Below, in pieces: positions 1 through 44,193 of a DNA stretch of 44,193 nt. A program made the position numbers and the translations under genes. Numbering within the stretch: position 1 is the first letter of the stretch; each line of letters begins with the position of its first letter. The notes beneath the pieces are model-generated. The model saw nothing but the letters and a program-made list of their open reading frames with translations. It was not told the origin of the DNA and searched no databases. The DNA is taken from positions 1-44,193 of the forward strand of contig JAFQFS010000105.1 of NCBI GenBank assembly GCA_017398585.1, given 5' to 3'. The DNA comes from Clostridia bacterium (GTDB taxonomy: Bacteria > Bacillota > Clostridia > Oscillospirales > CAG-272).

Positions 1-310
1 CTGAATTCTAGAGTTGCGTACTGAATCCAGTATACGGAAGGGTCGAGCGCTGAACAAAACGGAGTTTTGAGAAGTCGCTCCACTATTCCTCATGATCTTT
101 ATACCCCCACGGCTACAGGTCTAACAAATTTAAGCCGTACTCCACCAAAAAATTTCCCCTTTTCCCCCTCTATATCATATCAGCTGCAAAATCCGGCTAT
201 AACAGATTAAAGTTCTTTGCGGAGCTTTCTTTCAAGAAAGCGACCGTCTCCCCTATCCTCTCCCACCGCACTCCCTGCATTTTATTCACGGAAAATTCAT
301 AGAAATTCCT
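1..310. other. Unassigned upstream region without a recognisable gene
   Basis: No recognisable gene was found. All plus-strand frames are closed by early stops. On the minus strand a short frame opens with ATG at 93-91 and runs off the window edge for about 31 codons, but it lacks a convincing ribosome-binding site and resembles nothing I know. A hairpin can form between ACGGCT (109-114) and AGCCGT (133-138). The region ends at the promoter of the T-box transcript. Confidence 0.4.
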
Positions 311-311
311 A

Positions 312-340
312 TTGACACCCTGTGGGAAGTGTGCTATAAT
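312..340 (+). promoter_or_regulatory. Sigma-A promoter of the T-box transcript
   Basis: A perfect consensus -35 TTGACA (312-317) is followed after 17 bp by a perfect -10 TATAAT (335-340). Transcription would start near 347, just before the T-box leader. Such a strong promoter suits a gene whose output is set by termination downstream. Confidence 0.9.
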
Positions 341-359
341 ACGGGCATCCGAAAAAAAT

Positions 360-632
360 ATTGGATAAATGCGATGATGGGGAAAAACGAGCGGGAATCC
401 GTACAGAGAGCTGCCGGTTGGTGCAAGGCAGGAGGAGGAACGTTTAACACTCACCCCTAAGCAGCCGTTTGAAAGGGAATTTGCCCGAGTAGATGCGGAC
501 GGAACCCACCGTTAGAAGGGCAGGACATCATGTTGTGTCCGGGAGAGGGTATAGTTATACCGAAAAAGAGTGGTACCACGAGGTTTGTTCACCGCGTCTC
601 TTTGGGAGATTCGGTGGTTTTTTTATTTTGTC
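360..632 (+). promoter_or_regulatory. T-box leader, probably leucine-specific
   Basis: This is a tRNA-sensing transcription attenuator. Stem I shows the usual AGAGAGCTGCCGG and TTGGTGCAAGGCAG distal segments (about 409-440). The T-box itself (AGAGTGGTACCACG, 567-580) is close to the family consensus. AAAGAG (565-570) can pair with CTCTTT (598-603) to form the antiterminator. The competing terminator is CACCG...CGGTG with an inner TCTC/GAGA stem (590-617), followed by TTTTTTT. The best specifier candidate is CTC (450-452), directly before ACCCC, which reads leucine. The T-box UGGU expects an A discriminator base, as in tRNA-Leu, and argues against the nearby alternatives AAC (Asn) and CAC (His). 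That it is a T-box is seen directly; the leucine assignment is inferred. Confidence 0.9.
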
Positions 633-726
633 CGGTGATGTTCCGGATCACGGGGACGCCTGTGAGGACGGTACGCAGCCCTTTCCGATTATTTTGATAA
701 TGTATTTTAATGCAGGAGTAACGAAT

Positions 727-3261
727 ATGAAACTCTCATTCTCAACACTGGCTTGTCCCGGATATTCCTGGGCTGAAATTTATTCCACCGCAAAAGACTT
801 CGGCTTCCACGGCATCGAAATGCGCGGTCTCGGTGACGATATTTTCTCCGTTCACGCGTCTCCGTTCCTGCCGGAAAATCTTCCGGAAACCAAAGCGACT
901 CTCAAGCGTCTGAAGCTCGAAATCTGCTGCCTCTCTTCCGGCTGCGCGCTCAAGTATGCGGACCGTCATGCGGAAACCATTGAAGAACTCAAGGAATACA
1001 TCGCTCTTGCGAAGGAACTCGAAACGCCCTATATCCGTATCCTCGGCGACCGCAATGCGGAACCCGGCGAAGATTTCCCGGACGAATACGTTATTGAGCC
1101 GATGAAGATCCTCGCACCCATCGCAGAAGAAGCCGGCGTTACTCTCCTCATTGAAACCAACGGCGTTTACTCCGATACCGCACGTCTCGCCGACGTTCTT
1201 GCACGCATCGGCAGCGACAGCGTTGCCGCTCTCTGGGACTGGAACCATCCCTACCGCTTCAACGGCGAATCTCCCGAAACCACCATCAGGAATCTCGGCG
1301 CGTTCATCAAGCACTGCCACATCAAGGACTCTGTCATGGAAGACGGCAAGGTCAAGTACCGCCTCGTCGGAGAAGGCGACCTGCCGAAGATGGAAGAATA
1401 CATGAAGGCGCTCCGTTCCCTCAATTACGAAGGCTACATCTCCCTCGAATGGCTCCGCCAGTACGCACCGGAACTTTCCGAAGCCGGCATCGTTCTCCCG
1501 CATTACGTTCACTTCATGTCCCAGTATCTGGACGGCGGCAATGACAACATCCGTCTCCAGAAGAGCATCCGCGGTGACGGTTATTATGTATGGGAAAAGA
1601 ACCAGCTGATCGACCTTACCTTCCCGCAGGTTCTCGACCGCATGTGCGAAGAATTCCCGGATCAGTGGGCGTTCCGCTACACCGAAATGGATTACAGCCG
1701 TACCTACACCGAATTCCGTGATGACGTTGATACCTTTGCACGTGCACTCATCTCCATGGGGGTCAAGCAAGGCGACCACGTTGCGATCTGGGCGACCAAC
1801 GTGCCGCAGTGGTTCATCACTTTCTGGGCGACCGTCAAGATCGGCGCGGTTCTCGTTACCGTAAACACCGCGTACAAGATTCACGAAGCGGAATACCTGC
1901 TCCGCCAGTCCGACACCCACACGCTCGTTATGACCGACGGTTACAAGGATTCCGACTACGTTGCGATCATCAAGGAACTCGTTCCGGAACTGGAAAACAA
2001 CGACGAACTGAAGCCGATCCACAGCCGCAAGCTGCCGTTCCTGCGGAACATCATCACCTGCCAGTCGAAGCAGAAGGGCTGCTGGTCCTGGGACGAAGCG
2101 CTCGCAATGGCTGAAAAGACGCCCGTTGACGTCGTATACCGCAGAGCAGCAATGATCAACAAGCACGACGTCTGCAATATGCAGTACACCTCCGGTACCA
2201 CCGGATTCCCGAAGGGCGTTATGCTGACGCACTACAACATCATCAACGACGGCAAGTCGATCGGCGACCGCATGGATCTTTCCACGGCGGACCGCATGAT
2301 GATCCAGGTACCGATGTTCCACTGCTTCGGCATGGTACTGGCAATGACCGCATCCATGACGCACGGCGTTACCATGGCACCGATCACGGCGTTCTCCCCG
2401 AGAAAGGGTCTGTACTGCATCAACAAGGAAAAGATCACGGCGTTCCACGGCGTACCGACGATGTTCATCGCGATGCTCGGTCACGAAGACTTCCCGAAGA
2501 CGGACTTCAGCCACATGAGAACCGGTATCATGGCAGGTTCGCCCTGCCCGGTCAAGGTCATGGAAGAAGTCATCGAAAAGATGCACATGACGGAAATCAC
2601 GATCGTATACGGTCAGACGGAAGCGTCCCCCGGATGCACGCAGAGCTCAATTGACGACACCATCGAAACCCGTGTAAATACGGTCGGCCGTGCGTTCTAC
2701 GGTGTCGAATGCAAGATCGTTGACCCCGAAACCGGTGAAGACTGTCCGGACAACGTGGACGGCGAATTCGTCGCACGCGGTTACAACATCATGAAGGGCT
2801 ACTACAAGATGCCCGAAGCGACCGCAGCTGCGATCGACAAGGAAGGCTGGCTCCATACCGGCGACCTTGCGAGACGTCTCCCGGACGGAAACTACAAGAT
2901 CACGGGTCGAATCAAGGACATGATCATCCGCGGCGGCGAAAACATTTATCCGAAGGAAATCGAAGACTTCATTTACACCCACGAAAAGGTACAGGACGTT
3001 CAGGTCATCGGTGTCCCCGACAAGCAGTACGGCGAAGAAATCATGGCCTGCGTCATCAAGAAGCCCGATGTGGAATGTACCGCGGAAGAAATCAAGGAAT
3101 ACGTCATGTCCCATATGGCGAAACACAAGACCCCGAAGTATGTCGTCTTCGTCGACAGCTTCCCGATGAACGCTGCCGGCAAGATCCTGAAGTACAAAAT
3201 GCGCGAAGACGCAAAGAAGCTCCCCGAATTCCAGGAAGCTGCCGGGATCGTTACTGCCTGA
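727..3261 (+). CDS. Fused TIM-barrel sugar isomerase-like / acyl-CoA synthetase (AMP-binding) protein
   Basis: This 844-residue protein joins two enzymes in one frame. Residues 1 to about 275 are a xylose isomerase-like TIM barrel with the expected metal-ligand pattern in LLIETNG, LWDWNHP, HCHIKD and SLEW. Residues from about 295 onward are an ANL-family acyl-CoA synthetase: the AMP-binding loop YTSGTTGFPKG begins near residue 487, the hinge segment GRIKDMIIRGGENIYP near 727, and the catalytic lysine lies in AAGKILKYKM near 819. The synthetase resembles medium or long-chain fatty acid:CoA ligases and would make acyl-CoA from acid, ATP and CoA. The start is ATG 727; an in-frame start at 493 would lie inside the T-box and is rejected. 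Lysine is coded almost only by AAG, as in the ribosomal protein genes here, hinting at high expression. The substrate of neither half can be read from sequence. Confidence 0.85.
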   Translation: MKLSFSTLACPGYSWAEIYSTAKDFGFHGIEMRGLGDDIFSVHASPFLPENLPETKATLKRLKLEICCLSSGCALKYADRHAETIEELKEYIALAKELETPYIRILGDRNAEPGEDFPDEYVIEPMKILAPIAEEAGVTLLIETNGVYSDTARLADVLARIGSDSVAALWDWNHPYRFNGESPETTIRNLGAFIKHCHIKDSVMEDGKVKYRLVGEGDLPKMEEYMKALRSLNYEGYISLEWLRQYAPELSEAGIVLPHYVHFMSQYLDGGNDNIRLQKSIRGDGYYVWEKNQLIDLTFPQVLDRMCEEFPDQWAFRYTEMDYSRTYTEFRDDVDTFARALISMGVKQGDHVAIWATNVPQWFITFWATVKIGAVLVTVNTAYKIHEAEYLLRQSDTHTLVMTDGYKDSDYVAIIKELVPELENNDELKPIHSRKLPFLRNIITCQSKQKGCWSWDEALAMAEKTPVDVVYRRAAMINKHDVCNMQYTSGTTGFPKGVMLTHYNIINDGKSIGDRMDLSTADRMMIQVPMFHCFGMVLAMTASMTHGVTMAPITAFSPRKGLYCINKEKITAFHGVPTMFIAMLGHEDFPKTDFSHMRTGIMAGSPCPVKVMEEVIEKMHMTEITIVYGQTEASPGCTQSSIDDTIETRVNTVGRAFYGVECKIVDPETGEDCPDNVDGEFVARGYNIMKGYYKMPEATAAAIDKEGWLHTGDLARRLPDGNYKITGRIKDMIIRGGENIYPKEIEDFIYTHEKVQDVQVIGVPDKQYGEEIMACVIKKPDVECTAEEIKEYVMSHMAKHKTPKYVVFVDSFPMNAAGKILKYKMREDAKKLPEFQEAAGIVTA

Positions 3262-3283
3262 TTACAAAATATCGTTTTCCCGG

Positions 3284-3336
3284 GGGGACCTTTTCAGAGG
3301 AAAGGTCCCCCGCAAATTCCTTTTCAAGCAATTTGC
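3284..3336. repeat. Dispersed palindromic element, copy 1 (short form)
   Basis: A hairpin with arms GGGGACCTTTTC and GGAAAGGTCCCC (3284-3310) is followed by a second hairpin, GCAAATT/AATTTGC (3312-3336). It lies just after the synthetase stop and can act as its terminator. The arm GGGGACCTTTT places it nearest the GGAACC subclass, at 8064 and 35043. Confidence 0.6.
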
Positions 3337-3358
3337 ACAACAAAAACCCCTGTACCGG

Positions 3359-3387
3359 TTGACAATCCCCTTCAATCATGATATAAT
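3359..3387 (+). promoter_or_regulatory. Sigma-A promoter ahead of the corC leader
   Basis: Consensus TTGACA (3359-3364), a 17-bp spacer and TATAAT (3382-3387). The predicted transcript starts near 3394, about 250 nt before the CorC/HlyC start codon. Confidence 0.85.
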
Positions 3388-3393
3388 AATTGA

Positions 3394-3600
3394 AACTACT
3401 TAAAAAACGGAGGAACATGTCATTATGGACGCCGGGGACAGTACCGAGTGTAATCGACGTGCTTATACCACAACCAAATATGACACCTGCGATACTTATT
3501 GCTATTCCAAGGCATTGCTGCGCTCTTTTGTAGGGTACAGGTATGCCTTTTTGCATTTTCGCCGGTTTTTGACCTGATATTTTGATTCTTTGAATGTACG
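3394..3600 (+). other. Unassigned leader or small RNA with a short ORF and terminator-like hairpin
   Basis: Downstream of a perfect promoter there is a GGAGG (3410-3414) and two overlapping short reading frames. One starts at ATG 3417 (38 codons). The other starts at ATG 3425 and codes for 50 residues to 3577, rich in Cys, Tyr, Thr and Arg. AAGGCAT (3509-3515) can pair with ATGCCTT (3543-3549), directly followed by T residues, like an intrinsic terminator or attenuator. GTACC (3431-3435) and GGTAC (near 3534) may also pair. It does not match M-box, yybP-ykoY, T-box or SRP RNA as I remember them. It may be a leader controlling the downstream membrane protein, an independent small RNA, or a small protein gene. 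Confidence 0.4.
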
Positions 3601-3642
3601 AAAACGGACCTGTTTAATATATTTTTGGAGGATTAATTTATC

Positions 3643-5055
3643 ATGGACATATGGGGACAGCTTCTTCTCCAGGCAGTACTTATTTTTCTGAATGCGGTGT
3701 TCGCGTGTGCGGAGATCGCGGTGCTTTCCGTAAACGAAGCTAAAATTACAAAACTTGAGGAATCCGGCAATAAGCGGGCGAAAAAGCTCCGCAAGCTTAC
3801 CGAGCAGCCGTCGAAATTCCTCTCCACCATTCAGGTTGCCATCACACTTTCCGGGTTCCTCGGAAGTGCGTTCGCGGCCGATAACTTTGCAACCCGTCTT
3901 GTGAACTGGGTTGTATCTCTCGGTGTCGAAATCAATGCCGAGACCCTGCAGGATATTGCCGTCATCGTTATTACGCTTATCCTCTCCTATTTCACGCTCA
4001 TTCTCGGCGAACTCGTGCCCAAGCGCCTTGCCATGAAAAAGAGTGAGCAGATGGCCCTTACAATGGCACCCATGCTTCTCGGATTTGCGAAGCTCTTTAC
4101 TCCCGTTGTGTGGATCCTTTCCATTTCCACCAACCTTGTTCTCCGCCTCCTCGGCATCGACCCCAATGAAGAAGACGAAGAGGTCAGCGAAGAAGGCATC
4201 CTTCTTATGGTCGACGAAGGCGGCCAGAAGGGCATCATCGACGAACAGGAACAGGAGATCATCCAGAATGTCTTCGAATTCAACGACATTACCGTCGGCG
4301 AATTTGCGACCCACCGTACCGATATCCACGTTCTCTGGCTTGAGGATGACAAGGAAGAATGGGAGACCATCATTCACGATACCCGCCATTCCATGTACCC
4401 CGTCTGCGATGACTCCATCGACAACGTTGTCGGCATCCTCAGTGTTAAGGACTACTTCCGGCTCCGCGGTGCAGACCGTCAGCAGATCCTCGAGGAAGCG
4501 GTGCGTCCGGCGTATTATGTGCCCGAAGGCATCCATGCCGACGTCCTTCTCAAGCAGATGAAGAACACCAAGAATCACTTTGCCGTTGTTCTTGACGAAT
4601 ACGGCGGTCTCCGCGGCATCGTCACCATGAACGACCTGCTCGAACAGCTTGTCGGTGACCTCACTGACAACAACGACGAAGCGGAACCCGAAGAACCCGA
4701 TATCGTCATGATTGAAGACCACGAAAACGATGACGAGGACGTCTGGGCGATCCGCGGCGTTGCTTCGCTCAGCGAAGTTGCGGAGGAACTCGGCATCGAG
4801 CTGCCGACCGACAAGTACGATACCATGGGCGGCTACGTCTTCTCGAATTACGGCGTTGTTCCGGAAGACGGCACGGAATTTGACATCGAATTGCCGCCGC
4901 TCCATGTTCACGTTACGGAGATCAAGGATCACCGCATCATGAAGATGACCGTCCGCCGTGACCGGATCGTCAGCGAAGATGAGGATGAAGACGAAGACGA
5001 CGAACGCGAAGAGAAGGAATCCAAAAAGGATAAAGAAAAAGATAAAGATCGATAA
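3643..5055 (+). CDS. CorC/HlyC-family membrane protein (DUF21-CBS-transporter-associated domain)
   Basis: The 470-residue product has the order of the hemolysin C/CorC family: an N-terminal DUF21 membrane domain (about 1-190, beginning LLLQAVLIFLNAVFACAEIAVLSVNEAK), a pair of CBS domains (about 205-330, ending in VVLDEYGGLRGIVTMNDLLEQLVGD as two short recognisable segments), and a C-terminal CorC_HlyC domain (about 350-435). The last 35 residues are an unusual charged tail, first acidic (runs of D and E), then lysine-rich. Family members are linked to magnesium or cobalt export and metal tolerance; a hemolysin role is not implied. The start has GGAGG 10 bases upstream. It is preceded by its own promoter and a 250-nt leader and followed by a strong hairpin, so it is probably monocistronic. 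Confidence 0.9.
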   Translation: MDIWGQLLLQAVLIFLNAVFACAEIAVLSVNEAKITKLEESGNKRAKKLRKLTEQPSKFLSTIQVAITLSGFLGSAFAADNFATRLVNWVVSLGVEINAETLQDIAVIVITLILSYFTLILGELVPKRLAMKKSEQMALTMAPMLLGFAKLFTPVVWILSISTNLVLRLLGIDPNEEDEEVSEEGILLMVDEGGQKGIIDEQEQEIIQNVFEFNDITVGEFATHRTDIHVLWLEDDKEEWETIIHDTRHSMYPVCDDSIDNVVGILSVKDYFRLRGADRQQILEEAVRPAYYVPEGIHADVLLKQMKNTKNHFAVVLDEYGGLRGIVTMNDLLEQLVGDLTDNNDEAEPEEPDIVMIEDHENDDEDVWAIRGVASLSEVAEELGIELPTDKYDTMGGYVFSNYGVVPEDGTEFDIELPPLHVHVTEIKDHRIMKMTVRRDRIVSEDEDEDEDDEREEKESKKDKEKDKDR

Positions 5056-5060
5056 ACCAA

Positions 5061-5092
5061 CAGGGGAGATACGCGGATGCGTATCTCCCCTG
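5061..5092 (+). terminator. Hairpin terminator after the CorC/HlyC gene
   Basis: A 14-bp perfect stem, CAGGGGAGATACGC pairing with GCGTATCTCCCCTG, encloses a GGAT loop. The following AAAATTTT gives only a weak U tract. Confidence 0.7.
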
Positions 5093-5123
5093 AAAATTTT
5101 GTCCGGAAATCTGCCGAAACCTG

Positions 5124-5152
5124 TTAACCAAATTGCCGATTACGGTACTATA
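5124..5152 (+). promoter_or_regulatory. Probable promoter of the sigma-factor-like gene
   Basis: TTAACC (5124-5129), a 17-bp spacer and TACTAT (5147-5152). This is a weaker match than most promoters in the window. Confidence 0.5.
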
Positions 5153-5192
5153 GAAGTGAAGATCTTCACAATCCCATTTTCAGGAGAATCCC

Positions 5193-6731
5193 ATGAATCA
5201 ACAGACGATCGCCGCTCTTGCGGAAGCCAATATGAAAACAATTTTTGCCTACGCCCTGAACCGCGTGACGGTCAGAGAGGAGGCAGAGGACCTCGCAGGC
5301 GATATTCTTCTTGCCGTTCTTCAGAGTGCACCGCAATTGAAAAATGAAGATGCTTTCTACGGATGGTTCTGGGCAATTGCCGCTAACACGACCAAAAAAT
5401 ATTTCCGGAAGAAAAGCGGGCATCCGGTCGCCGAACTGGACGAATCGTATTCGGAGGACGAGGATATCGCCGAAACGGTGGTTTTAAAGGAAGAAATCTC
5501 CGTTCTGCGGCGGGAACTGTCCCTTTTGTCGAAAGAATACCGCGAATGTACGCTGGCGTATTATTTCGATGAATTGTCCTGCCGCGAAATATCGGAGAAA
5601 TTCGGGATTTCCGTGGAAATGGTGAAATATTATCTGTACAAAACCAGACGAATGTTAAAGGAGGGGATGACCATGACCCGTGAATATGGTGAAAAAAGCT
5701 ATCGTCCTGCCGTATTTCATTTCAATGTGATTTTCAGCGGTGTGTTCAACCGGGAGTATCAGAATCTGTTTAACCGGAAACTTCCGGGAAATATCCTGTA
5801 CTGCGCGTACTATACACCCATGACCGTCAGCGAACTTTCTCTGGAACTCGGAGTTTCCGCTGTCTATCTGGAGGACGAAATCGAACTTCTGAAAACCTAT
5901 GACCTTCTGACCGTGACAGGGAACGGCAGAGTTCAGACCAAACTTTGTATTTTTACCGAAGCCTTTGATCATGAATTTTATCGTGCAGCAGAAGAACGGT
6001 TTACAGACAGACTGGGCAGAATTCTGTCGTCCGTAAAGCAGAAACTTCCCGAAATCCGGAAACTGGATTTTTGCGGATGTGCAATGGAGGACAACCGCCT
6101 CCTATGGGCACTGTATTATAAGCTTACCTGCGAAGGATGCGGGCACTGGAAGGATTTCTGCCATGTGGAATATCCGCGCGTACTTTACGGAGATGCCCAA
6201 GGGGTTGTGTACGGTGTGGATTATGAAGAAGGCGACAACAAGTATTCTTCGAATGCTTTTGCCGGATATTACGGTCTGAGTGAAACGACCGCGGCGAATT
6301 TTGCCGATTTCGGTGTACTTGGGGAGAAAAACGCATTTGGCAGCGGACACAACTGGACACGGCTTACGGAACTGGTGGACCGAAGCCGGAACGGAGGTGC
6401 CAATGCTCCGCTGGCATATTTTACTCCGGCGCAGGTGAATCGGATTTACGGAGAGATTCTTGCCGAAGAAATTGCCGCTCTCGGAGAATTTTACCGTGAT
6501 CTGACGGACTGTGCGGCGGAAATTATGAAGAATCATGCGCCGAAATCGGTGGCAGAAGAAGTGGATGCCGTCCTGCGGAGTACAATTTTCCACCGGACGG
6601 TCGGACTGATGGGCAAACTTGCGGTGGATACCGGCGAGATAAGACAGCCCGACGATGATCTTCCGGCGGCAGTGTTCCTCTTTGAGACGAAGTACATGAA
6701 AGTCGGCGTGGAAGGTGATTGCTGTAACTGA
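5193..6731 (+). CDS. ECF-like RNA polymerase sigma factor with large C-terminal extension
   Basis: The first ~165 residues are a sigma-70 family ECF factor. Region 2 is around residues 10-75 (REEAEDLAGDILLAV, then AFYGWFWAIAANTTKKYFRKK) and region 4 around 105-160 (LSKEYRECTLAYYFDELSCREISEKFG, a helix-turn-helix). A typical ECF factor would end here, but this one continues for about 345 residues. The extension starts with what looks like a winged-helix segment (MTVSELSLELGVSAVYLEDEIELL). It then carries a Cys-containing stretch (FCGCAM, and TCEGCGHWKDFC) that might bind metal or sense redox. No membrane segment or anti-sigma gene is visible nearby, so the extension may replace an anti-sigma factor; that is inference. 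AGGAG lies 8 bases before ATG 5193. Confidence 0.8.
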   Translation: MNQQTIAALAEANMKTIFAYALNRVTVREEAEDLAGDILLAVLQSAPQLKNEDAFYGWFWAIAANTTKKYFRKKSGHPVAELDESYSEDEDIAETVVLKEEISVLRRELSLLSKEYRECTLAYYFDELSCREISEKFGISVEMVKYYLYKTRRMLKEGMTMTREYGEKSYRPAVFHFNVIFSGVFNREYQNLFNRKLPGNILYCAYYTPMTVSELSLELGVSAVYLEDEIELLKTYDLLTVTGNGRVQTKLCIFTEAFDHEFYRAAEERFTDRLGRILSSVKQKLPEIRKLDFCGCAMEDNRLLWALYYKLTCEGCGHWKDFCHVEYPRVLYGDAQGVVYGVDYEEGDNKYSSNAFAGYYGLSETTAANFADFGVLGEKNAFGSGHNWTRLTELVDRSRNGGANAPLAYFTPAQVNRIYGEILAEEIAALGEFYRDLTDCAAEIMKNHAPKSVAEEVDAVLRSTIFHRTVGLMGKLAVDTGEIRQPDDDLPAAVFLFETKYMKVGVEGDCCN

Positions 6732-6745
6732 AAATGAAGAAACCA

Positions 6746-6777
6746 AACCCGCAGTGTTATGAACGACACTGCGGGTT
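6746..6777. terminator. Bidirectional terminator between sigma factor and XRE genes
   Basis: A 12-bp stem, AACCCGCAGTGT pairing with ACACTGCGGGTT, sits between two convergent genes. A/T-rich flanks on both sides would allow termination in both directions. Confidence 0.8.
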
Positions 6778-6781
6778 AATT

Positions 6782-7867
6782 TTACGGATATTCAATTCCC
6801 GGCATGGATTTGATTTTTTCGAGCAGTTCTGTAAACCGCTCCGTATTCCGTATCGGATCAAATACAGAATTCTCAAGGTGGAAGAGCATACACTCCCGTT
6901 CCCCGTGAGAGGTGGCACAATCGTGAGTGTATGTGATCTGATTCAGGAACGGATTGCCGGGATAACGATATTCTCCGAGAGGGAGATTGTCTTCAAACAG
7001 AGATACATCATACCACTTTTCAAGCACCGCATACATTTCATCATACGTTTCCGCGCGGGCGTACATCTCTGAAAGTCCGTTGTAAAGAGCGGCGTAGACA
7101 TAGGAAATCCATGCCTTGTTTCCGTCGCAGTAGACCAGATCGAGAATTTTTACGGCTGTTTCGTAAGCGAAAATTTTTGCGGATTCGTCCGGAAAATCCA
7201 TGCCTATGAGTGCCCACGCCGCACCTTCTCCGTAATAACGGAAGACTTCCTGACACCAGAGCGTTTTTTCTTCGTAACCTTTGATCTGGGAGAGCATTTC
7301 CGCTTTCAGGGTTCCCCAGTCGCCGCCCATATTGGCAATACGCAGAACATTTTCACGGTCTCCGAGAAGATTGTAAACATTGTGGAGAAAATAGATCGTT
7401 TTGCTTCGGAGTTCATGATCGGTGGAGTCGTCGAGGATTTTTTCGTAATATACCGCCGCGTTCCGGAAATGTTCCAGAAAAATTTCCCGCGGTTCGTCGG
7501 CGCTGGCAATAAATTCATGGGTCCGCGCGATTTCAAACCGGATGCGGTTGCTGTGCGGATATCGCCGGTACAGTTCTTCCCACAGGGAAAGAGCCTGTTC
7601 GTTGGTGGTTTCCGGAAGATCACAGATTCTTCGCGTTTCTTCAATGTCCGCTTCCATGGCATCCGGCGCAATGCCGAAAAGGACATCCGCCGATACGCCG
7701 AACAGGGTTGTCAGGGGGACAATCTGTGAAATATCCGGCGAACACAGATCCGTCTCCCATTTGGAGACCGCCTGTGCGGAAATATTGAGTTTTGCCGCAA
7801 GTTCTTCCTGTGTCCATCCGTTTTCCCTGCGGAGCTTTTTGATTGTCTGACCGATGGTGGCTGTCAT
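6782..7867 (-). CDS. XRE-family transcriptional regulator with large C-terminal domain (paralog A)
   Basis: This is a 361-residue protein. Residues about 5-62 form a Cro/CI-type helix-turn-helix (IGQTIKKLRRENGWTQEELA, then NISAQAVSKWETDLCSPD). The remainder is a mostly helical domain of about 290 residues that looks TPR-like (repeated EELYRRYP and EIARTHEF-like helices) and may bind a ligand or protein partner. ATG 7867 is chosen because AAGGAG lies just upstream; a longer reading frame to 7942 lacks such a site. It is paralogous to the two tandem regulators at 22405 and 23663, with nearly the same SxQxxSKWE recognition-helix pattern, and convergent with the sigma-factor gene. Targets are unknown. 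Confidence 0.85.
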   Translation of the reverse strand: MTATIGQTIKKLRRENGWTQEELAAKLNISAQAVSKWETDLCSPDISQIVPLTTLFGVSADVLFGIAPDAMEADIEETRRICDLPETTNEQALSLWEELYRRYPHSNRIRFEIARTHEFIASADEPREIFLEHFRNAAVYYEKILDDSTDHELRSKTIYFLHNVYNLLGDRENVLRIANMGGDWGTLKAEMLSQIKGYEEKTLWCQEVFRYYGEGAAWALIGMDFPDESAKIFAYETAVKILDLVYCDGNKAWISYVYAALYNGLSEMYARAETYDEMYAVLEKWYDVSLFEDNLPLGEYRYPGNPFLNQITYTHDCATSHGERECMLFHLENSVFDPIRNTERFTELLEKIKSMPGIEYP

Positions 7868-8019
7868 AAAAATTTCTCCTTCAAATGATAAAAATCCGGT
7901 ACCGTTGACCATAGTATACCGGAAAATCCCAGCAGAATCCACCGTTTGAATGGATGAAAAAATTCAACCGCAAGTTGTTTTCACACTGAGTCAGCACATA
8001 TTTTATCTTTTCCCATTTC

Positions 8020-8094
8020 AAAAAGGTTTTTGGAAGGGACGAGACTTCCGATGGAAGTCTCAGGGGAACCTTTTTCCTTAAAAAAGGTTCCCCC
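8020..8094. repeat. Dispersed palindromic element, copy 2 (two-hairpin form)
   Basis: The conserved head AAAAAGGTTTTTGGAAGGGA (8020-8039) is followed by hairpin 1, GAGACTTCC/GGAAGTCTC (8041-8061), and hairpin 2, GGGGAACCTTTTT/AAAAAGGTTCCCC (8064-8094). It lies directly downstream of the GH127 stop and can serve as its terminator. Confidence 0.8.
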
Positions 8095-8107
8095 ACGAAA
8101 CTATATT

Positions 8108-9961
8108 TTATCTGTAATTCATAAATACCAGCATGTTCGATTCTCCGCGGTTTGCGAAGGCGTAGTACGGGATCATGCTGATCTTTGCCGGAAGGAAGGT
8201 TTCTCCGACGACGTTGTCGAGCACGCCGTACAGCGGCGTGATGTCGCGGTCGATCGAGTCAATACGGCGGAATCCGTTGAACGTGATCGTCGGAACGCCG
8301 TATTTGTCGTTCAGTACCGCAACGCCGTCGTTCAGCGTGCGGCGGTCGAGGTACAGGCTGTGGACGTCGCCGTCGTTGTCGACCGCTTCCGCACAGTAGA
8401 TCACCGGACCGCGGCGGACGGCCGCACGGCCGATGTTCTTGTGTACGCCGACGGATGCGGTCAGCATGACCTGCATCATGTCGAATTCCACGTCGATCTC
8501 GCCTGCTTCGAACTTCGCGTATCCGTTGACCATTTCGTACTTCTTCGTCGCCATGAAGCGTCTGCACCAGCCCGGAATTCTTACGTAAACCGGTACATTG
8601 GAAGTGATCGCGATGTGACCGCTGTTCGGGTAGTTCGTCTTCTGTTCGACGCGTACGTCTCCGCAGACGAATTCACTGTCGCCGAACTGGTTGATGTACA
8701 CCACGTTCTTTTCTTCGTCGTAACCGTAGAAATAGTTGCCGAGGGACGCCAGCAGGCGGTTGATGTTCGGCGGGCAGCAGGAGCATCCGAACATGCGTAC
8801 ACGCTGTGTGATCGGAAGATGGTCGTAGCTGTTGAAATACGGAGGAACGCGTCCGCGGTCGGGCAGGTAGATTTCGAGCGGATTTTCGTAGAAGAAGCAT
8901 TCGCCGTCGAGGGACAGACCGGACAGCGCACCGTTGTACAGTTCGAGTTCCGCGATGTCCGCATACTTCGAGGACGGAACGCCGTTCAGCTTCGCGTCGA
9001 GAGCAAACATGCGGTTTGCGAAGAAGATCATGCCGATGGATGCGCAGGTTTCGGTATATGCGCGGTCGTTCGGAAGGTCGTACGCGATCGTGAACGCTTC
9101 GCCGATATGGGTCGAGCCGATGCCGCCGGTGACGTACATCTTCTTGTTCACGATGTCGTCGAACAGGGCGCTGCATGCCTTGGCGAGGGTGGTGTCGTTT
9201 GTTTCCAGCGCGAGGTCTGCCATACCGGAGTAGAGATAGGTCGCGCGGACGGAGTGACCGGTGGCTTCAAACTGTTCGCGGATCGGCAGATGGCTCTGCG
9301 CGTACATCTGGACACCGGCAATGGGAGTATCTTTTTCGTTTCTCGTGCCGCGGGTGTTGAGGAAGAACGCGCACAGATCCATAAATCTCTGTTCACCGGT
9401 CGTCCTGTACATGCGGTACAGCGCCAGTTCGATTTCCTCGTGACCGGGAGTCACGAACGCCGCGGAATCCTCGATCATGAAGCGCTTTGCGATGTAGTCC
9501 GCGTACTTTTCCATGATCTTCAGGAACCGGTCGCGTCCGGTCGCTTCGTAGTACGCGCATGCCGCTTCCATGAGGTGACCGGCGCAGTAGAGTTCGTGCC
9601 AGTCACGGTTGGTGAAGCGTGCTTCCGGCTTCACGACGGTGAAGTAGATGTTGAAATATCCGTCTTCGTCCTGATTTTTTTCGATCTCATCGATGAGGGC
9701 TTCGACTTTCTGTTCGAGGTCTTCGATGCGTTCGCGCTTCAGGATGTAGGCAGCGCCTTCCATCCACTTGGCGACGTCGGAGTCCCAGAAGAAGTGGGGC
9801 TGCTTGGGATCGCCGGCCTTCCATTCACACTTGAACGCGTCAATGCGTCCGGATTCGTCGAAACGGTCGTAGACCGCCTTGATGGTGACGTCGCGGTTGA
9901 GGTCTTCCTTGGATTTCCAGAAGCCGCCGCGCAGGGTCACGTTCCGATAGTCGGTAATCAT
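8108..9961 (-). CDS. Glycoside hydrolase family 127 protein (beta-L-arabinofuranosidase-like)
   Basis: The 617-residue product matches the GH127 (former DUF1680) family, whose characterised member HypBA1 releases beta-L-arabinofuranose using a zinc-bound cysteine nucleophile. Visible family features are the opening VTLRGGFW, the WHELYCAGHLMEAA segment, YTETCASIGM (general acid/base region), ELYNGALSGLSLDGECFFYENP, and GCSCCPPNINR near residues 389-399, where the adjacent cysteines provide zinc ligand and nucleophile. There is no signal peptide, so it should act in the cytoplasm on imported oligosaccharides. CAGGAGG precedes ATG 9961. It lies 48 bp after the phosphopantetheinyl transferase gene and may share its transcript. 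Family members also act on other substrates, so the exact sugar is uncertain. Confidence 0.9.
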   Translation of the reverse strand: MITDYRNVTLRGGFWKSKEDLNRDVTIKAVYDRFDESGRIDAFKCEWKAGDPKQPHFFWDSDVAKWMEGAAYILKRERIEDLEQKVEALIDEIEKNQDEDGYFNIYFTVVKPEARFTNRDWHELYCAGHLMEAACAYYEATGRDRFLKIMEKYADYIAKRFMIEDSAAFVTPGHEEIELALYRMYRTTGEQRFMDLCAFFLNTRGTRNEKDTPIAGVQMYAQSHLPIREQFEATGHSVRATYLYSGMADLALETNDTTLAKACSALFDDIVNKKMYVTGGIGSTHIGEAFTIAYDLPNDRAYTETCASIGMIFFANRMFALDAKLNGVPSSKYADIAELELYNGALSGLSLDGECFFYENPLEIYLPDRGRVPPYFNSYDHLPITQRVRMFGCSCCPPNINRLLASLGNYFYGYDEEKNVVYINQFGDSEFVCGDVRVEQKTNYPNSGHIAITSNVPVYVRIPGWCRRFMATKKYEMVNGYAKFEAGEIDVEFDMMQVMLTASVGVHKNIGRAAVRRGPVIYCAEAVDNDGDVHSLYLDRRTLNDGVAVLNDKYGVPTITFNGFRRIDSIDRDITPLYGVLDNVVGETFLPAKISMIPYYAFANRGESNMLVFMNYR

Positions 9962-10009
9962 AGAGTTCCTCCTGTTGTGGGGTGTATATATTTTTGTAAA
10001 ATTAGAACG

Positions 10010-10552
10010 TTATAGTTCCCGCAGTTCCGCATCAAATTTGTCTGCGCAGACCAGTGCCGCCGCGTGAGGCTTTTCGTACGGCAGAACGATGTCCCGCACC
10101 ACACAGCCGTCGATGGGAGCGATCACGTCAAATTCCGGGAATTTTCCCTCACCGATGCCGGTCCCGGTGAACTTCACGTACGCTTCTTTCCGCGACCAGA
10201 TCCGGTAGAATTCCGCGGGTTCGTATCCGCATTCCTCCAGATACCGCCGCTCGTTTTCGGAAAACCATCGCTTCGCGAGACGTTCCAGCCGTTCCGGTTT
10301 GTCGTTCGCGCGGTGATCCTGCACGTCGCAGCCGACTTCGCAGTCCGCAAAGGCGCAGATCCAGATGCCATTGGTGTGCGAGACCGAAAAATGTATGTCC
10401 GGGTGGGAAGGAAAGTACGGTTTCCCGTACGTTCCTTCGGCTTCCGTAAAGTTTTCCACAGGATCTCCCACGAAGTCCGCCGCCGCACAAAGGCGCAGAA
10501 TACGGGACGGTTCGGAAGGATTTATCTTATAATAAAGGAAGAGTTTTGTCAT
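10010..10552 (-). CDS. 4'-phosphopantetheinyl transferase (Sfp-type)
   Basis: This 180-residue protein would transfer the phosphopantetheine arm of CoA to a serine on acyl or peptidyl carrier proteins. The family motifs are GCDVQDH (residues 74-80, magnesium-binding Asp76) and WSRKEAYVK (119-127, catalytic Glu/Lys), preceded by FSVSHTNG. At 180 residues it is shorter than Sfp proper (about 220). Its ATG overlaps the stop of the upstream phosphoesterase gene as ATGA, indicating translational coupling. No carrier-protein, NRPS or polyketide gene is in the window, so it is probably the housekeeping or a general enzyme acting elsewhere. Confidence 0.88.
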   Translation of the reverse strand: MTKLFLYYKINPSEPSRILRLCAAADFVGDPVENFTEAEGTYGKPYFPSHPDIHFSVSHTNGIWICAFADCEVGCDVQDHRANDKPERLERLAKRWFSENERRYLEECGYEPAEFYRIWSRKEAYVKFTGTGIGEGKFPEFDVIAPIDGCVVRDIVLPYEKPHAAALVCADKFDAELREL

Positions 10553-11292
10553 TCCGCCACCAGTTTGAGAAGAAGGATCTCCCGCGGGTTGAAGAACCGC
10601 GGGATGCAGACCGTATTGGCCATGCCGCGGCTGACCGCGAGACGGTTTTTGTAAACTCCGCTCGTGTATTTCGGGAACAGGTGCTGTCCGGGGGCGAAAA
10701 TGCCCTGATTGGTGAACGGGATCTGCCACTGTCCGCCGTGCGCGTGACCGGAGAGCGTCAGCTCGATGTCCGTTTCGCGGATGTACGCCGGCCAGTATTC
10801 GGGATGGTGGCACAGCAGGATCCGGAAGCCGTCCTGCATGGCGAATTTCCGGACAAACGAAACGTCCGGCGGGGGCGTATTCCGCTGCTTCGGGATGCCG
10901 CTTGTGTAGCCGGAGGTGAGACCGCCGATCGTCAGCGAACCGTTGTGTACCCAGGTGTTGTCGAGCAGGGTGATACCGGCATCGGCAAGGATGGCGCGGT
11001 TTTTGTCCGTCATGCCTCGCTCGTGGTTCCCGATGGAGTAGTACACAGGTGCGATTTTTCGGCAGTCCGTGAGAAAGGTGAATCCTTTTTCGTTGAAGCA
11101 TTCATGAATGGAGAATTGGTCCGTCTCCTGCATAATGTCGCCCGGCGCACAGATGATGTCCGGACGAAGCTCGCGGAGCTGTTCGACCGCTGTGCCGCTG
11201 TCGCGGAAATGAAGATCCGCAGTGACTGCGACAGTGATTCCGGCGGGAATCCGCGTCCCGCGGCATACGATATTAAAACGGCGAATGTTCAT
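10549..11292 (-). CDS. Calcineurin-like metallophosphoesterase
   Basis: The 247-residue product carries the full set of dinuclear metal motifs: DLH (26-28), GD in APGDIMQE, GNHERG, CHHPEYW and SGHAHGGQ. It resembles YkuE-like phosphoesterases. ATG 11292 is preferred because GGAG lies 9 bases upstream, while the alternative ATG 11301 directly abuts that site. No clear signal peptide or membrane helix is visible. It heads a minus-strand set with the phosphopantetheinyl transferase (4-bp overlap) and probably GH127. The substrate is unknown; YkuE-type enzymes act on nucleotides or cell-envelope phosphodiesters. Confidence 0.88.
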   Translation of the reverse strand: MNIRRFNIVCRGTRIPAGITVAVTADLHFRDSGTAVEQLRELRPDIICAPGDIMQETDQFSIHECFNEKGFTFLTDCRKIAPVYYSIGNHERGMTDKNRAILADAGITLLDNTWVHNGSLTIGGLTSGYTSGIPKQRNTPPPDVSFVRKFAMQDGFRILLCHHPEYWPAYIRETDIELTLSGHAHGGQWQIPFTNQGIFAPGQHLFPKYTSGVYKNRLAVSRGMANTVCIPRFFNPREILLLKLVAE

Positions 11293-11321
11293 GCACACCA
11301 TCTCCTTCTTTGTCTGACTGC

Positions 11322-11350
11322 ATTATATCATACTTTTCCGGAATTGTAAA
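11322..11350 (-). promoter_or_regulatory. Promoter of the phosphoesterase-PPTase-GH127 set
   Basis: On the minus strand TTTACA (11350-11345) lies 17 bp before TATAAT (11327-11322), about 30 nt upstream of the start codon. Confidence 0.75.
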
Positions 11351-11407
11351 TGCCAACAAAAAAATCTTGGACGATCCTTTCCTTACGCAAACTTTATAGA
11401 AAAACTC

Positions 11408-11436
11408 TTGAAGCAGGGGGGATTTTGTGGTATAAT
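11408..11436 (+). promoter_or_regulatory. Promoter of the small membrane protein-MBOAT operon
   Basis: TTGAAG (11408-11413), a 17-bp spacer and TATAAT (11431-11436). It is divergent from the phosphoesterase promoter. Confidence 0.8.
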
Positions 11437-11475
11437 GACACAAATATTATGATTTCTGACCGAAAGGTTTTTACG

Positions 11476-11730
11476 ATGCTGGTATTTTATCCTGTGATTG
11501 CGGTGCTGCATGTGCTTTCCTGCGTCAGCGAAACGCTCGGACGTTTTTTGCCGTTTGTGAATGTCGCGGTACATATCGCGGCGTTTGCCGTTTTCGCTCT
11601 GGCGGGAGCCGAACTCGAAGACATGCTGCTCCTGCTTCTGTTTTCATCGGCCGTCGGACTTGCCGCGGGGGACTTCAACCGGCGCAGCAGAGCAAACGAA
11701 AAGGATGATGGGAAAGGAGAGACCGAATGA
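11476..11730 (+). CDS. Small membrane protein of unknown function, coupled to MBOAT
   Basis: The 84-residue product begins MLVFYPVIAVLHVLSC. It has two or three hydrophobic segments (about 3-18, 28-42 and 47-60) and a charged tail, NRRSRANEKDDGKGE. I do not recognise the family. ATG 11476 lies just after the promoter with an AAAGG a few bases upstream; the longer open frame to 11350 begins before the transcription start and is rejected. Its stop overlaps the MBOAT start as ATGA, so translation is coupled, suggesting a partner or assembly factor for the acyltransferase. Confidence 0.65.
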   Translation: MLVFYPVIAVLHVLSCVSETLGRFLPFVNVAVHIAAFAVFALAGAELEDMLLLLLFSSAVGLAAGDFNRRSRANEKDDGKGETE

Positions 11731-13199
11731 ATTTCAACTCCGCTGAATTTCTGATCTTCTATCCGGTCGTGCTTCTGCTGCACTTCCTGCTCCCGATGAA
11801 GGTACGCTGGATCGCGCTTCTCGCCGTCAGCTACTATTTCTATATGACATGGAATCCGTCGCTGATTTTTCTGATCCTGTTTACCACTGCGGTATCGTGG
11901 GTCTGTTCGCTCGTGATCGAAAAATCGCAGAAAAAGGCGACACAGAGGCTGTGTCTCGTTGTGACGCTGGTTATCTGTCTCGGCGTGCTGTTCTTCTTCA
12001 AGTATTACAATTTCCTTGCATCCAGCGTATCCGCTCTGATGACCCTGTTCGGTGCGCCGTCGACGGACTTTACCCTGAATCTTATTCTCCCCGTCGGAAT
12101 TTCGTTCTATACGTTCCAGACCCTGTCGTACGCCATCGATGTGTACCGCGGTCGGATCAAAACGGAACGTCATTTCGGCTACTACGCTCTGTTCGTTTCC
12201 TTCTTCCCGCAGCTTGTTGCGGGACCGATCGAACGTCCGGAAAATCTGCTTCCCCAGCTCCGTACCAAACAGTACTGGAACAACGCCGATGCCGCTGCCG
12301 GACTCAAGCGGATGCTGGTCGGCTTCTTTAAGAAAGTTGTCGTTGCTGACCTCCTCGCCGTGTATGTCAATGCGGTCTACAACGATGTTTCGAATGCATC
12401 CGCGGTTTCCGTGATTCTCGCCTCGGTGATGTTTGCCGTGCAGATCTACTGTGACTTCTCCGGCTATACGGACATCGCGATCGGCTGTGCGCGTGTCATG
12501 GGCATCCGTCTGATGCAGAACTTTGACGTTCCCTACACTGCACGCTCCATCAAGGAATTCTGGAACCGCTGGCACATCAGCCTCTCGACATGGTTCCGCG
12601 ACTATCTGTATTTTCCGCTCGGCGGCAGCCGGTGTGCAAAGTGGAAACATCTCATGAATCTTATGATTGTCTTCCTTGTCAGCGGTCTGTGGCACGGTGC
12701 GGCGTGGACGTTCGTGATCTGGGGATTCCTGCACGGGGCGTATCAGGTTGTCGGCATCCTCACCAAAAATACACGCGAAGATCTGTGTAAAAAGCTCGGC
12801 ATCAACCGGGAAACCAAGGCCTATCACGCATGGCAGACCATCTGCACGTTCGTTCTCGTCACGTTTGCGTGGATTTTCTTCCGTGCGAACAGCATGGCGG
12901 ATCTCGGGATTCTCATGACAAAGCTGTTCACCGCGTGGAGCGTCCCGCTGACCGATGTGTTCGCCGGAATGGGAATCGACCTGCGCGGCGCGGCGATCTC
13001 GGTACTGTCCGTGATCGTGCTGATCTTCCTCGACCGGCTGGTGAAGCACGACGAAGTCCCCGAATCGGACGGTTCGCTGAAATCCACCGCAGCGGTCGAC
13101 CGCGGCAAGGCGATCGTTCTCACGTGGGCGATTGCCGTTGCATGGCTCGCGCTTCTTGCGGGTGACGGCGCAAGTTCGTTTATTTATTTCCAGTTTTAA
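11727..13199 (+). CDS. MBOAT-family membrane O-acyltransferase (AlgI/DltB-like)
   Basis: The 490-residue polytopic protein matches the membrane-bound O-acyltransferase family used to acylate extracellular polysaccharides or teichoic acids. Family signatures are YCDFSGYTDIAIGCARVMG, NFDVPYTARSIKEFWNRWHISLSTWFRDY, YFPLGGSR, and SGLWHGAAW with the invariant catalytic histidine at about residue 323. About ten membrane helices are apparent. The full AlgI-like length is present. The usual neighbour, an AlgJ/DltD-like extracellular transferase, is missing; only the small membrane protein is linked. The acceptor is therefore unknown. A strong terminator follows 14 bp after the stop. Confidence 0.93.
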   Translation: MNFNSAEFLIFYPVVLLLHFLLPMKVRWIALLAVSYYFYMTWNPSLIFLILFTTAVSWVCSLVIEKSQKKATQRLCLVVTLVICLGVLFFFKYYNFLASSVSALMTLFGAPSTDFTLNLILPVGISFYTFQTLSYAIDVYRGRIKTERHFGYYALFVSFFPQLVAGPIERPENLLPQLRTKQYWNNADAAAGLKRMLVGFFKKVVVADLLAVYVNAVYNDVSNASAVSVILASVMFAVQIYCDFSGYTDIAIGCARVMGIRLMQNFDVPYTARSIKEFWNRWHISLSTWFRDYLYFPLGGSRCAKWKHLMNLMIVFLVSGLWHGAAWTFVIWGFLHGAYQVVGILTKNTREDLCKKLGINRETKAYHAWQTICTFVLVTFAWIFFRANSMADLGILMTKLFTAWSVPLTDVFAGMGIDLRGAAISVLSVIVLIFLDRLVKHDEVPESDGSLKSTAAVDRGKAIVLTWAIAVAWLALLAGDGASSFIYFQF

Positions 13200-13212
13200 T
13201 ATCAAAAAACAG

Positions 13213-13250
13213 TCAGGACGGAATTTACGGATTCCGTCCTGATTTTTTTT
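13213..13250. terminator. Strong terminator between MBOAT and ABC exporter genes
   Basis: A 12-bp stem, TCAGGACGGAAT pairing with ATTCCGTCCTGA, is followed by eight T residues. A run of A on the other flank makes it usable by the convergent ABC gene too. Confidence 0.9.
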
Positions 13251-13254
13251 CGGT

Positions 13255-15429
13255 TCAGTTTTTGTTGGAAGGTTCGGGACGACCGTGCGGAGGACGTTCA
13301 CCGTGCGGGGGACGCCCTTCACCGAACGGACGCCCTTCACCGAACGGACGCCCTTCGCCGAACGGACGCCCTTCTCCGAACGGCGGTCTTCCGTGACCGT
13401 GATGGGCATTTGCTGCTTCAATGGTCATTGCGGCTTCGCCGGTGTTCATGAAATCTTCCGCCGACATGCCGTCGATCGGGGTGATGTAGCGTTTTGCCTG
13501 CGTGGAGAAGAGTTCGTAGTAGGTACCCTTCTTCTTCATAAGTTCGCTGTGGTCGCCGATTTCGATGACTGCGCCGTGTTCAAGAACGATGATCTTGTTT
13601 GCTACGGTCGCGCTGGAGAGACGGTGCGATACGAAAATGGTGGTCTTGTCCTTGCGCAGACGGTCGAACTGGTTGTAGATTTCCTGTTCGGCGATGGCGT
13701 CAAGGCTGGCAGTCGGTTCGTCGAGGATGATGACGTCCGAGTCGCTGTAGAATGCACGTGCGATCGACAGCTTCTGCCACTGACCGATGGAAAGCTCGAT
13801 GCCGTTTTCTTCAAAGTAACGCATGAGCGGGGTGTCGTACTGGTCGGGCAGGTCGTTGATGAACTGGTCCGCGGAGGACTGTTCCGCCGCGAGGTGGACG
13901 TCTTCTTCGGTTGCGTCGCGTTCGAGCTGACCGAACTGGATGTTTTCGCGGACATTCACGGCATATTTGCCGAAGTCCTGGAAGATGATGCCGAACATGG
14001 AGTACAGGTCTTCGACGGCATATTCCTTGAGGTCGTGTCCGTCGAGGAGGATGCGTCCCTCGGTGGGGTCATACAGACGGGTTAGCAGCTTGATAAGCGT
14101 GGTCTTGCCCGCGCCGTTCAGACCGACGAGAACGCAGGTGTCACCGGGATCCAGCGTAAAGCTGACGTCGTTGATTACTTTGCGTTCGGTACCGGGATAG
14201 ACGAACGAAACATGCTGGAACTCGATCGTGTGACCGGTGTGATGCTGGATGCGGCGGGGTTCGGGCAGGGAAGGAACGATGGTCGGCTTTTCGTTCATGA
14301 ACGAGATGAGGTTGTCGATGAACAGCGTACCTTCGTAAATGGAGGCGGTGGTGCTGATGAGGGTGCCGATACCGCCGGCGATGGAGGACAGCGCACCGGT
14401 GTAGAAGGAGTAGTCACCGACTTCATACTTGCCTTCGGCAACGCCTTTGGCGATGTAGAGGAAGAGCAGGCAGTTGATGGTGGTAGTGACGACGGTCATG
14501 CACATATGCAGGAGACCTTCTTCCACGAACAGCTTCTTCAGACCGCGGAAGTAGACTTTGAACGTGTCATAGTAACGTCCGATGAAGAGATCGGAGAGGT
14601 TGAAGAGGCGGATTTCCTTGACCATGTCCTTGTTGGTCATGAGGTTGGAGTAGTAGTTCATCTGGCGGCGTTCCTTGGAGTGCCAGCGCAGATACCAGAA
14701 GTTCTTTTTGCGGTAGCGGAAATTGATGATTGCGGTCGGAATGCTCATCGCGAGGATGACCAGCGGTGCCCACGGGCTGACGGACATCAGTGCGACCACG
14801 AAAGAGAGCATACTGATGACGGTACTGATGATGGTGAAGTTGGCGTTGAGAATATGGATCGGACGGTTGCCGGCTTCACGCTTTGCGTTTTCGAATTTTT
14901 CGTAGAATTCGGGAAGGTCGAAGCTTGCAAGGTCGACTTCGCGCGACTTGTACATGATTTTGAGGTTGACATGGTTGACGACAAGTTCACTCGAAATGTT
15001 GTTGAGGATGTTGCTGATCCGGTTGATCAGACCGGTCACGAAGTTATAGACGAACCGGAAGATCAAAATTTTTATAACGAGGTCGAACTCGAAGTTCCCG
15101 TTTGTGGCGGCAACATACGAGGATGCGAGTGCGTTCAGAAGATCCGCACCGATTTTCGCGCTGATGACGGGGGTCACACCGTTGAAGATCGCCATGAATA
15201 CCATGTAGAACAGAATCCACGGTTTGGTGTCCCATACGAGACGGAATATGTAAAATAAGCGGTAGAAAAATTTCGTGATCAGGCGATAAAGGTAGCCCGG
15301 AACTTCCTTGATCGATTCCGGTTTCGGTTCCTTCATGGCTTCCATCATTTTTTCGCGGCGTCCCATAAACTGACCGCCGCCGGGTCCTCCCGGGCCTCGT
15401 CCGCCCGGTCCTTTTCCTCCAGGTCCCAT
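13255..15429 (-). CDS. ABC exporter, fused permease and ATPase, with repetitive termini
   Basis: The 724-residue half-transporter has a transmembrane domain (about 65-330) and an ATPase domain (about 395-640). The latter has Walker A VGLNGAGKTT near 435, Q-loop FGIIFQDFGKY, signature ELSIGQWQKLSIARAF, Walker B VIILDEPTASLD and H-loop VSHRL. Family members export drugs, lipids or peptides. Both ends are unusual: the N terminus is Gly/Pro-rich (GPGGKGPGGRGPGGPGGG) and the C terminus has four GEGRPF repeats followed by His/Pro/Arg-rich sequence. It follows a MarR gene by 37 bp with a GGAGG site, the standard layout of a ligand-inducible multidrug exporter. Such operons often encode two half-transporters; only one is present, so it is a homodimer or its partner is elsewhere. 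Confidence 0.9.
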   Translation of the reverse strand: MGPGGKGPGGRGPGGPGGGQFMGRREKMMEAMKEPKPESIKEVPGYLYRLITKFFYRLFYIFRLVWDTKPWILFYMVFMAIFNGVTPVISAKIGADLLNALASSYVAATNGNFEFDLVIKILIFRFVYNFVTGLINRISNILNNISSELVVNHVNLKIMYKSREVDLASFDLPEFYEKFENAKREAGNRPIHILNANFTIISTVISMLSFVVALMSVSPWAPLVILAMSIPTAIINFRYRKKNFWYLRWHSKERRQMNYYSNLMTNKDMVKEIRLFNLSDLFIGRYYDTFKVYFRGLKKLFVEEGLLHMCMTVVTTTINCLLFLYIAKGVAEGKYEVGDYSFYTGALSSIAGGIGTLISTTASIYEGTLFIDNLISFMNEKPTIVPSLPEPRRIQHHTGHTIEFQHVSFVYPGTERKVINDVSFTLDPGDTCVLVGLNGAGKTTLIKLLTRLYDPTEGRILLDGHDLKEYAVEDLYSMFGIIFQDFGKYAVNVRENIQFGQLERDATEEDVHLAAEQSSADQFINDLPDQYDTPLMRYFEENGIELSIGQWQKLSIARAFYSDSDVIILDEPTASLDAIAEQEIYNQFDRLRKDKTTIFVSHRLSSATVANKIIVLEHGAVIEIGDHSELMKKKGTYYELFSTQAKRYITPIDGMSAEDFMNTGEAAMTIEAANAHHGHGRPPFGEGRPFGEGRPFGEGRPFGEGRPPHGERPPHGRPEPSNKN
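13310..13381 (-). repeat. Four 18-bp tandem repeats coding GEGRPF
   Basis: Four head-to-tail units, GGACGCCCTTCACCGAAC on the plus strand, lie at 13310, 13328, 13346 and 13364. The first two are identical and the last two differ by one base each. They encode the repeated hexapeptide in the exporter tail. Near-identity suggests recent slippage expansion, so copy number may vary between strains. Confidence 0.9.
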
Positions 15430-15466
15430 AAATTTGTACCTCCAGATTAATGTGATTCAAGAGTGG

Positions 15467-15949
15467 TTAATTTTCGTCTTCTTTTTTTGCATCAATAAGC
15501 TTGCGCAGGATGTCGGCGAGTGCGGCTTTTTCCTCATCCGTGAGGGGGGCGAGAAATTCCGCCGCCTGTCTGCGGTGGTTTTCCCGGAAGGTTTCCACGC
15601 GGCTCTGTCCGAGTTCCGTCAGCGAAACGAGCGTTTGCCGTTTGTCTTCCGTGGATTGCCGGCGTACGATCATTCCGTCGGCTTCCGCTTTCGCAAGCAT
15701 TTCCGACAGCGACTGCGGACGGATCCCAAGATGGTACGCGAGATGGGACTGGCTCATCTCACCGTGGTCGAGCAGAAGCCCAAGCATGCGTCCGCGTCCC
15801 TGACCGCGCGGTGCCGGATCCGGCGGCGGAGGCGGAAGCGGTTCGCCGTCACGTGTCTCCGGAGGGGACGGCGGCGGAGCAGATCCTCGCTTTGAGAGGG
15901 CATTGAGTCGTCCGAGCATCCGTACGATCTCTTCCTCAATGGTTTTCAT
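15467..15949 (-). CDS. MarR-family transcriptional regulator
   Basis: The 160-residue protein has a winged helix-turn-helix (HLAYHLGIRPQSLSEMLAKAEADG, followed by the wing VRRQSTEDKRQTLVSLTELG). Between the first helix and the DNA-binding domain is a Pro-rich insert, about residues 24-50 (APPPSPPETRD, PLPPPPPDPAPRGQG), not usual for MarR. It heads the operon with the ABC exporter and probably represses its own promoter through the two AGGTACCT palindromes flanking it. A drug-like or lipid-like ligand would release it; this is inferred from the family and layout. Confidence 0.88.
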   Translation of the reverse strand: MKTIEEEIVRMLGRLNALSKRGSAPPPSPPETRDGEPLPPPPPDPAPRGQGRGRMLGLLLDHGEMSQSHLAYHLGIRPQSLSEMLAKAEADGMIVRRQSTEDKRQTLVSLTELGQSRVETFRENHRRQAAEFLAPLTDEEKAALADILRKLIDAKKEDEN

Positions 15950-15964
15950 TTTTTCCTCCTGTTA

Positions 15965-16047
15965 AATAATAAGGTACCTTACCTTTTCTGCGGCTATTAT
16001 ACCACAGGAGGAAAACGATGTCAATACATCAGGTACCTTATTATTTT
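15965..16047 (-). promoter_or_regulatory. MarR operon promoter with paired inverted operator sites
   Basis: The minus-strand promoter is a perfect TTGACA (16024-16019), 17 bp, TATAAT (16001-15996). On either side lies a near-identical site in inverted orientation, each with a palindromic core AGGTACCT: AATAATAAGGTACCTTA (15965-15981) just downstream of the start point, and CAGGTACCTTATTATTTT (16030-16047) upstream of the -35. About 16 of 18 positions match when one is inverted. Their placement is as expected for repression by MarR dimers, and the upstream copy also lies about 30 bp from the divergent glycosidase promoter. Confidence 0.8.
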
Positions 16048-16072
16048 ATTTTTTCGAAATTCGGCGGGAGAC

Positions 16073-16101
16073 TTGAAATAACAGGTCGGGTGCTATATAA
16101 T
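16073..16101 (+). promoter_or_regulatory. Promoter of the GH106-like gene
   Basis: TTGAAA (16073-16078), a 17-bp spacer and TATAAT (16096-16101), divergent from the MarR promoter. Confidence 0.8.
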
Positions 16102-16143
16102 AATGTCAGAAACATTTGCAGCAAAACGAGAGGAATCCCAAAC

Positions 16144-18399
16144 ATGTATGATATTCTGACTTCCATGTGGAAGAACCCCGGCAACACGTTCTCGCCGCTC
16201 CCGTTCTGGTTCTGGAATGATAAACTGGACAAGGACGAGCTGATCCGGCAGATTGATGATTTTCACCGAAAGGGAATTGACGGTTTCGTGATCCATCCGC
16301 GCCTTGGGCTGGAAACGGAATACCTGTCCGATGAATATTTTGAACTGGTTGAAGCGTGTCTTGAGGCAGCGGAACGCCGCCATATGATGGTCGTTCTGTA
16401 CGACGAAGCGATGTATCCGTCCGGTTCCGCGCACGGCAGAGTGGTCGCGGAGGACAAGCGATTCGCCGCACGCGCGCTGACTGCGGTCCGAACGGAAGAA
16501 ACACCCGCCGATGCGGAAGTTCTCTACCGTTTCTGGATCAAGCTGAACAGCGGCGGACAGCTCGAAGACGTCCGTCTCGATCAGCCGAAGGGGGACGAAT
16601 CCTATGTAAGCTACGATTTCGTTCTTACTTACACGGGCGGCACCATCCGTGGTCTGCTCCCGGATGAGGATGACGGTCAGCCGAACGCTCCCGCGGCGGC
16701 GGATATTCTCAATCCGTACGCGGTACAGCTGTTTACCCAGCACACGCACGATCTCTACTACGAAAAGCTATCCCGTTTCTTCGGCAAGACTGTGATCGGT
16801 TTCTTCACGGACGAACCGTCTGTTTCAGGCCGCTGCGCCGACATGAAGGGCAAGATCAGCTGGACGTACGACCTTCTCGAAGATTTCTTCGAATGCGGTG
16901 GTGAATTCACCGACCTCGCGGCGCTTCTGTTCCCGACGAAGGACAAAAAGACTGCCCGGAACGCCGCCCGCATCTACAAAAAGACCATCAGCCGCCGCCT
17001 GAACGATGCTTACTATCAGACGCTCTCCGACTGGTGCCGTGCGCATAATGTTGCGCTGATGGGACATCCCGCCGAAAGCGGCGACTGTGATACTCTCCGT
17101 AAGTTCGACGTTCCCGGACAGGACCTCGTGTGGCGCATGGTCACCGAAGAAAACGCGCTGACCTCCCCCGATTCCGTCATGGCGAAGCTCGCGGCGGACT
17201 CTGCACGTCACACCGGCGCATCGAGAAACTCCAACGAATGCTTCGGCGTCTGCGGGGAAGCGGGCAATCCCTGGAACTTCACGCCGGATAACATGATGTG
17301 GTACCTTAACTTCCTGTTCGCACGCGGATGCAATATGATCATCCCACATGCGTTCTACTATTCCGTTCGCACGCCCGTCCAGTCGAACGAACGCCCGCCG
17401 GACGTCGGTCCGAATAACATCTGGTGGAAGGATTACCGCAAGATCGCGATGTACATCAAGCGTCTGTCCTGGCTGAACACCACTTCGGTCAATCATCCGG
17501 ATGCCGCTGTCCTCTGTTCGTCGGAACATGTTCCGGTCAAACCGGTCGAACCACTGTACAAGAAGGGCTACACATTCAACTATCTCACCATTGACGACCT
17601 CATGAACCGCGCACGTGTCGTGGACGACACCATCCGCGTGGACCAGTATATCTATAAAGTGCTTCTCGTGGACAGCCGGCTGCCCATCGATGCGGCGATT
17701 GTGGAAAAGATCGGACGCTGCGTGATCCAGGGCGGTCTGATGCACAACAGCTCGAACTTCATCGATTACGTCGAAAAGAACGTCAAGCGCACATCGTACT
17801 TTGAGGGTGAAAACACCGACGACCTCCGCTTCGTCCATCTCAGCAAGAGCGGTTGTCCGTTCTTCCTGCTCGTGAATGAAGGCAGAACCGAGATCACCGG
17901 CAAGCTCGTCACCGATCAGAACGGCGCGGCGGCGGACTTTGATGCGTTCACGGGCAATACATCTCCCATGGCGGCGGAAATGACCGGGCGCGGCTTCGAA
18001 TACAAGGTGACCGTTCCCCCGCACAGCGTGAAGGTCATCGGTATCAACCCGAAGGGCTTCGTCACCCTCGCGAAGGACGAAGTTCCGGAACCGCATCTGC
18101 GTGAAATCGTCGGCCTCGGCGAAGGAAACAGGACGTTCACCTGCCGTGACGACATTACGAAGGTCAAGCTGGCGTTCACGGACATCCACGACATCGTGGA
18201 TGTGAAGGTCAACGGAAAGGATGCCGGACGCATCCTGTTCATGCCGTACGAACTCGACATCACGGAACTCACACAGCCCGGCGAAAACACCGTTGAAGTC
18301 TCCGTTACGGGAAGCATGGCGAACACCTACGGCAAGCCCGTTCCCGTCGGCTTCGAAGGCCTTACGGTCAAACTCTACGGCGACGCACTCTCCCAGTAA
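16144..18399 (+). CDS. GH106-like glycosyl hydrolase (alpha-L-rhamnosidase-related)
   Basis: The 751-residue protein begins with PFWFWNDKLDKDELIRQI and GIDGFVIHPRLGLETEY, the typical start of the large GH106-type TIM-barrel glycosidases. Further family-like segments are YDEAMYPSGSAHGRV, FFTDEPS, and MGHPAESGD. The last ~130 residues look like a jelly-roll carbohydrate-binding fold (FTDIHDIVDVKVNGKDAGRI, then PYELDITELTQPGENTVEVSV). There is no signal peptide, so substrates must be imported. The start at ATG 16144 has GAGAGGA upstream; the open frame to 16018 overlaps both promoters. GH106 enzymes cleave alpha-L-rhamnosides; this is a remote family call and the sugar is uncertain. A dispersed hairpin element follows the stop. 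Confidence 0.75.
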   Translation: MYDILTSMWKNPGNTFSPLPFWFWNDKLDKDELIRQIDDFHRKGIDGFVIHPRLGLETEYLSDEYFELVEACLEAAERRHMMVVLYDEAMYPSGSAHGRVVAEDKRFAARALTAVRTEETPADAEVLYRFWIKLNSGGQLEDVRLDQPKGDESYVSYDFVLTYTGGTIRGLLPDEDDGQPNAPAAADILNPYAVQLFTQHTHDLYYEKLSRFFGKTVIGFFTDEPSVSGRCADMKGKISWTYDLLEDFFECGGEFTDLAALLFPTKDKKTARNAARIYKKTISRRLNDAYYQTLSDWCRAHNVALMGHPAESGDCDTLRKFDVPGQDLVWRMVTEENALTSPDSVMAKLAADSARHTGASRNSNECFGVCGEAGNPWNFTPDNMMWYLNFLFARGCNMIIPHAFYYSVRTPVQSNERPPDVGPNNIWWKDYRKIAMYIKRLSWLNTTSVNHPDAAVLCSSEHVPVKPVEPLYKKGYTFNYLTIDDLMNRARVVDDTIRVDQYIYKVLLVDSRLPIDAAIVEKIGRCVIQGGLMHNSSNFIDYVEKNVKRTSYFEGENTDDLRFVHLSKSGCPFFLLVNEGRTEITGKLVTDQNGAAADFDAFTGNTSPMAAEMTGRGFEYKVTVPPHSVKVIGINPKGFVTLAKDEVPEPHLREIVGLGEGNRTFTCRDDITKVKLAFTDIHDIVDVKVNGKDAGRILFMPYELDITELTQPGENTVEVSVTGSMANTYGKPVPVGFEGLTVKLYGDALSQ

Positions 18400-18490
18400 A
18401 AATCTGCACGGACTCTAATAAAATTTATTTATATTAAGTTTTTTTGAAAGGGGTTCGGGGAAAACTTTTTTGCAAAAAAGTTTTCCTCGA
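18400..18490. repeat. Dispersed palindromic element, copy 3
   Basis: It has the full three-part structure: box AATCTGCACG (18401-18410), head AAGTTTTTTTGAAAGGGGTT (18436-18455) and hairpin GGGGAAAACTTTTTT/AAAAAAGTTTTCCTC (18457-18489). It fills the whole gap between the glycosidase stop and the aminotransferase start. Confidence 0.85.
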
Positions 18491-18502
18491 GAAAAGACAT
18501 CT

Positions 18503-19651
18503 ATGTACGATTTCGATAAGTTCCCGGACAGAGCAGACAGCGATTCCGTCAAGTGGCATGAGGTTTCAGGCGACGTTCTCCCGATGTGGGTGGCGGACAT
18601 GGACTTCGAAAGCGCGCCGCCGGTCGTAAAGGCGATTCAGGAACGCGCCGCACATCCGTATTTCGGTTATCCCTACACGCTGGAACTGCTGAAAGACCAC
18701 ATTGTCGCGCATTATAAGAAGAAGTACAAGGTAACGGTTCGTCCGGAATGGATCGTCTGGGTACCGAGCGTCATTCCCGGCGTGGTCACGGCACTCCAGA
18801 TGATGGGCAGCAAGTTCATGTATTCCATCCCGATGTACGACCACATCCGCAACCTGCACAATGAAGCAAAACTTCCGGTTGTCGAAGTCCCGATGAAGCG
18901 TGACGAAAGCACGTATCGGTACACAATGGACATGGATGCGCTGGAAGCCGTTCTTTCCCCTGATATCAAGACTCTTATCCTCTGCAACCCGCACAACCCC
19001 GTCGGTCGTGTGTACACCAAGGAGGAGCTGCTCCGTCTGGAAGCGTTCTGCACCAGACATCATCTGCTCGTCATCAGCGATGAAATCCACTGCGAACTTG
19101 ATCTCGAAGACCGCCATATTCCGTACTTCGCAGTCAGTGACGACGCGGCGGCGTACAGTGTGACCGTATCGAGCGCGGGCAAGATCTGCAATATCCCCGG
19201 TCTGCCGCTCGGCTTCGCGATCATCCCGAACGAAACCCTCCGCGAAAAGTTCGCGAGCCGTCAGGACGGTCTGCTGCCGTGCGCGAACGTGCTGACCATT
19301 GCGGCGTACGAAAAGGCATACGACGGAAGCTGTGACGAATGGAAGGAAGAACTGCGTGAGTATCTGCGTGCAAACCGTGATTACGCCGAAGCGCGCTTTG
19401 CGAAGATCCCCGAGATCCGTACGCCGCACAACGAAGGCACATACCTCCTCTGGCTGGACTGCTCCGCTCTCGGCACAGAGGATCCGGCAGACTTCTTCCT
19501 CAAAAAAGCGCATGTCAAGGTAAGCTCCGGTAAGATCTACGGCTACAGCCGTTACGTCCGTTTCAATTACGGATGTCCGAGAGCGCAGCTCGAAGAGGCG
19601 ATCGACCGTATGGAACACGCGGTCGAAGTCTGGAGAGCGCTGAAGAAATAA
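18503..19651 (+). CDS. PLP-dependent aminotransferase/C-S lyase (MalY/PatB type)
   Basis: The 382-residue class I/II fold enzyme starts with the MalY/PatB signature DFDKFPDRADSDSVKW and LPMWVADMDF. Other features are CNPHNPVGRVY, SDEIHCELDL (Asp contacting the PLP nitrogen), and the PLP-lysine at about 227 in SSAGKICNIPGL. Members cleave cystathionine or cysteine to give homocysteine or sulfide, and MalY also modulates maltose regulation. The start at ATG 18503 lies only 13 bases after the hairpin of the dispersed element, with only a weak purine-rich stretch (GAGAAAAG) as binding site. No promoter other than anything inside that element is visible, so it may depend on read-through. Confidence 0.88.
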   Translation: MYDFDKFPDRADSDSVKWHEVSGDVLPMWVADMDFESAPPVVKAIQERAAHPYFGYPYTLELLKDHIVAHYKKKYKVTVRPEWIVWVPSVIPGVVTALQMMGSKFMYSIPMYDHIRNLHNEAKLPVVEVPMKRDESTYRYTMDMDALEAVLSPDIKTLILCNPHNPVGRVYTKEELLRLEAFCTRHHLLVISDEIHCELDLEDRHIPYFAVSDDAAAYSVTVSSAGKICNIPGLPLGFAIIPNETLREKFASRQDGLLPCANVLTIAAYEKAYDGSCDEWKEELREYLRANRDYAEARFAKIPEIRTPHNEGTYLLWLDCSALGTEDPADFFLKKAHVKVSSGKIYGYSRYVRFNYGCPRAQLEEAIDRMEHAVEVWRALKK

Positions 19652-19664
19652 ACAGAAACAAAGA

Positions 19665-19689
19665 AAATCCCCCGATCCGGGGGATTTTT
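19665..19689. terminator. Bidirectional terminator
   Basis: AAATCCCCC and GGGGGATTTTT pair around GATC-C, between convergent aminotransferase and HAD genes, with A and T runs on the two flanks. Confidence 0.85.
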
Positions 19690-19705
19690 GCATTGCTGAC
19701 GTATT

Positions 19706-20353
19706 TTATTCCGTAACGATCTTTACCAGCTCGTCCATGTTGTGCGCGATCGCGTCCGCACCGGCCTTCTTCAGTTCGGATTCATCACCGAATCCCCAGA
19801 GAACACCTGCGGATGACAGTCCGTTTTCCTTCGCGCCTTCGATGTCATGGTGACGGTCGCCGATCATCAGGACGGACGCTTTGTCCGTGATTCCGAGCTG
19901 ACCGAGCGTGTACGCGATGACGTCGCCCTTTTTCGAGCGGCTGCTGTCCATCGTCGCACCGCAGACGACGGTGAAATACGGCGCAAGACCGAAATGTTCG
20001 AGGATCCGCACGGCGAATTGTTCCGGTTTGGAGGTCGCGACGGCGAGAGTGACGCCGCATTCCTTCAGTTTTCGGAGAACATCCTCTATGCCGCTGTAGG
20101 GGGTATTTTCAAACAGACCGTCCACGGAGAAGTATTCGCGGTAGAAAGCGACCGCCTGTTCCGCTTCTTCAGGCGTCATACCGATGAATTCCTGAAACGC
20201 GGGAACGAGCGGCGGTCCGATGAAGCAGTACAGCTCTTCGCGCGGCGGAATAGTGCATCCCATTTTCGCGAGGGCGTGCATGATGGAGTTGGTGATCCCG
20301 AGCGACGGGTCGGTGAGCGTCCCGTCGAGGTCGAATAAGGCGTAGTTGTACAT
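19706..20353 (-). CDS. HAD-superfamily hydrolase (phosphoglycolate phosphatase-like)
   Basis: The 215-residue protein shows all HAD motifs: ALFDLDGTLTD (nucleophile Asp8 and acid/base Asp10), AVATSK (motif II), and the lysine plus MIGDRHHDIEGAKENG (motifs III and IV). A helical cap between motifs I and II places it in the Gph/PgmB-like group (subclass I). It would remove phosphate from a small sugar phosphate or phosphoglycolate. CAGGAG precedes ATG 20353. It lies 21 bp after the TraX-like gene on the same strand and is probably co-transcribed. Confidence 0.9.
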   Translation of the reverse strand: MYNYALFDLDGTLTDPSLGITNSIMHALAKMGCTIPPREELYCFIGPPLVPAFQEFIGMTPEEAEQAVAFYREYFSVDGLFENTPYSGIEDVLRKLKECGVTLAVATSKPEQFAVRILEHFGLAPYFTVVCGATMDSSRSKKGDVIAYTLGQLGITDKASVLMIGDRHHDIEGAKENGLSSAGVLWGFGDESELKKAGADAIAHNMDELVKIVTE

Positions 20354-20374
20354 GAAATTCTCCTGTGAACCGTG

Positions 20375-21106
20375 TCAGATGAACATATCGAGTGCGTAAA
20401 GGAAAACGAGATGGGCGGGGTAGAAGATGTAGAAGAAATACTTCATCCGGTACTTGCCGGGTTTGCCGTTGTACATCGCGAGGAGCGGAACGGCGAGCAG
20501 GCACCAGAACTGATAGATGAACCCGCCGGAGGTCAGGTCGATCGAGAGGGCGAGCAAGGTCGCGGTGAACATTACAAGACGGCGCGGACGGTCTTCGAAG
20601 ACGGAGGTGAACACCGGCAGCAGGATGCCGAAGAAGCCGTAGTCCACGTCAACGGTCAGACAGAGAAGAAGGGAAGCGCAGACGGAGGCGGCGAGGAGAG
20701 CGCCGTTGATGATCCGGTCGTTGGTGTTCGGAATTGCCTCCACGCGAAGCAGTTTTGCGAGATGCTGCCCGATGATACTCGGATTTCCGCGCATCGCCTG
20801 CTTGAAGCTGTCGGCGATCGCCATGAGCAGGATCGAGAGGGAAAAGACGATCAGGATGCCAAGATAAAGCTGCCGGTCAACGACGGTGTAGACGATCTGG
20901 CAGACCAGTCCGAGGATGAATACGCGCAGAAAATACAGCTTCCTGTTTTTCGTATAGCGGAAGCCCTCCGCGATGCAGTAGGCATAGATCGGAAACGCAA
21001 GACGTCCGATGATGCGCATGATCTCCAGATCGGGAAAGAGAAGAAGTCCCGCATGGTCGATGAACATCGTGACGGCGGCGATCATTTTGAGGACAAAGGA
21101 AGACAT
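20375..21106 (-). CDS. TraX-family membrane protein
   Basis: The 243-residue polytopic protein begins LKMIAAVTMFIDHAGLLLFP and contains GRLAFPIYAYCIAEGFRYT, the TraX family signature. It has about seven to eight membrane helices. TraX acetylates F pilin at its N terminus, but chromosomal Firmicutes homologues are not tied to conjugation and are probably acyltransferases for other substrates. ATG 21106 has CGGAG a few bases upstream; the longer open frame lacks this. Its own promoter lies at 21164-21135. No conjugation gene is near. Confidence 0.85.
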   Translation of the reverse strand: MSSFVLKMIAAVTMFIDHAGLLLFPDLEIMRIIGRLAFPIYAYCIAEGFRYTKNRKLYFLRVFILGLVCQIVYTVVDRQLYLGILIVFSLSILLMAIADSFKQAMRGNPSIIGQHLAKLLRVEAIPNTNDRIINGALLAASVCASLLLCLTVDVDYGFFGILLPVFTSVFEDRPRRLVMFTATLLALSIDLTSGGFIYQFWCLLAVPLLAMYNGKPGKYRMKYFFYIFYPAHLVFLYALDMFI

Positions 21107-21134
21107 AAGATACTCCGTTTGTGGATTTGTTTCC

Positions 21135-21164
21135 ATTATAGCACATCCCGCCGCCGCATTGCAA
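21135..21164 (-). promoter_or_regulatory. Promoter of the TraX-HAD pair
   Basis: On the minus strand TTGCAA (21164-21159), an 18-bp spacer and TATAAT (21140-21135). Confidence 0.65.
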
Positions 21165-21182
21165 CAGTTTTTTACAGACTTC

Positions 21183-21211
21183 TTGACTTCCGACGAATGC
21201 CATATTATAAT
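21183..21211 (+). promoter_or_regulatory. Promoter of the sialidase-like gene
   Basis: TTGACT (21183-21188), a 17-bp spacer and TATAAT (21206-21211), divergent from the TraX promoter. Confidence 0.8.
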
Positions 21212-21236
21212 GAAGAAAAAACGATGGGGGAATGAC

Positions 21237-22262
21237 ATGCGAACGAACGATTTTTTCTTTGAAGGCGAATACCCGAACGATCCGCCGAAGCCGTACGGAA
21301 TGACCGTGATCTGCGTCCGGCGTGCGACGGAGGAGTTCCCGTTTCTGCACGATACGTCCGTGACAGTGCTCGGAGGACGTTTGTTTGCCGCGTGGTACCG
21401 GTGTACGGCAGGGGAGATCGAAGGGATCACGCAGATCACAGGTGCATGGTCGGACGACGGCGGCGAAACGTGGGAGGACGAGGAAATTGTTGCGGAAGAC
21501 CGCGTGTATCACTGCGTTCCGGCGGTATTTTATGAGACGGACGAGGGGATTTCCGCCCTCGTTACCTTTATGACCGCGCACGATCGTCCCGTGAAGGTGG
21601 AAGAACGGACGTATACAGACGGCCGCTGGGAACGGCGGCGCGAGCATGATATCCGGTTCCTGTTCAACACCACACCGATGCGGTATCTCGACGGCATGTG
21701 GATCGCCGGCGGACGCGTCAGTCCCGCAGAGGGGGAACTTCCGCAGATTCCCGCTGTCGCCGTGCGTGGCATCGCGGGGGACTGGACGGTACAGCCGTAT
21801 GACGGACCTTGGACGGACGGGGAATTTCCGCTGTGGTGTCCCGAAACAGCGGTTTACCGGAAGGGACTCCGGGCCATTGTGCGGAACGACGACGGGCAGC
21901 CATGGACGTTCCGGCGGGAAGACGGTGCGTGGCGGTTCACGGGCGAGTCGACCATGCCGATCGCGGGAGTGAAAATGTACGGCGGTACGCTGTCCGACGG
22001 CAGGGACTTTCTGTTTTACAATGAACGCACGCCGCAGAACGACCGGTCACGTCTGGTGATGGCATTGCGTGAAGGGGACGGTGGATTCACAAAACTGTAC
22101 CTCATCGCGGACGGATACGACGACGCGCTGCGCTGCGGACCGTACTGGCACTATCCGTCCGTGTGCGAATGGGACGGGACGCTGTACGTCTCCTGCACGG
22201 CGAACGGTCCGGACAACCTCCGCGACGCGGTCGTGTACCGGATTCCGGTGAAATCGTTATAA
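21237..22262 (+). CDS. Sialidase/BNR-repeat-like protein
   Basis: The 341-residue protein looks like a six-bladed beta-propeller of the sialidase superfamily. The clearest mark is the Asp-box SDDGGETW (residues 72-79). Other blade-like segments are VTVLGGRLFAAWY, GGRVSPAEG, WCPETAVYRKGLRAIVRNDDGQPW and YWHYPSVCEWDGTLYVSC. I cannot identify the full arginine triad and nucleophile Tyr/Glu pair of a true exo-sialidase, so it may act on another glycan or be a lyase-like propeller. No signal peptide is present. Its own promoter and a terminator flank it, so it is monocistronic. The start at 21237 follows GGGGG by six bases. Confidence 0.65.
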   Translation: MRTNDFFFEGEYPNDPPKPYGMTVICVRRATEEFPFLHDTSVTVLGGRLFAAWYRCTAGEIEGITQITGAWSDDGGETWEDEEIVAEDRVYHCVPAVFYETDEGISALVTFMTAHDRPVKVEERTYTDGRWERRREHDIRFLFNTTPMRYLDGMWIAGGRVSPAEGELPQIPAVAVRGIAGDWTVQPYDGPWTDGEFPLWCPETAVYRKGLRAIVRNDDGQPWTFRREDGAWRFTGESTMPIAGVKMYGGTLSDGRDFLFYNERTPQNDRSRLVMALREGDGGFTKLYLIADGYDDALRCGPYWHYPSVCEWDGTLYVSCTANGPDNLRDAVVYRIPVKSL

Positions 22263-22265
22263 AAA

Positions 22266-22308
22266 GACTCCACGGGTCATGGGAAAAAACCACGATTCGT
22301 GGAGTTTT
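22266..22308 (+). terminator. Terminator after the sialidase-like gene
   Basis: ACTCCACG (22267-22274) pairs with CGTGGAGT (22298-22305), followed by TTT. Confidence 0.65.
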
Positions 22309-22325
22309 CCGCAAAAATGCGATGC

Positions 22326-22354
22326 TTGACCGTGAAAGAAAACCATAGTATAAT
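22326..22354 (+). promoter_or_regulatory. Promoter of XRE paralog B
   Basis: TTGACC (22326-22331), 17 bp, TATAAT (22349-22354). Its TGCTTGAC context is shared with the promoter of paralog C. Confidence 0.85.
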
Positions 22355-22404
22355 GGAATCAGGACGAGGGCCCGCGTCGATCTTGAACAGAAGGAGAAAA
22401 AACG

Positions 22405-23547
22405 ATGGAACTGATGATTGGGGAAAAGCTGCGGAAACTGCGCCGCGACCGGGATATGACGCAGGAAATGCTGGCGTCGGCGTTCGGCGTGTCCCCGCAG
22501 GCGATTTCGAAATGGGAATGCGGCGACGGATATCCGGACATTACCATGCTGCCGATGATTGCGAACTATTTCAAAGTGACGATCGACGAGCTGATGGGGA
22601 ACGACGAGATCGGGAAGCGGGAAGATTTTCAGCTGTATCATAATACACGCAGAAATATCAAGGATCCGGCGGAACTGGTGGAGTATACCCTCGGCTACGT
22701 ACGGCGGTATCCGGAGGAATACAAACTTGCGCTGGATCTGACGCATGCGATTGTGCAGCTTCCGAAGGATAAATGGGAGGAATATCTGCCCCTGCTCCGT
22801 GAAACCTGTGAAAAAATCATAAATGAATGTACTCTGCACTGGATTCGTCAACGGGCGGTTCGGGATATGTGCATCGTTTGTCCGGATGAGGAACTGGAAC
22901 ACTGGATCGATATGTGTGCGTCAGCGTATGAAGATACCCGCGGAGAAGTGATGGAATACCGTCTCTGGAAGCAGGATCGTATGGAAGAAAGCCGTCTGCA
23001 CCGCGGAATCAACAATTTCATGCTCCTGTGTCATTTCATCACGCGGAACGACAAAACGAAGAACTGGAAAGATGTCGAGCGCGATATCGCATGGCGGAAA
23101 AAGCAGATCCGGCTGTTTGAATTCCTCGGCGGCGGAAACGGCGTGCCGGAAGTCTGGCGCGGACGGTATGCTCACTGTACGTTGATGATTGCGTGGATGC
23201 TCTTCCGTTCCGGACGGAATGAGGAAGGGTATACGTGGCTCGATCTTGCATTTGAACGCTATGAACAGTGGAACGTATTCCCGGAAGGGACGGCGCTGGA
23301 TGTCGGTGATCCGGAAATCTTCGGCGGAATCCGTGCGATCTGCGGGCTGTACGGTCCGGATGCGTGGAAGATCGAACTTCCCGACGGTTCGAGGGAGCAT
23401 AACGGGGACGCATATGCGTATATGCTGTTTGAAAAAACGGATATCTACCACATGACACTGCATTGGGGCGGCATGGATGAAGTCCGCAAAGACGAACGCT
23501 TCCAGCCGTACATTGCCCGTGCGAAAGCCATGGCGGAAATCGAATAA
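22405..23547 (+). CDS. XRE-family transcriptional regulator with large C-terminal domain (paralog B)
   Basis: The 380-residue protein has an N-terminal Cro/CI helix-turn-helix (residues about 5-62: IGEKLRKLRRDRDMTQEMLA, then SPQAISKWECGDGYPD). A helical C-terminal domain of about 310 residues follows, with shared blocks YVRRYPEEYKLA, CPDEELEHWIDMC and ERFQPYIARAKAMAE. Most of these blocks recur in paralog C (YWRKYPEEYRIA, CTDEELPRWLGKC, PRFREYIARAETLL), so the similarity covers the full length and shows tandem duplication. The conserved C-terminal domain, rich in Trp, Tyr and Cys, may bind a ligand. GAAGGAG lies 7 bases before ATG 22405. Confidence 0.85.
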   Translation: MELMIGEKLRKLRRDRDMTQEMLASAFGVSPQAISKWECGDGYPDITMLPMIANYFKVTIDELMGNDEIGKREDFQLYHNTRRNIKDPAELVEYTLGYVRRYPEEYKLALDLTHAIVQLPKDKWEEYLPLLRETCEKIINECTLHWIRQRAVRDMCIVCPDEELEHWIDMCASAYEDTRGEVMEYRLWKQDRMEESRLHRGINNFMLLCHFITRNDKTKNWKDVERDIAWRKKQIRLFEFLGGGNGVPEVWRGRYAHCTLMIAWMLFRSGRNEEGYTWLDLAFERYEQWNVFPEGTALDVGDPEIFGGIRAICGLYGPDAWKIELPDGSREHNGDAYAYMLFEKTDIYHMTLHWGGMDEVRKDERFQPYIARAKAMAEIE

Positions 23548-23553
23548 TCAAAG

Positions 23554-23581
23554 AAAAATCCCACTTCCCGTGGGATTTTTT
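23554..23581 (+). terminator. Terminator between the tandem XRE genes
   Basis: AAAAATCCCAC pairs with GTGGGATTTTTT around a TTCCC loop, so the two paralogs are separate transcription units. Confidence 0.88.
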
Positions 23582-23596
23582 CCGTTTGAACGGTGC

Positions 23597-23626
23597 TTGA
23601 CGGCTTCGGCGGCGGTATTGTATAAT
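23597..23626 (+). promoter_or_regulatory. Promoter of XRE paralog C
   Basis: TTGACG (23597-23602), 18 bp, TATAAT (23621-23626). Confidence 0.8.
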
Positions 23627-23662
23627 AAAATCAGAACAACAATGCAGAAGAGGTGACATATT

Positions 23663-24865
23663 ATGAAACTGAACATCGCGCAGAATCTGCGGAAATACCG
23701 GAAGGAGCGCGGGCTGACGCAGGAACAGCTGGCGAAAGTGCTTGCCGTCTCCGCGCAGTCCGTTTCCAAATGGGAGTGCGGCGACGGATACCCGGACATC
23801 GAACTCCTGCCGAACATCGCCAATCATCTGAAAATCAGCGTGGATGCCCTGATCGGGAACGATACCGACGGGAAAAAGGAGGATATCGCGTATTTCTGGA
23901 AGAAGTTCTGGAGCGGCGACGATCTTCCCGGCACCGGAAATGTCCGCGAGCGGCGCGTGCAGTTTGCGGAAGCCTACTGGCGGAAGTATCCGGAGGAATA
24001 CCGGATTGCGGGAGCGATGATTCATGAACTTACGTTCGGCGAGAACCGGAATCCGGAAAAATACCGTCCTCTGCTGTACGAAGCTGCCGAAAAGATCCTT
24101 TCCGAGTGCTCCGAACCGTTCCTCCGCGACGATACCCTGCGGCAGATCTGTTCGGTCTGTACGGACGAAGAACTGCCCCGCTGGCTCGGAAAATGTACGA
24201 TGGAATACCGTTCCTGCCGGTTTGAAGTTCTGGAACAGCGGTACTGGGAAAACGATCAGTACGATAAGGCGCATGCCCTGCATCTGCTGAACAACCTGAA
24301 ACTCATGTGTCATGTGCTGGGCAGGGAGCTTCAGCGGGAACTTACTCCCGAACAGCGGATTGCTCAGATGGCGGAGCGCCGCCGGCTGATCGAATCCTTC
24401 GCCGCAGACGGAGAAAAAGTACCTCCCGCATGGCTGGACTTTTACGCCGGATGCGGAATCCGCATGGCGTCGGCATATTTCGGGATCGGTGAGAACGAAA
24501 CAGCCTATGCTCTGCTTGGCGAATCCTTCTCGGATTACGAACGGTGGAAATCCTTCCCCGGGGACGAAGGACTGGAATTCGGCAGAAAGGAACTGTTCGG
24601 CGGGATTCTTGGGTTCCCGGACCGCTGGAGATTCCTTCTTCCGGACGGAACCGAGGAAGGCGATGTGTTCTATCACGGCTTTATCCGGGCATACGGACAG
24701 AATTCGGTCGATTATCTGGCGAGTCTCGCGAACCCGAACTGGCAGGGATACTGCGGTGTCCGGCGTGAATGGTTTGATGACGTCAGGGATACTCCGCGGT
24801 TTCGCGAATACATTGCCCGTGCCGAAACCCTTCTCGGGCATCCGTCAACTCTGCTCAAAAAATAA
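23663..24865 (+). CDS. XRE-family transcriptional regulator with large C-terminal domain (paralog C)
   Basis: The 400-residue protein is the tandem partner of paralog B and related to paralog A at 6782. The helix-turn-helix is at about residues 5-62 (IAQNLRKYRKERGLTQEQLA, then SAQSVSKWECGDGYPD). The recognition region SKWECGDGYPDI is identical in B and C, suggesting overlapping DNA targets, while the C-terminal domains have diverged, suggesting different inputs. That reading is inferred. An own promoter and a dispersed hairpin element downstream make it monocistronic. Confidence 0.85.
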   Translation: MKLNIAQNLRKYRKERGLTQEQLAKVLAVSAQSVSKWECGDGYPDIELLPNIANHLKISVDALIGNDTDGKKEDIAYFWKKFWSGDDLPGTGNVRERRVQFAEAYWRKYPEEYRIAGAMIHELTFGENRNPEKYRPLLYEAAEKILSECSEPFLRDDTLRQICSVCTDEELPRWLGKCTMEYRSCRFEVLEQRYWENDQYDKAHALHLLNNLKLMCHVLGRELQRELTPEQRIAQMAERRRLIESFAADGEKVPPAWLDFYAGCGIRMASAYFGIGENETAYALLGESFSDYERWKSFPGDEGLEFGRKELFGGILGFPDRWRFLLPDGTEEGDVFYHGFIRAYGQNSVDYLASLANPNWQGYCGVRREWFDDVRDTPRFREYIARAETLLGHPSTLLKK

Positions 24866-24929
24866 AAAAAGCGTATCCTCACAGATACACTCCAAATCCG
24901 CACAAACCATATCCCTTTCCCAGTATAAA

Positions 24930-24993
24930 AGTTTTTGAAGAGAGGGTGCAGGGAGAGGAACTTTTTTCAAAAAGTTCCTCTCCCTGCAAAACT
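24930..24993. repeat. Dispersed palindromic element, copy 4
   Basis: Head AGTTTTTGAAGAGAGGGTGC (24930-24949), then hairpin GGGAGAGGAACTTTTTT/AAAAAGTTCCTCTCCC (24951-24984). The outer AAAGTTTT and AAAACTTT, and the TGCA on both sides, can also pair, giving a longer closing stem. A degenerate box AAATCCGCACA lies at 24894-24904. It separates convergent genes. Confidence 0.85.
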
Positions 24994-25806
24994 TTATCCC
25001 TTGATCGCTGATTTTGATAAGAACGCGCGGGTTTTCGGGGACTGGGGGTTGCCGAAGACTTCTTCGGGGGTACCCTGTTCCTCGATGACGCCGTCTGCCA
25101 TGTAGATGACCTTGTCCGCCACGCCGCGCGCGAATTCCATTTCGTGCGTGACGACGATCATCGTGCGGTTGTCGTTCTTCAGCTCGCGGATGACCTTCAG
25201 CACTTCGCCGGTCAGTTCCGGGTCGAGCGCGGATGTCGGTTCGTCGAAGCAGAGGATGTCCGGTGCAAGAGCAAGCGCACGTGCAATCGCGACGCGCTGG
25301 CTTTGTCCGCCGGAAAGCTGGAACGGGTAGCTGTCCATCTTGTCCGCCAGACCGACCTTGGTCAGCAGATCCTTTGCATGCATCTCGATCTCATCGGTGA
25401 TTCGCTTTTTGTCCGCCAGGGACGGCTTTTTGCCCTTTTCTGCCTTGAACTTGTCCAGTTCGAGCATTTCCGGCGCCAGCGTGATGTTCCGCAGAACGTT
25501 GTACTGCGGGAACAGGTTGAACGACTGGAATACCAGACCGAAATGCAGACGGTTCTGACGGATTTCCGCGTCCGTCATCTTCTTTCCGCCGCCCGCCTGA
25601 TAGATCACCTTTCCGCCGACGGAAATGGTGCCTTCGTTCGCTTCCTCGAGGAAGTTCAGACAGCGGAGCAGGGTCGTCTTGCCGCTGCCGGATGAGCCGA
25701 TGATAACGAGAACGTCGCCCTGATTCAGCGTAAAGTTGATCCCGCGCAGAACTTCGTTGTTTCCGAAGCTCTTACGGATGTTTTTTACTTCAAGTATCGG
25801 ATTCAT
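24994..25806 (-). CDS. Polar amino acid ABC transporter, ATP-binding protein
   Basis: The 270-residue ATPase has Walker A IIGSSGSGKTT, Q-loop VFQSFNLFPQ, signature LSGGQSQRVAIARAL, Walker B ILCFDEPTSALDPEL and H-loop VTHEMEF. FNLFPQ and TALDPEL-type sequences are characteristic of the GlnQ/HisP polar amino acid group. A short charged insert (DKFKAEKGKKPSLADKKRIT) between Q-loop and signature is longer than in most GlnQ proteins. It is the third gene of an importer set reading from the binding protein through the permease, but is separated from the permease by two hairpin elements. Confidence 0.93.
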   Translation of the reverse strand: MNPILEVKNIRKSFGNNEVLRGINFTLNQGDVLVIIGSSGSGKTTLLRCLNFLEEANEGTISVGGKVIYQAGGGKKMTDAEIRQNRLHFGLVFQSFNLFPQYNVLRNITLAPEMLELDKFKAEKGKKPSLADKKRITDEIEMHAKDLLTKVGLADKMDSYPFQLSGGQSQRVAIARALALAPDILCFDEPTSALDPELTGEVLKVIRELKNDNRTMIVVTHEMEFARGVADKVIYMADGVIEEQGTPEEVFGNPQSPKTRAFLSKSAIKG

Positions 25807-25830
25807 AGTTTACTCCAATTTGATTTTTTC

Positions 25831-25882
25831 GCGGGAAACCCTTTTTGAAAAAAGGGTTTCCCGCACCCTTCCCAAAAACTTT
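25831..25882. repeat. Dispersed palindromic element, copy 5 (opposite orientation)
   Basis: Hairpin GCGGGAAACCCTTTTT/AAAAAAGGGTTTCCCGC (25831-25864) followed by the inverted head ACCCTTCCCAAAAACTTT (25865-25882). The arm sequence AAACCCTTTT is distinct from the other copies yet still pairs perfectly. Confidence 0.85.
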
Positions 25883-25961
25883 CGGACGAATGTGGTGACA
25901 AAGTGTGTGCAGAGCGTTTGATTTCGTGATTTTGTAAGCTGTACAGACGGTACGGAACTTC

Positions 25962-26047
25962 AAATCTGCACATACTTTGTCTCTCTTATAGTATAAAGTT
26001 TTTTGAAAGGGGTTCGGGGAAAACTTTTTTTCAAAAAAGTTTTCCCC
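25962..26047. repeat. Dispersed palindromic element, copy 6
   Basis: Box AAATCTGCACATAC (25962-25975), head AAGTTTTTTGAAAGGGGTTC (25996-26015) and hairpin GGGGAAAACTTTTTT/AAAAAAGTTTTCCCC ending at 26047. It lies inside the importer operon only 80 bp from copy 5 and in the opposite orientation. Confidence 0.88.
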
Positions 26048-26052
26048 GATTA

Positions 26053-26697
26053 TCATCCCTTATAATAATCCAGTTTCCGCTCGATCCAGCCGAACAGGAG
26101 TGTGAGGGCGCCGACGAAGACGAGGAAGAACACGCCGGTATAGAACAGCGGCCAGATGTAGCCCATCGCGGTGTAGCGTTCCGCCGCCTTGATGATTTCG
26201 GCGTACGCGATGACGCGGGCGAGAGAGGTGTCCTTGACGAGGGTAATGATTTCGTTGCCCATCGGGGGAACGATGCGCTTGATGACCTGGAAGAGCACGA
26301 CTTTGAAGAAGATCTGCGACTTGGTCATACCGAGAACCTGACCGGCTTCATACTGCCCCTTCGGGATGGACTCGATGCCGCCGCGGTAAATCTCGGAGAA
26401 ATACGCGGAATAGTTGATAATGAACGCGATCATGACGGCGGTGAGACGGCTCTGCATGGGCATGTCAAAGACGAGACCGGGCACGTACATGACGACGAAC
26501 AGCTGAAGCATCAGCGGTGTGCCGCGGATAATCCATACATATGTTTTGACGAGGTACTGCAGCGGCTTGAATTTCGACATGGAGCCGAACGTGATCACTA
26601 GGCCGAGCGGGATTGCACCAAGCAGCGTGAGGATAAAGACGAGACCGTTTTGCAGGAAAGATTCAAGCAAATCCAGTGTAACGGTTGCGAATGACAT
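26053..26697 (-). CDS. Polar amino acid ABC transporter, permease
   Basis: The 214-residue integral membrane protein has about five helices and the permease coupling (EAA) loop EAGQVLGMTKSQIFFKVVLF, the usual form in the HisM/GlnP family. Short segments YVWIIRGTPLMLQLF and GNEIITLVKDTSL are also characteristic. It would form a homodimer with two ATPase subunits and import a polar amino acid. AGGAG lies upstream of the start. Confidence 0.93.
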   Translation of the reverse strand: MSFATVTLDLLESFLQNGLVFILTLLGAIPLGLVITFGSMSKFKPLQYLVKTYVWIIRGTPLMLQLFVVMYVPGLVFDMPMQSRLTAVMIAFIINYSAYFSEIYRGGIESIPKGQYEAGQVLGMTKSQIFFKVVLFQVIKRIVPPMGNEIITLVKDTSLARVIAYAEIIKAAERYTAMGYIWPLFYTGVFFLVFVGALTLLFGWIERKLDYYKG

Positions 26698-26739
26698 AGT
26701 GTTCTCCTAACGTGGGGATTTTTCCTTGAAACAGGAAAG

Positions 26740-26777
26740 TCGAGGAAGGAACTTTCGGTGAAAAATTCCTTCCTCGA
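26740..26777. repeat. Dispersed palindromic element, degenerate copy 7
   Basis: TCGAGGAAGGAA (26740-26751) pairs with TTCCTTCCTCGA (26766-26777). It lies between the binding protein and permease genes. Head and box sequences are not clear. It may attenuate transcription or protect the upstream mRNA so that more binding protein than permease is made. Confidence 0.6.
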
Positions 26778-26817
26778 GCCGTTTTTGTTTGGTTTTGTCT
26801 CTTACTTGATTACTTGA

Positions 26818-27597
26818 TTACTTGATAAGCTGACCGTCGAGCTTGTACTTTGCAGCGATCGCGTCGATGGTGCCGTCTGCCATGAGTTCAGCGATTGCGT
26901 TGTTGAACTTTTCAACCGTTGCGGTGTCATCCTTGCGGAATGCGATACCGTACTGTTCGGGGCTGAATTCGTATGCTTCAACGACGGAGAGACCTGCGTA
27001 GTCGGTGCCTTCACCGATCATGCCAATGCAGGTAACGAAGTCGATGACACAGCCTTCGGAAGTGCCTGCTGCAACTTCCATGAGAGCGGTAGCCATGGTG
27101 GATACGGAAACATAGTTTGCACCGGAGAATGCAGCGTCGGTGGTGATAACTTCTTCACCTGCGGAGCCTTCTTCCGCACAGATGCTTACACCTGCGAGGT
27201 TTGCGGAATCGCTGTACTTTTCTACGTTTTCTGCCTTAACAACGAGAACCTGTTTGTTTGCCATGTAAGGATTGGAGATGCCCATGGTTTCCTGACGTTC
27301 GGGAGTGATGGTCATACCGTTCCAGATGCAGTCGATGTTGCCGGAGTTGAGTTCGGTTTCCTTAGCGGACCAGTCGATTTCCTGGAACTTCGGGGTGAGA
27401 CCGAGCTTCTTGCAGACAGCTTCTGCGAATTCGGTTTCAAAACCGGTGAGCTTGTTGTTTTCGTCAAAGTAGTTCATCGGTTCGAAGTAGGTGATACCGA
27501 TAACGAATTCTTCGCCGCTGCCGCCGCAGGAAGTGAACAGTGCAGCAAAGGTGCAGATCATGGCAACGGCCATGATAGCAGAGAGAATCTTCTTCAT
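26818..27597 (-). CDS. Amino acid ABC transporter, substrate-binding lipoprotein
   Basis: The 259-residue protein starts with a lipoprotein signal peptide (MKKILSAIMAVAMICTFAAL) and lipobox LFTSC, so it should be anchored in the outer face of the membrane. The mature part is a family 3 solute-binding protein: FVIGITYFEPMNYFDENNKLTG, GFETEFAEAVCKKLG, DCIWNGMTITPERQ. ATG 27597 is chosen because GGAGG lies five bases upstream. The ligand is a polar amino acid by family, and not further defined. It has its own promoter with a small palindrome in the leader. Confidence 0.92.
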   Translation of the reverse strand: MKKILSAIMAVAMICTFAALFTSCGGSGEEFVIGITYFEPMNYFDENNKLTGFETEFAEAVCKKLGLTPKFQEIDWSAKETELNSGNIDCIWNGMTITPERQETMGISNPYMANKQVLVVKAENVEKYSDSANLAGVSICAEEGSAGEEVITTDAAFSGANYVSVSTMATALMEVAAGTSEGCVIDFVTCIGMIGEGTDYAGLSVVEAYEFSPEQYGIAFRKDDTATVEKFNNAIAELMADGTIDAIAAKYKLDGQLIK

Positions 27598-27640
27598 AAA
27601 AGCCTCCAAGACCGCGTTTTCGCGGTGTATTTTGCATGAA

Positions 27641-27704
27641 ATTTTTAGTGTGCTTTATCGCACTAAAGTATACATATCTTACCACAAACCCTGTATAAAG
27701 TCAA
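27641..27704 (-). promoter_or_regulatory. Promoter and operator-like palindrome of the importer
   Basis: On the minus strand TTGACT (27704-27699), a 17-bp spacer and TAAGAT (27681-27676). In the leader TTTAGTG and CACTAAA form an inverted repeat around 27644-27667, a possible repressor site or mRNA hairpin. Confidence 0.65.
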
Positions 27705-27808
27705 TGGTACAAATGCCCAAGATTTTTACATTTCGTTTGGTGAAAGTGACAGCAGAAAAAATATACTTTCTTCAAATCTGCTTTTCCTGTATTCGTAATA
27801 ACAGATTG

Positions 27809-27865
27809 AAGTTTTTTGAAAAGGGGTGTGGTGAAAAACTTTTTTGAAAAAAAGTTTTTCCCCAC
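27809..27865. repeat. Dispersed palindromic element, copy 8
   Basis: Head GAAGTTTTTTGAAAAGGGGT (27809-27828), hairpin with arms GTGGTGAAAAACTTTTTT and AAAAAAAGTTTTTCCCCAC (27829-27865). A degenerate box AAATCTGC lies at about 27774-27781. It sits after the UroD-like gene and can be its terminator. Confidence 0.85.
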
Positions 27866-27874
27866 GATCAAATT

Positions 27875-28909
27875 TTAGTATTTCCGATGTTCCTTCCAGA
27901 TGTCGAGGATCATGGCGTAGCGTTCCGGAGGCATGCCTTTGAAGGGAACGTTGCTGGTTGCGAAGATGTATCCGCCGCCTTCGCCGCCGTATTTCAGGCA
28001 GTATTCGGCGCTTTCGCGGACTTCATCGTCCGTACCCGTCTGAAGTGCGGCGCAGTGGACGTTGCCGCAGAGGGCGACACGGTCCCCATACAGACGTTTG
28101 ACTTCGCGGATGTCCACGCCTGCCATCGGGTCGATGGAATGAAGGGCGTGCGGCCCCGCGTTTACAAGGGAATCGAGGATCGGCATGATGTTGCCGTCCG
28201 TGTGCTTGATCATGTACATTCCGTCTTCGCGTCCGGCTTTGCAGATCTTCGCGAGGAACGGGGTGATGAATTCATCAAACATTGCAGGGGAGAGGAACGG
28301 ACCGGAATTGTAGCAGTAGTCCGCGCAGAGCAGGGCGACATCCAGACCGGCTTCATGCTGACGCTTGTTCGCTTCGATCGCGTTCTGCGCCATCCGTTCC
28401 GCCTGAGCGAGGACTTCTTCCGGTTCATCCGCGATGCGGTACGCGAAACCGTACATGTCCGATCCGGACGGGATTGAGAAGGTGCCGTCGCCGTGTCCGC
28501 CGAACAGACGGGTATTTCCGAAATGTTCGCGCAGGCGCTTGCGGAACGCGATGGTCACGGGCGAATTTACGTCGCCCCACCACGGATTGTAAACGGGGAT
28601 GATTGCGTAGTCGAGACCGGGACGCGCATCCTTTTCGGAGTCTCCGGAGAGTGCCGCACCGCCGATGTCGTATGCGGTTGCGGTGCCGTAAACACGTGCG
28701 TACTTGTCTGCGAGGTCATATGCCGCGCGTTCCACTTCCTTCGGGGAGAGCGTCGGGAAAATACTGCTGCTGAAGCGCGGATCGTCGAGAGAGTAGCCGA
28801 AGAATTCTTCGGAAAGCTGGAATTCCAGTTCAAAGGTGGGAATTTCGTCGGGCTGGCCGAGGGTGAGGGCACAGACAGCGCGTTCGGCGGGGGTCCAGAT
28901 CTTTGCCAT
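27875..28909 (-). CDS. Uroporphyrinogen decarboxylase (UroD)-family protein
   Basis: The 344-residue TIM-barrel protein belongs to the UroD/MtaA superfamily, shown by MYMIKHTDGNIMPILDSLVNAG, HSIDPMAGVDI and GDRVALCGNVHC. It is not a typical HemE: the N-terminal arginine-rich substrate signature is missing and no other haem gene is near. Superfamily members include corrinoid methyltransferases and proteins in sugar-degradation loci. ATG 28909 has AAGGAG ten bases upstream. It is monocistronic and divergent from comM. The function cannot be set from sequence. Confidence 0.8.
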   Translation of the reverse strand: MAKIWTPAERAVCALTLGQPDEIPTFELEFQLSEEFFGYSLDDPRFSSSIFPTLSPKEVERAAYDLADKYARVYGTATAYDIGGAALSGDSEKDARPGLDYAIIPVYNPWWGDVNSPVTIAFRKRLREHFGNTRLFGGHGDGTFSIPSGSDMYGFAYRIADEPEEVLAQAERMAQNAIEANKRQHEAGLDVALLCADYCYNSGPFLSPAMFDEFITPFLAKICKAGREDGMYMIKHTDGNIMPILDSLVNAGPHALHSIDPMAGVDIREVKRLYGDRVALCGNVHCAALQTGTDDEVRESAEYCLKYGGEGGGYIFATSNVPFKGMPPERYAMILDIWKEHRKY

Positions 28910-28959
28910 ATGGGAAAATCTCCTTTTCATATCGTAAAATCGGTCGTAATCTTTCCTTT

Positions 28960-29034
28960 ATTATAGCATAGATTGTGGAATAATTCCATAATATTATGTG
29001 TTTTCTTGCAAACGGATCGGTTTTGTGCTACAAT
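28960..29034. promoter_or_regulatory. Divergent promoters of UroD-like and comM genes
   Basis: Minus strand: TATAAT (28965-28960) with a poor -35, TGGAAT (28988-28983). The latter is part of a perfect palindrome, TGGAATAATTCCA (28976-28988), that could be an activator or repressor site. Plus strand: TTGCAA (29006-29011), 17 bp, TACAAT (29029-29034) for comM. Confidence 0.65.
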
Positions 29035-29071
29035 AAAACAAAAAAACAACAATATTTTGGAGTTATATCGT

Positions 29072-30649
29072 ATGCTGTCTGTTACCTATACCGCTGCGGT
29101 CCTCGGCGCGGACGGGTATGAAGTTTCGGTCGAATGCCAGGTCAAGCGCGGTCTGCCGGACTTTGAAATCGTCGGTCTGCCGGACGCGGCGATCCGTGAG
29201 TCCGAAAAACGTATTTTCGCCGGATCGGAAAACAGCGGACTTCCCATTCCGCCGACCGAAATTTCCATCAACCTTGCCCCTGCCGATCTGAAAAAAGAGG
29301 GCACCGCAATGGAGCTCGCGCTTCTTGCTGCCGTCTATCAGGGATGCGGATTCATTAACCGCGATCTCACAGACATGTGCTTCATCGGGGAAATTTCCTT
29401 TTCCGGAGAGATCCGTCCCGTGCGCGGCGTTCTCGGCATGACCATCGCTGCCGCCGATGCGGGCAGACATCATATTTTCGTTCCCGCCGGAAACCTCCGC
29501 GAAGCATCAGTCGCCTGCCGAGATGGTGTGTTCATTTACGGTGTGCCGGATATCACGTCCCTGCTCGGACATCTGAATGGCCGCGCACCGCTGGAACCGG
29601 CATCCGGCAATCCGTACGAACAGCTCGAAAATTTCGTGACTTCCGACGATTTCTCGCAGGTCAAGGGACAGTTCCGTGCCAAACGTGCGATGGAAACGGC
29701 AGCCGCGGGAGGGCATAACATCCTCCTGATCGGACCGCCCGGTTCGGGAAAATCCATGCTCGCGAAGCGTCTTCCGACGATTCTTCCGCGCATGAGTTAC
29801 GAAGAAGCGCTGGAAGCGACGAAAATCCATTCCTGCGCGGGGATGCTGAACGACGAGATTCCCTTCATTCTCCGCAGACCGTTCCGGTCGCCGCATCATT
29901 CGCTCAGTACGGCGGCACTGGTCGGCGGCGGCAAAGTACCGTCTCCCGGGGAAATTTCGCTGGCGCACAACGGAGTTCTGTTCCTCGACGAACTGCCGGA
30001 ATTCCGCAAGGATTCACTGGAGGGACTGCGGCAGCCGATCGAGGACAAAGTCGTCACCATCACCCGTGCGTCCGGACGGGTCACATACCCGTCGTCGTTC
30101 ATGATGGTATGTGCGATGAACCCGTGCCGCTGCGGCTACTACGGCTCGCGTAACGGAACGTGTACCTGCAAGAAAACGGAGATCCGCACGTATCTCTCGA
30201 AAGTCAGCGGTCCGATGCTCGACCGGATTGACATTCAGGTGGAGATGCCGGAGCTGTCGCTGGCAGAACTGACGAACATGCAGCCCGCCGAACCGTCGGC
30301 GGTCATCCGCGAACGGGTCGAGACGGCGCGGGAATTGTCGCAGAGACGCTTCCGCGAAGCGGGATATAAGGATTATTCTGTCAAGAACAATGCAGCGATG
30401 CAGACGGACGAACTGCGGGCGTTCTGCGCGCTCGATGAGGAATGCCGTCAGGTGATGGAAAACGTGTTCGCGAAGATCAATCTGTCCGCCAGAGCGTACG
30501 ACCGCATTCTTCGCGTGGCGCGTACTCTGCGCGACCTTGAATACAAGCCCGGCGAAACGCCCGACGAAGGTGTCATCGGAGGACGGATCAAGAAACACAA
30601 TCTCATGGAAGCCGTACAGATGCGCGCTCTGGACAGGAAATACTGGTAA
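29072..30649 (+). CDS. comM: ComM/YifB-family Mg-chelatase-like AAA+ ATPase
   Basis: The 525-residue protein is full length for the YifB/ComM family. It has an N-terminal ChlI-like domain (1-165: FEIVGLPDAAIRESEKR), a central AAA+ domain (about 190-395) with Walker A GPPGSGKSMLAKRL and Walker B VLFLDELPEF, and a C-terminal domain ending in SARAYDRILRVARTLRDL. Cysteines in MNPCRCGYYGSRNGTCTC are typical and may bind zinc. In naturally transformable bacteria ComM is a branch-migration helicase that extends recombination of foreign DNA. The start is ATG 29072 with GGAG upstream. A hairpin element follows the stop. Confidence 0.93.
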   Translation: MLSVTYTAAVLGADGYEVSVECQVKRGLPDFEIVGLPDAAIRESEKRIFAGSENSGLPIPPTEISINLAPADLKKEGTAMELALLAAVYQGCGFINRDLTDMCFIGEISFSGEIRPVRGVLGMTIAAADAGRHHIFVPAGNLREASVACRDGVFIYGVPDITSLLGHLNGRAPLEPASGNPYEQLENFVTSDDFSQVKGQFRAKRAMETAAAGGHNILLIGPPGSGKSMLAKRLPTILPRMSYEEALEATKIHSCAGMLNDEIPFILRRPFRSPHHSLSTAALVGGGKVPSPGEISLAHNGVLFLDELPEFRKDSLEGLRQPIEDKVVTITRASGRVTYPSSFMMVCAMNPCRCGYYGSRNGTCTCKKTEIRTYLSKVSGPMLDRIDIQVEMPELSLAELTNMQPAEPSAVIRERVETARELSQRRFREAGYKDYSVKNNAAMQTDELRAFCALDEECRQVMENVFAKINLSARAYDRILRVARTLRDLEYKPGETPDEGVIGGRIKKHNLMEAVQMRALDRKYW

Positions 30650-30662
30650 CTTGGATAAAAAT

Positions 30663-30725
30663 GTGGGGAAAAACTTTTTTTCGAAAAAGTCTTTCCCCAC
30701 ACCCCTTTTCAAAAAACTTCAATCT
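30663..30725. repeat. Dispersed palindromic element, copy 9 (opposite orientation)
   Basis: Hairpin GTGGGGAAAAACTTTTTTT/AAAAAGTCTTTCCCCAC (30663-30700, one mismatch), then the inverted head ACCCCTTTTCAAAAAACTTC (30701-30720). It lies between convergent comM and namZ. Confidence 0.85.
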
Positions 30726-30740
30726 GGAAAGGGTATTTTT

Positions 30741-31850
30741 TTATTCATACAGGAAATACGGCGCGATGTTCCGCTTGTATTCCGCAAGCGGTGCCTCAAG
30801 TCCCGCGAGATAGCGTTCGCAGTCGAAATTGTCCGCGCAGAGCTCATCCGAACCGAACAGATTTTTGATGAAACTGCGGTATTCGAACTCCGGATGCAGT
30901 TCGCGGATTGTATGGACGAGCCGGACGCCGACGTCAAACGGACGGAACGCCGCGCGGTCGGTCACATGCAGCTGCAGACCCGCGCAGAGCGTGCCCGCAT
31001 GCTTCGAAAACTGCGGGGTGAAGTACGTCTCGCGGAGCAGACAGCCGTCCTGTTTCCCTATTTTTTCGATTACATCCCGGCATCGCATCCACGGGGCGCC
31101 GAACAGCTCGAACGGCTTGGTCGTGCCGCGTCCCTCGGACAGGTTGGTCCCTTCGAACAGGCAGGTACCGACATAGACCAGTGCTGCGTCGACTGTCGGG
31201 ATGTTCGGGGAAGGGAGGACGAACGGCAGTCCGGTTTCCTCGAAATACATATCCCGCCGGACGTTTTCGCACGGAACAACGGTCAGGTCACAGCCGATCT
31301 TCTCGCTTTCGTTGATGTATTTTGCGAATTCGCCGATCGTCAGACCGGTGCGCGCTGCAGTGGCGTATTTGCCGACAAACGAGGAATATTTTACGTCGAG
31401 AATATTTCCCTCCGCGAAGCAGCCGATGACGGGCGGACGGTCAAGCACCACGAAGGGAATACCCGCTGCCGCGCAGTTCTGCATTGCCTCGGTCATGGTG
31501 TACTGATAGGTGTAGTAACGCGATCCGATGTCTGCAATGTCGAAGAACACGCAGTCCAGCTCCCGCATCGCCGCGGCCGCCGTTTCTTTGCCGCGCCCGT
31601 AGGTGCTGTAAACCGTGATGCCGGTGACGGAGTCCACGTATTCGGTGATCTCCGCACCTGCCTGCGCGTCCCCGCGGACACCGTGTTCGGGTGAGAACAT
31701 CGCCGCGAGCGTGAATTTTTCCTTCAAGATATCGTAAGTGGGACGCAGTTCCGCCGTGACGGCGGTGGGATTGGTGATCAGTCCCGCGCGTACGGTCTTT
31801 TTTCCGTCAAGATTTTCAAGAACCTCCGCGCCGGATTTCACTTTTTTCAT
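30741..31850 (-). CDS. namZ: Exo-beta-N-acetylmuramidase NamZ-like (DUF1343)
   Basis: The 369-residue protein matches the DUF1343 family, whose characterised member B. subtilis NamZ (YbbC) removes terminal MurNAc from peptidoglycan fragments. Family segments include LITNPTAV, MFSPEHGVRGDAQAGA, DIGSRYYTYQYTM, LDRPPVIG, PSPNIPTVDAALVYVG and LFEGTNLSEGRGTTKPFE. The B. subtilis enzyme is secreted, but no signal peptide is seen here, so it should act inside the cell on imported fragments. It is the last gene of the murQ-kinase-amlE-namZ set and separated from the amlE-like gene by a dispersed hairpin element. Confidence 0.9.
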   Translation of the reverse strand: MKKVKSGAEVLENLDGKKTVRAGLITNPTAVTAELRPTYDILKEKFTLAAMFSPEHGVRGDAQAGAEITEYVDSVTGITVYSTYGRGKETAAAAMRELDCVFFDIADIGSRYYTYQYTMTEAMQNCAAAGIPFVVLDRPPVIGCFAEGNILDVKYSSFVGKYATAARTGLTIGEFAKYINESEKIGCDLTVVPCENVRRDMYFEETGLPFVLPSPNIPTVDAALVYVGTCLFEGTNLSEGRGTTKPFELFGAPWMRCRDVIEKIGKQDGCLLRETYFTPQFSKHAGTLCAGLQLHVTDRAAFRPFDVGVRLVHTIRELHPEFEYRSFIKNLFGSDELCADNFDCERYLAGLEAPLAEYKRNIAPYFLYE

Positions 31851-31876
31851 GCAAACAAACCTCCGTTTTCATACTG

Positions 31877-31985
31877 AAAATCTGCACATACGTTGTCAAT
31901 CCATTTGTTCAAAAAGGTTTTGGAGTGGGGACAAGACTTCCTTCGGAAGTCTTAGAGGAGAACCTTTTCCTTAAAAAGGTTCTCC
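31877..31985. repeat. Dispersed palindromic element, copy 10 (two-hairpin form)
   Basis: Box AAAATCTGCACATACGTTGT (31876-31895), head AAAAAGGTTTTGGAGTGGGG (31911-31930), hairpin 1 AAGACTTCC/GGAAGTCTT (31933-31953) and hairpin 2 GGAGAACCTTTT/AAAAGGTTCTCC (31957-31985). It has the same plan as the copies at 8020 and 34994 and lies between two genes of one pathway. Confidence 0.88.
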
Positions 31986-32003
31986 CCGAAAAACTCCATT
32001 TTC

Positions 32004-33134
32004 TCAAATCCGATCCGCTTCCGCGAGGGCGATGTTGTGGAAAATGCGTCTCGCACGGAAGAACGGACCGCGGTTGTCGCGCCCGTAGTGGACGGAGTTG
32101 GTCAGCAGGACGATGTACGTGCCGGTGCGCCCGTCGACGTAGACGGATGTTCCGGTGTAGCCGTTGTGGCCGTAGGAATCCGGAGACATCAGCTCGCCCG
32201 AGGCGGACAGTTCACCGCCGTGAAGTGCGAAGCCGAGCCCGCGCGATTCACCGAGATGCTTCGTGAAATTGGTCACGGCGAGGTCAAACGTGTGACTGCC
32301 GAGGTAAACTTTGCCGTTCGAGCGTCCGCGGCCGGAGAGCATGGCGGCAAGTTTGATGCAGTCGTCGATGGACGCGAACACACCCGCGTTGCCGGACACA
32401 CCGCCGCGGAAGTGTGCGTTTTCGTCGTGAACATGACCGCAGATGTAGTAATGGTTATGGGGGGAGTATTCCGTTGCTGCGACGTTGTCCGACTTCGGGC
32501 AGTAGCAGGCCGTTTCCATACCGAGCGGACGGAAAACGAGTTCCTCTGCCAGTTCGTCGAGCGGTTTTTCTGCGATTTTTTCAAGGATTGTCTGCAGGAC
32601 AATGTAGCCCATGCAGCTGTAGTTGACCCTTTCGCCGATACCGCAGACGGGCTTGCTGTCCAGGATCGCGCGGATGGAGTCATCCGGCGTGATTCCCATC
32701 GCGTACAGTGGGAGATGCGGCGAGATTCCGGACGAATGGGTCATGAGGTGGCGGATCTCGACGTCGCGGAAGTTCCCGCAGTTGTCGAAGTAGCGCCACA
32801 GGGAGTCGTAGAGAGAGAATCGCCCGTCCTCCATCATGCGGAGCGCGACCATTGTAGTGGACATCATCTTGGAGACCGATGCCATATCGTAGAGAGTCGC
32901 GAAATCCACCGGCTTCGGATCGGGATTCTGAAATACATCGCCGGAGTAATCCTGACGGTTGCCGGCGCAGAATTTCAGAAGAACGTTGTCGCCGCGTCCG
33001 ATCGCGACGGATGCACAGCTGTACTGGGTGCCGATGCCGTTGAGTACATGCCAGATGGTCTTGTTGAAGTCGCTGATGTGCCCGGTGTCCGCCAGCATGA
33101 GATTGTTGGTCAGCCGAATGATTTTTTCTTCCAT
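32004..33134 (-). CDS. Serine hydrolase of the beta-lactamase family (AmlE-like)
   Basis: The 376-residue protein belongs to the class C beta-lactamase/penicillin-binding fold. Its nucleophile motif is SVSK in YDMASVSKMMSTTM; the second motif reads YSC (NYSCMGYIVLQ) where YSN or YAN is common; the third is HNGYTG near the C terminus. In B. subtilis amlE (ybbE) sits between murP and nagZ-namZ in the MurNAc recycling operon, and the same neighbourhood here supports an AmlE-like role, perhaps removing a peptide or ester from muropeptides. No signal peptide. ATG 33134 has AAGGAG six bases upstream; the ATG at 33161 would overlap the kinase gene. Confidence 0.85.
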   Translation of the reverse strand: MEEKIIRLTNNLMLADTGHISDFNKTIWHVLNGIGTQYSCASVAIGRGDNVLLKFCAGNRQDYSGDVFQNPDPKPVDFATLYDMASVSKMMSTTMVALRMMEDGRFSLYDSLWRYFDNCGNFRDVEIRHLMTHSSGISPHLPLYAMGITPDDSIRAILDSKPVCGIGERVNYSCMGYIVLQTILEKIAEKPLDELAEELVFRPLGMETACYCPKSDNVAATEYSPHNHYYICGHVHDENAHFRGGVSGNAGVFASIDDCIKLAAMLSGRGRSNGKVYLGSHTFDLAVTNFTKHLGESRGLGFALHGGELSASGELMSPDSYGHNGYTGTSVYVDGRTGTYIVLLTNSVHYGRDNRGPFFRARRIFHNIALAEADRI

Positions 33135-33145
33135 AACGTTCTCCT

Positions 33146-34063
33146 TTATGTGTTTGCCCACAGCCGGTACGCCGCATACGCCGGATCGGGTTCCTCTGTG
33201 AGAAAGTGCAGACGGCAGGTGCTGCCGGTTTTTATGCGTAAGGTCTGTTCAAAGTTAAGTCGCAGAGTGTCCGAGTGGCAGATGTGACCGCCGGTCAGAG
33301 CGATGTTCACCTCCGGAATCCCCGCACGTCCGAGGACTGCGGCCGCATCGTCCGAAAGTGTATCTGCACTTTTCCACAGGATATCTGCGGCAATCATGTG
33401 GTCATTTTCCGCAAGTTGGTCAACGACGGGGGCGATTTTCGCGAAATCCGCCTTGTTCCGTTCCGGTGCGTAGACGTATCTGACCAGTCCGGAAAGATCA
33501 TCGATACCGAGCGCATCGAAAACGGCGCGTTCGAGTATTTCATCCGGTTCGTTCCGGTCACGCAGGGTCGTGATCGTACGGAGCGCGCACATTCCCGTGT
33601 AATATGCGCTTCCGCCGTCGCCGAGGAGGTGTCCCCAGCCGCCCGCACGGGTGAGAACGCCGTTCTGCCGCAGGAATACAACCGATCCGGTACCGGAAAT
33701 GACGAGCATACCGTCCGCTGTCGGGCCGAACGCGGCGTTCAGTGCCAGTTCTGCGTCGCTCATGACGTCTGTTTTTACACCGAATTCCGCCGTCAGTTCC
33801 GCGGACAGTCGTCCGGACAGCTCGCCCGATGAAGCGCCGGCGGCACCGACCGCAATGTACGCGCAGCCGTCCGGGCAGACATCCCGGATAGCCGATGTGA
33901 TTGCGGTCTTTGCCGCATCGTACGACAGCACCAGATTCCCGCATCCGGAAACGGCTTCCGCGAGGATGGTTCCGTCCGCGTCAAACGCTGCCGCACGGGT
34001 TTTTGTCCCGCCCGCATCCACTCCGATGATGCGGATCTCTTCCTTATTATATACGTTCTTCAT
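33146..34063 (-). CDS. BadF/BadG-family sugar kinase, probably for MurNAc/GlcNAc (MurK-like)
   Basis: The 305-residue ASKHA-fold kinase has phosphate 1 motif GVDAGGTKTRAAAFD, phosphate 2-like LVISGTGSVVFL, and GGWGHLLGDGGSAYYTG, all typical of N-acetylglucosamine kinases in the BadF/BadG/BcrA/BcrD family. Clostridial MurK, next to murQ, phosphorylates MurNAc and GlcNAc. Here the start codon lies 17 bases before the end of murQ and the stop 11 bases before the amlE-like gene, so the three are tightly coupled. It would make MurNAc-6-phosphate for MurQ. This role replaces PTS import (MurP), which is absent. Confidence 0.85.
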   Translation of the reverse strand: MKNVYNKEEIRIIGVDAGGTKTRAAAFDADGTILAEAVSGCGNLVLSYDAAKTAITSAIRDVCPDGCAYIAVGAAGASSGELSGRLSAELTAEFGVKTDVMSDAELALNAAFGPTADGMLVISGTGSVVFLRQNGVLTRAGGWGHLLGDGGSAYYTGMCALRTITTLRDRNEPDEILERAVFDALGIDDLSGLVRYVYAPERNKADFAKIAPVVDQLAENDHMIAADILWKSADTLSDDAAAVLGRAGIPEVNIALTGGHICHSDTLRLNFEQTLRIKTGSTCRLHFLTEEPDPAYAAYRLWANT

Positions 34064-34967
34064 GATTCTTCAGTACCCGCCGGATGTTTCCGCCGTTAGC
34101 GGACAGCAGCACATCCGCTGCCTCTGCCGTGATGTCCAGCATTCCCATGACGACCGCGTGCTTGACTCGTTTTCCGGAGGCATCGAGCAGTTCCGCCGCG
34201 CGGTCTTCCGTACAGCCGACCGCGTCGCGGATGATCCGTACCGCGCGTGCAACGAGTTTTTCGTTCGTCGGCTGAACGTCGATCATGAGGTTGCCATAGA
34301 CCTTACCCATGAGGATAAACGCCGTCGTCGAGATCATGTTGAGGATCATTTTCTGCGCCGTTCCCGCCTTCATGCGGGTCGAACCCGTCACGGCTTCCGG
34401 TCCCGTTACGGCTTCAATGGCGATGTCTGCGAGAGCAGAGATCGCCGCGTTCGGGGAACACGCGACCGAAACGGTTGTGCATCCGACGGACTTCGCAAAT
34501 TTCAGCGCACCGATGACGTACGGCGTCCGTCCGGAGGAGGCAATCCCCACGACGGTGTCGTCTGCCGTTGCTCCAATGTTCCGCAGATCATCCTCGCCGA
34601 GGGTGAAGGAATCTTCCGCTCCTTCGACGGCGCGGAACATGGCGTTCATTCCGCCTGCGATGATCCCGACGACCACGCCGTCGGGGATACCGTATGTCGG
34701 ACGGCATTCCACCGCGTCGAGCACGCCGAGACGTCCGGACGTGCCCGCGCCCATGTAGATCAGGCGTCCGCCCTTCGAAATGGAGTCTGCCGCCGCTTCC
34801 GCCGCCTGCGCGATGAAGGGAAGGGCAGCCGAGACCGCTTCCGCAACGGTACGGTCTCCGTCGTTGATGATTTTCACGATTTCCGCGGCACTGTGATCGT
34901 CAATGTTCATCGTCGCCGGATTGCGCTGTTCGGTCGATAATCCGGACAAATTCACTTTTTCAGCCAT
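34047..34967 (-). CDS. murQ: N-acetylmuramic acid 6-phosphate etherase
   Basis: The 306-residue lyase splits MurNAc-6-phosphate into GlcNAc-6-phosphate and D-lactate. It has the SIS domain and family-specific motifs TEQRNPATMNID, YMGAGTSGRLGVLDAVECRPTYG and GAEDS with the two catalytic glutamates, AVTGSTRMKAGTAQKMILNMIST and VQPTNEKL. ATG 34967 follows GGAGG at the right spacing; ATG 34982 would itself contain that site. Length is usual. It heads the recycling set. No clear promoter lies between it and the upstream ABC-F gene, only a dispersed element. Confidence 0.95.
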   Translation of the reverse strand: MAEKVNLSGLSTEQRNPATMNIDDHSAAEIVKIINDGDRTVAEAVSAALPFIAQAAEAAADSISKGGRLIYMGAGTSGRLGVLDAVECRPTYGIPDGVVVGIIAGGMNAMFRAVEGAEDSFTLGEDDLRNIGATADDTVVGIASSGRTPYVIGALKFAKSVGCTTVSVACSPNAAISALADIAIEAVTGPEAVTGSTRMKAGTAQKMILNMISTTAFILMGKVYGNLMIDVQPTNEKLVARAVRIIRDAVGCTEDRAAELLDASGKRVKHAVVMGMLDITAEAADVLLSANGGNIRRVLKNHEERI

Positions 34968-34993
34968 AGCATTTTCCTCCATTCTTTTTTTGT

Positions 34994-35071
34994 TTAAAAG
35001 GTTTTGGAAAGGGTGTTCGGTTCCGACTTGCTAAAGCAAGTCGGGGAACCTTTTTTAGGAAAAGGTTCCCC
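34994..35071. repeat. Dispersed palindromic element, copy 11 (two-hairpin form)
   Basis: Head TTAAAAGGTTTTGGAAAGGG (34994-35013), hairpin 1 CCGACTTGC/GCAAGTCGG (35023-35044) and hairpin 2 GGGGAACCTTTTTT/AAAAGGTTCCCC (35043-35071). Hairpin 1 differs from that of copies 2 and 10 on both arms but is still perfectly paired. Confidence 0.88.
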
Positions 35072-35084
35072 CGAGAAATTTCAT

Positions 35085-37031
35085 TTAGCCTTCATTCAGT
35101 TCTTCTTCCTCGGCATAAAGCTGCATGAGGCGGTCTTCCGTGGTGGTTTTGAGGTCGGTCAGTTCAGCCGCGCGGACGTAGTCGGATGCCGCGTCGCCGA
35201 AGAGCTCGTCGTCGATGTCAATGAGCTGCTGTTCGAGTTTCTTGATTTCGCGCGCGACTTCCGCTTTCCGTTTTTCGATGCGTCGGATCTCCGCGCCCTT
35301 CTTTTTGCGTTCGATGTATTCTTCCTTCTGTGTCGATTCCTCCGGCACGTACTTCGCGAAATTTTCCACTTCAGCCGCTCGGTTCTGCTTGTACAGCAGG
35401 TACTCGTCGTAGGTTCCGCGGAAATCGCGTCCGTTTTCGCCGAGATCGACGAAGCGGGTCGCGAGCCGTTTCGTGAAGTAACGGTCGTGCGATACCGCGA
35501 TGATCGTGCCGTCAAAGGACAGCAGGGCGTTCTCCAGTGCCTCCCGGGACTCGATGTCGAGGTGGTTCGTCGGTTCGTCGAGGATGAGAAGATTCATTTT
35601 TGAGAGGATCAGCTTCGCCAGTGTCAGACGCGCGCGTTCGCCGCCGGAGAGGACGGAAACTTCCTTTTCAATGTCGTCTCCGCGGAACAGGAACAGCGCG
35701 AGTGTGTTACGGATCTCCGTCTGGGTGAGATTCGGATAGGCGTTCCACAGTTCGTCGAGGACGGTGTTGTTTTCGTCGAGGTTCTGGTTTTCCTGATCGT
35801 AGTAGCCGACCGTGACGTTGTAGCCGAATTCGATTTCGCCGGAGATGGGTTCAAGCTGACCGAGCAGGAGTTTGATGAGCGTCGATTTGCCGCATCCGTT
35901 CGGGCCGGAAATGAACAGGCGGTCGTGCTTCTTCACAAGAAAGTTCAGGTCGCGGAACAGAATATTGTTCCCGAATCCCATGGTCAGCTTCCGCGCGTAG
36001 GCAACGTCGTTGCCGGATTCGCCGGACGAACTCAGCGCAAAGCGGATCGACTTCGGCAGATCCTTCGGCTTTTCGATCTTTTCCATACGGGCGATCGCCT
36101 TTTCACGGCTTTCTGCCGCGATGATGTTGCGTTCTCGGTTCCAGCGTCTCTGCTGTTCGATGTACGCTTCGAGGCGGGCGATTTCCTTCTGCTGGATCTC
36201 GTATTTCTTTTCCCATTCGCGGCGGTACGCTTCCTTTTCGATGACGTACTGGGAGTAGCCGCATTTGTACAGCTTTCCGACGGTGTGTTCGATATCGAGG
36301 GTCTTGTTGGTGACGCGGTCGAGGAACAATCGGTCGTGGCTGACGAGGATGATGGTCTTCTTCGGGTTATAGGAAGCGAGATGGCTTTCGAGCCATTCCA
36401 TTGTTTCGGTGTCGAGGTGGTTCGTCGGTTCGTCGAGGATGAGAATGTCCGGTTCACGCGAAAGCAGACGTGCGAGGGCAAGGCGGGTGCGCTGACCTCC
36501 GCTGCATTTGGAGACGGGCATATCGAACATTTCCTCGCCGAAACCGAGATCCTTCAGGATGCTGCGGCAGCGGGATTTGTAGTGCAGACCGCCGCCGTCG
36601 ATGTAGCGTGTGTTGACGGATTCGTACTCGGATGACAGCCTGCTGAGGAGCGCGGTGTCATCGGACGGTGCTTCGTCAAGCTGACGCTGAAGGTCAGCGA
36701 GCTTCATTTCCGCACGGCAGAGGTCGGGGAAGATCGCGTAAATCTGCCCGAGGACGGTCTCGTCGACGATGGTGTTCGCGGAGTCCAGCGAGAGGACGTT
36801 GAACGCGTCGTCCTGATGGAGCATGCCGATCACTTTTTCCTTCGCGATGTAGACTTCGCCTTCGTCGGGGGTGTATTCGCCGCAGAGCATCCGGAGCAGA
36901 GTACTTTTGCCGCTTCCGTTGACCCCGACGACGGCAAGACGGTCGCCCTCTTCCAGGGAGAAGGTAACGTCGGTGAGAATGTCGCGGGTTCCGATGCGGT
37001 ATGCGAGCGATCTGGTGCTGATGGATATCAT
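35085..37031 (-). CDS. ABC-F family ATPase (ribosome-associated)
   Basis: The 648-residue soluble protein has two ABC domains. Domain 1 carries VGVNGSGKSTLLRML, signature CSGGQRTRLALARLL and LILDEPTNHLD; domain 2 carries SGPNGCGKSTLIKLL, LSGGERARLTLAKLI and LILDEPTNHLD. The linker between them and the C terminus (KKKGAEIRRIEKRKAEVAREI) are highly charged and coiled-coil-like. There is no membrane domain, as expected for ABC-F translation factors that resolve stalled ribosomes or give antibiotic resistance. The start has no Shine-Dalgarno sequence directly upstream; a GC-rich hairpin lies there instead. A housekeeping YdiF/Uup-like role is more likely than resistance. Confidence 0.92.
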   Translation of the reverse strand: MISISTRSLAYRIGTRDILTDVTFSLEEGDRLAVVGVNGSGKSTLLRMLCGEYTPDEGEVYIAKEKVIGMLHQDDAFNVLSLDSANTIVDETVLGQIYAIFPDLCRAEMKLADLQRQLDEAPSDDTALLSRLSSEYESVNTRYIDGGGLHYKSRCRSILKDLGFGEEMFDMPVSKCSGGQRTRLALARLLSREPDILILDEPTNHLDTETMEWLESHLASYNPKKTIILVSHDRLFLDRVTNKTLDIEHTVGKLYKCGYSQYVIEKEAYRREWEKKYEIQQKEIARLEAYIEQQRRWNRERNIIAAESREKAIARMEKIEKPKDLPKSIRFALSSSGESGNDVAYARKLTMGFGNNILFRDLNFLVKKHDRLFISGPNGCGKSTLIKLLLGQLEPISGEIEFGYNVTVGYYDQENQNLDENNTVLDELWNAYPNLTQTEIRNTLALFLFRGDDIEKEVSVLSGGERARLTLAKLILSKMNLLILDEPTNHLDIESREALENALLSFDGTIIAVSHDRYFTKRLATRFVDLGENGRDFRGTYDEYLLYKQNRAAEVENFAKYVPEESTQKEEYIERKKKGAEIRRIEKRKAEVAREIKKLEQQLIDIDDELFGDAASDYVRAAELTDLKTTTEDRLMQLYAEEEELNEG

Positions 37032-37097
37032 AATGCAATTATTGCAAAGGGACGGCGCTCAGAGAAGTGCCGCCCCTTGTTCTCCTTATATATTATA
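37032..37097 (-). promoter_or_regulatory. Leader hairpin and weak promoter of the ABC-F gene
   Basis: On the minus strand TATAAT (37097-37092) has no good -35. A GC-rich hairpin (37049-37076; GGGGCGGCACTT with AGCGCCGTCCC, two mismatches) precedes the start codon by about 17 nt, and a purine-rich AAGGAGAA lies upstream of it. This could be the TPM gene terminator or an attenuator, as several ABC-F genes are controlled in their leaders. Confidence 0.45.
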
Positions 37098-37102
37098 AGA
37101 AA

Positions 37103-38374
37103 TCAGTTGCGTCGCGGAATATTGAACTGGACAGTCGCGTCGTTATTGACCTGCTGAGAGCCGTATCCCTGACGGTTGTTGTAATTCTGCTGCATCGGCT
37201 GTCCGCCGTACTGGTTTTGCTGAGGATAACCCTGCTGTCTCTGTGCGTAGTAGCCGTTGTTCTGCTGACCGTACGGATTCTGCTGGTACTGTCCCTGCTG
37301 AGGGTAACCGCCGTTCTGCGGAGGATAACCGTAACCCGGATTCATCTGCTGCTGAGGATACTGCTGACGCTGCATGTTCGGATTCTGGTACTGTCCCTGC
37401 GGATACTGACCCTGCTGGGGATAACCGCCGCGGTTATAGTTCTGCTGACCCTGCATCTGCTGCGGGTAACCGTTCTGGGGATAGCCCTGCGGATTGTTCC
37501 GGCCGTCGCCGAGATAACCTGCCTGCTGGGGATAGCCGCCGTTGTTGTAATATCCGTTCGGATTCGGACGGCGCTGCGCCTGCATGGGACGCTGCGGCAT
37601 GTTCCGGTTACCGTAGAGACGGTCATCGTACGTATGCTGGGGAACGTTTGAACGTCCGTTGTTCTTTCTGCGGAAGATGTACTTCTGAAGAAGTGCGGCA
37701 ACGTCTTCGTTGAACATGGCCCATACGAAGACACCGACGAACAGAACTGCTGCGATGATTACAACCCAGAGAAGGAACTTGAAGAAGCCGACGATCGCAT
37801 TGCCTGCGGTTGTACCCTTTTCTTCGGTGTCCGCATTCGCTGCTTCTTCCGCTTCCGCAGAAGCTGCGGCTTCCGCCGCGGCACGGGCTTCCACGCCGGC
37901 AACGAGTGTGGTTTTGAGTCTCATAACGGCCTTCTGGACGGCGCGTTCGTAAATGCCGTTGGAAAAATCGGCTTCGAAGTATTTGTCTCGGATGGCGGCG
38001 ATTTCCTCGTTGGTGAGGATGTCCTCCACGCCGGTGCTGGGAACGAAGAAATAGTTGTTGTCTTCCTTGGCGATGAGAAGGAGGATGCCCTCGCCGAGCT
38101 TCCATTCGGTGAACAGATCACGGGCATACGCGGCGATGTCCTCGTCGCCCGTGGAAGCAACGGTACAGACGGCTATGGTAAGCTGAACATCGCCGGAAAG
38201 CGTCTTGTTGGTATCTTTGATAAGACTGATGGTTTCCTCGCTCAGGATGTCGGCTTCATCGGCAACATAGTTTTCATGTTTCGGGAAGGATGCTGCGAAG
38301 ACCGTCTGCGGGATCAGCGTCAGCACCACCAGGATCACGGCGAATGCCGCATAAAAATTCTTGTACGTTTTCAT
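37103..38374 (-). CDS. TPM-domain membrane protein with Q/N/G/Y-rich tail
   Basis: The 423-residue protein has a signal peptide (about 1-28, ending VFAA), an extracellular TPM domain (about 30-160: YVADEADILSEETISLI, GEGILLLIAKEDNNYFFV, FEADFSNGIYERAV), an Ala/Glu-rich linker (165-190), one membrane helix (about 198-222: FFKFLLWVVIIAAVLFVGVFVW), a basic stretch, and a cytoplasmic tail of about 170 residues dominated by Q, N, G, Y and P with repeated YPQQ and GGYPQQ. The tail is prion-like in composition. The start is ATG 38374 (AGG six bases before). It follows telA by 24 bp. TPM proteins such as YgcG are linked to membrane protein quality control, and the window gives no closer function. Confidence 0.85.
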   Translation of the reverse strand: MKTYKNFYAAFAVILVVLTLIPQTVFAASFPKHENYVADEADILSEETISLIKDTNKTLSGDVQLTIAVCTVASTGDEDIAAYARDLFTEWKLGEGILLLIAKEDNNYFFVPSTGVEDILTNEEIAAIRDKYFEADFSNGIYERAVQKAVMRLKTTLVAGVEARAAAEAAASAEAEEAANADTEEKGTTAGNAIVGFFKFLLWVVIIAAVLFVGVFVWAMFNEDVAALLQKYIFRRKNNGRSNVPQHTYDDRLYGNRNMPQRPMQAQRRPNPNGYYNNGGYPQQAGYLGDGRNNPQGYPQNGYPQQMQGQQNYNRGGYPQQGQYPQGQYQNPNMQRQQYPQQQMNPGYGYPPQNGGYPQQGQYQQNPYGQQNNGYYAQRQQGYPQQNQYGGQPMQQNYNNRQGYGSQQVNNDATVQFNIPRRN

Positions 38375-38398
38375 AATCAACCTGCTTTACGAATGAAA

Positions 38399-39553
38399 TT
38401 AGGACCCCATATGGATCAGCTTGGTCTTCAGCTCGCCTTCGATGCGGCCGAGTTCCGCTTCCGCCGCCACTCTCTTGTCGCGGCCTTCCTTCTGGATCTG
38501 CTGGACTTCGTCGAGGGTCTGGATCAGCTGTTCGTTGGTGTGGGTGAGGGTCTCGATATCGACGATGCCGCGCTCGGCTTCTTTTGTGATTTCGACGGTT
38601 GCCTGCCGGAGGGCTTCCGCGTTTTTCTTGAGGAGTTCGTTGGTCATGTCGGTGACCATGCGTCCGGCTTCCATCGCCTGACGGGAGTGTTCGATGCCGA
38701 GTGCGATGACCATCTGGCTCTTCCAGAGGGGGATGGTGTTCATGATGACGGTCTGGATTTTTTCGGCCATCATGGTGTCGTTGTTCTGGACGAGACGGAT
38801 CTGAGGGGACATCTGGATGGAGACCATACGGGTGAGCTCGAGGTCGTGGAGCTTGCGTTCAAAGCGGATACACTGTTCCTCAAAGTCGTTGGCGGCCTGC
38901 GCATCTTCGGGGAGACCGGTTTGCATGGCCTTGTTCTTGAGTTCCACGAGGGTGGTGGCGCGTTCCTCCGCGAGACGTTTCTTGCCGGCGATGATGTACA
39001 TGGTGAGTTCCTTGAAGTAGGTAAGGTTCATCTCGTACAGATTGTCGAACATGGCGACGTCCTTGAGGAGAGTGATCTGATGCTGTTCGAGGATGGCAAC
39101 GATGTCGTTGACGCTGTCTTCGCACTTATCGTACTTGGTCTTGAGGTTTTCGATCTTGCGCTTGGTGTTTTTGAACATGCCGAGGAAGCCGTTGTCTTCC
39201 GCATCCTCATTCATGGAACGGAGATTTCCGATAAGGTTGGTGATCATGGTGCCTGTCTCGCCGAAATCCTTGTTGCGGACGCTGCCGAGGGCGGTGTCGC
39301 TGAAGTCGGAGATCTTTTTCTGAGCGGCGGAACCGTAGCCGAGGATGAGACCGGAATTCCGGATGTCGATCTGTCCGGCGAATTCCTCGATGGCGCGGCG
39401 TTCCGCTTCGGTGAACATGGATTCGTCGATGGCGGGAGCCTGAGCGGTGGGATTGGGGATGGACGGTACGGCGGGAGCTTCCGGAGCCGGTGCAGCTGCT
39501 GCGGAGGACAGTCCGGCGTTCGGATCAAGTGTGAGCTTGATTTCGTTATTCAT
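38399..39553 (-). CDS. telA: TelA-family toxic anion resistance protein
   Basis: The 384-residue soluble helical protein matches the TelA (PF05816) family: RAIEEFAGQIDI, GSAAQKKISDFSDTAL, LKTKYDKCEDSVNDIVAIL, LYEMNLTYFKELTMYIIAG, RMVSIQMSPQIRLVQNND and KIQTVIMNTIPLWKSQMVIALG. An Ala/Pro-rich N terminus of about 45 residues precedes the domain. The family is named for tellurite resistance but more often relates to cell-envelope stress. It is the second gene of a three-gene operon with a multi-helix membrane protein and the TPM protein, so it may work on the cytoplasmic side with them. XpaC, its frequent partner, is not present. Confidence 0.92.
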   Translation of the reverse strand: MNNEIKLTLDPNAGLSSAAAAPAPEAPAVPSIPNPTAQAPAIDESMFTEAERRAIEEFAGQIDIRNSGLILGYGSAAQKKISDFSDTALGSVRNKDFGETGTMITNLIGNLRSMNEDAEDNGFLGMFKNTKRKIENLKTKYDKCEDSVNDIVAILEQHQITLLKDVAMFDNLYEMNLTYFKELTMYIIAGKKRLAEERATTLVELKNKAMQTGLPEDAQAANDFEEQCIRFERKLHDLELTRMVSIQMSPQIRLVQNNDTMMAEKIQTVIMNTIPLWKSQMVIALGIEHSRQAMEAGRMVTDMTNELLKKNAEALRQATVEITKEAERGIVDIETLTHTNEQLIQTLDEVQQIQKEGRDKRVAAEAELGRIEGELKTKLIHMGS

Positions 39554-39620
39554 AAAATCTATACTCCTTTAAGGGGAATTACGGATTGCTGAGTATTTTA
39601 TTGTCTTATTGACCTTCTGC

Positions 39621-40544
39621 TTATTTTCTGCGGGAAGAAGGATGAGATTTCTCCTCAGGGGATTCGTCTTCCTCCTCGGGGTCCGGCGGAGCGACATAGG
39701 TACCGGCAGCGGTATTCAGGGCGAGCAGACGGGACAGCGCAAGAAGGCTTACGCCGAAATAGCACGCGAAGCGGTAGATGGAGATGTCCATCTGTGCGGC
39801 ATGAGGGGAAACAAAACCGTAGACACAGAGCCCGAAGGAGAGCCCGAGCACGGCGGAGGCGGCGAAAGCCGCGGTGAAAACATAAAAGGGGGAAGTGGAA
39901 CGGGTATCAGGAGAGAGCGCGAGCCGGACTTCGGAGAGGAGAAAAATCATGACCCCGGCCTGCGCGATGGTGATCATATTGCGCACAGGGCTGTTGAGGG
40001 GCAGGGTGAAGTCGAAATAGCAGGCGAACATGTTGAGATTGACCGCAAGCGCGGCAAGGAGAGCGAAGATAATCCTGAGAACGGACTGTCTGGTCTTCTC
40101 ATGCGTGCCGAGGATCATGGAGACGGTAATGGCGGGCATAAGAGCCGCAGCGGCCAGTTCCAGCGTGCCGGCGGGACCGGTACGAAGGACATAGATATCA
40201 TAAAAGAATGCGGCGGATGTGACGGCGGCCATAATTGCCGTGAAATAGGATGCACACGCCGAGAGCGGGGGCGAATCGGGGAAAGCCGCAAGCGAAAACT
40301 TTGTACGCGCCGCACGTCCGAGCACGGCGGACACGACAGCGGCAACTGTAATTCCGCCGACCGCCAGATAAAACGTCCCGGCTCCGTACTCGAAATGCCC
40401 GATCGCTTCGTCAAAGGACATCACCAGTCCGGATGAAAGCGCAAGCGCAATCACGATCCCCAGTACCGGCAGTACCGGAATCACGTTCCGGAGCGTCCGC
40501 ACATAGGGGATTGTGTATTCTGTTTTGTTCTGTTCTTGTTCCAT
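39621..40544 (-). CDS. Polytopic membrane protein of unknown function
   Basis: The 307-residue protein has about eight hydrophobic segments (for example VIPVLPVLGIVIALALSSGL, FYLAVGGITVAAVVSAVLG and FAASAVLGLSFGLCVYGF) and a charged, probably cytoplasmic C terminus (PPDPEEEDESPEEKSHPSSRR). I do not recognise the family. It is the first gene of the operon with telA and the TPM gene and directly follows a good promoter. It may be the membrane anchor or sensor of that system, in place of XpaC; this is inferred from position only. Confidence 0.7.
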   Translation of the reverse strand: MEQEQNKTEYTIPYVRTLRNVIPVLPVLGIVIALALSSGLVMSFDEAIGHFEYGAGTFYLAVGGITVAAVVSAVLGRAARTKFSLAAFPDSPPLSACASYFTAIMAAVTSAAFFYDIYVLRTGPAGTLELAAAALMPAITVSMILGTHEKTRQSVLRIIFALLAALAVNLNMFACYFDFTLPLNSPVRNMITIAQAGVMIFLLSEVRLALSPDTRSTSPFYVFTAAFAASAVLGLSFGLCVYGFVSPHAAQMDISIYRFACYFGVSLLALSRLLALNTAAGTYVAPPDPEEEDESPEEKSHPSSRRK

Positions 40545-40608
40545 TTTTGGGTTGCCTCTTTAAATACGATTGTAAGGGAAAATCCGATAGGATAGTTTCA
40601 TACCTTAT

Positions 40609-40637
40609 ATAATACCACAAAATCCTCCGCTTGACAA
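40609..40637 (-). promoter_or_regulatory. Promoter of the membrane protein-telA-TPM operon
   Basis: On the minus strand TTGTCA (40637-40632), a 17-bp spacer and TATTAT (40614-40609). Confidence 0.75.
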
Positions 40638-40841
40638 GAGCCATTGTGCGAAAAGTATGCCTTTGCGGGGCTTTTGCTTCATTAATTATTACCTTATGGA
40701 GGTGTTTGTTTCCGCAGCAGAATGGATGCAGCGTTTCCTGCCTTGCCGTTGTTCGCAAAGAGATGGTGATATTGCACAAAACAACTAACTTGAACCTGTT
40801 GGATTTCTACCACCGGGAGATAAATTATGTGGCAAAAGGGG
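40638..40841. other. Spacer between divergent operons
   Basis: About 200 bp with no supported gene. Only very short frames without family resemblance are open. It ends at the S10 operon promoter. Confidence 0.5.
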
Positions 40842-40870
40842 TTGATTTTTCGGAAAATGTGTGTTAAAAT
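40842..40870 (+). promoter_or_regulatory. Promoter of the S10 ribosomal protein operon
   Basis: TTGATT (40842-40847), 17 bp, TAAAAT (40865-40870), giving a transcript start near 40877 and a 270-nt leader. Confidence 0.7.
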
Positions 40871-40876
40871 AAGATC

Positions 40877-41146
40877 ACTTGATGTGCGATGAAGCGGGAG
40901 GTTGCCATAGCATCAAATTGCCGGATGCTGTGGGTAATTTCCGTGGAGTATGTCCGAGTAAATCGGGCGAACCAAGACGCGCACAACGGAATGGCATCGG
41001 AACCCTGTCCCCGGCTTCGAACTGGGTGCTTAAGTTACTCGGCACCATGGTTTGAATCCGGAAAAATTCGGGGGAATGATGACACACCCGGAAGCGTGTT
41101 TGGCGCCTCACAACAAACTATCACAGCTTTTAAGGAGGCACACAAA
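40877..41146 (+). promoter_or_regulatory. Long structured leader of the S10 operon
   Basis: The 270-nt 5' untranslated region is GC-rich with several possible hairpins: AGCATC/GATGCT (40909-40929), ATCCGG-AAAA-TTCGGG around 41056-41072, and ACAC/GTGT around 41082-41099. It begins with the purine-rich GAAGCGGGAGGTTGC. No open frame has coding character: a frame in phase with rpsJ runs through it only by chance. An autogenous r-protein leader is likely, but I cannot name the ligand protein. Confidence 0.55.
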
Positions 41147-41458
41147 ATGGCAGTACAGGAAAAGATCAGAGTTAAGCTCAGAAGCTACGAACACACCCTT
41201 GCAGACCAGGCTGCTGCAAAGATCGTAGATATCGCGAAGAGAAACGGTGCCGAAGTTTCCGGTCCGATTCCGCTTCCGACCGAAAAGGAAATCATCACCA
41301 TCCTTCGTGCAGTACACAAGTACAAGGACAGCCGTGAACAGTTCGAACAGAGAACTCACAAGAGACTCATCGAAATCCACAAGCCGTCCCAGAAGGTTGT
41401 TGAAGCTCTCATGAGCGTTGAACTTCCCGCAGGCGTTGACATCGACGTTAAGCTCTAA
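41147..41458 (+). CDS. rpsJ: 30S ribosomal protein S10
   Basis: The 103-residue product ([18 protein letters not shown], then [39 protein letters not shown] in shorter recognisable blocks, ending [13 protein letters not shown]) is full-length S10, part of the 30S head and also NusE in antitermination. AAGGAGG lies eight bases before ATG 41147. It is the first gene of the S10 operon. Confidence 0.98.
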
Positions 41459-41645
41459 TTCTTGCCTAAACAAAACCCACAAAAAAGCCACAAACCGAAT
41501 ACCGTTCAGAGCGAGCACGGTGAGTACTCTCCGGTACAATCCCGTGAGCTTGATGGCGGTCGGGTCATGTTGATGGCTTCAGGCTGGCCCCTGATATTAA
41601 CCCACGCCGTCAACCAATAACCTATCATTAATTTTGGAGGATTCG
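41459..41645 (+). promoter_or_regulatory. Structured intercistronic region between rpsJ and rplC
   Basis: A 187-nt gap where the S10 operon normally has a few tens of bases. It contains a three-tier stem: TGATGGCG (41551-41558) with CGCCGTCA (41605-41612), GGGT (41562-41565) with ACCC (41600-41603), and TCAGG (41579-41583) with CCTGA (41590-41594). A smaller CCGT/ACGG hairpin lies at 41502-41520. No promoter is evident inside. It ends at the GGAGG of rplC. Confidence 0.65.
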
Positions 41646-42278
41646 ATGAAAAAAGGCATCATCGGAAAGAAGCTCGGAATGACGCAGATCTTCCTTGAAG
41701 ACGGCACCGTTGTTCCGGTAACTGTAATCGAAGCTGGTCCCTGCCCGATTACCCAGAAGAAGACCACTGAAACTGATGGCTACAATGCAGTTCAGCTCGC
41801 ATTCGGCGACATCCGCGAAAAGCTCGTAAACAAGCCTGCGGCTGGTCACTTCAAGAAGGCTGGCGTTTCTGTTAAGCGTCACCTCAAGGAATTCCGTTTC
41901 GAAGACATCTCTGCTCTCAATGTCGGCGACGTAATCGCAGCCGATACCTTCGCTTCCGGCGACAAGGTCGACATTACTGGCCTCACCAAGGGTCACGGTT
42001 ACTCCGGCGTAGTTAAGAGATGGAACTTCAAGATCAAGAGAATGACTCACGGCGGCGGTCCGATCCATCGTCAGGGCGGTTCTCTCGGCGCGAACTCCAC
42101 CCCGTCCAAGATCTACAAGAACAAGAAGATGGCTGGTCAGTACGGTAACGAACAGGTTACAGTATTAAATCTCGAAGTTGTTAAGGTTGATACCGAAAAG
42201 AACATCATCGCAGTTAAGGGCGCAGTTCCCGGTGCGAAGGGTGGCATCGTATTCATCCGCGACAGCGTTAAAGCATAA
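41646..42278 (+). CDS. rplC: 50S ribosomal protein L3
   Basis: The 210-residue protein has the usual L3 start [16 protein letters not shown], the central [14 protein letters not shown], the conserved [16 protein letters not shown] extension that reaches the peptidyl transferase centre, and [16 protein letters not shown] 41646 follows GGAGG; an in-frame TTG at 41634 overlaps that site and is rejected. Confidence 0.98.
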
Positions 42279-42298
42279 GTCGGAAGGAGGAAGAAAAA

Positions 42299-42922
42299 AT
42301 GGCCGAAATTAAAGTTGTAAATATGGCAGGCGAATCCGTTGGTACCATGAATCTTTCCGACGCGATCTTCGCAGCCGACGTAAACGGTGCTGTCCTCCAC
42401 ATGGCAGTAAAGAGCTACCTCGGCAATCAGAGACAGGGTACTCAGTCCACCCTCACCCGTACCGAAGTTTCCGGCGGCGGTAAGAAGCCGTGGAGACAGA
42501 AGGGTACCGGTCGTGCAAGACAGGGTTCCACCCGTTCTCCTCAGTGGACTCACGGCGGTATCGCCCTCGGTCCGAAGCCGCGCCTCTACAAGAGCAAGAT
42601 GAACAAGAAGGTTCGCAAGCTCGCTATGATCAGCGCACTCTCCTCTAAGGTTGCAGGCGGCGAAATGATCGTTGTTGACAACATCACCACCGCTGAATAC
42701 AAGACCAAGACCATGGTCAAGATGCTCGCAGCAGTCGGTGCTGCAAAGAAGGTGCTCGTAGTTCTTCCCGAAAAGGACGAAAAGGTACAGGGCAGCTTCG
42801 CCAATATTCCCGGCGTAAAGGTTTCCCTTTACAACACCCTGAATGTTTACGACATTCTCAACTGTGATTCCTTCATCGTAGCTAAGGCTGCGGTTGAAAA
42901 GATCGAGGAGGTATATGCATAA
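42299..42922 (+). CDS. rplD: 50S ribosomal protein L4
   Basis: The 207-residue L4 lines the exit tunnel through its extended loop (GGGKKPWRQKGTGRARQGST, then PQWTHGG). In E. coli free L4 represses its own operon; whether that applies here is unknown, but two structured regions upstream are candidates. GGAGG lies just upstream. The stop overlaps the rplW start by one base. Confidence 0.98.
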   Translation: MAEIKVVNMAGESVGTMNLSDAIFAADVNGAVLHMAVKSYLGNQRQGTQSTLTRTEVSGGGKKPWRQKGTGRARQGSTRSPQWTHGGIALGPKPRLYKSKMNKKVRKLAMISALSSKVAGGEMIVVDNITTAEYKTKTMVKMLAAVGAAKKVLVVLPEKDEKVQGSFANIPGVKVSLYNTLNVYDILNCDSFIVAKAAVEKIEEVYA

Positions 42923-43218
42923 TGAAATTCGTTCAGGATATCATCAGAAGACCTCTCATCACCGAACGTTCCATGGATATGATCGGTGAACGCAAGTACG
43001 CGTTCGAAGTTGCCAAGGATGCTACCAAGCCCGAAATCGCAAAGGCTGTTGAAGCTATGTTCGAAGGCACCAAGGTCGCTGCTGTCAACACCATCAACAT
43101 GAAGGCTAAGCCGAAGAGAATGCGTTACCTTGAAGGTAAGACCTCTTCCTGGAAAAAGGCTATCGTAACCCTTACTGAAGACTCCAAGACCATCGAGTTC
43201 TTCGAAGGTATGAACTAA
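42922..43218 (+). CDS. rplW: 50S ribosomal protein L23
   Basis: The 98-residue L23 (IIRRPLITERSMDM, YAFEVAKDATKPEIAKAVE, KPKRMRYLEGKTSSWKKAIV) sits at the tunnel exit and docks trigger factor and SRP. Start and rplD stop share one base (TAATG), so they are translationally coupled. Confidence 0.98.
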   Translation: MKFVQDIIRRPLITERSMDMIGERKYAFEVAKDATKPEIAKAVEAMFEGTKVAAVNTINMKAKPKRMRYLEGKTSSWKKAIVTLTEDSKTIEFFEGMN

Positions 43219-43236
43219 TCGAGGAGGAAAGAGCAA

Positions 43237-44067
43237 ATGCCTACTATCAAATATAAGCCGACTACCCCGGCGAGAAGACATATGTCTGTTCCTTCTTTCG
43301 AGGAAATCACCAAGTTCACCCCCGAAAAGAGTCTTCTCGCTACCAAGAAGAAGAATTCCGGCCGTAACTCCTATGGCCGCATCACCGTTCGCCACAAGGG
43401 CGGCGGAAACCGTCAGAAGTACCGTATCATCGACTTCAAGAGACAGAATACAGGCGCTCAGACCGTTATCGGTGTTGAGTACGACCCGAACAGAACTTCC
43501 TACATCGCTCTCCTTCAGGATGAGGCTGGTAAGAAGAGCTACATTCTCGCTCCCGTTGGTGTTACAGACGGCGATGTACTTTACGCAGGTGAGGGCGCAG
43601 ATATCGTTCCCGGTAACTCCCTCCCCCTCGCAAACATCCCCGTAGGTACTTTCATCCACAACATCGAACTCTATCCCGGTAAGGGCGGCCAGCTCGTTCG
43701 CGCTGCTGGTGCACAGGCTCAGCTCATGGGTCGTGAAGGCGAGCTTTCCATGATCCGTCTTCCCTCCGGCGAAATGCGTTACGTTCGCTCCGACTGCATG
43801 GCAACCATCGGTCAGCTCGGCAACATCGAGCACGACACCGTTAAGGTTGGTAAGGCAGGTAAGACAAGACACAAGGGCATCCGTCCTACAGTTCGCGGTT
43901 CCGTAATGAACCCCTGCGACCACCCGCACGGTGGTGGTGAAGGACGCTCCCCGATCGGTCGTCCCGGCCCTGTTACTCCTTGGGGTAAACCGGCTCTCGG
44001 TCTCAAGACTCGTAACAAGAAGGCTAGAACCAACAAGATGATCGTAAAACGCAGAAACAGTAAGTAA
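43237..44067 (+). CDS. rplB: 50S ribosomal protein L2
   Basis: The 276-residue L2 has the standard [12 protein letters not shown] start, the RNA-binding region [17 protein letters not shown], and the near-invariant [17 protein letters not shown] with the histidine close to the peptidyl transferase centre. GAGGAGG precedes the start by ten bases. Confidence 0.98.
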
Positions 44068-44085
44068 GGAAGGAGGCAACTATAA

Positions 44086-44193
44086 ATGAGCAGAAGTTTA
44101 AAGAAAGCACCGTTCGTCGAAGAGAAGCTTTATTCGAAAGTTTGCCAGATGAACGAAAAGGGCGAAAAGAAGGTGCTCAAGACATGGTCAAGA
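44086..44193 (+). CDS. rpsS: 30S ribosomal protein S19 (5' part, cut by the window end)
   Basis: Thirty-six codons are visible ([15 protein letters not shown], then [11 protein letters not shown]) and match the N terminus of S19, as expected after rplB in the S10 operon. GGAGG lies upstream. The rest lies outside the window. Confidence 0.96.

Follow-up and report, generated by a model that had tools for sequence, protein, structure and literature searches.

T-box leaders respond to uncharged tRNA and thus induce the genes behind them when the corresponding amino acid runs short. According to a survey of T-box genes (PMC2494555), 62% of these encode tRNA ligases, 18% belong to biosynthesis and 12% to transport, with 8% unknown or lacking an apparent relation to an amino acid, and 17 genes of this last kind are mentioned. 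The leader described here has the build of the class I leucine-type T-boxes (RF00230) found in front of leuS, i.e. an AGAGA in Stem I, a CUC specifier, a UGGU in the antiterminator and a terminator; but while tRNA ligases and proteins of amino acid biosynthesis or transport are the usual targets in the same survey, the gene it precedes here encodes an acyl-CoA ligase. In the open-access literature, with supplements and the surveys PMC2271356 and 10.1128/MMBR.00026-08 lying outside this scope, we found no link between T-boxes and CoA ligases for branched or aryl acids. As words, "CoA", "ferredoxin" and "oxidoreductase" are absent from the main text of PMC3766115, "CoA" and "ferredoxin" from that of PMC2494555, "CoA" and "oxidoreductase" from that of PMC7778990, and "ferredoxin" and "ligase" from that of PMC7583486.

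Two further systems bear on the locus. Since the 1960s, branched volatile fatty acids have been known as rumen growth factors that are rebuilt into branched amino acids (work by Allison, as cited in PMC7356843), with isovalerate, 2-methylbutyrate, isobutyrate and phenylacetate given there as the precursors of leucine, isoleucine, valine and phenylalanine. The rumen isovalerate carboxylation pathway shares with our system the pairing of acid and amino acid, and herbivore gut is among the sources of the relatives reported below; that pathway, however, is physiological, whereas the present data offer candidate activating genes and their regulation. The second system is MbcS of Staphylococcus aureus, which activates branched short-chain acids, namely 2-methylbutyrate and isobutyrate but isovalerate poorly, and serves lipids (PMC10026030). 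MbcS is the nearest model to the one ligase with an isoleucine T-box that we scanned, while the ligase studied here is nearest to PRK12583.

The window, by which we mean the whole 44,193-nucleotide stretch of contig JAFQFS010000105.1 (assembly GCA_017398585.1, Clostridia bacterium) that was analysed, carries the features collected in Table 1. A preliminary description of this DNA had proposed a complete T-box leader with its own consensus promoter, a CTC specifier and a UGGU contact that both fit tRNA-Leu, and a direct run from the leader into an acyl-CoA ligase fusion gene, and all of these points are borne out by the analysis.

Table 1. Features of the leader and fusion gene in the window
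Feature	Position	Strand	Basis
Sigma-70 promoter, TTGACA-17-TATAAT	312..340	+	12/12 consensus matches, 17-nt spacer
Class I T-box leader (RF00230), Stem I through antiterminator	365..604	+	covariance match
AGAGA, Stem I distal double T-loop	405..409	+	sequence
Specifier CUC (Leu)	450..452	+	Rfam alignment, specifier columns
UGGU bulge, complementary to tRNA-Leu ACCA (A73)	571..574	+	RF00230 alignment, sequence
Intrinsic terminator (hairpin plus U-run) that shares sequence with the antiterminator	589..624	+	fold, sequence
Ribosome-binding site AGGAG	714..718	+	sequence
844-aa fusion, TIM-barrel metalloenzyme-like domain and AMP-forming acyl-CoA ligase	727..3261	+	Pfam
PF01261 TIM barrel (residues 22-245)	790..1461	+	104.1 bits, cut-off 31.1
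PF00501 AMP-binding (residues 304-693)	1636..2805	+	308.2 bits
PF13193 AMP-binding C-terminal (residues 744-819)	2956..3183	+	66.6 bits

The leader matches positions 1-219 of the RF00230 model at 95.2 bits (gathering threshold 93, E 9.1e-20), and its AGAGA is kept in 31/31 aligned leaders, a motif that was partly used to pick them. Counting promoter-like sites of any quality, the region has two, where shuffles lead one to expect 0.6; the consensus promoter lies 5' of the start of the interval given in the preliminary description. At the other end of the leader, the terminator hairpin (589-617), followed by seven U, folds at -14.9 kcal/mol (z -4.7, with 0/200 shuffles equally good), and was absent from the output of a simple terminator pattern scan of the region. 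Folded alone, the antiterminator is no better than shuffles (z -0.5), which is compatible with stabilization by tRNA and is no proof of it. By the stability of the terminator and its sequence overlap with the antiterminator, the two are competing structures.

The identity of the specifier was assessed against the other T-boxes of the source assembly (178 contigs, 73.6% complete), which holds 12 RF00230 matches including that of the window. In Rfam alignments of 10 of the other 11 (L012 left out), the same columns contain CUC before leuS, AUC before ileS, ACC before a thrS, UGC before cysE and UGG before trpB, as well as GUA 5' of a kinase-like gene with valS behind it and UUC 5' of a gene for a PheT-like protein, where the names leuS, ileS, thrS, cysE, trpB, valS and PheT were read by eye from the translations. 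These T-boxes match their own genes in the same columns, which supports the CUC register in the window and contradicts an alternative one; the latter is rejected. The first two bases of the specifier are identical in 31/31 aligned leaders, and the leuS leader of the source genome agrees with the window leader at 206 of 237 aligned bases (87%). ARAGORN finds two genes for the cognate tRNA-Leu(GAG) in the source genome, identical in the stretches compared. The acceptor stem, read by eye with ends that differ by one base from those of ARAGORN, gives A as discriminator (A73), and the acceptor end is thus complementary to the UGGN bulge of the leader, here UGGU. By its sequence, the leader is a leucine T-box.

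The start codon at 727 was set by an N-terminus common to 19 aligned proteins; a start at 493, inside the leader, appears in the list of open reading frames and is ruled out, as the protein family starts at 727. Both YTSGTTGFPKG and a C-terminal AAGK, which we take to be the loop and lysine motifs of AMP-forming ligases, are invariant in these 19 proteins and, with the domain scores, place the fusion in the AMP-forming ligase family on sequence grounds. The best NCBIfam model is the fatty acid CoA ligase PRK12583, where a score of 679.1 against a cut-off of 832 leaves the protein outside that family. The N-terminal domain belongs to the same fold family (PF01261) as the hydroxypyruvate isomerase/tagatose epimerase-like TIM barrels, and residues E143, D171, H174, H198 and E241, which match metal ligands of hydroxypyruvate-isomerase-like enzymes, are invariant in 19/19 aligned proteins, so that the domain looks to have kept a putative metal site. 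It differs from those barrels in being fused to a ligase, and a phmmer search of PDB sequences gave MJ1311 as its one, marginal match (E 0.0046).

The fusion is common among relatives. Of the 59 genomes in the relatives set, 45 match the protein at E<=1e-60, some of them partially, and in a class sample 109 of 293 genomes do so at E<=1e-200, the source genome being counted in both; 83 of the 109 match both parts (some incompletely) and 26 the ligase part alone. A scan of titled genome records gave at least 592 relatives. The best 80 of these were retained, the closest among those listed and no random sample; they include Sporomusa acidovorans, 'Candidatus Formimonas warabiya', Anaerobacterium and numerous metagenome-assembled genomes from herbivore gut.

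A covariance model of Stem I (R1), built from 31 leaders (29 from relatives' loci, that of the window and the leuS leader of the source genome), was searched against the 800 nt upstream of the fusion in the 78 loci where the sequence extends 500 nt or more upstream. Stem I was found in 47 of these, 18 of them outside the training set, and the specifiers read CTC in 39 and CTG in eight, with none other. In the remaining 31 loci R1 matched nothing upstream, and a whole-locus Rfam scan at E<=1 of four such loci (L081, L084, L108, L134) gave no T-box; T-box control of the fusion is therefore widespread, though not universal. In a search of 36 relatives with RF00230, the T-box stands immediately before the fusion in at least 15 genomes, and in at least nine it heads a two-gene unit whose second gene is the fusion. 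The preliminary description had suggested this comparison, and had named as findings against its own reading a different specifier, a poor covariance score, or a synthetase gene lost in this assembly alone from between leader and fusion, none of which was seen. The distance from the end of Stem I to the start of the fusion is 146-591 nt in the 47 loci, leaving no room for a lost synthetase gene, and the gene that does occur there, in nine loci, is LeuA-like. Since 47/47 upstream leaders read CTC or CTG, the leader is a conserved leucine T-box and no artefact of such a loss.

The occurrence of the fusion was compared with that of classical leucine pathway genes in 34 genomes of 90% completeness or more, 21 carrying the fusion and 13 lacking it, drawn from 37 by dropping the incomplete source genome and two that have an unfused ligase alone (G036, with KARI and no LeuC over the cut-off, and G040, with neither). 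LeuC scores over the TIGR02086 cut-off in 3/21 genomes with the fusion versus 12/13 without (p 9.4e-6), KARI is found in 6/21 versus 11/13 (p 0.0039) and both together in 2/21 (G008, G035) versus 11/13 (p 1.8e-5), these and the following p-values ignoring deeper phylogeny. With the six genomes of the window's genus excluded (one per genus), the LeuC contrast is 2/15 versus 12/13 (p 7e-5). Three or more PF01558 matches occur in 16/21 versus 0/13 (p 1e-5), a threshold picked after the counts were known, and two or more in 18/21 versus 6/13 (p 0.02). In 14 control genomes KARI was detected throughout, and TIGR02086 gave some match in 14/14 and one over the cut-off in 7/14, so the cut-off may miss some LeuC; the sub-cut-off matches listed in the association genomes are in frames of 643-846 aa, the size of aconitase. 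On these profile searches, the fusion goes with the absence of LeuC and KARI. The source genome likewise yielded neither KARI nor LeuC, which at 73.6% completeness is weak evidence, and it still has a leuA-type synthase. That synthase, the two fusion genomes with both LeuC and KARI, and the loci in which no leader was found count against the function proposed below.

Linkage of the fusion to pathway genes is rare, which also counts against that function: subunits of a 2-oxoacid:ferredoxin oxidoreductase (VOR) lie near it in 3/100 loci and ilvE in 1/100, with flanks mostly of about 6 kb or less. Contig C12 of genome G056 carries, in order, a leucine T-box with a LeuA-like gene and the fusion, an isoleucine T-box with an XRE-cupin ligase, and a valine T-box with a second XRE-cupin ligase, followed by ilvE, a MinD-like gene and VOR subunit genes (names by eye). 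Similar clusters are present in G049 and G034.

Acyl-CoA ligases stand behind T-boxes for other amino acids as well. In the source genome, AUC (contig C76) and GUA (C133) T-boxes precede XRE-cupin-AMP-ligase fusions, and a UAC (Tyr) T-box on C76, its specifier taken from the Rfam alignment, precedes a 554-aa AMP-ligase. R1 gave 20 matches in 30 loci retrieved with an XRE-cupin ligase query, some of which lack the XRE-cupin part. Seventeen are distinct leaders immediately upstream of XRE-cupin ligases and, read by eye, carry ATC (11) or GTA (six) and no leucine specifier; two repeat sites already counted, their loci overlapping, while one (GTC) lies downstream of its ligase. R1 matches three of the 17 weakly (E 0.022, 0.15 and 0.26), the weakest being that on C133, which RF00230 also matches. 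The one XRE-cupin ligase (Ile T-box) scanned against NCBIfam has MbcS as its best model, at 458.7 against a cut-off of 850 and hence outside that family. The preference of MbcS for 2-methylbutyrate and isobutyrate agrees with isoleucine and valine, and not leucine, leaders on these ligases. Aryl acids may be represented in G026, where a Phe (UUC) T-box precedes iorAB-paaK, and in G034, where a Tyr (UAC) T-box precedes ligase-transporter-iorAB-paaK (names by eye in both). The specifiers thus put isoleucine, valine and tyrosine T-boxes on sister ligases. G033, which lacks the fusion and has LeuC and KARI, nevertheless has a ligase with an isoleucine T-box (L182), and this counts against the proposal that follows.

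Taken with the genome context, the specifier suggests isovalerate as the substrate, and we consider it probable that isovalerate, once activated by the leucine T-box ligase, is carboxylated reductively on the way to leucine. In leucine shortage the T-box, sensing leucyl-tRNA, would turn on the AMP-forming ligase, which would most likely convert isovalerate from other gut microbes to isovaleryl-CoA. In the source organism a VOR/IOR-type 2-oxoacid:ferredoxin oxidoreductase would then carboxylate isovaleryl-CoA reductively to 2-oxoisocaproate, from which a branched-chain aminotransferase would form leucine. The fusion gene would open an alternative route to leucine. It would also be the leucine branch of a wider group, in which MbcS-like ligases with isoleucine and valine T-boxes would serve 2-methylbutyrate and isobutyrate, and a ligase or iorAB/paaK with tyrosine and phenylalanine T-boxes would serve aryl acetates. 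The evidence makes it in effect an amino acid biosynthesis gene, and the earlier wording that the T-box controls an enzyme "instead of an amino-acid gene" is misleading. The T-box specifier would tell which amino acid a candidate acid:CoA ligase serves, and therefore the genes for branched-acid dependence, and which gut bacteria use which acids, should be predictable from sequence. If this is true, substrate-activating ligases join the known kinds of T-box target.

The TIM domain gives rise to an alternative that we judge unlikely: that barrel and ligase jointly process another acid or sugar acid that feeds leucine by an undescribed route. Plain isovalerate activation requires no TIM domain, yet 83 of the 109 class-sample genomes with a match have it fused to the ligase, and its five putative ligands are retained in 19/19 proteins. 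Against a joint reaction, the sister ligases scanned lack the domain, and so does a ligase of G058 whose leader (L069) has a specifier read as CUC, which makes the TIM domain dispensable in the same chain; G058 does have a separate homologue, 41% identical. Quite unlikely, in our view, is a role in lipid synthesis, in which the isovaleryl-CoA made by the ligase would prime iso-branched fatty acids of the membrane and a shortage of leucine would induce salvage of free isovalerate. This primer normally comes from leucine, the best, if sub-cut-off, NCBIfam model is a fatty acid CoA ligase, and MbcS works in branched fatty acid synthesis (PMC10026030), but this role leaves unaccounted for the Tyr and Phe T-boxes with iorAB/paaK, how seldom LeuC and KARI accompany the fusion, and the presence of ilvE-like and VOR-like genes in the clusters of G056, G049 and G034. 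The preliminary description had spoken of a leucine-linked catabolic or salvage step, and its salvage half is supported. Its catabolic half, i.e. a ligase for leucine catabolism or branched-acid fermentation, draws on the general participation of acyl-CoA ligases in acid degradation and is very improbable, since the T-box turns on in leucine shortage and the fusion accompanies the absence of leucine synthesis genes. That a copy of the leuS leader was inserted by accident before an unrelated gene in the source genome alone, as the 87% identity might suggest, can practically be dismissed, with a leucine leader at the same place in 47/78 loci, those of Sporomusa and Formimonas among them.

A more tentative reading, which we put forward as possible, extends isovalerate activation to a regulon in which anaerobic gut Bacillota swap classical synthesis of leucine, isoleucine, valine, tyrosine and phenylalanine for ATP-dependent activation of the matching carboxylic acids, scavenged from neighbouring microbes, with every ligase under a T-box for the amino acid it serves. 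In one clade a degenerate LeuA, encoded in the same unit as the leucine ligase and keeping its leucine-binding domain, would be the leucine-feedback subunit of that ligase. The LeuA relative that stands between T-box and fusion in the nine loci is about 460 aa long. Compared with four full-length relatives, eight of these proteins have lost DGEQ, the HxH pair, NG.GERAGN and the SGIH segment, residues that we take to be catalytic. The LeuA_dimer domain (PF08502) is kept, at 103-110 bits in the four LeuA-like proteins scanned, and the degenerate LeuA may thus be a putative leucine-sensing regulatory subunit. The LeuA-like protein of G049 retains one His of the HxH pair.

The catalytically degenerate LeuA relative encoded between the T-box and the TIM-barrel-acyl-CoA ligase fusion gene (nine loci, eight of them in the alignment) has kept its LeuA_dimer domain intact. 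The window's genome gave no LeuC match over the cut-off (TIGR02086), despite its two LeuA/homocitrate-synthase-type genes.

Ile or Val T-boxes govern genes in which XRE helix-turn-helix, cupin and AMP-ligase domains are combined in a single protein, the Pfam scan being limited to the proteins of locus L060. In the window's genome, uridine-kinase-like genes were seen by eye between the Val T-box and valS and between the Phe T-box and the PheT-like gene (L013 and L018, on contigs C90 and C87). Downstream of the Tyr T-box at L173 lie an AMP-ligase, a sodium-solute-symporter-like gene, iorAB (oxoacid:ferredoxin oxidoreductase subunits) and paaK, all named by eye.

Coordinates of features in the window and in loci from its genome and relatives
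Feature	Location	Strand	Remarks
LeuA/homocitrate-synthase-type genes, neighbouring pair	L211:5577-8869	(-)	window's genome
LeuA relative, catalytically degenerate	L060:3534-4904; equivalent site in L061-L068		T-box - LeuA relative - fusion
XRE-cupin-AMP-ligase	L014:358-2745	(-)	domains by similarity
XRE-cupin-AMP-ligase	L020:1674-3989		domains by similarity
XRE-cupin-AMP-ligase	L060:7709-9976		Pfam scan
Phe T-box (UUC), then iorAB-, paaK- and ACT-domain-protein-like genes	L168:635-5092		appearance of genes
Tyr T-box	L173:7920-8162	(-)
S10-Clostridia ribosomal protein leader	window 40880-40970		RF03136, 43.1 bits
Antisense ORF, 614 aa, opposite fusion gene	window 742-2586	(-)

The long antisense ORF is most likely a codon-usage artefact, and other genes of the window's genome are likewise overlain by long antisense frames.
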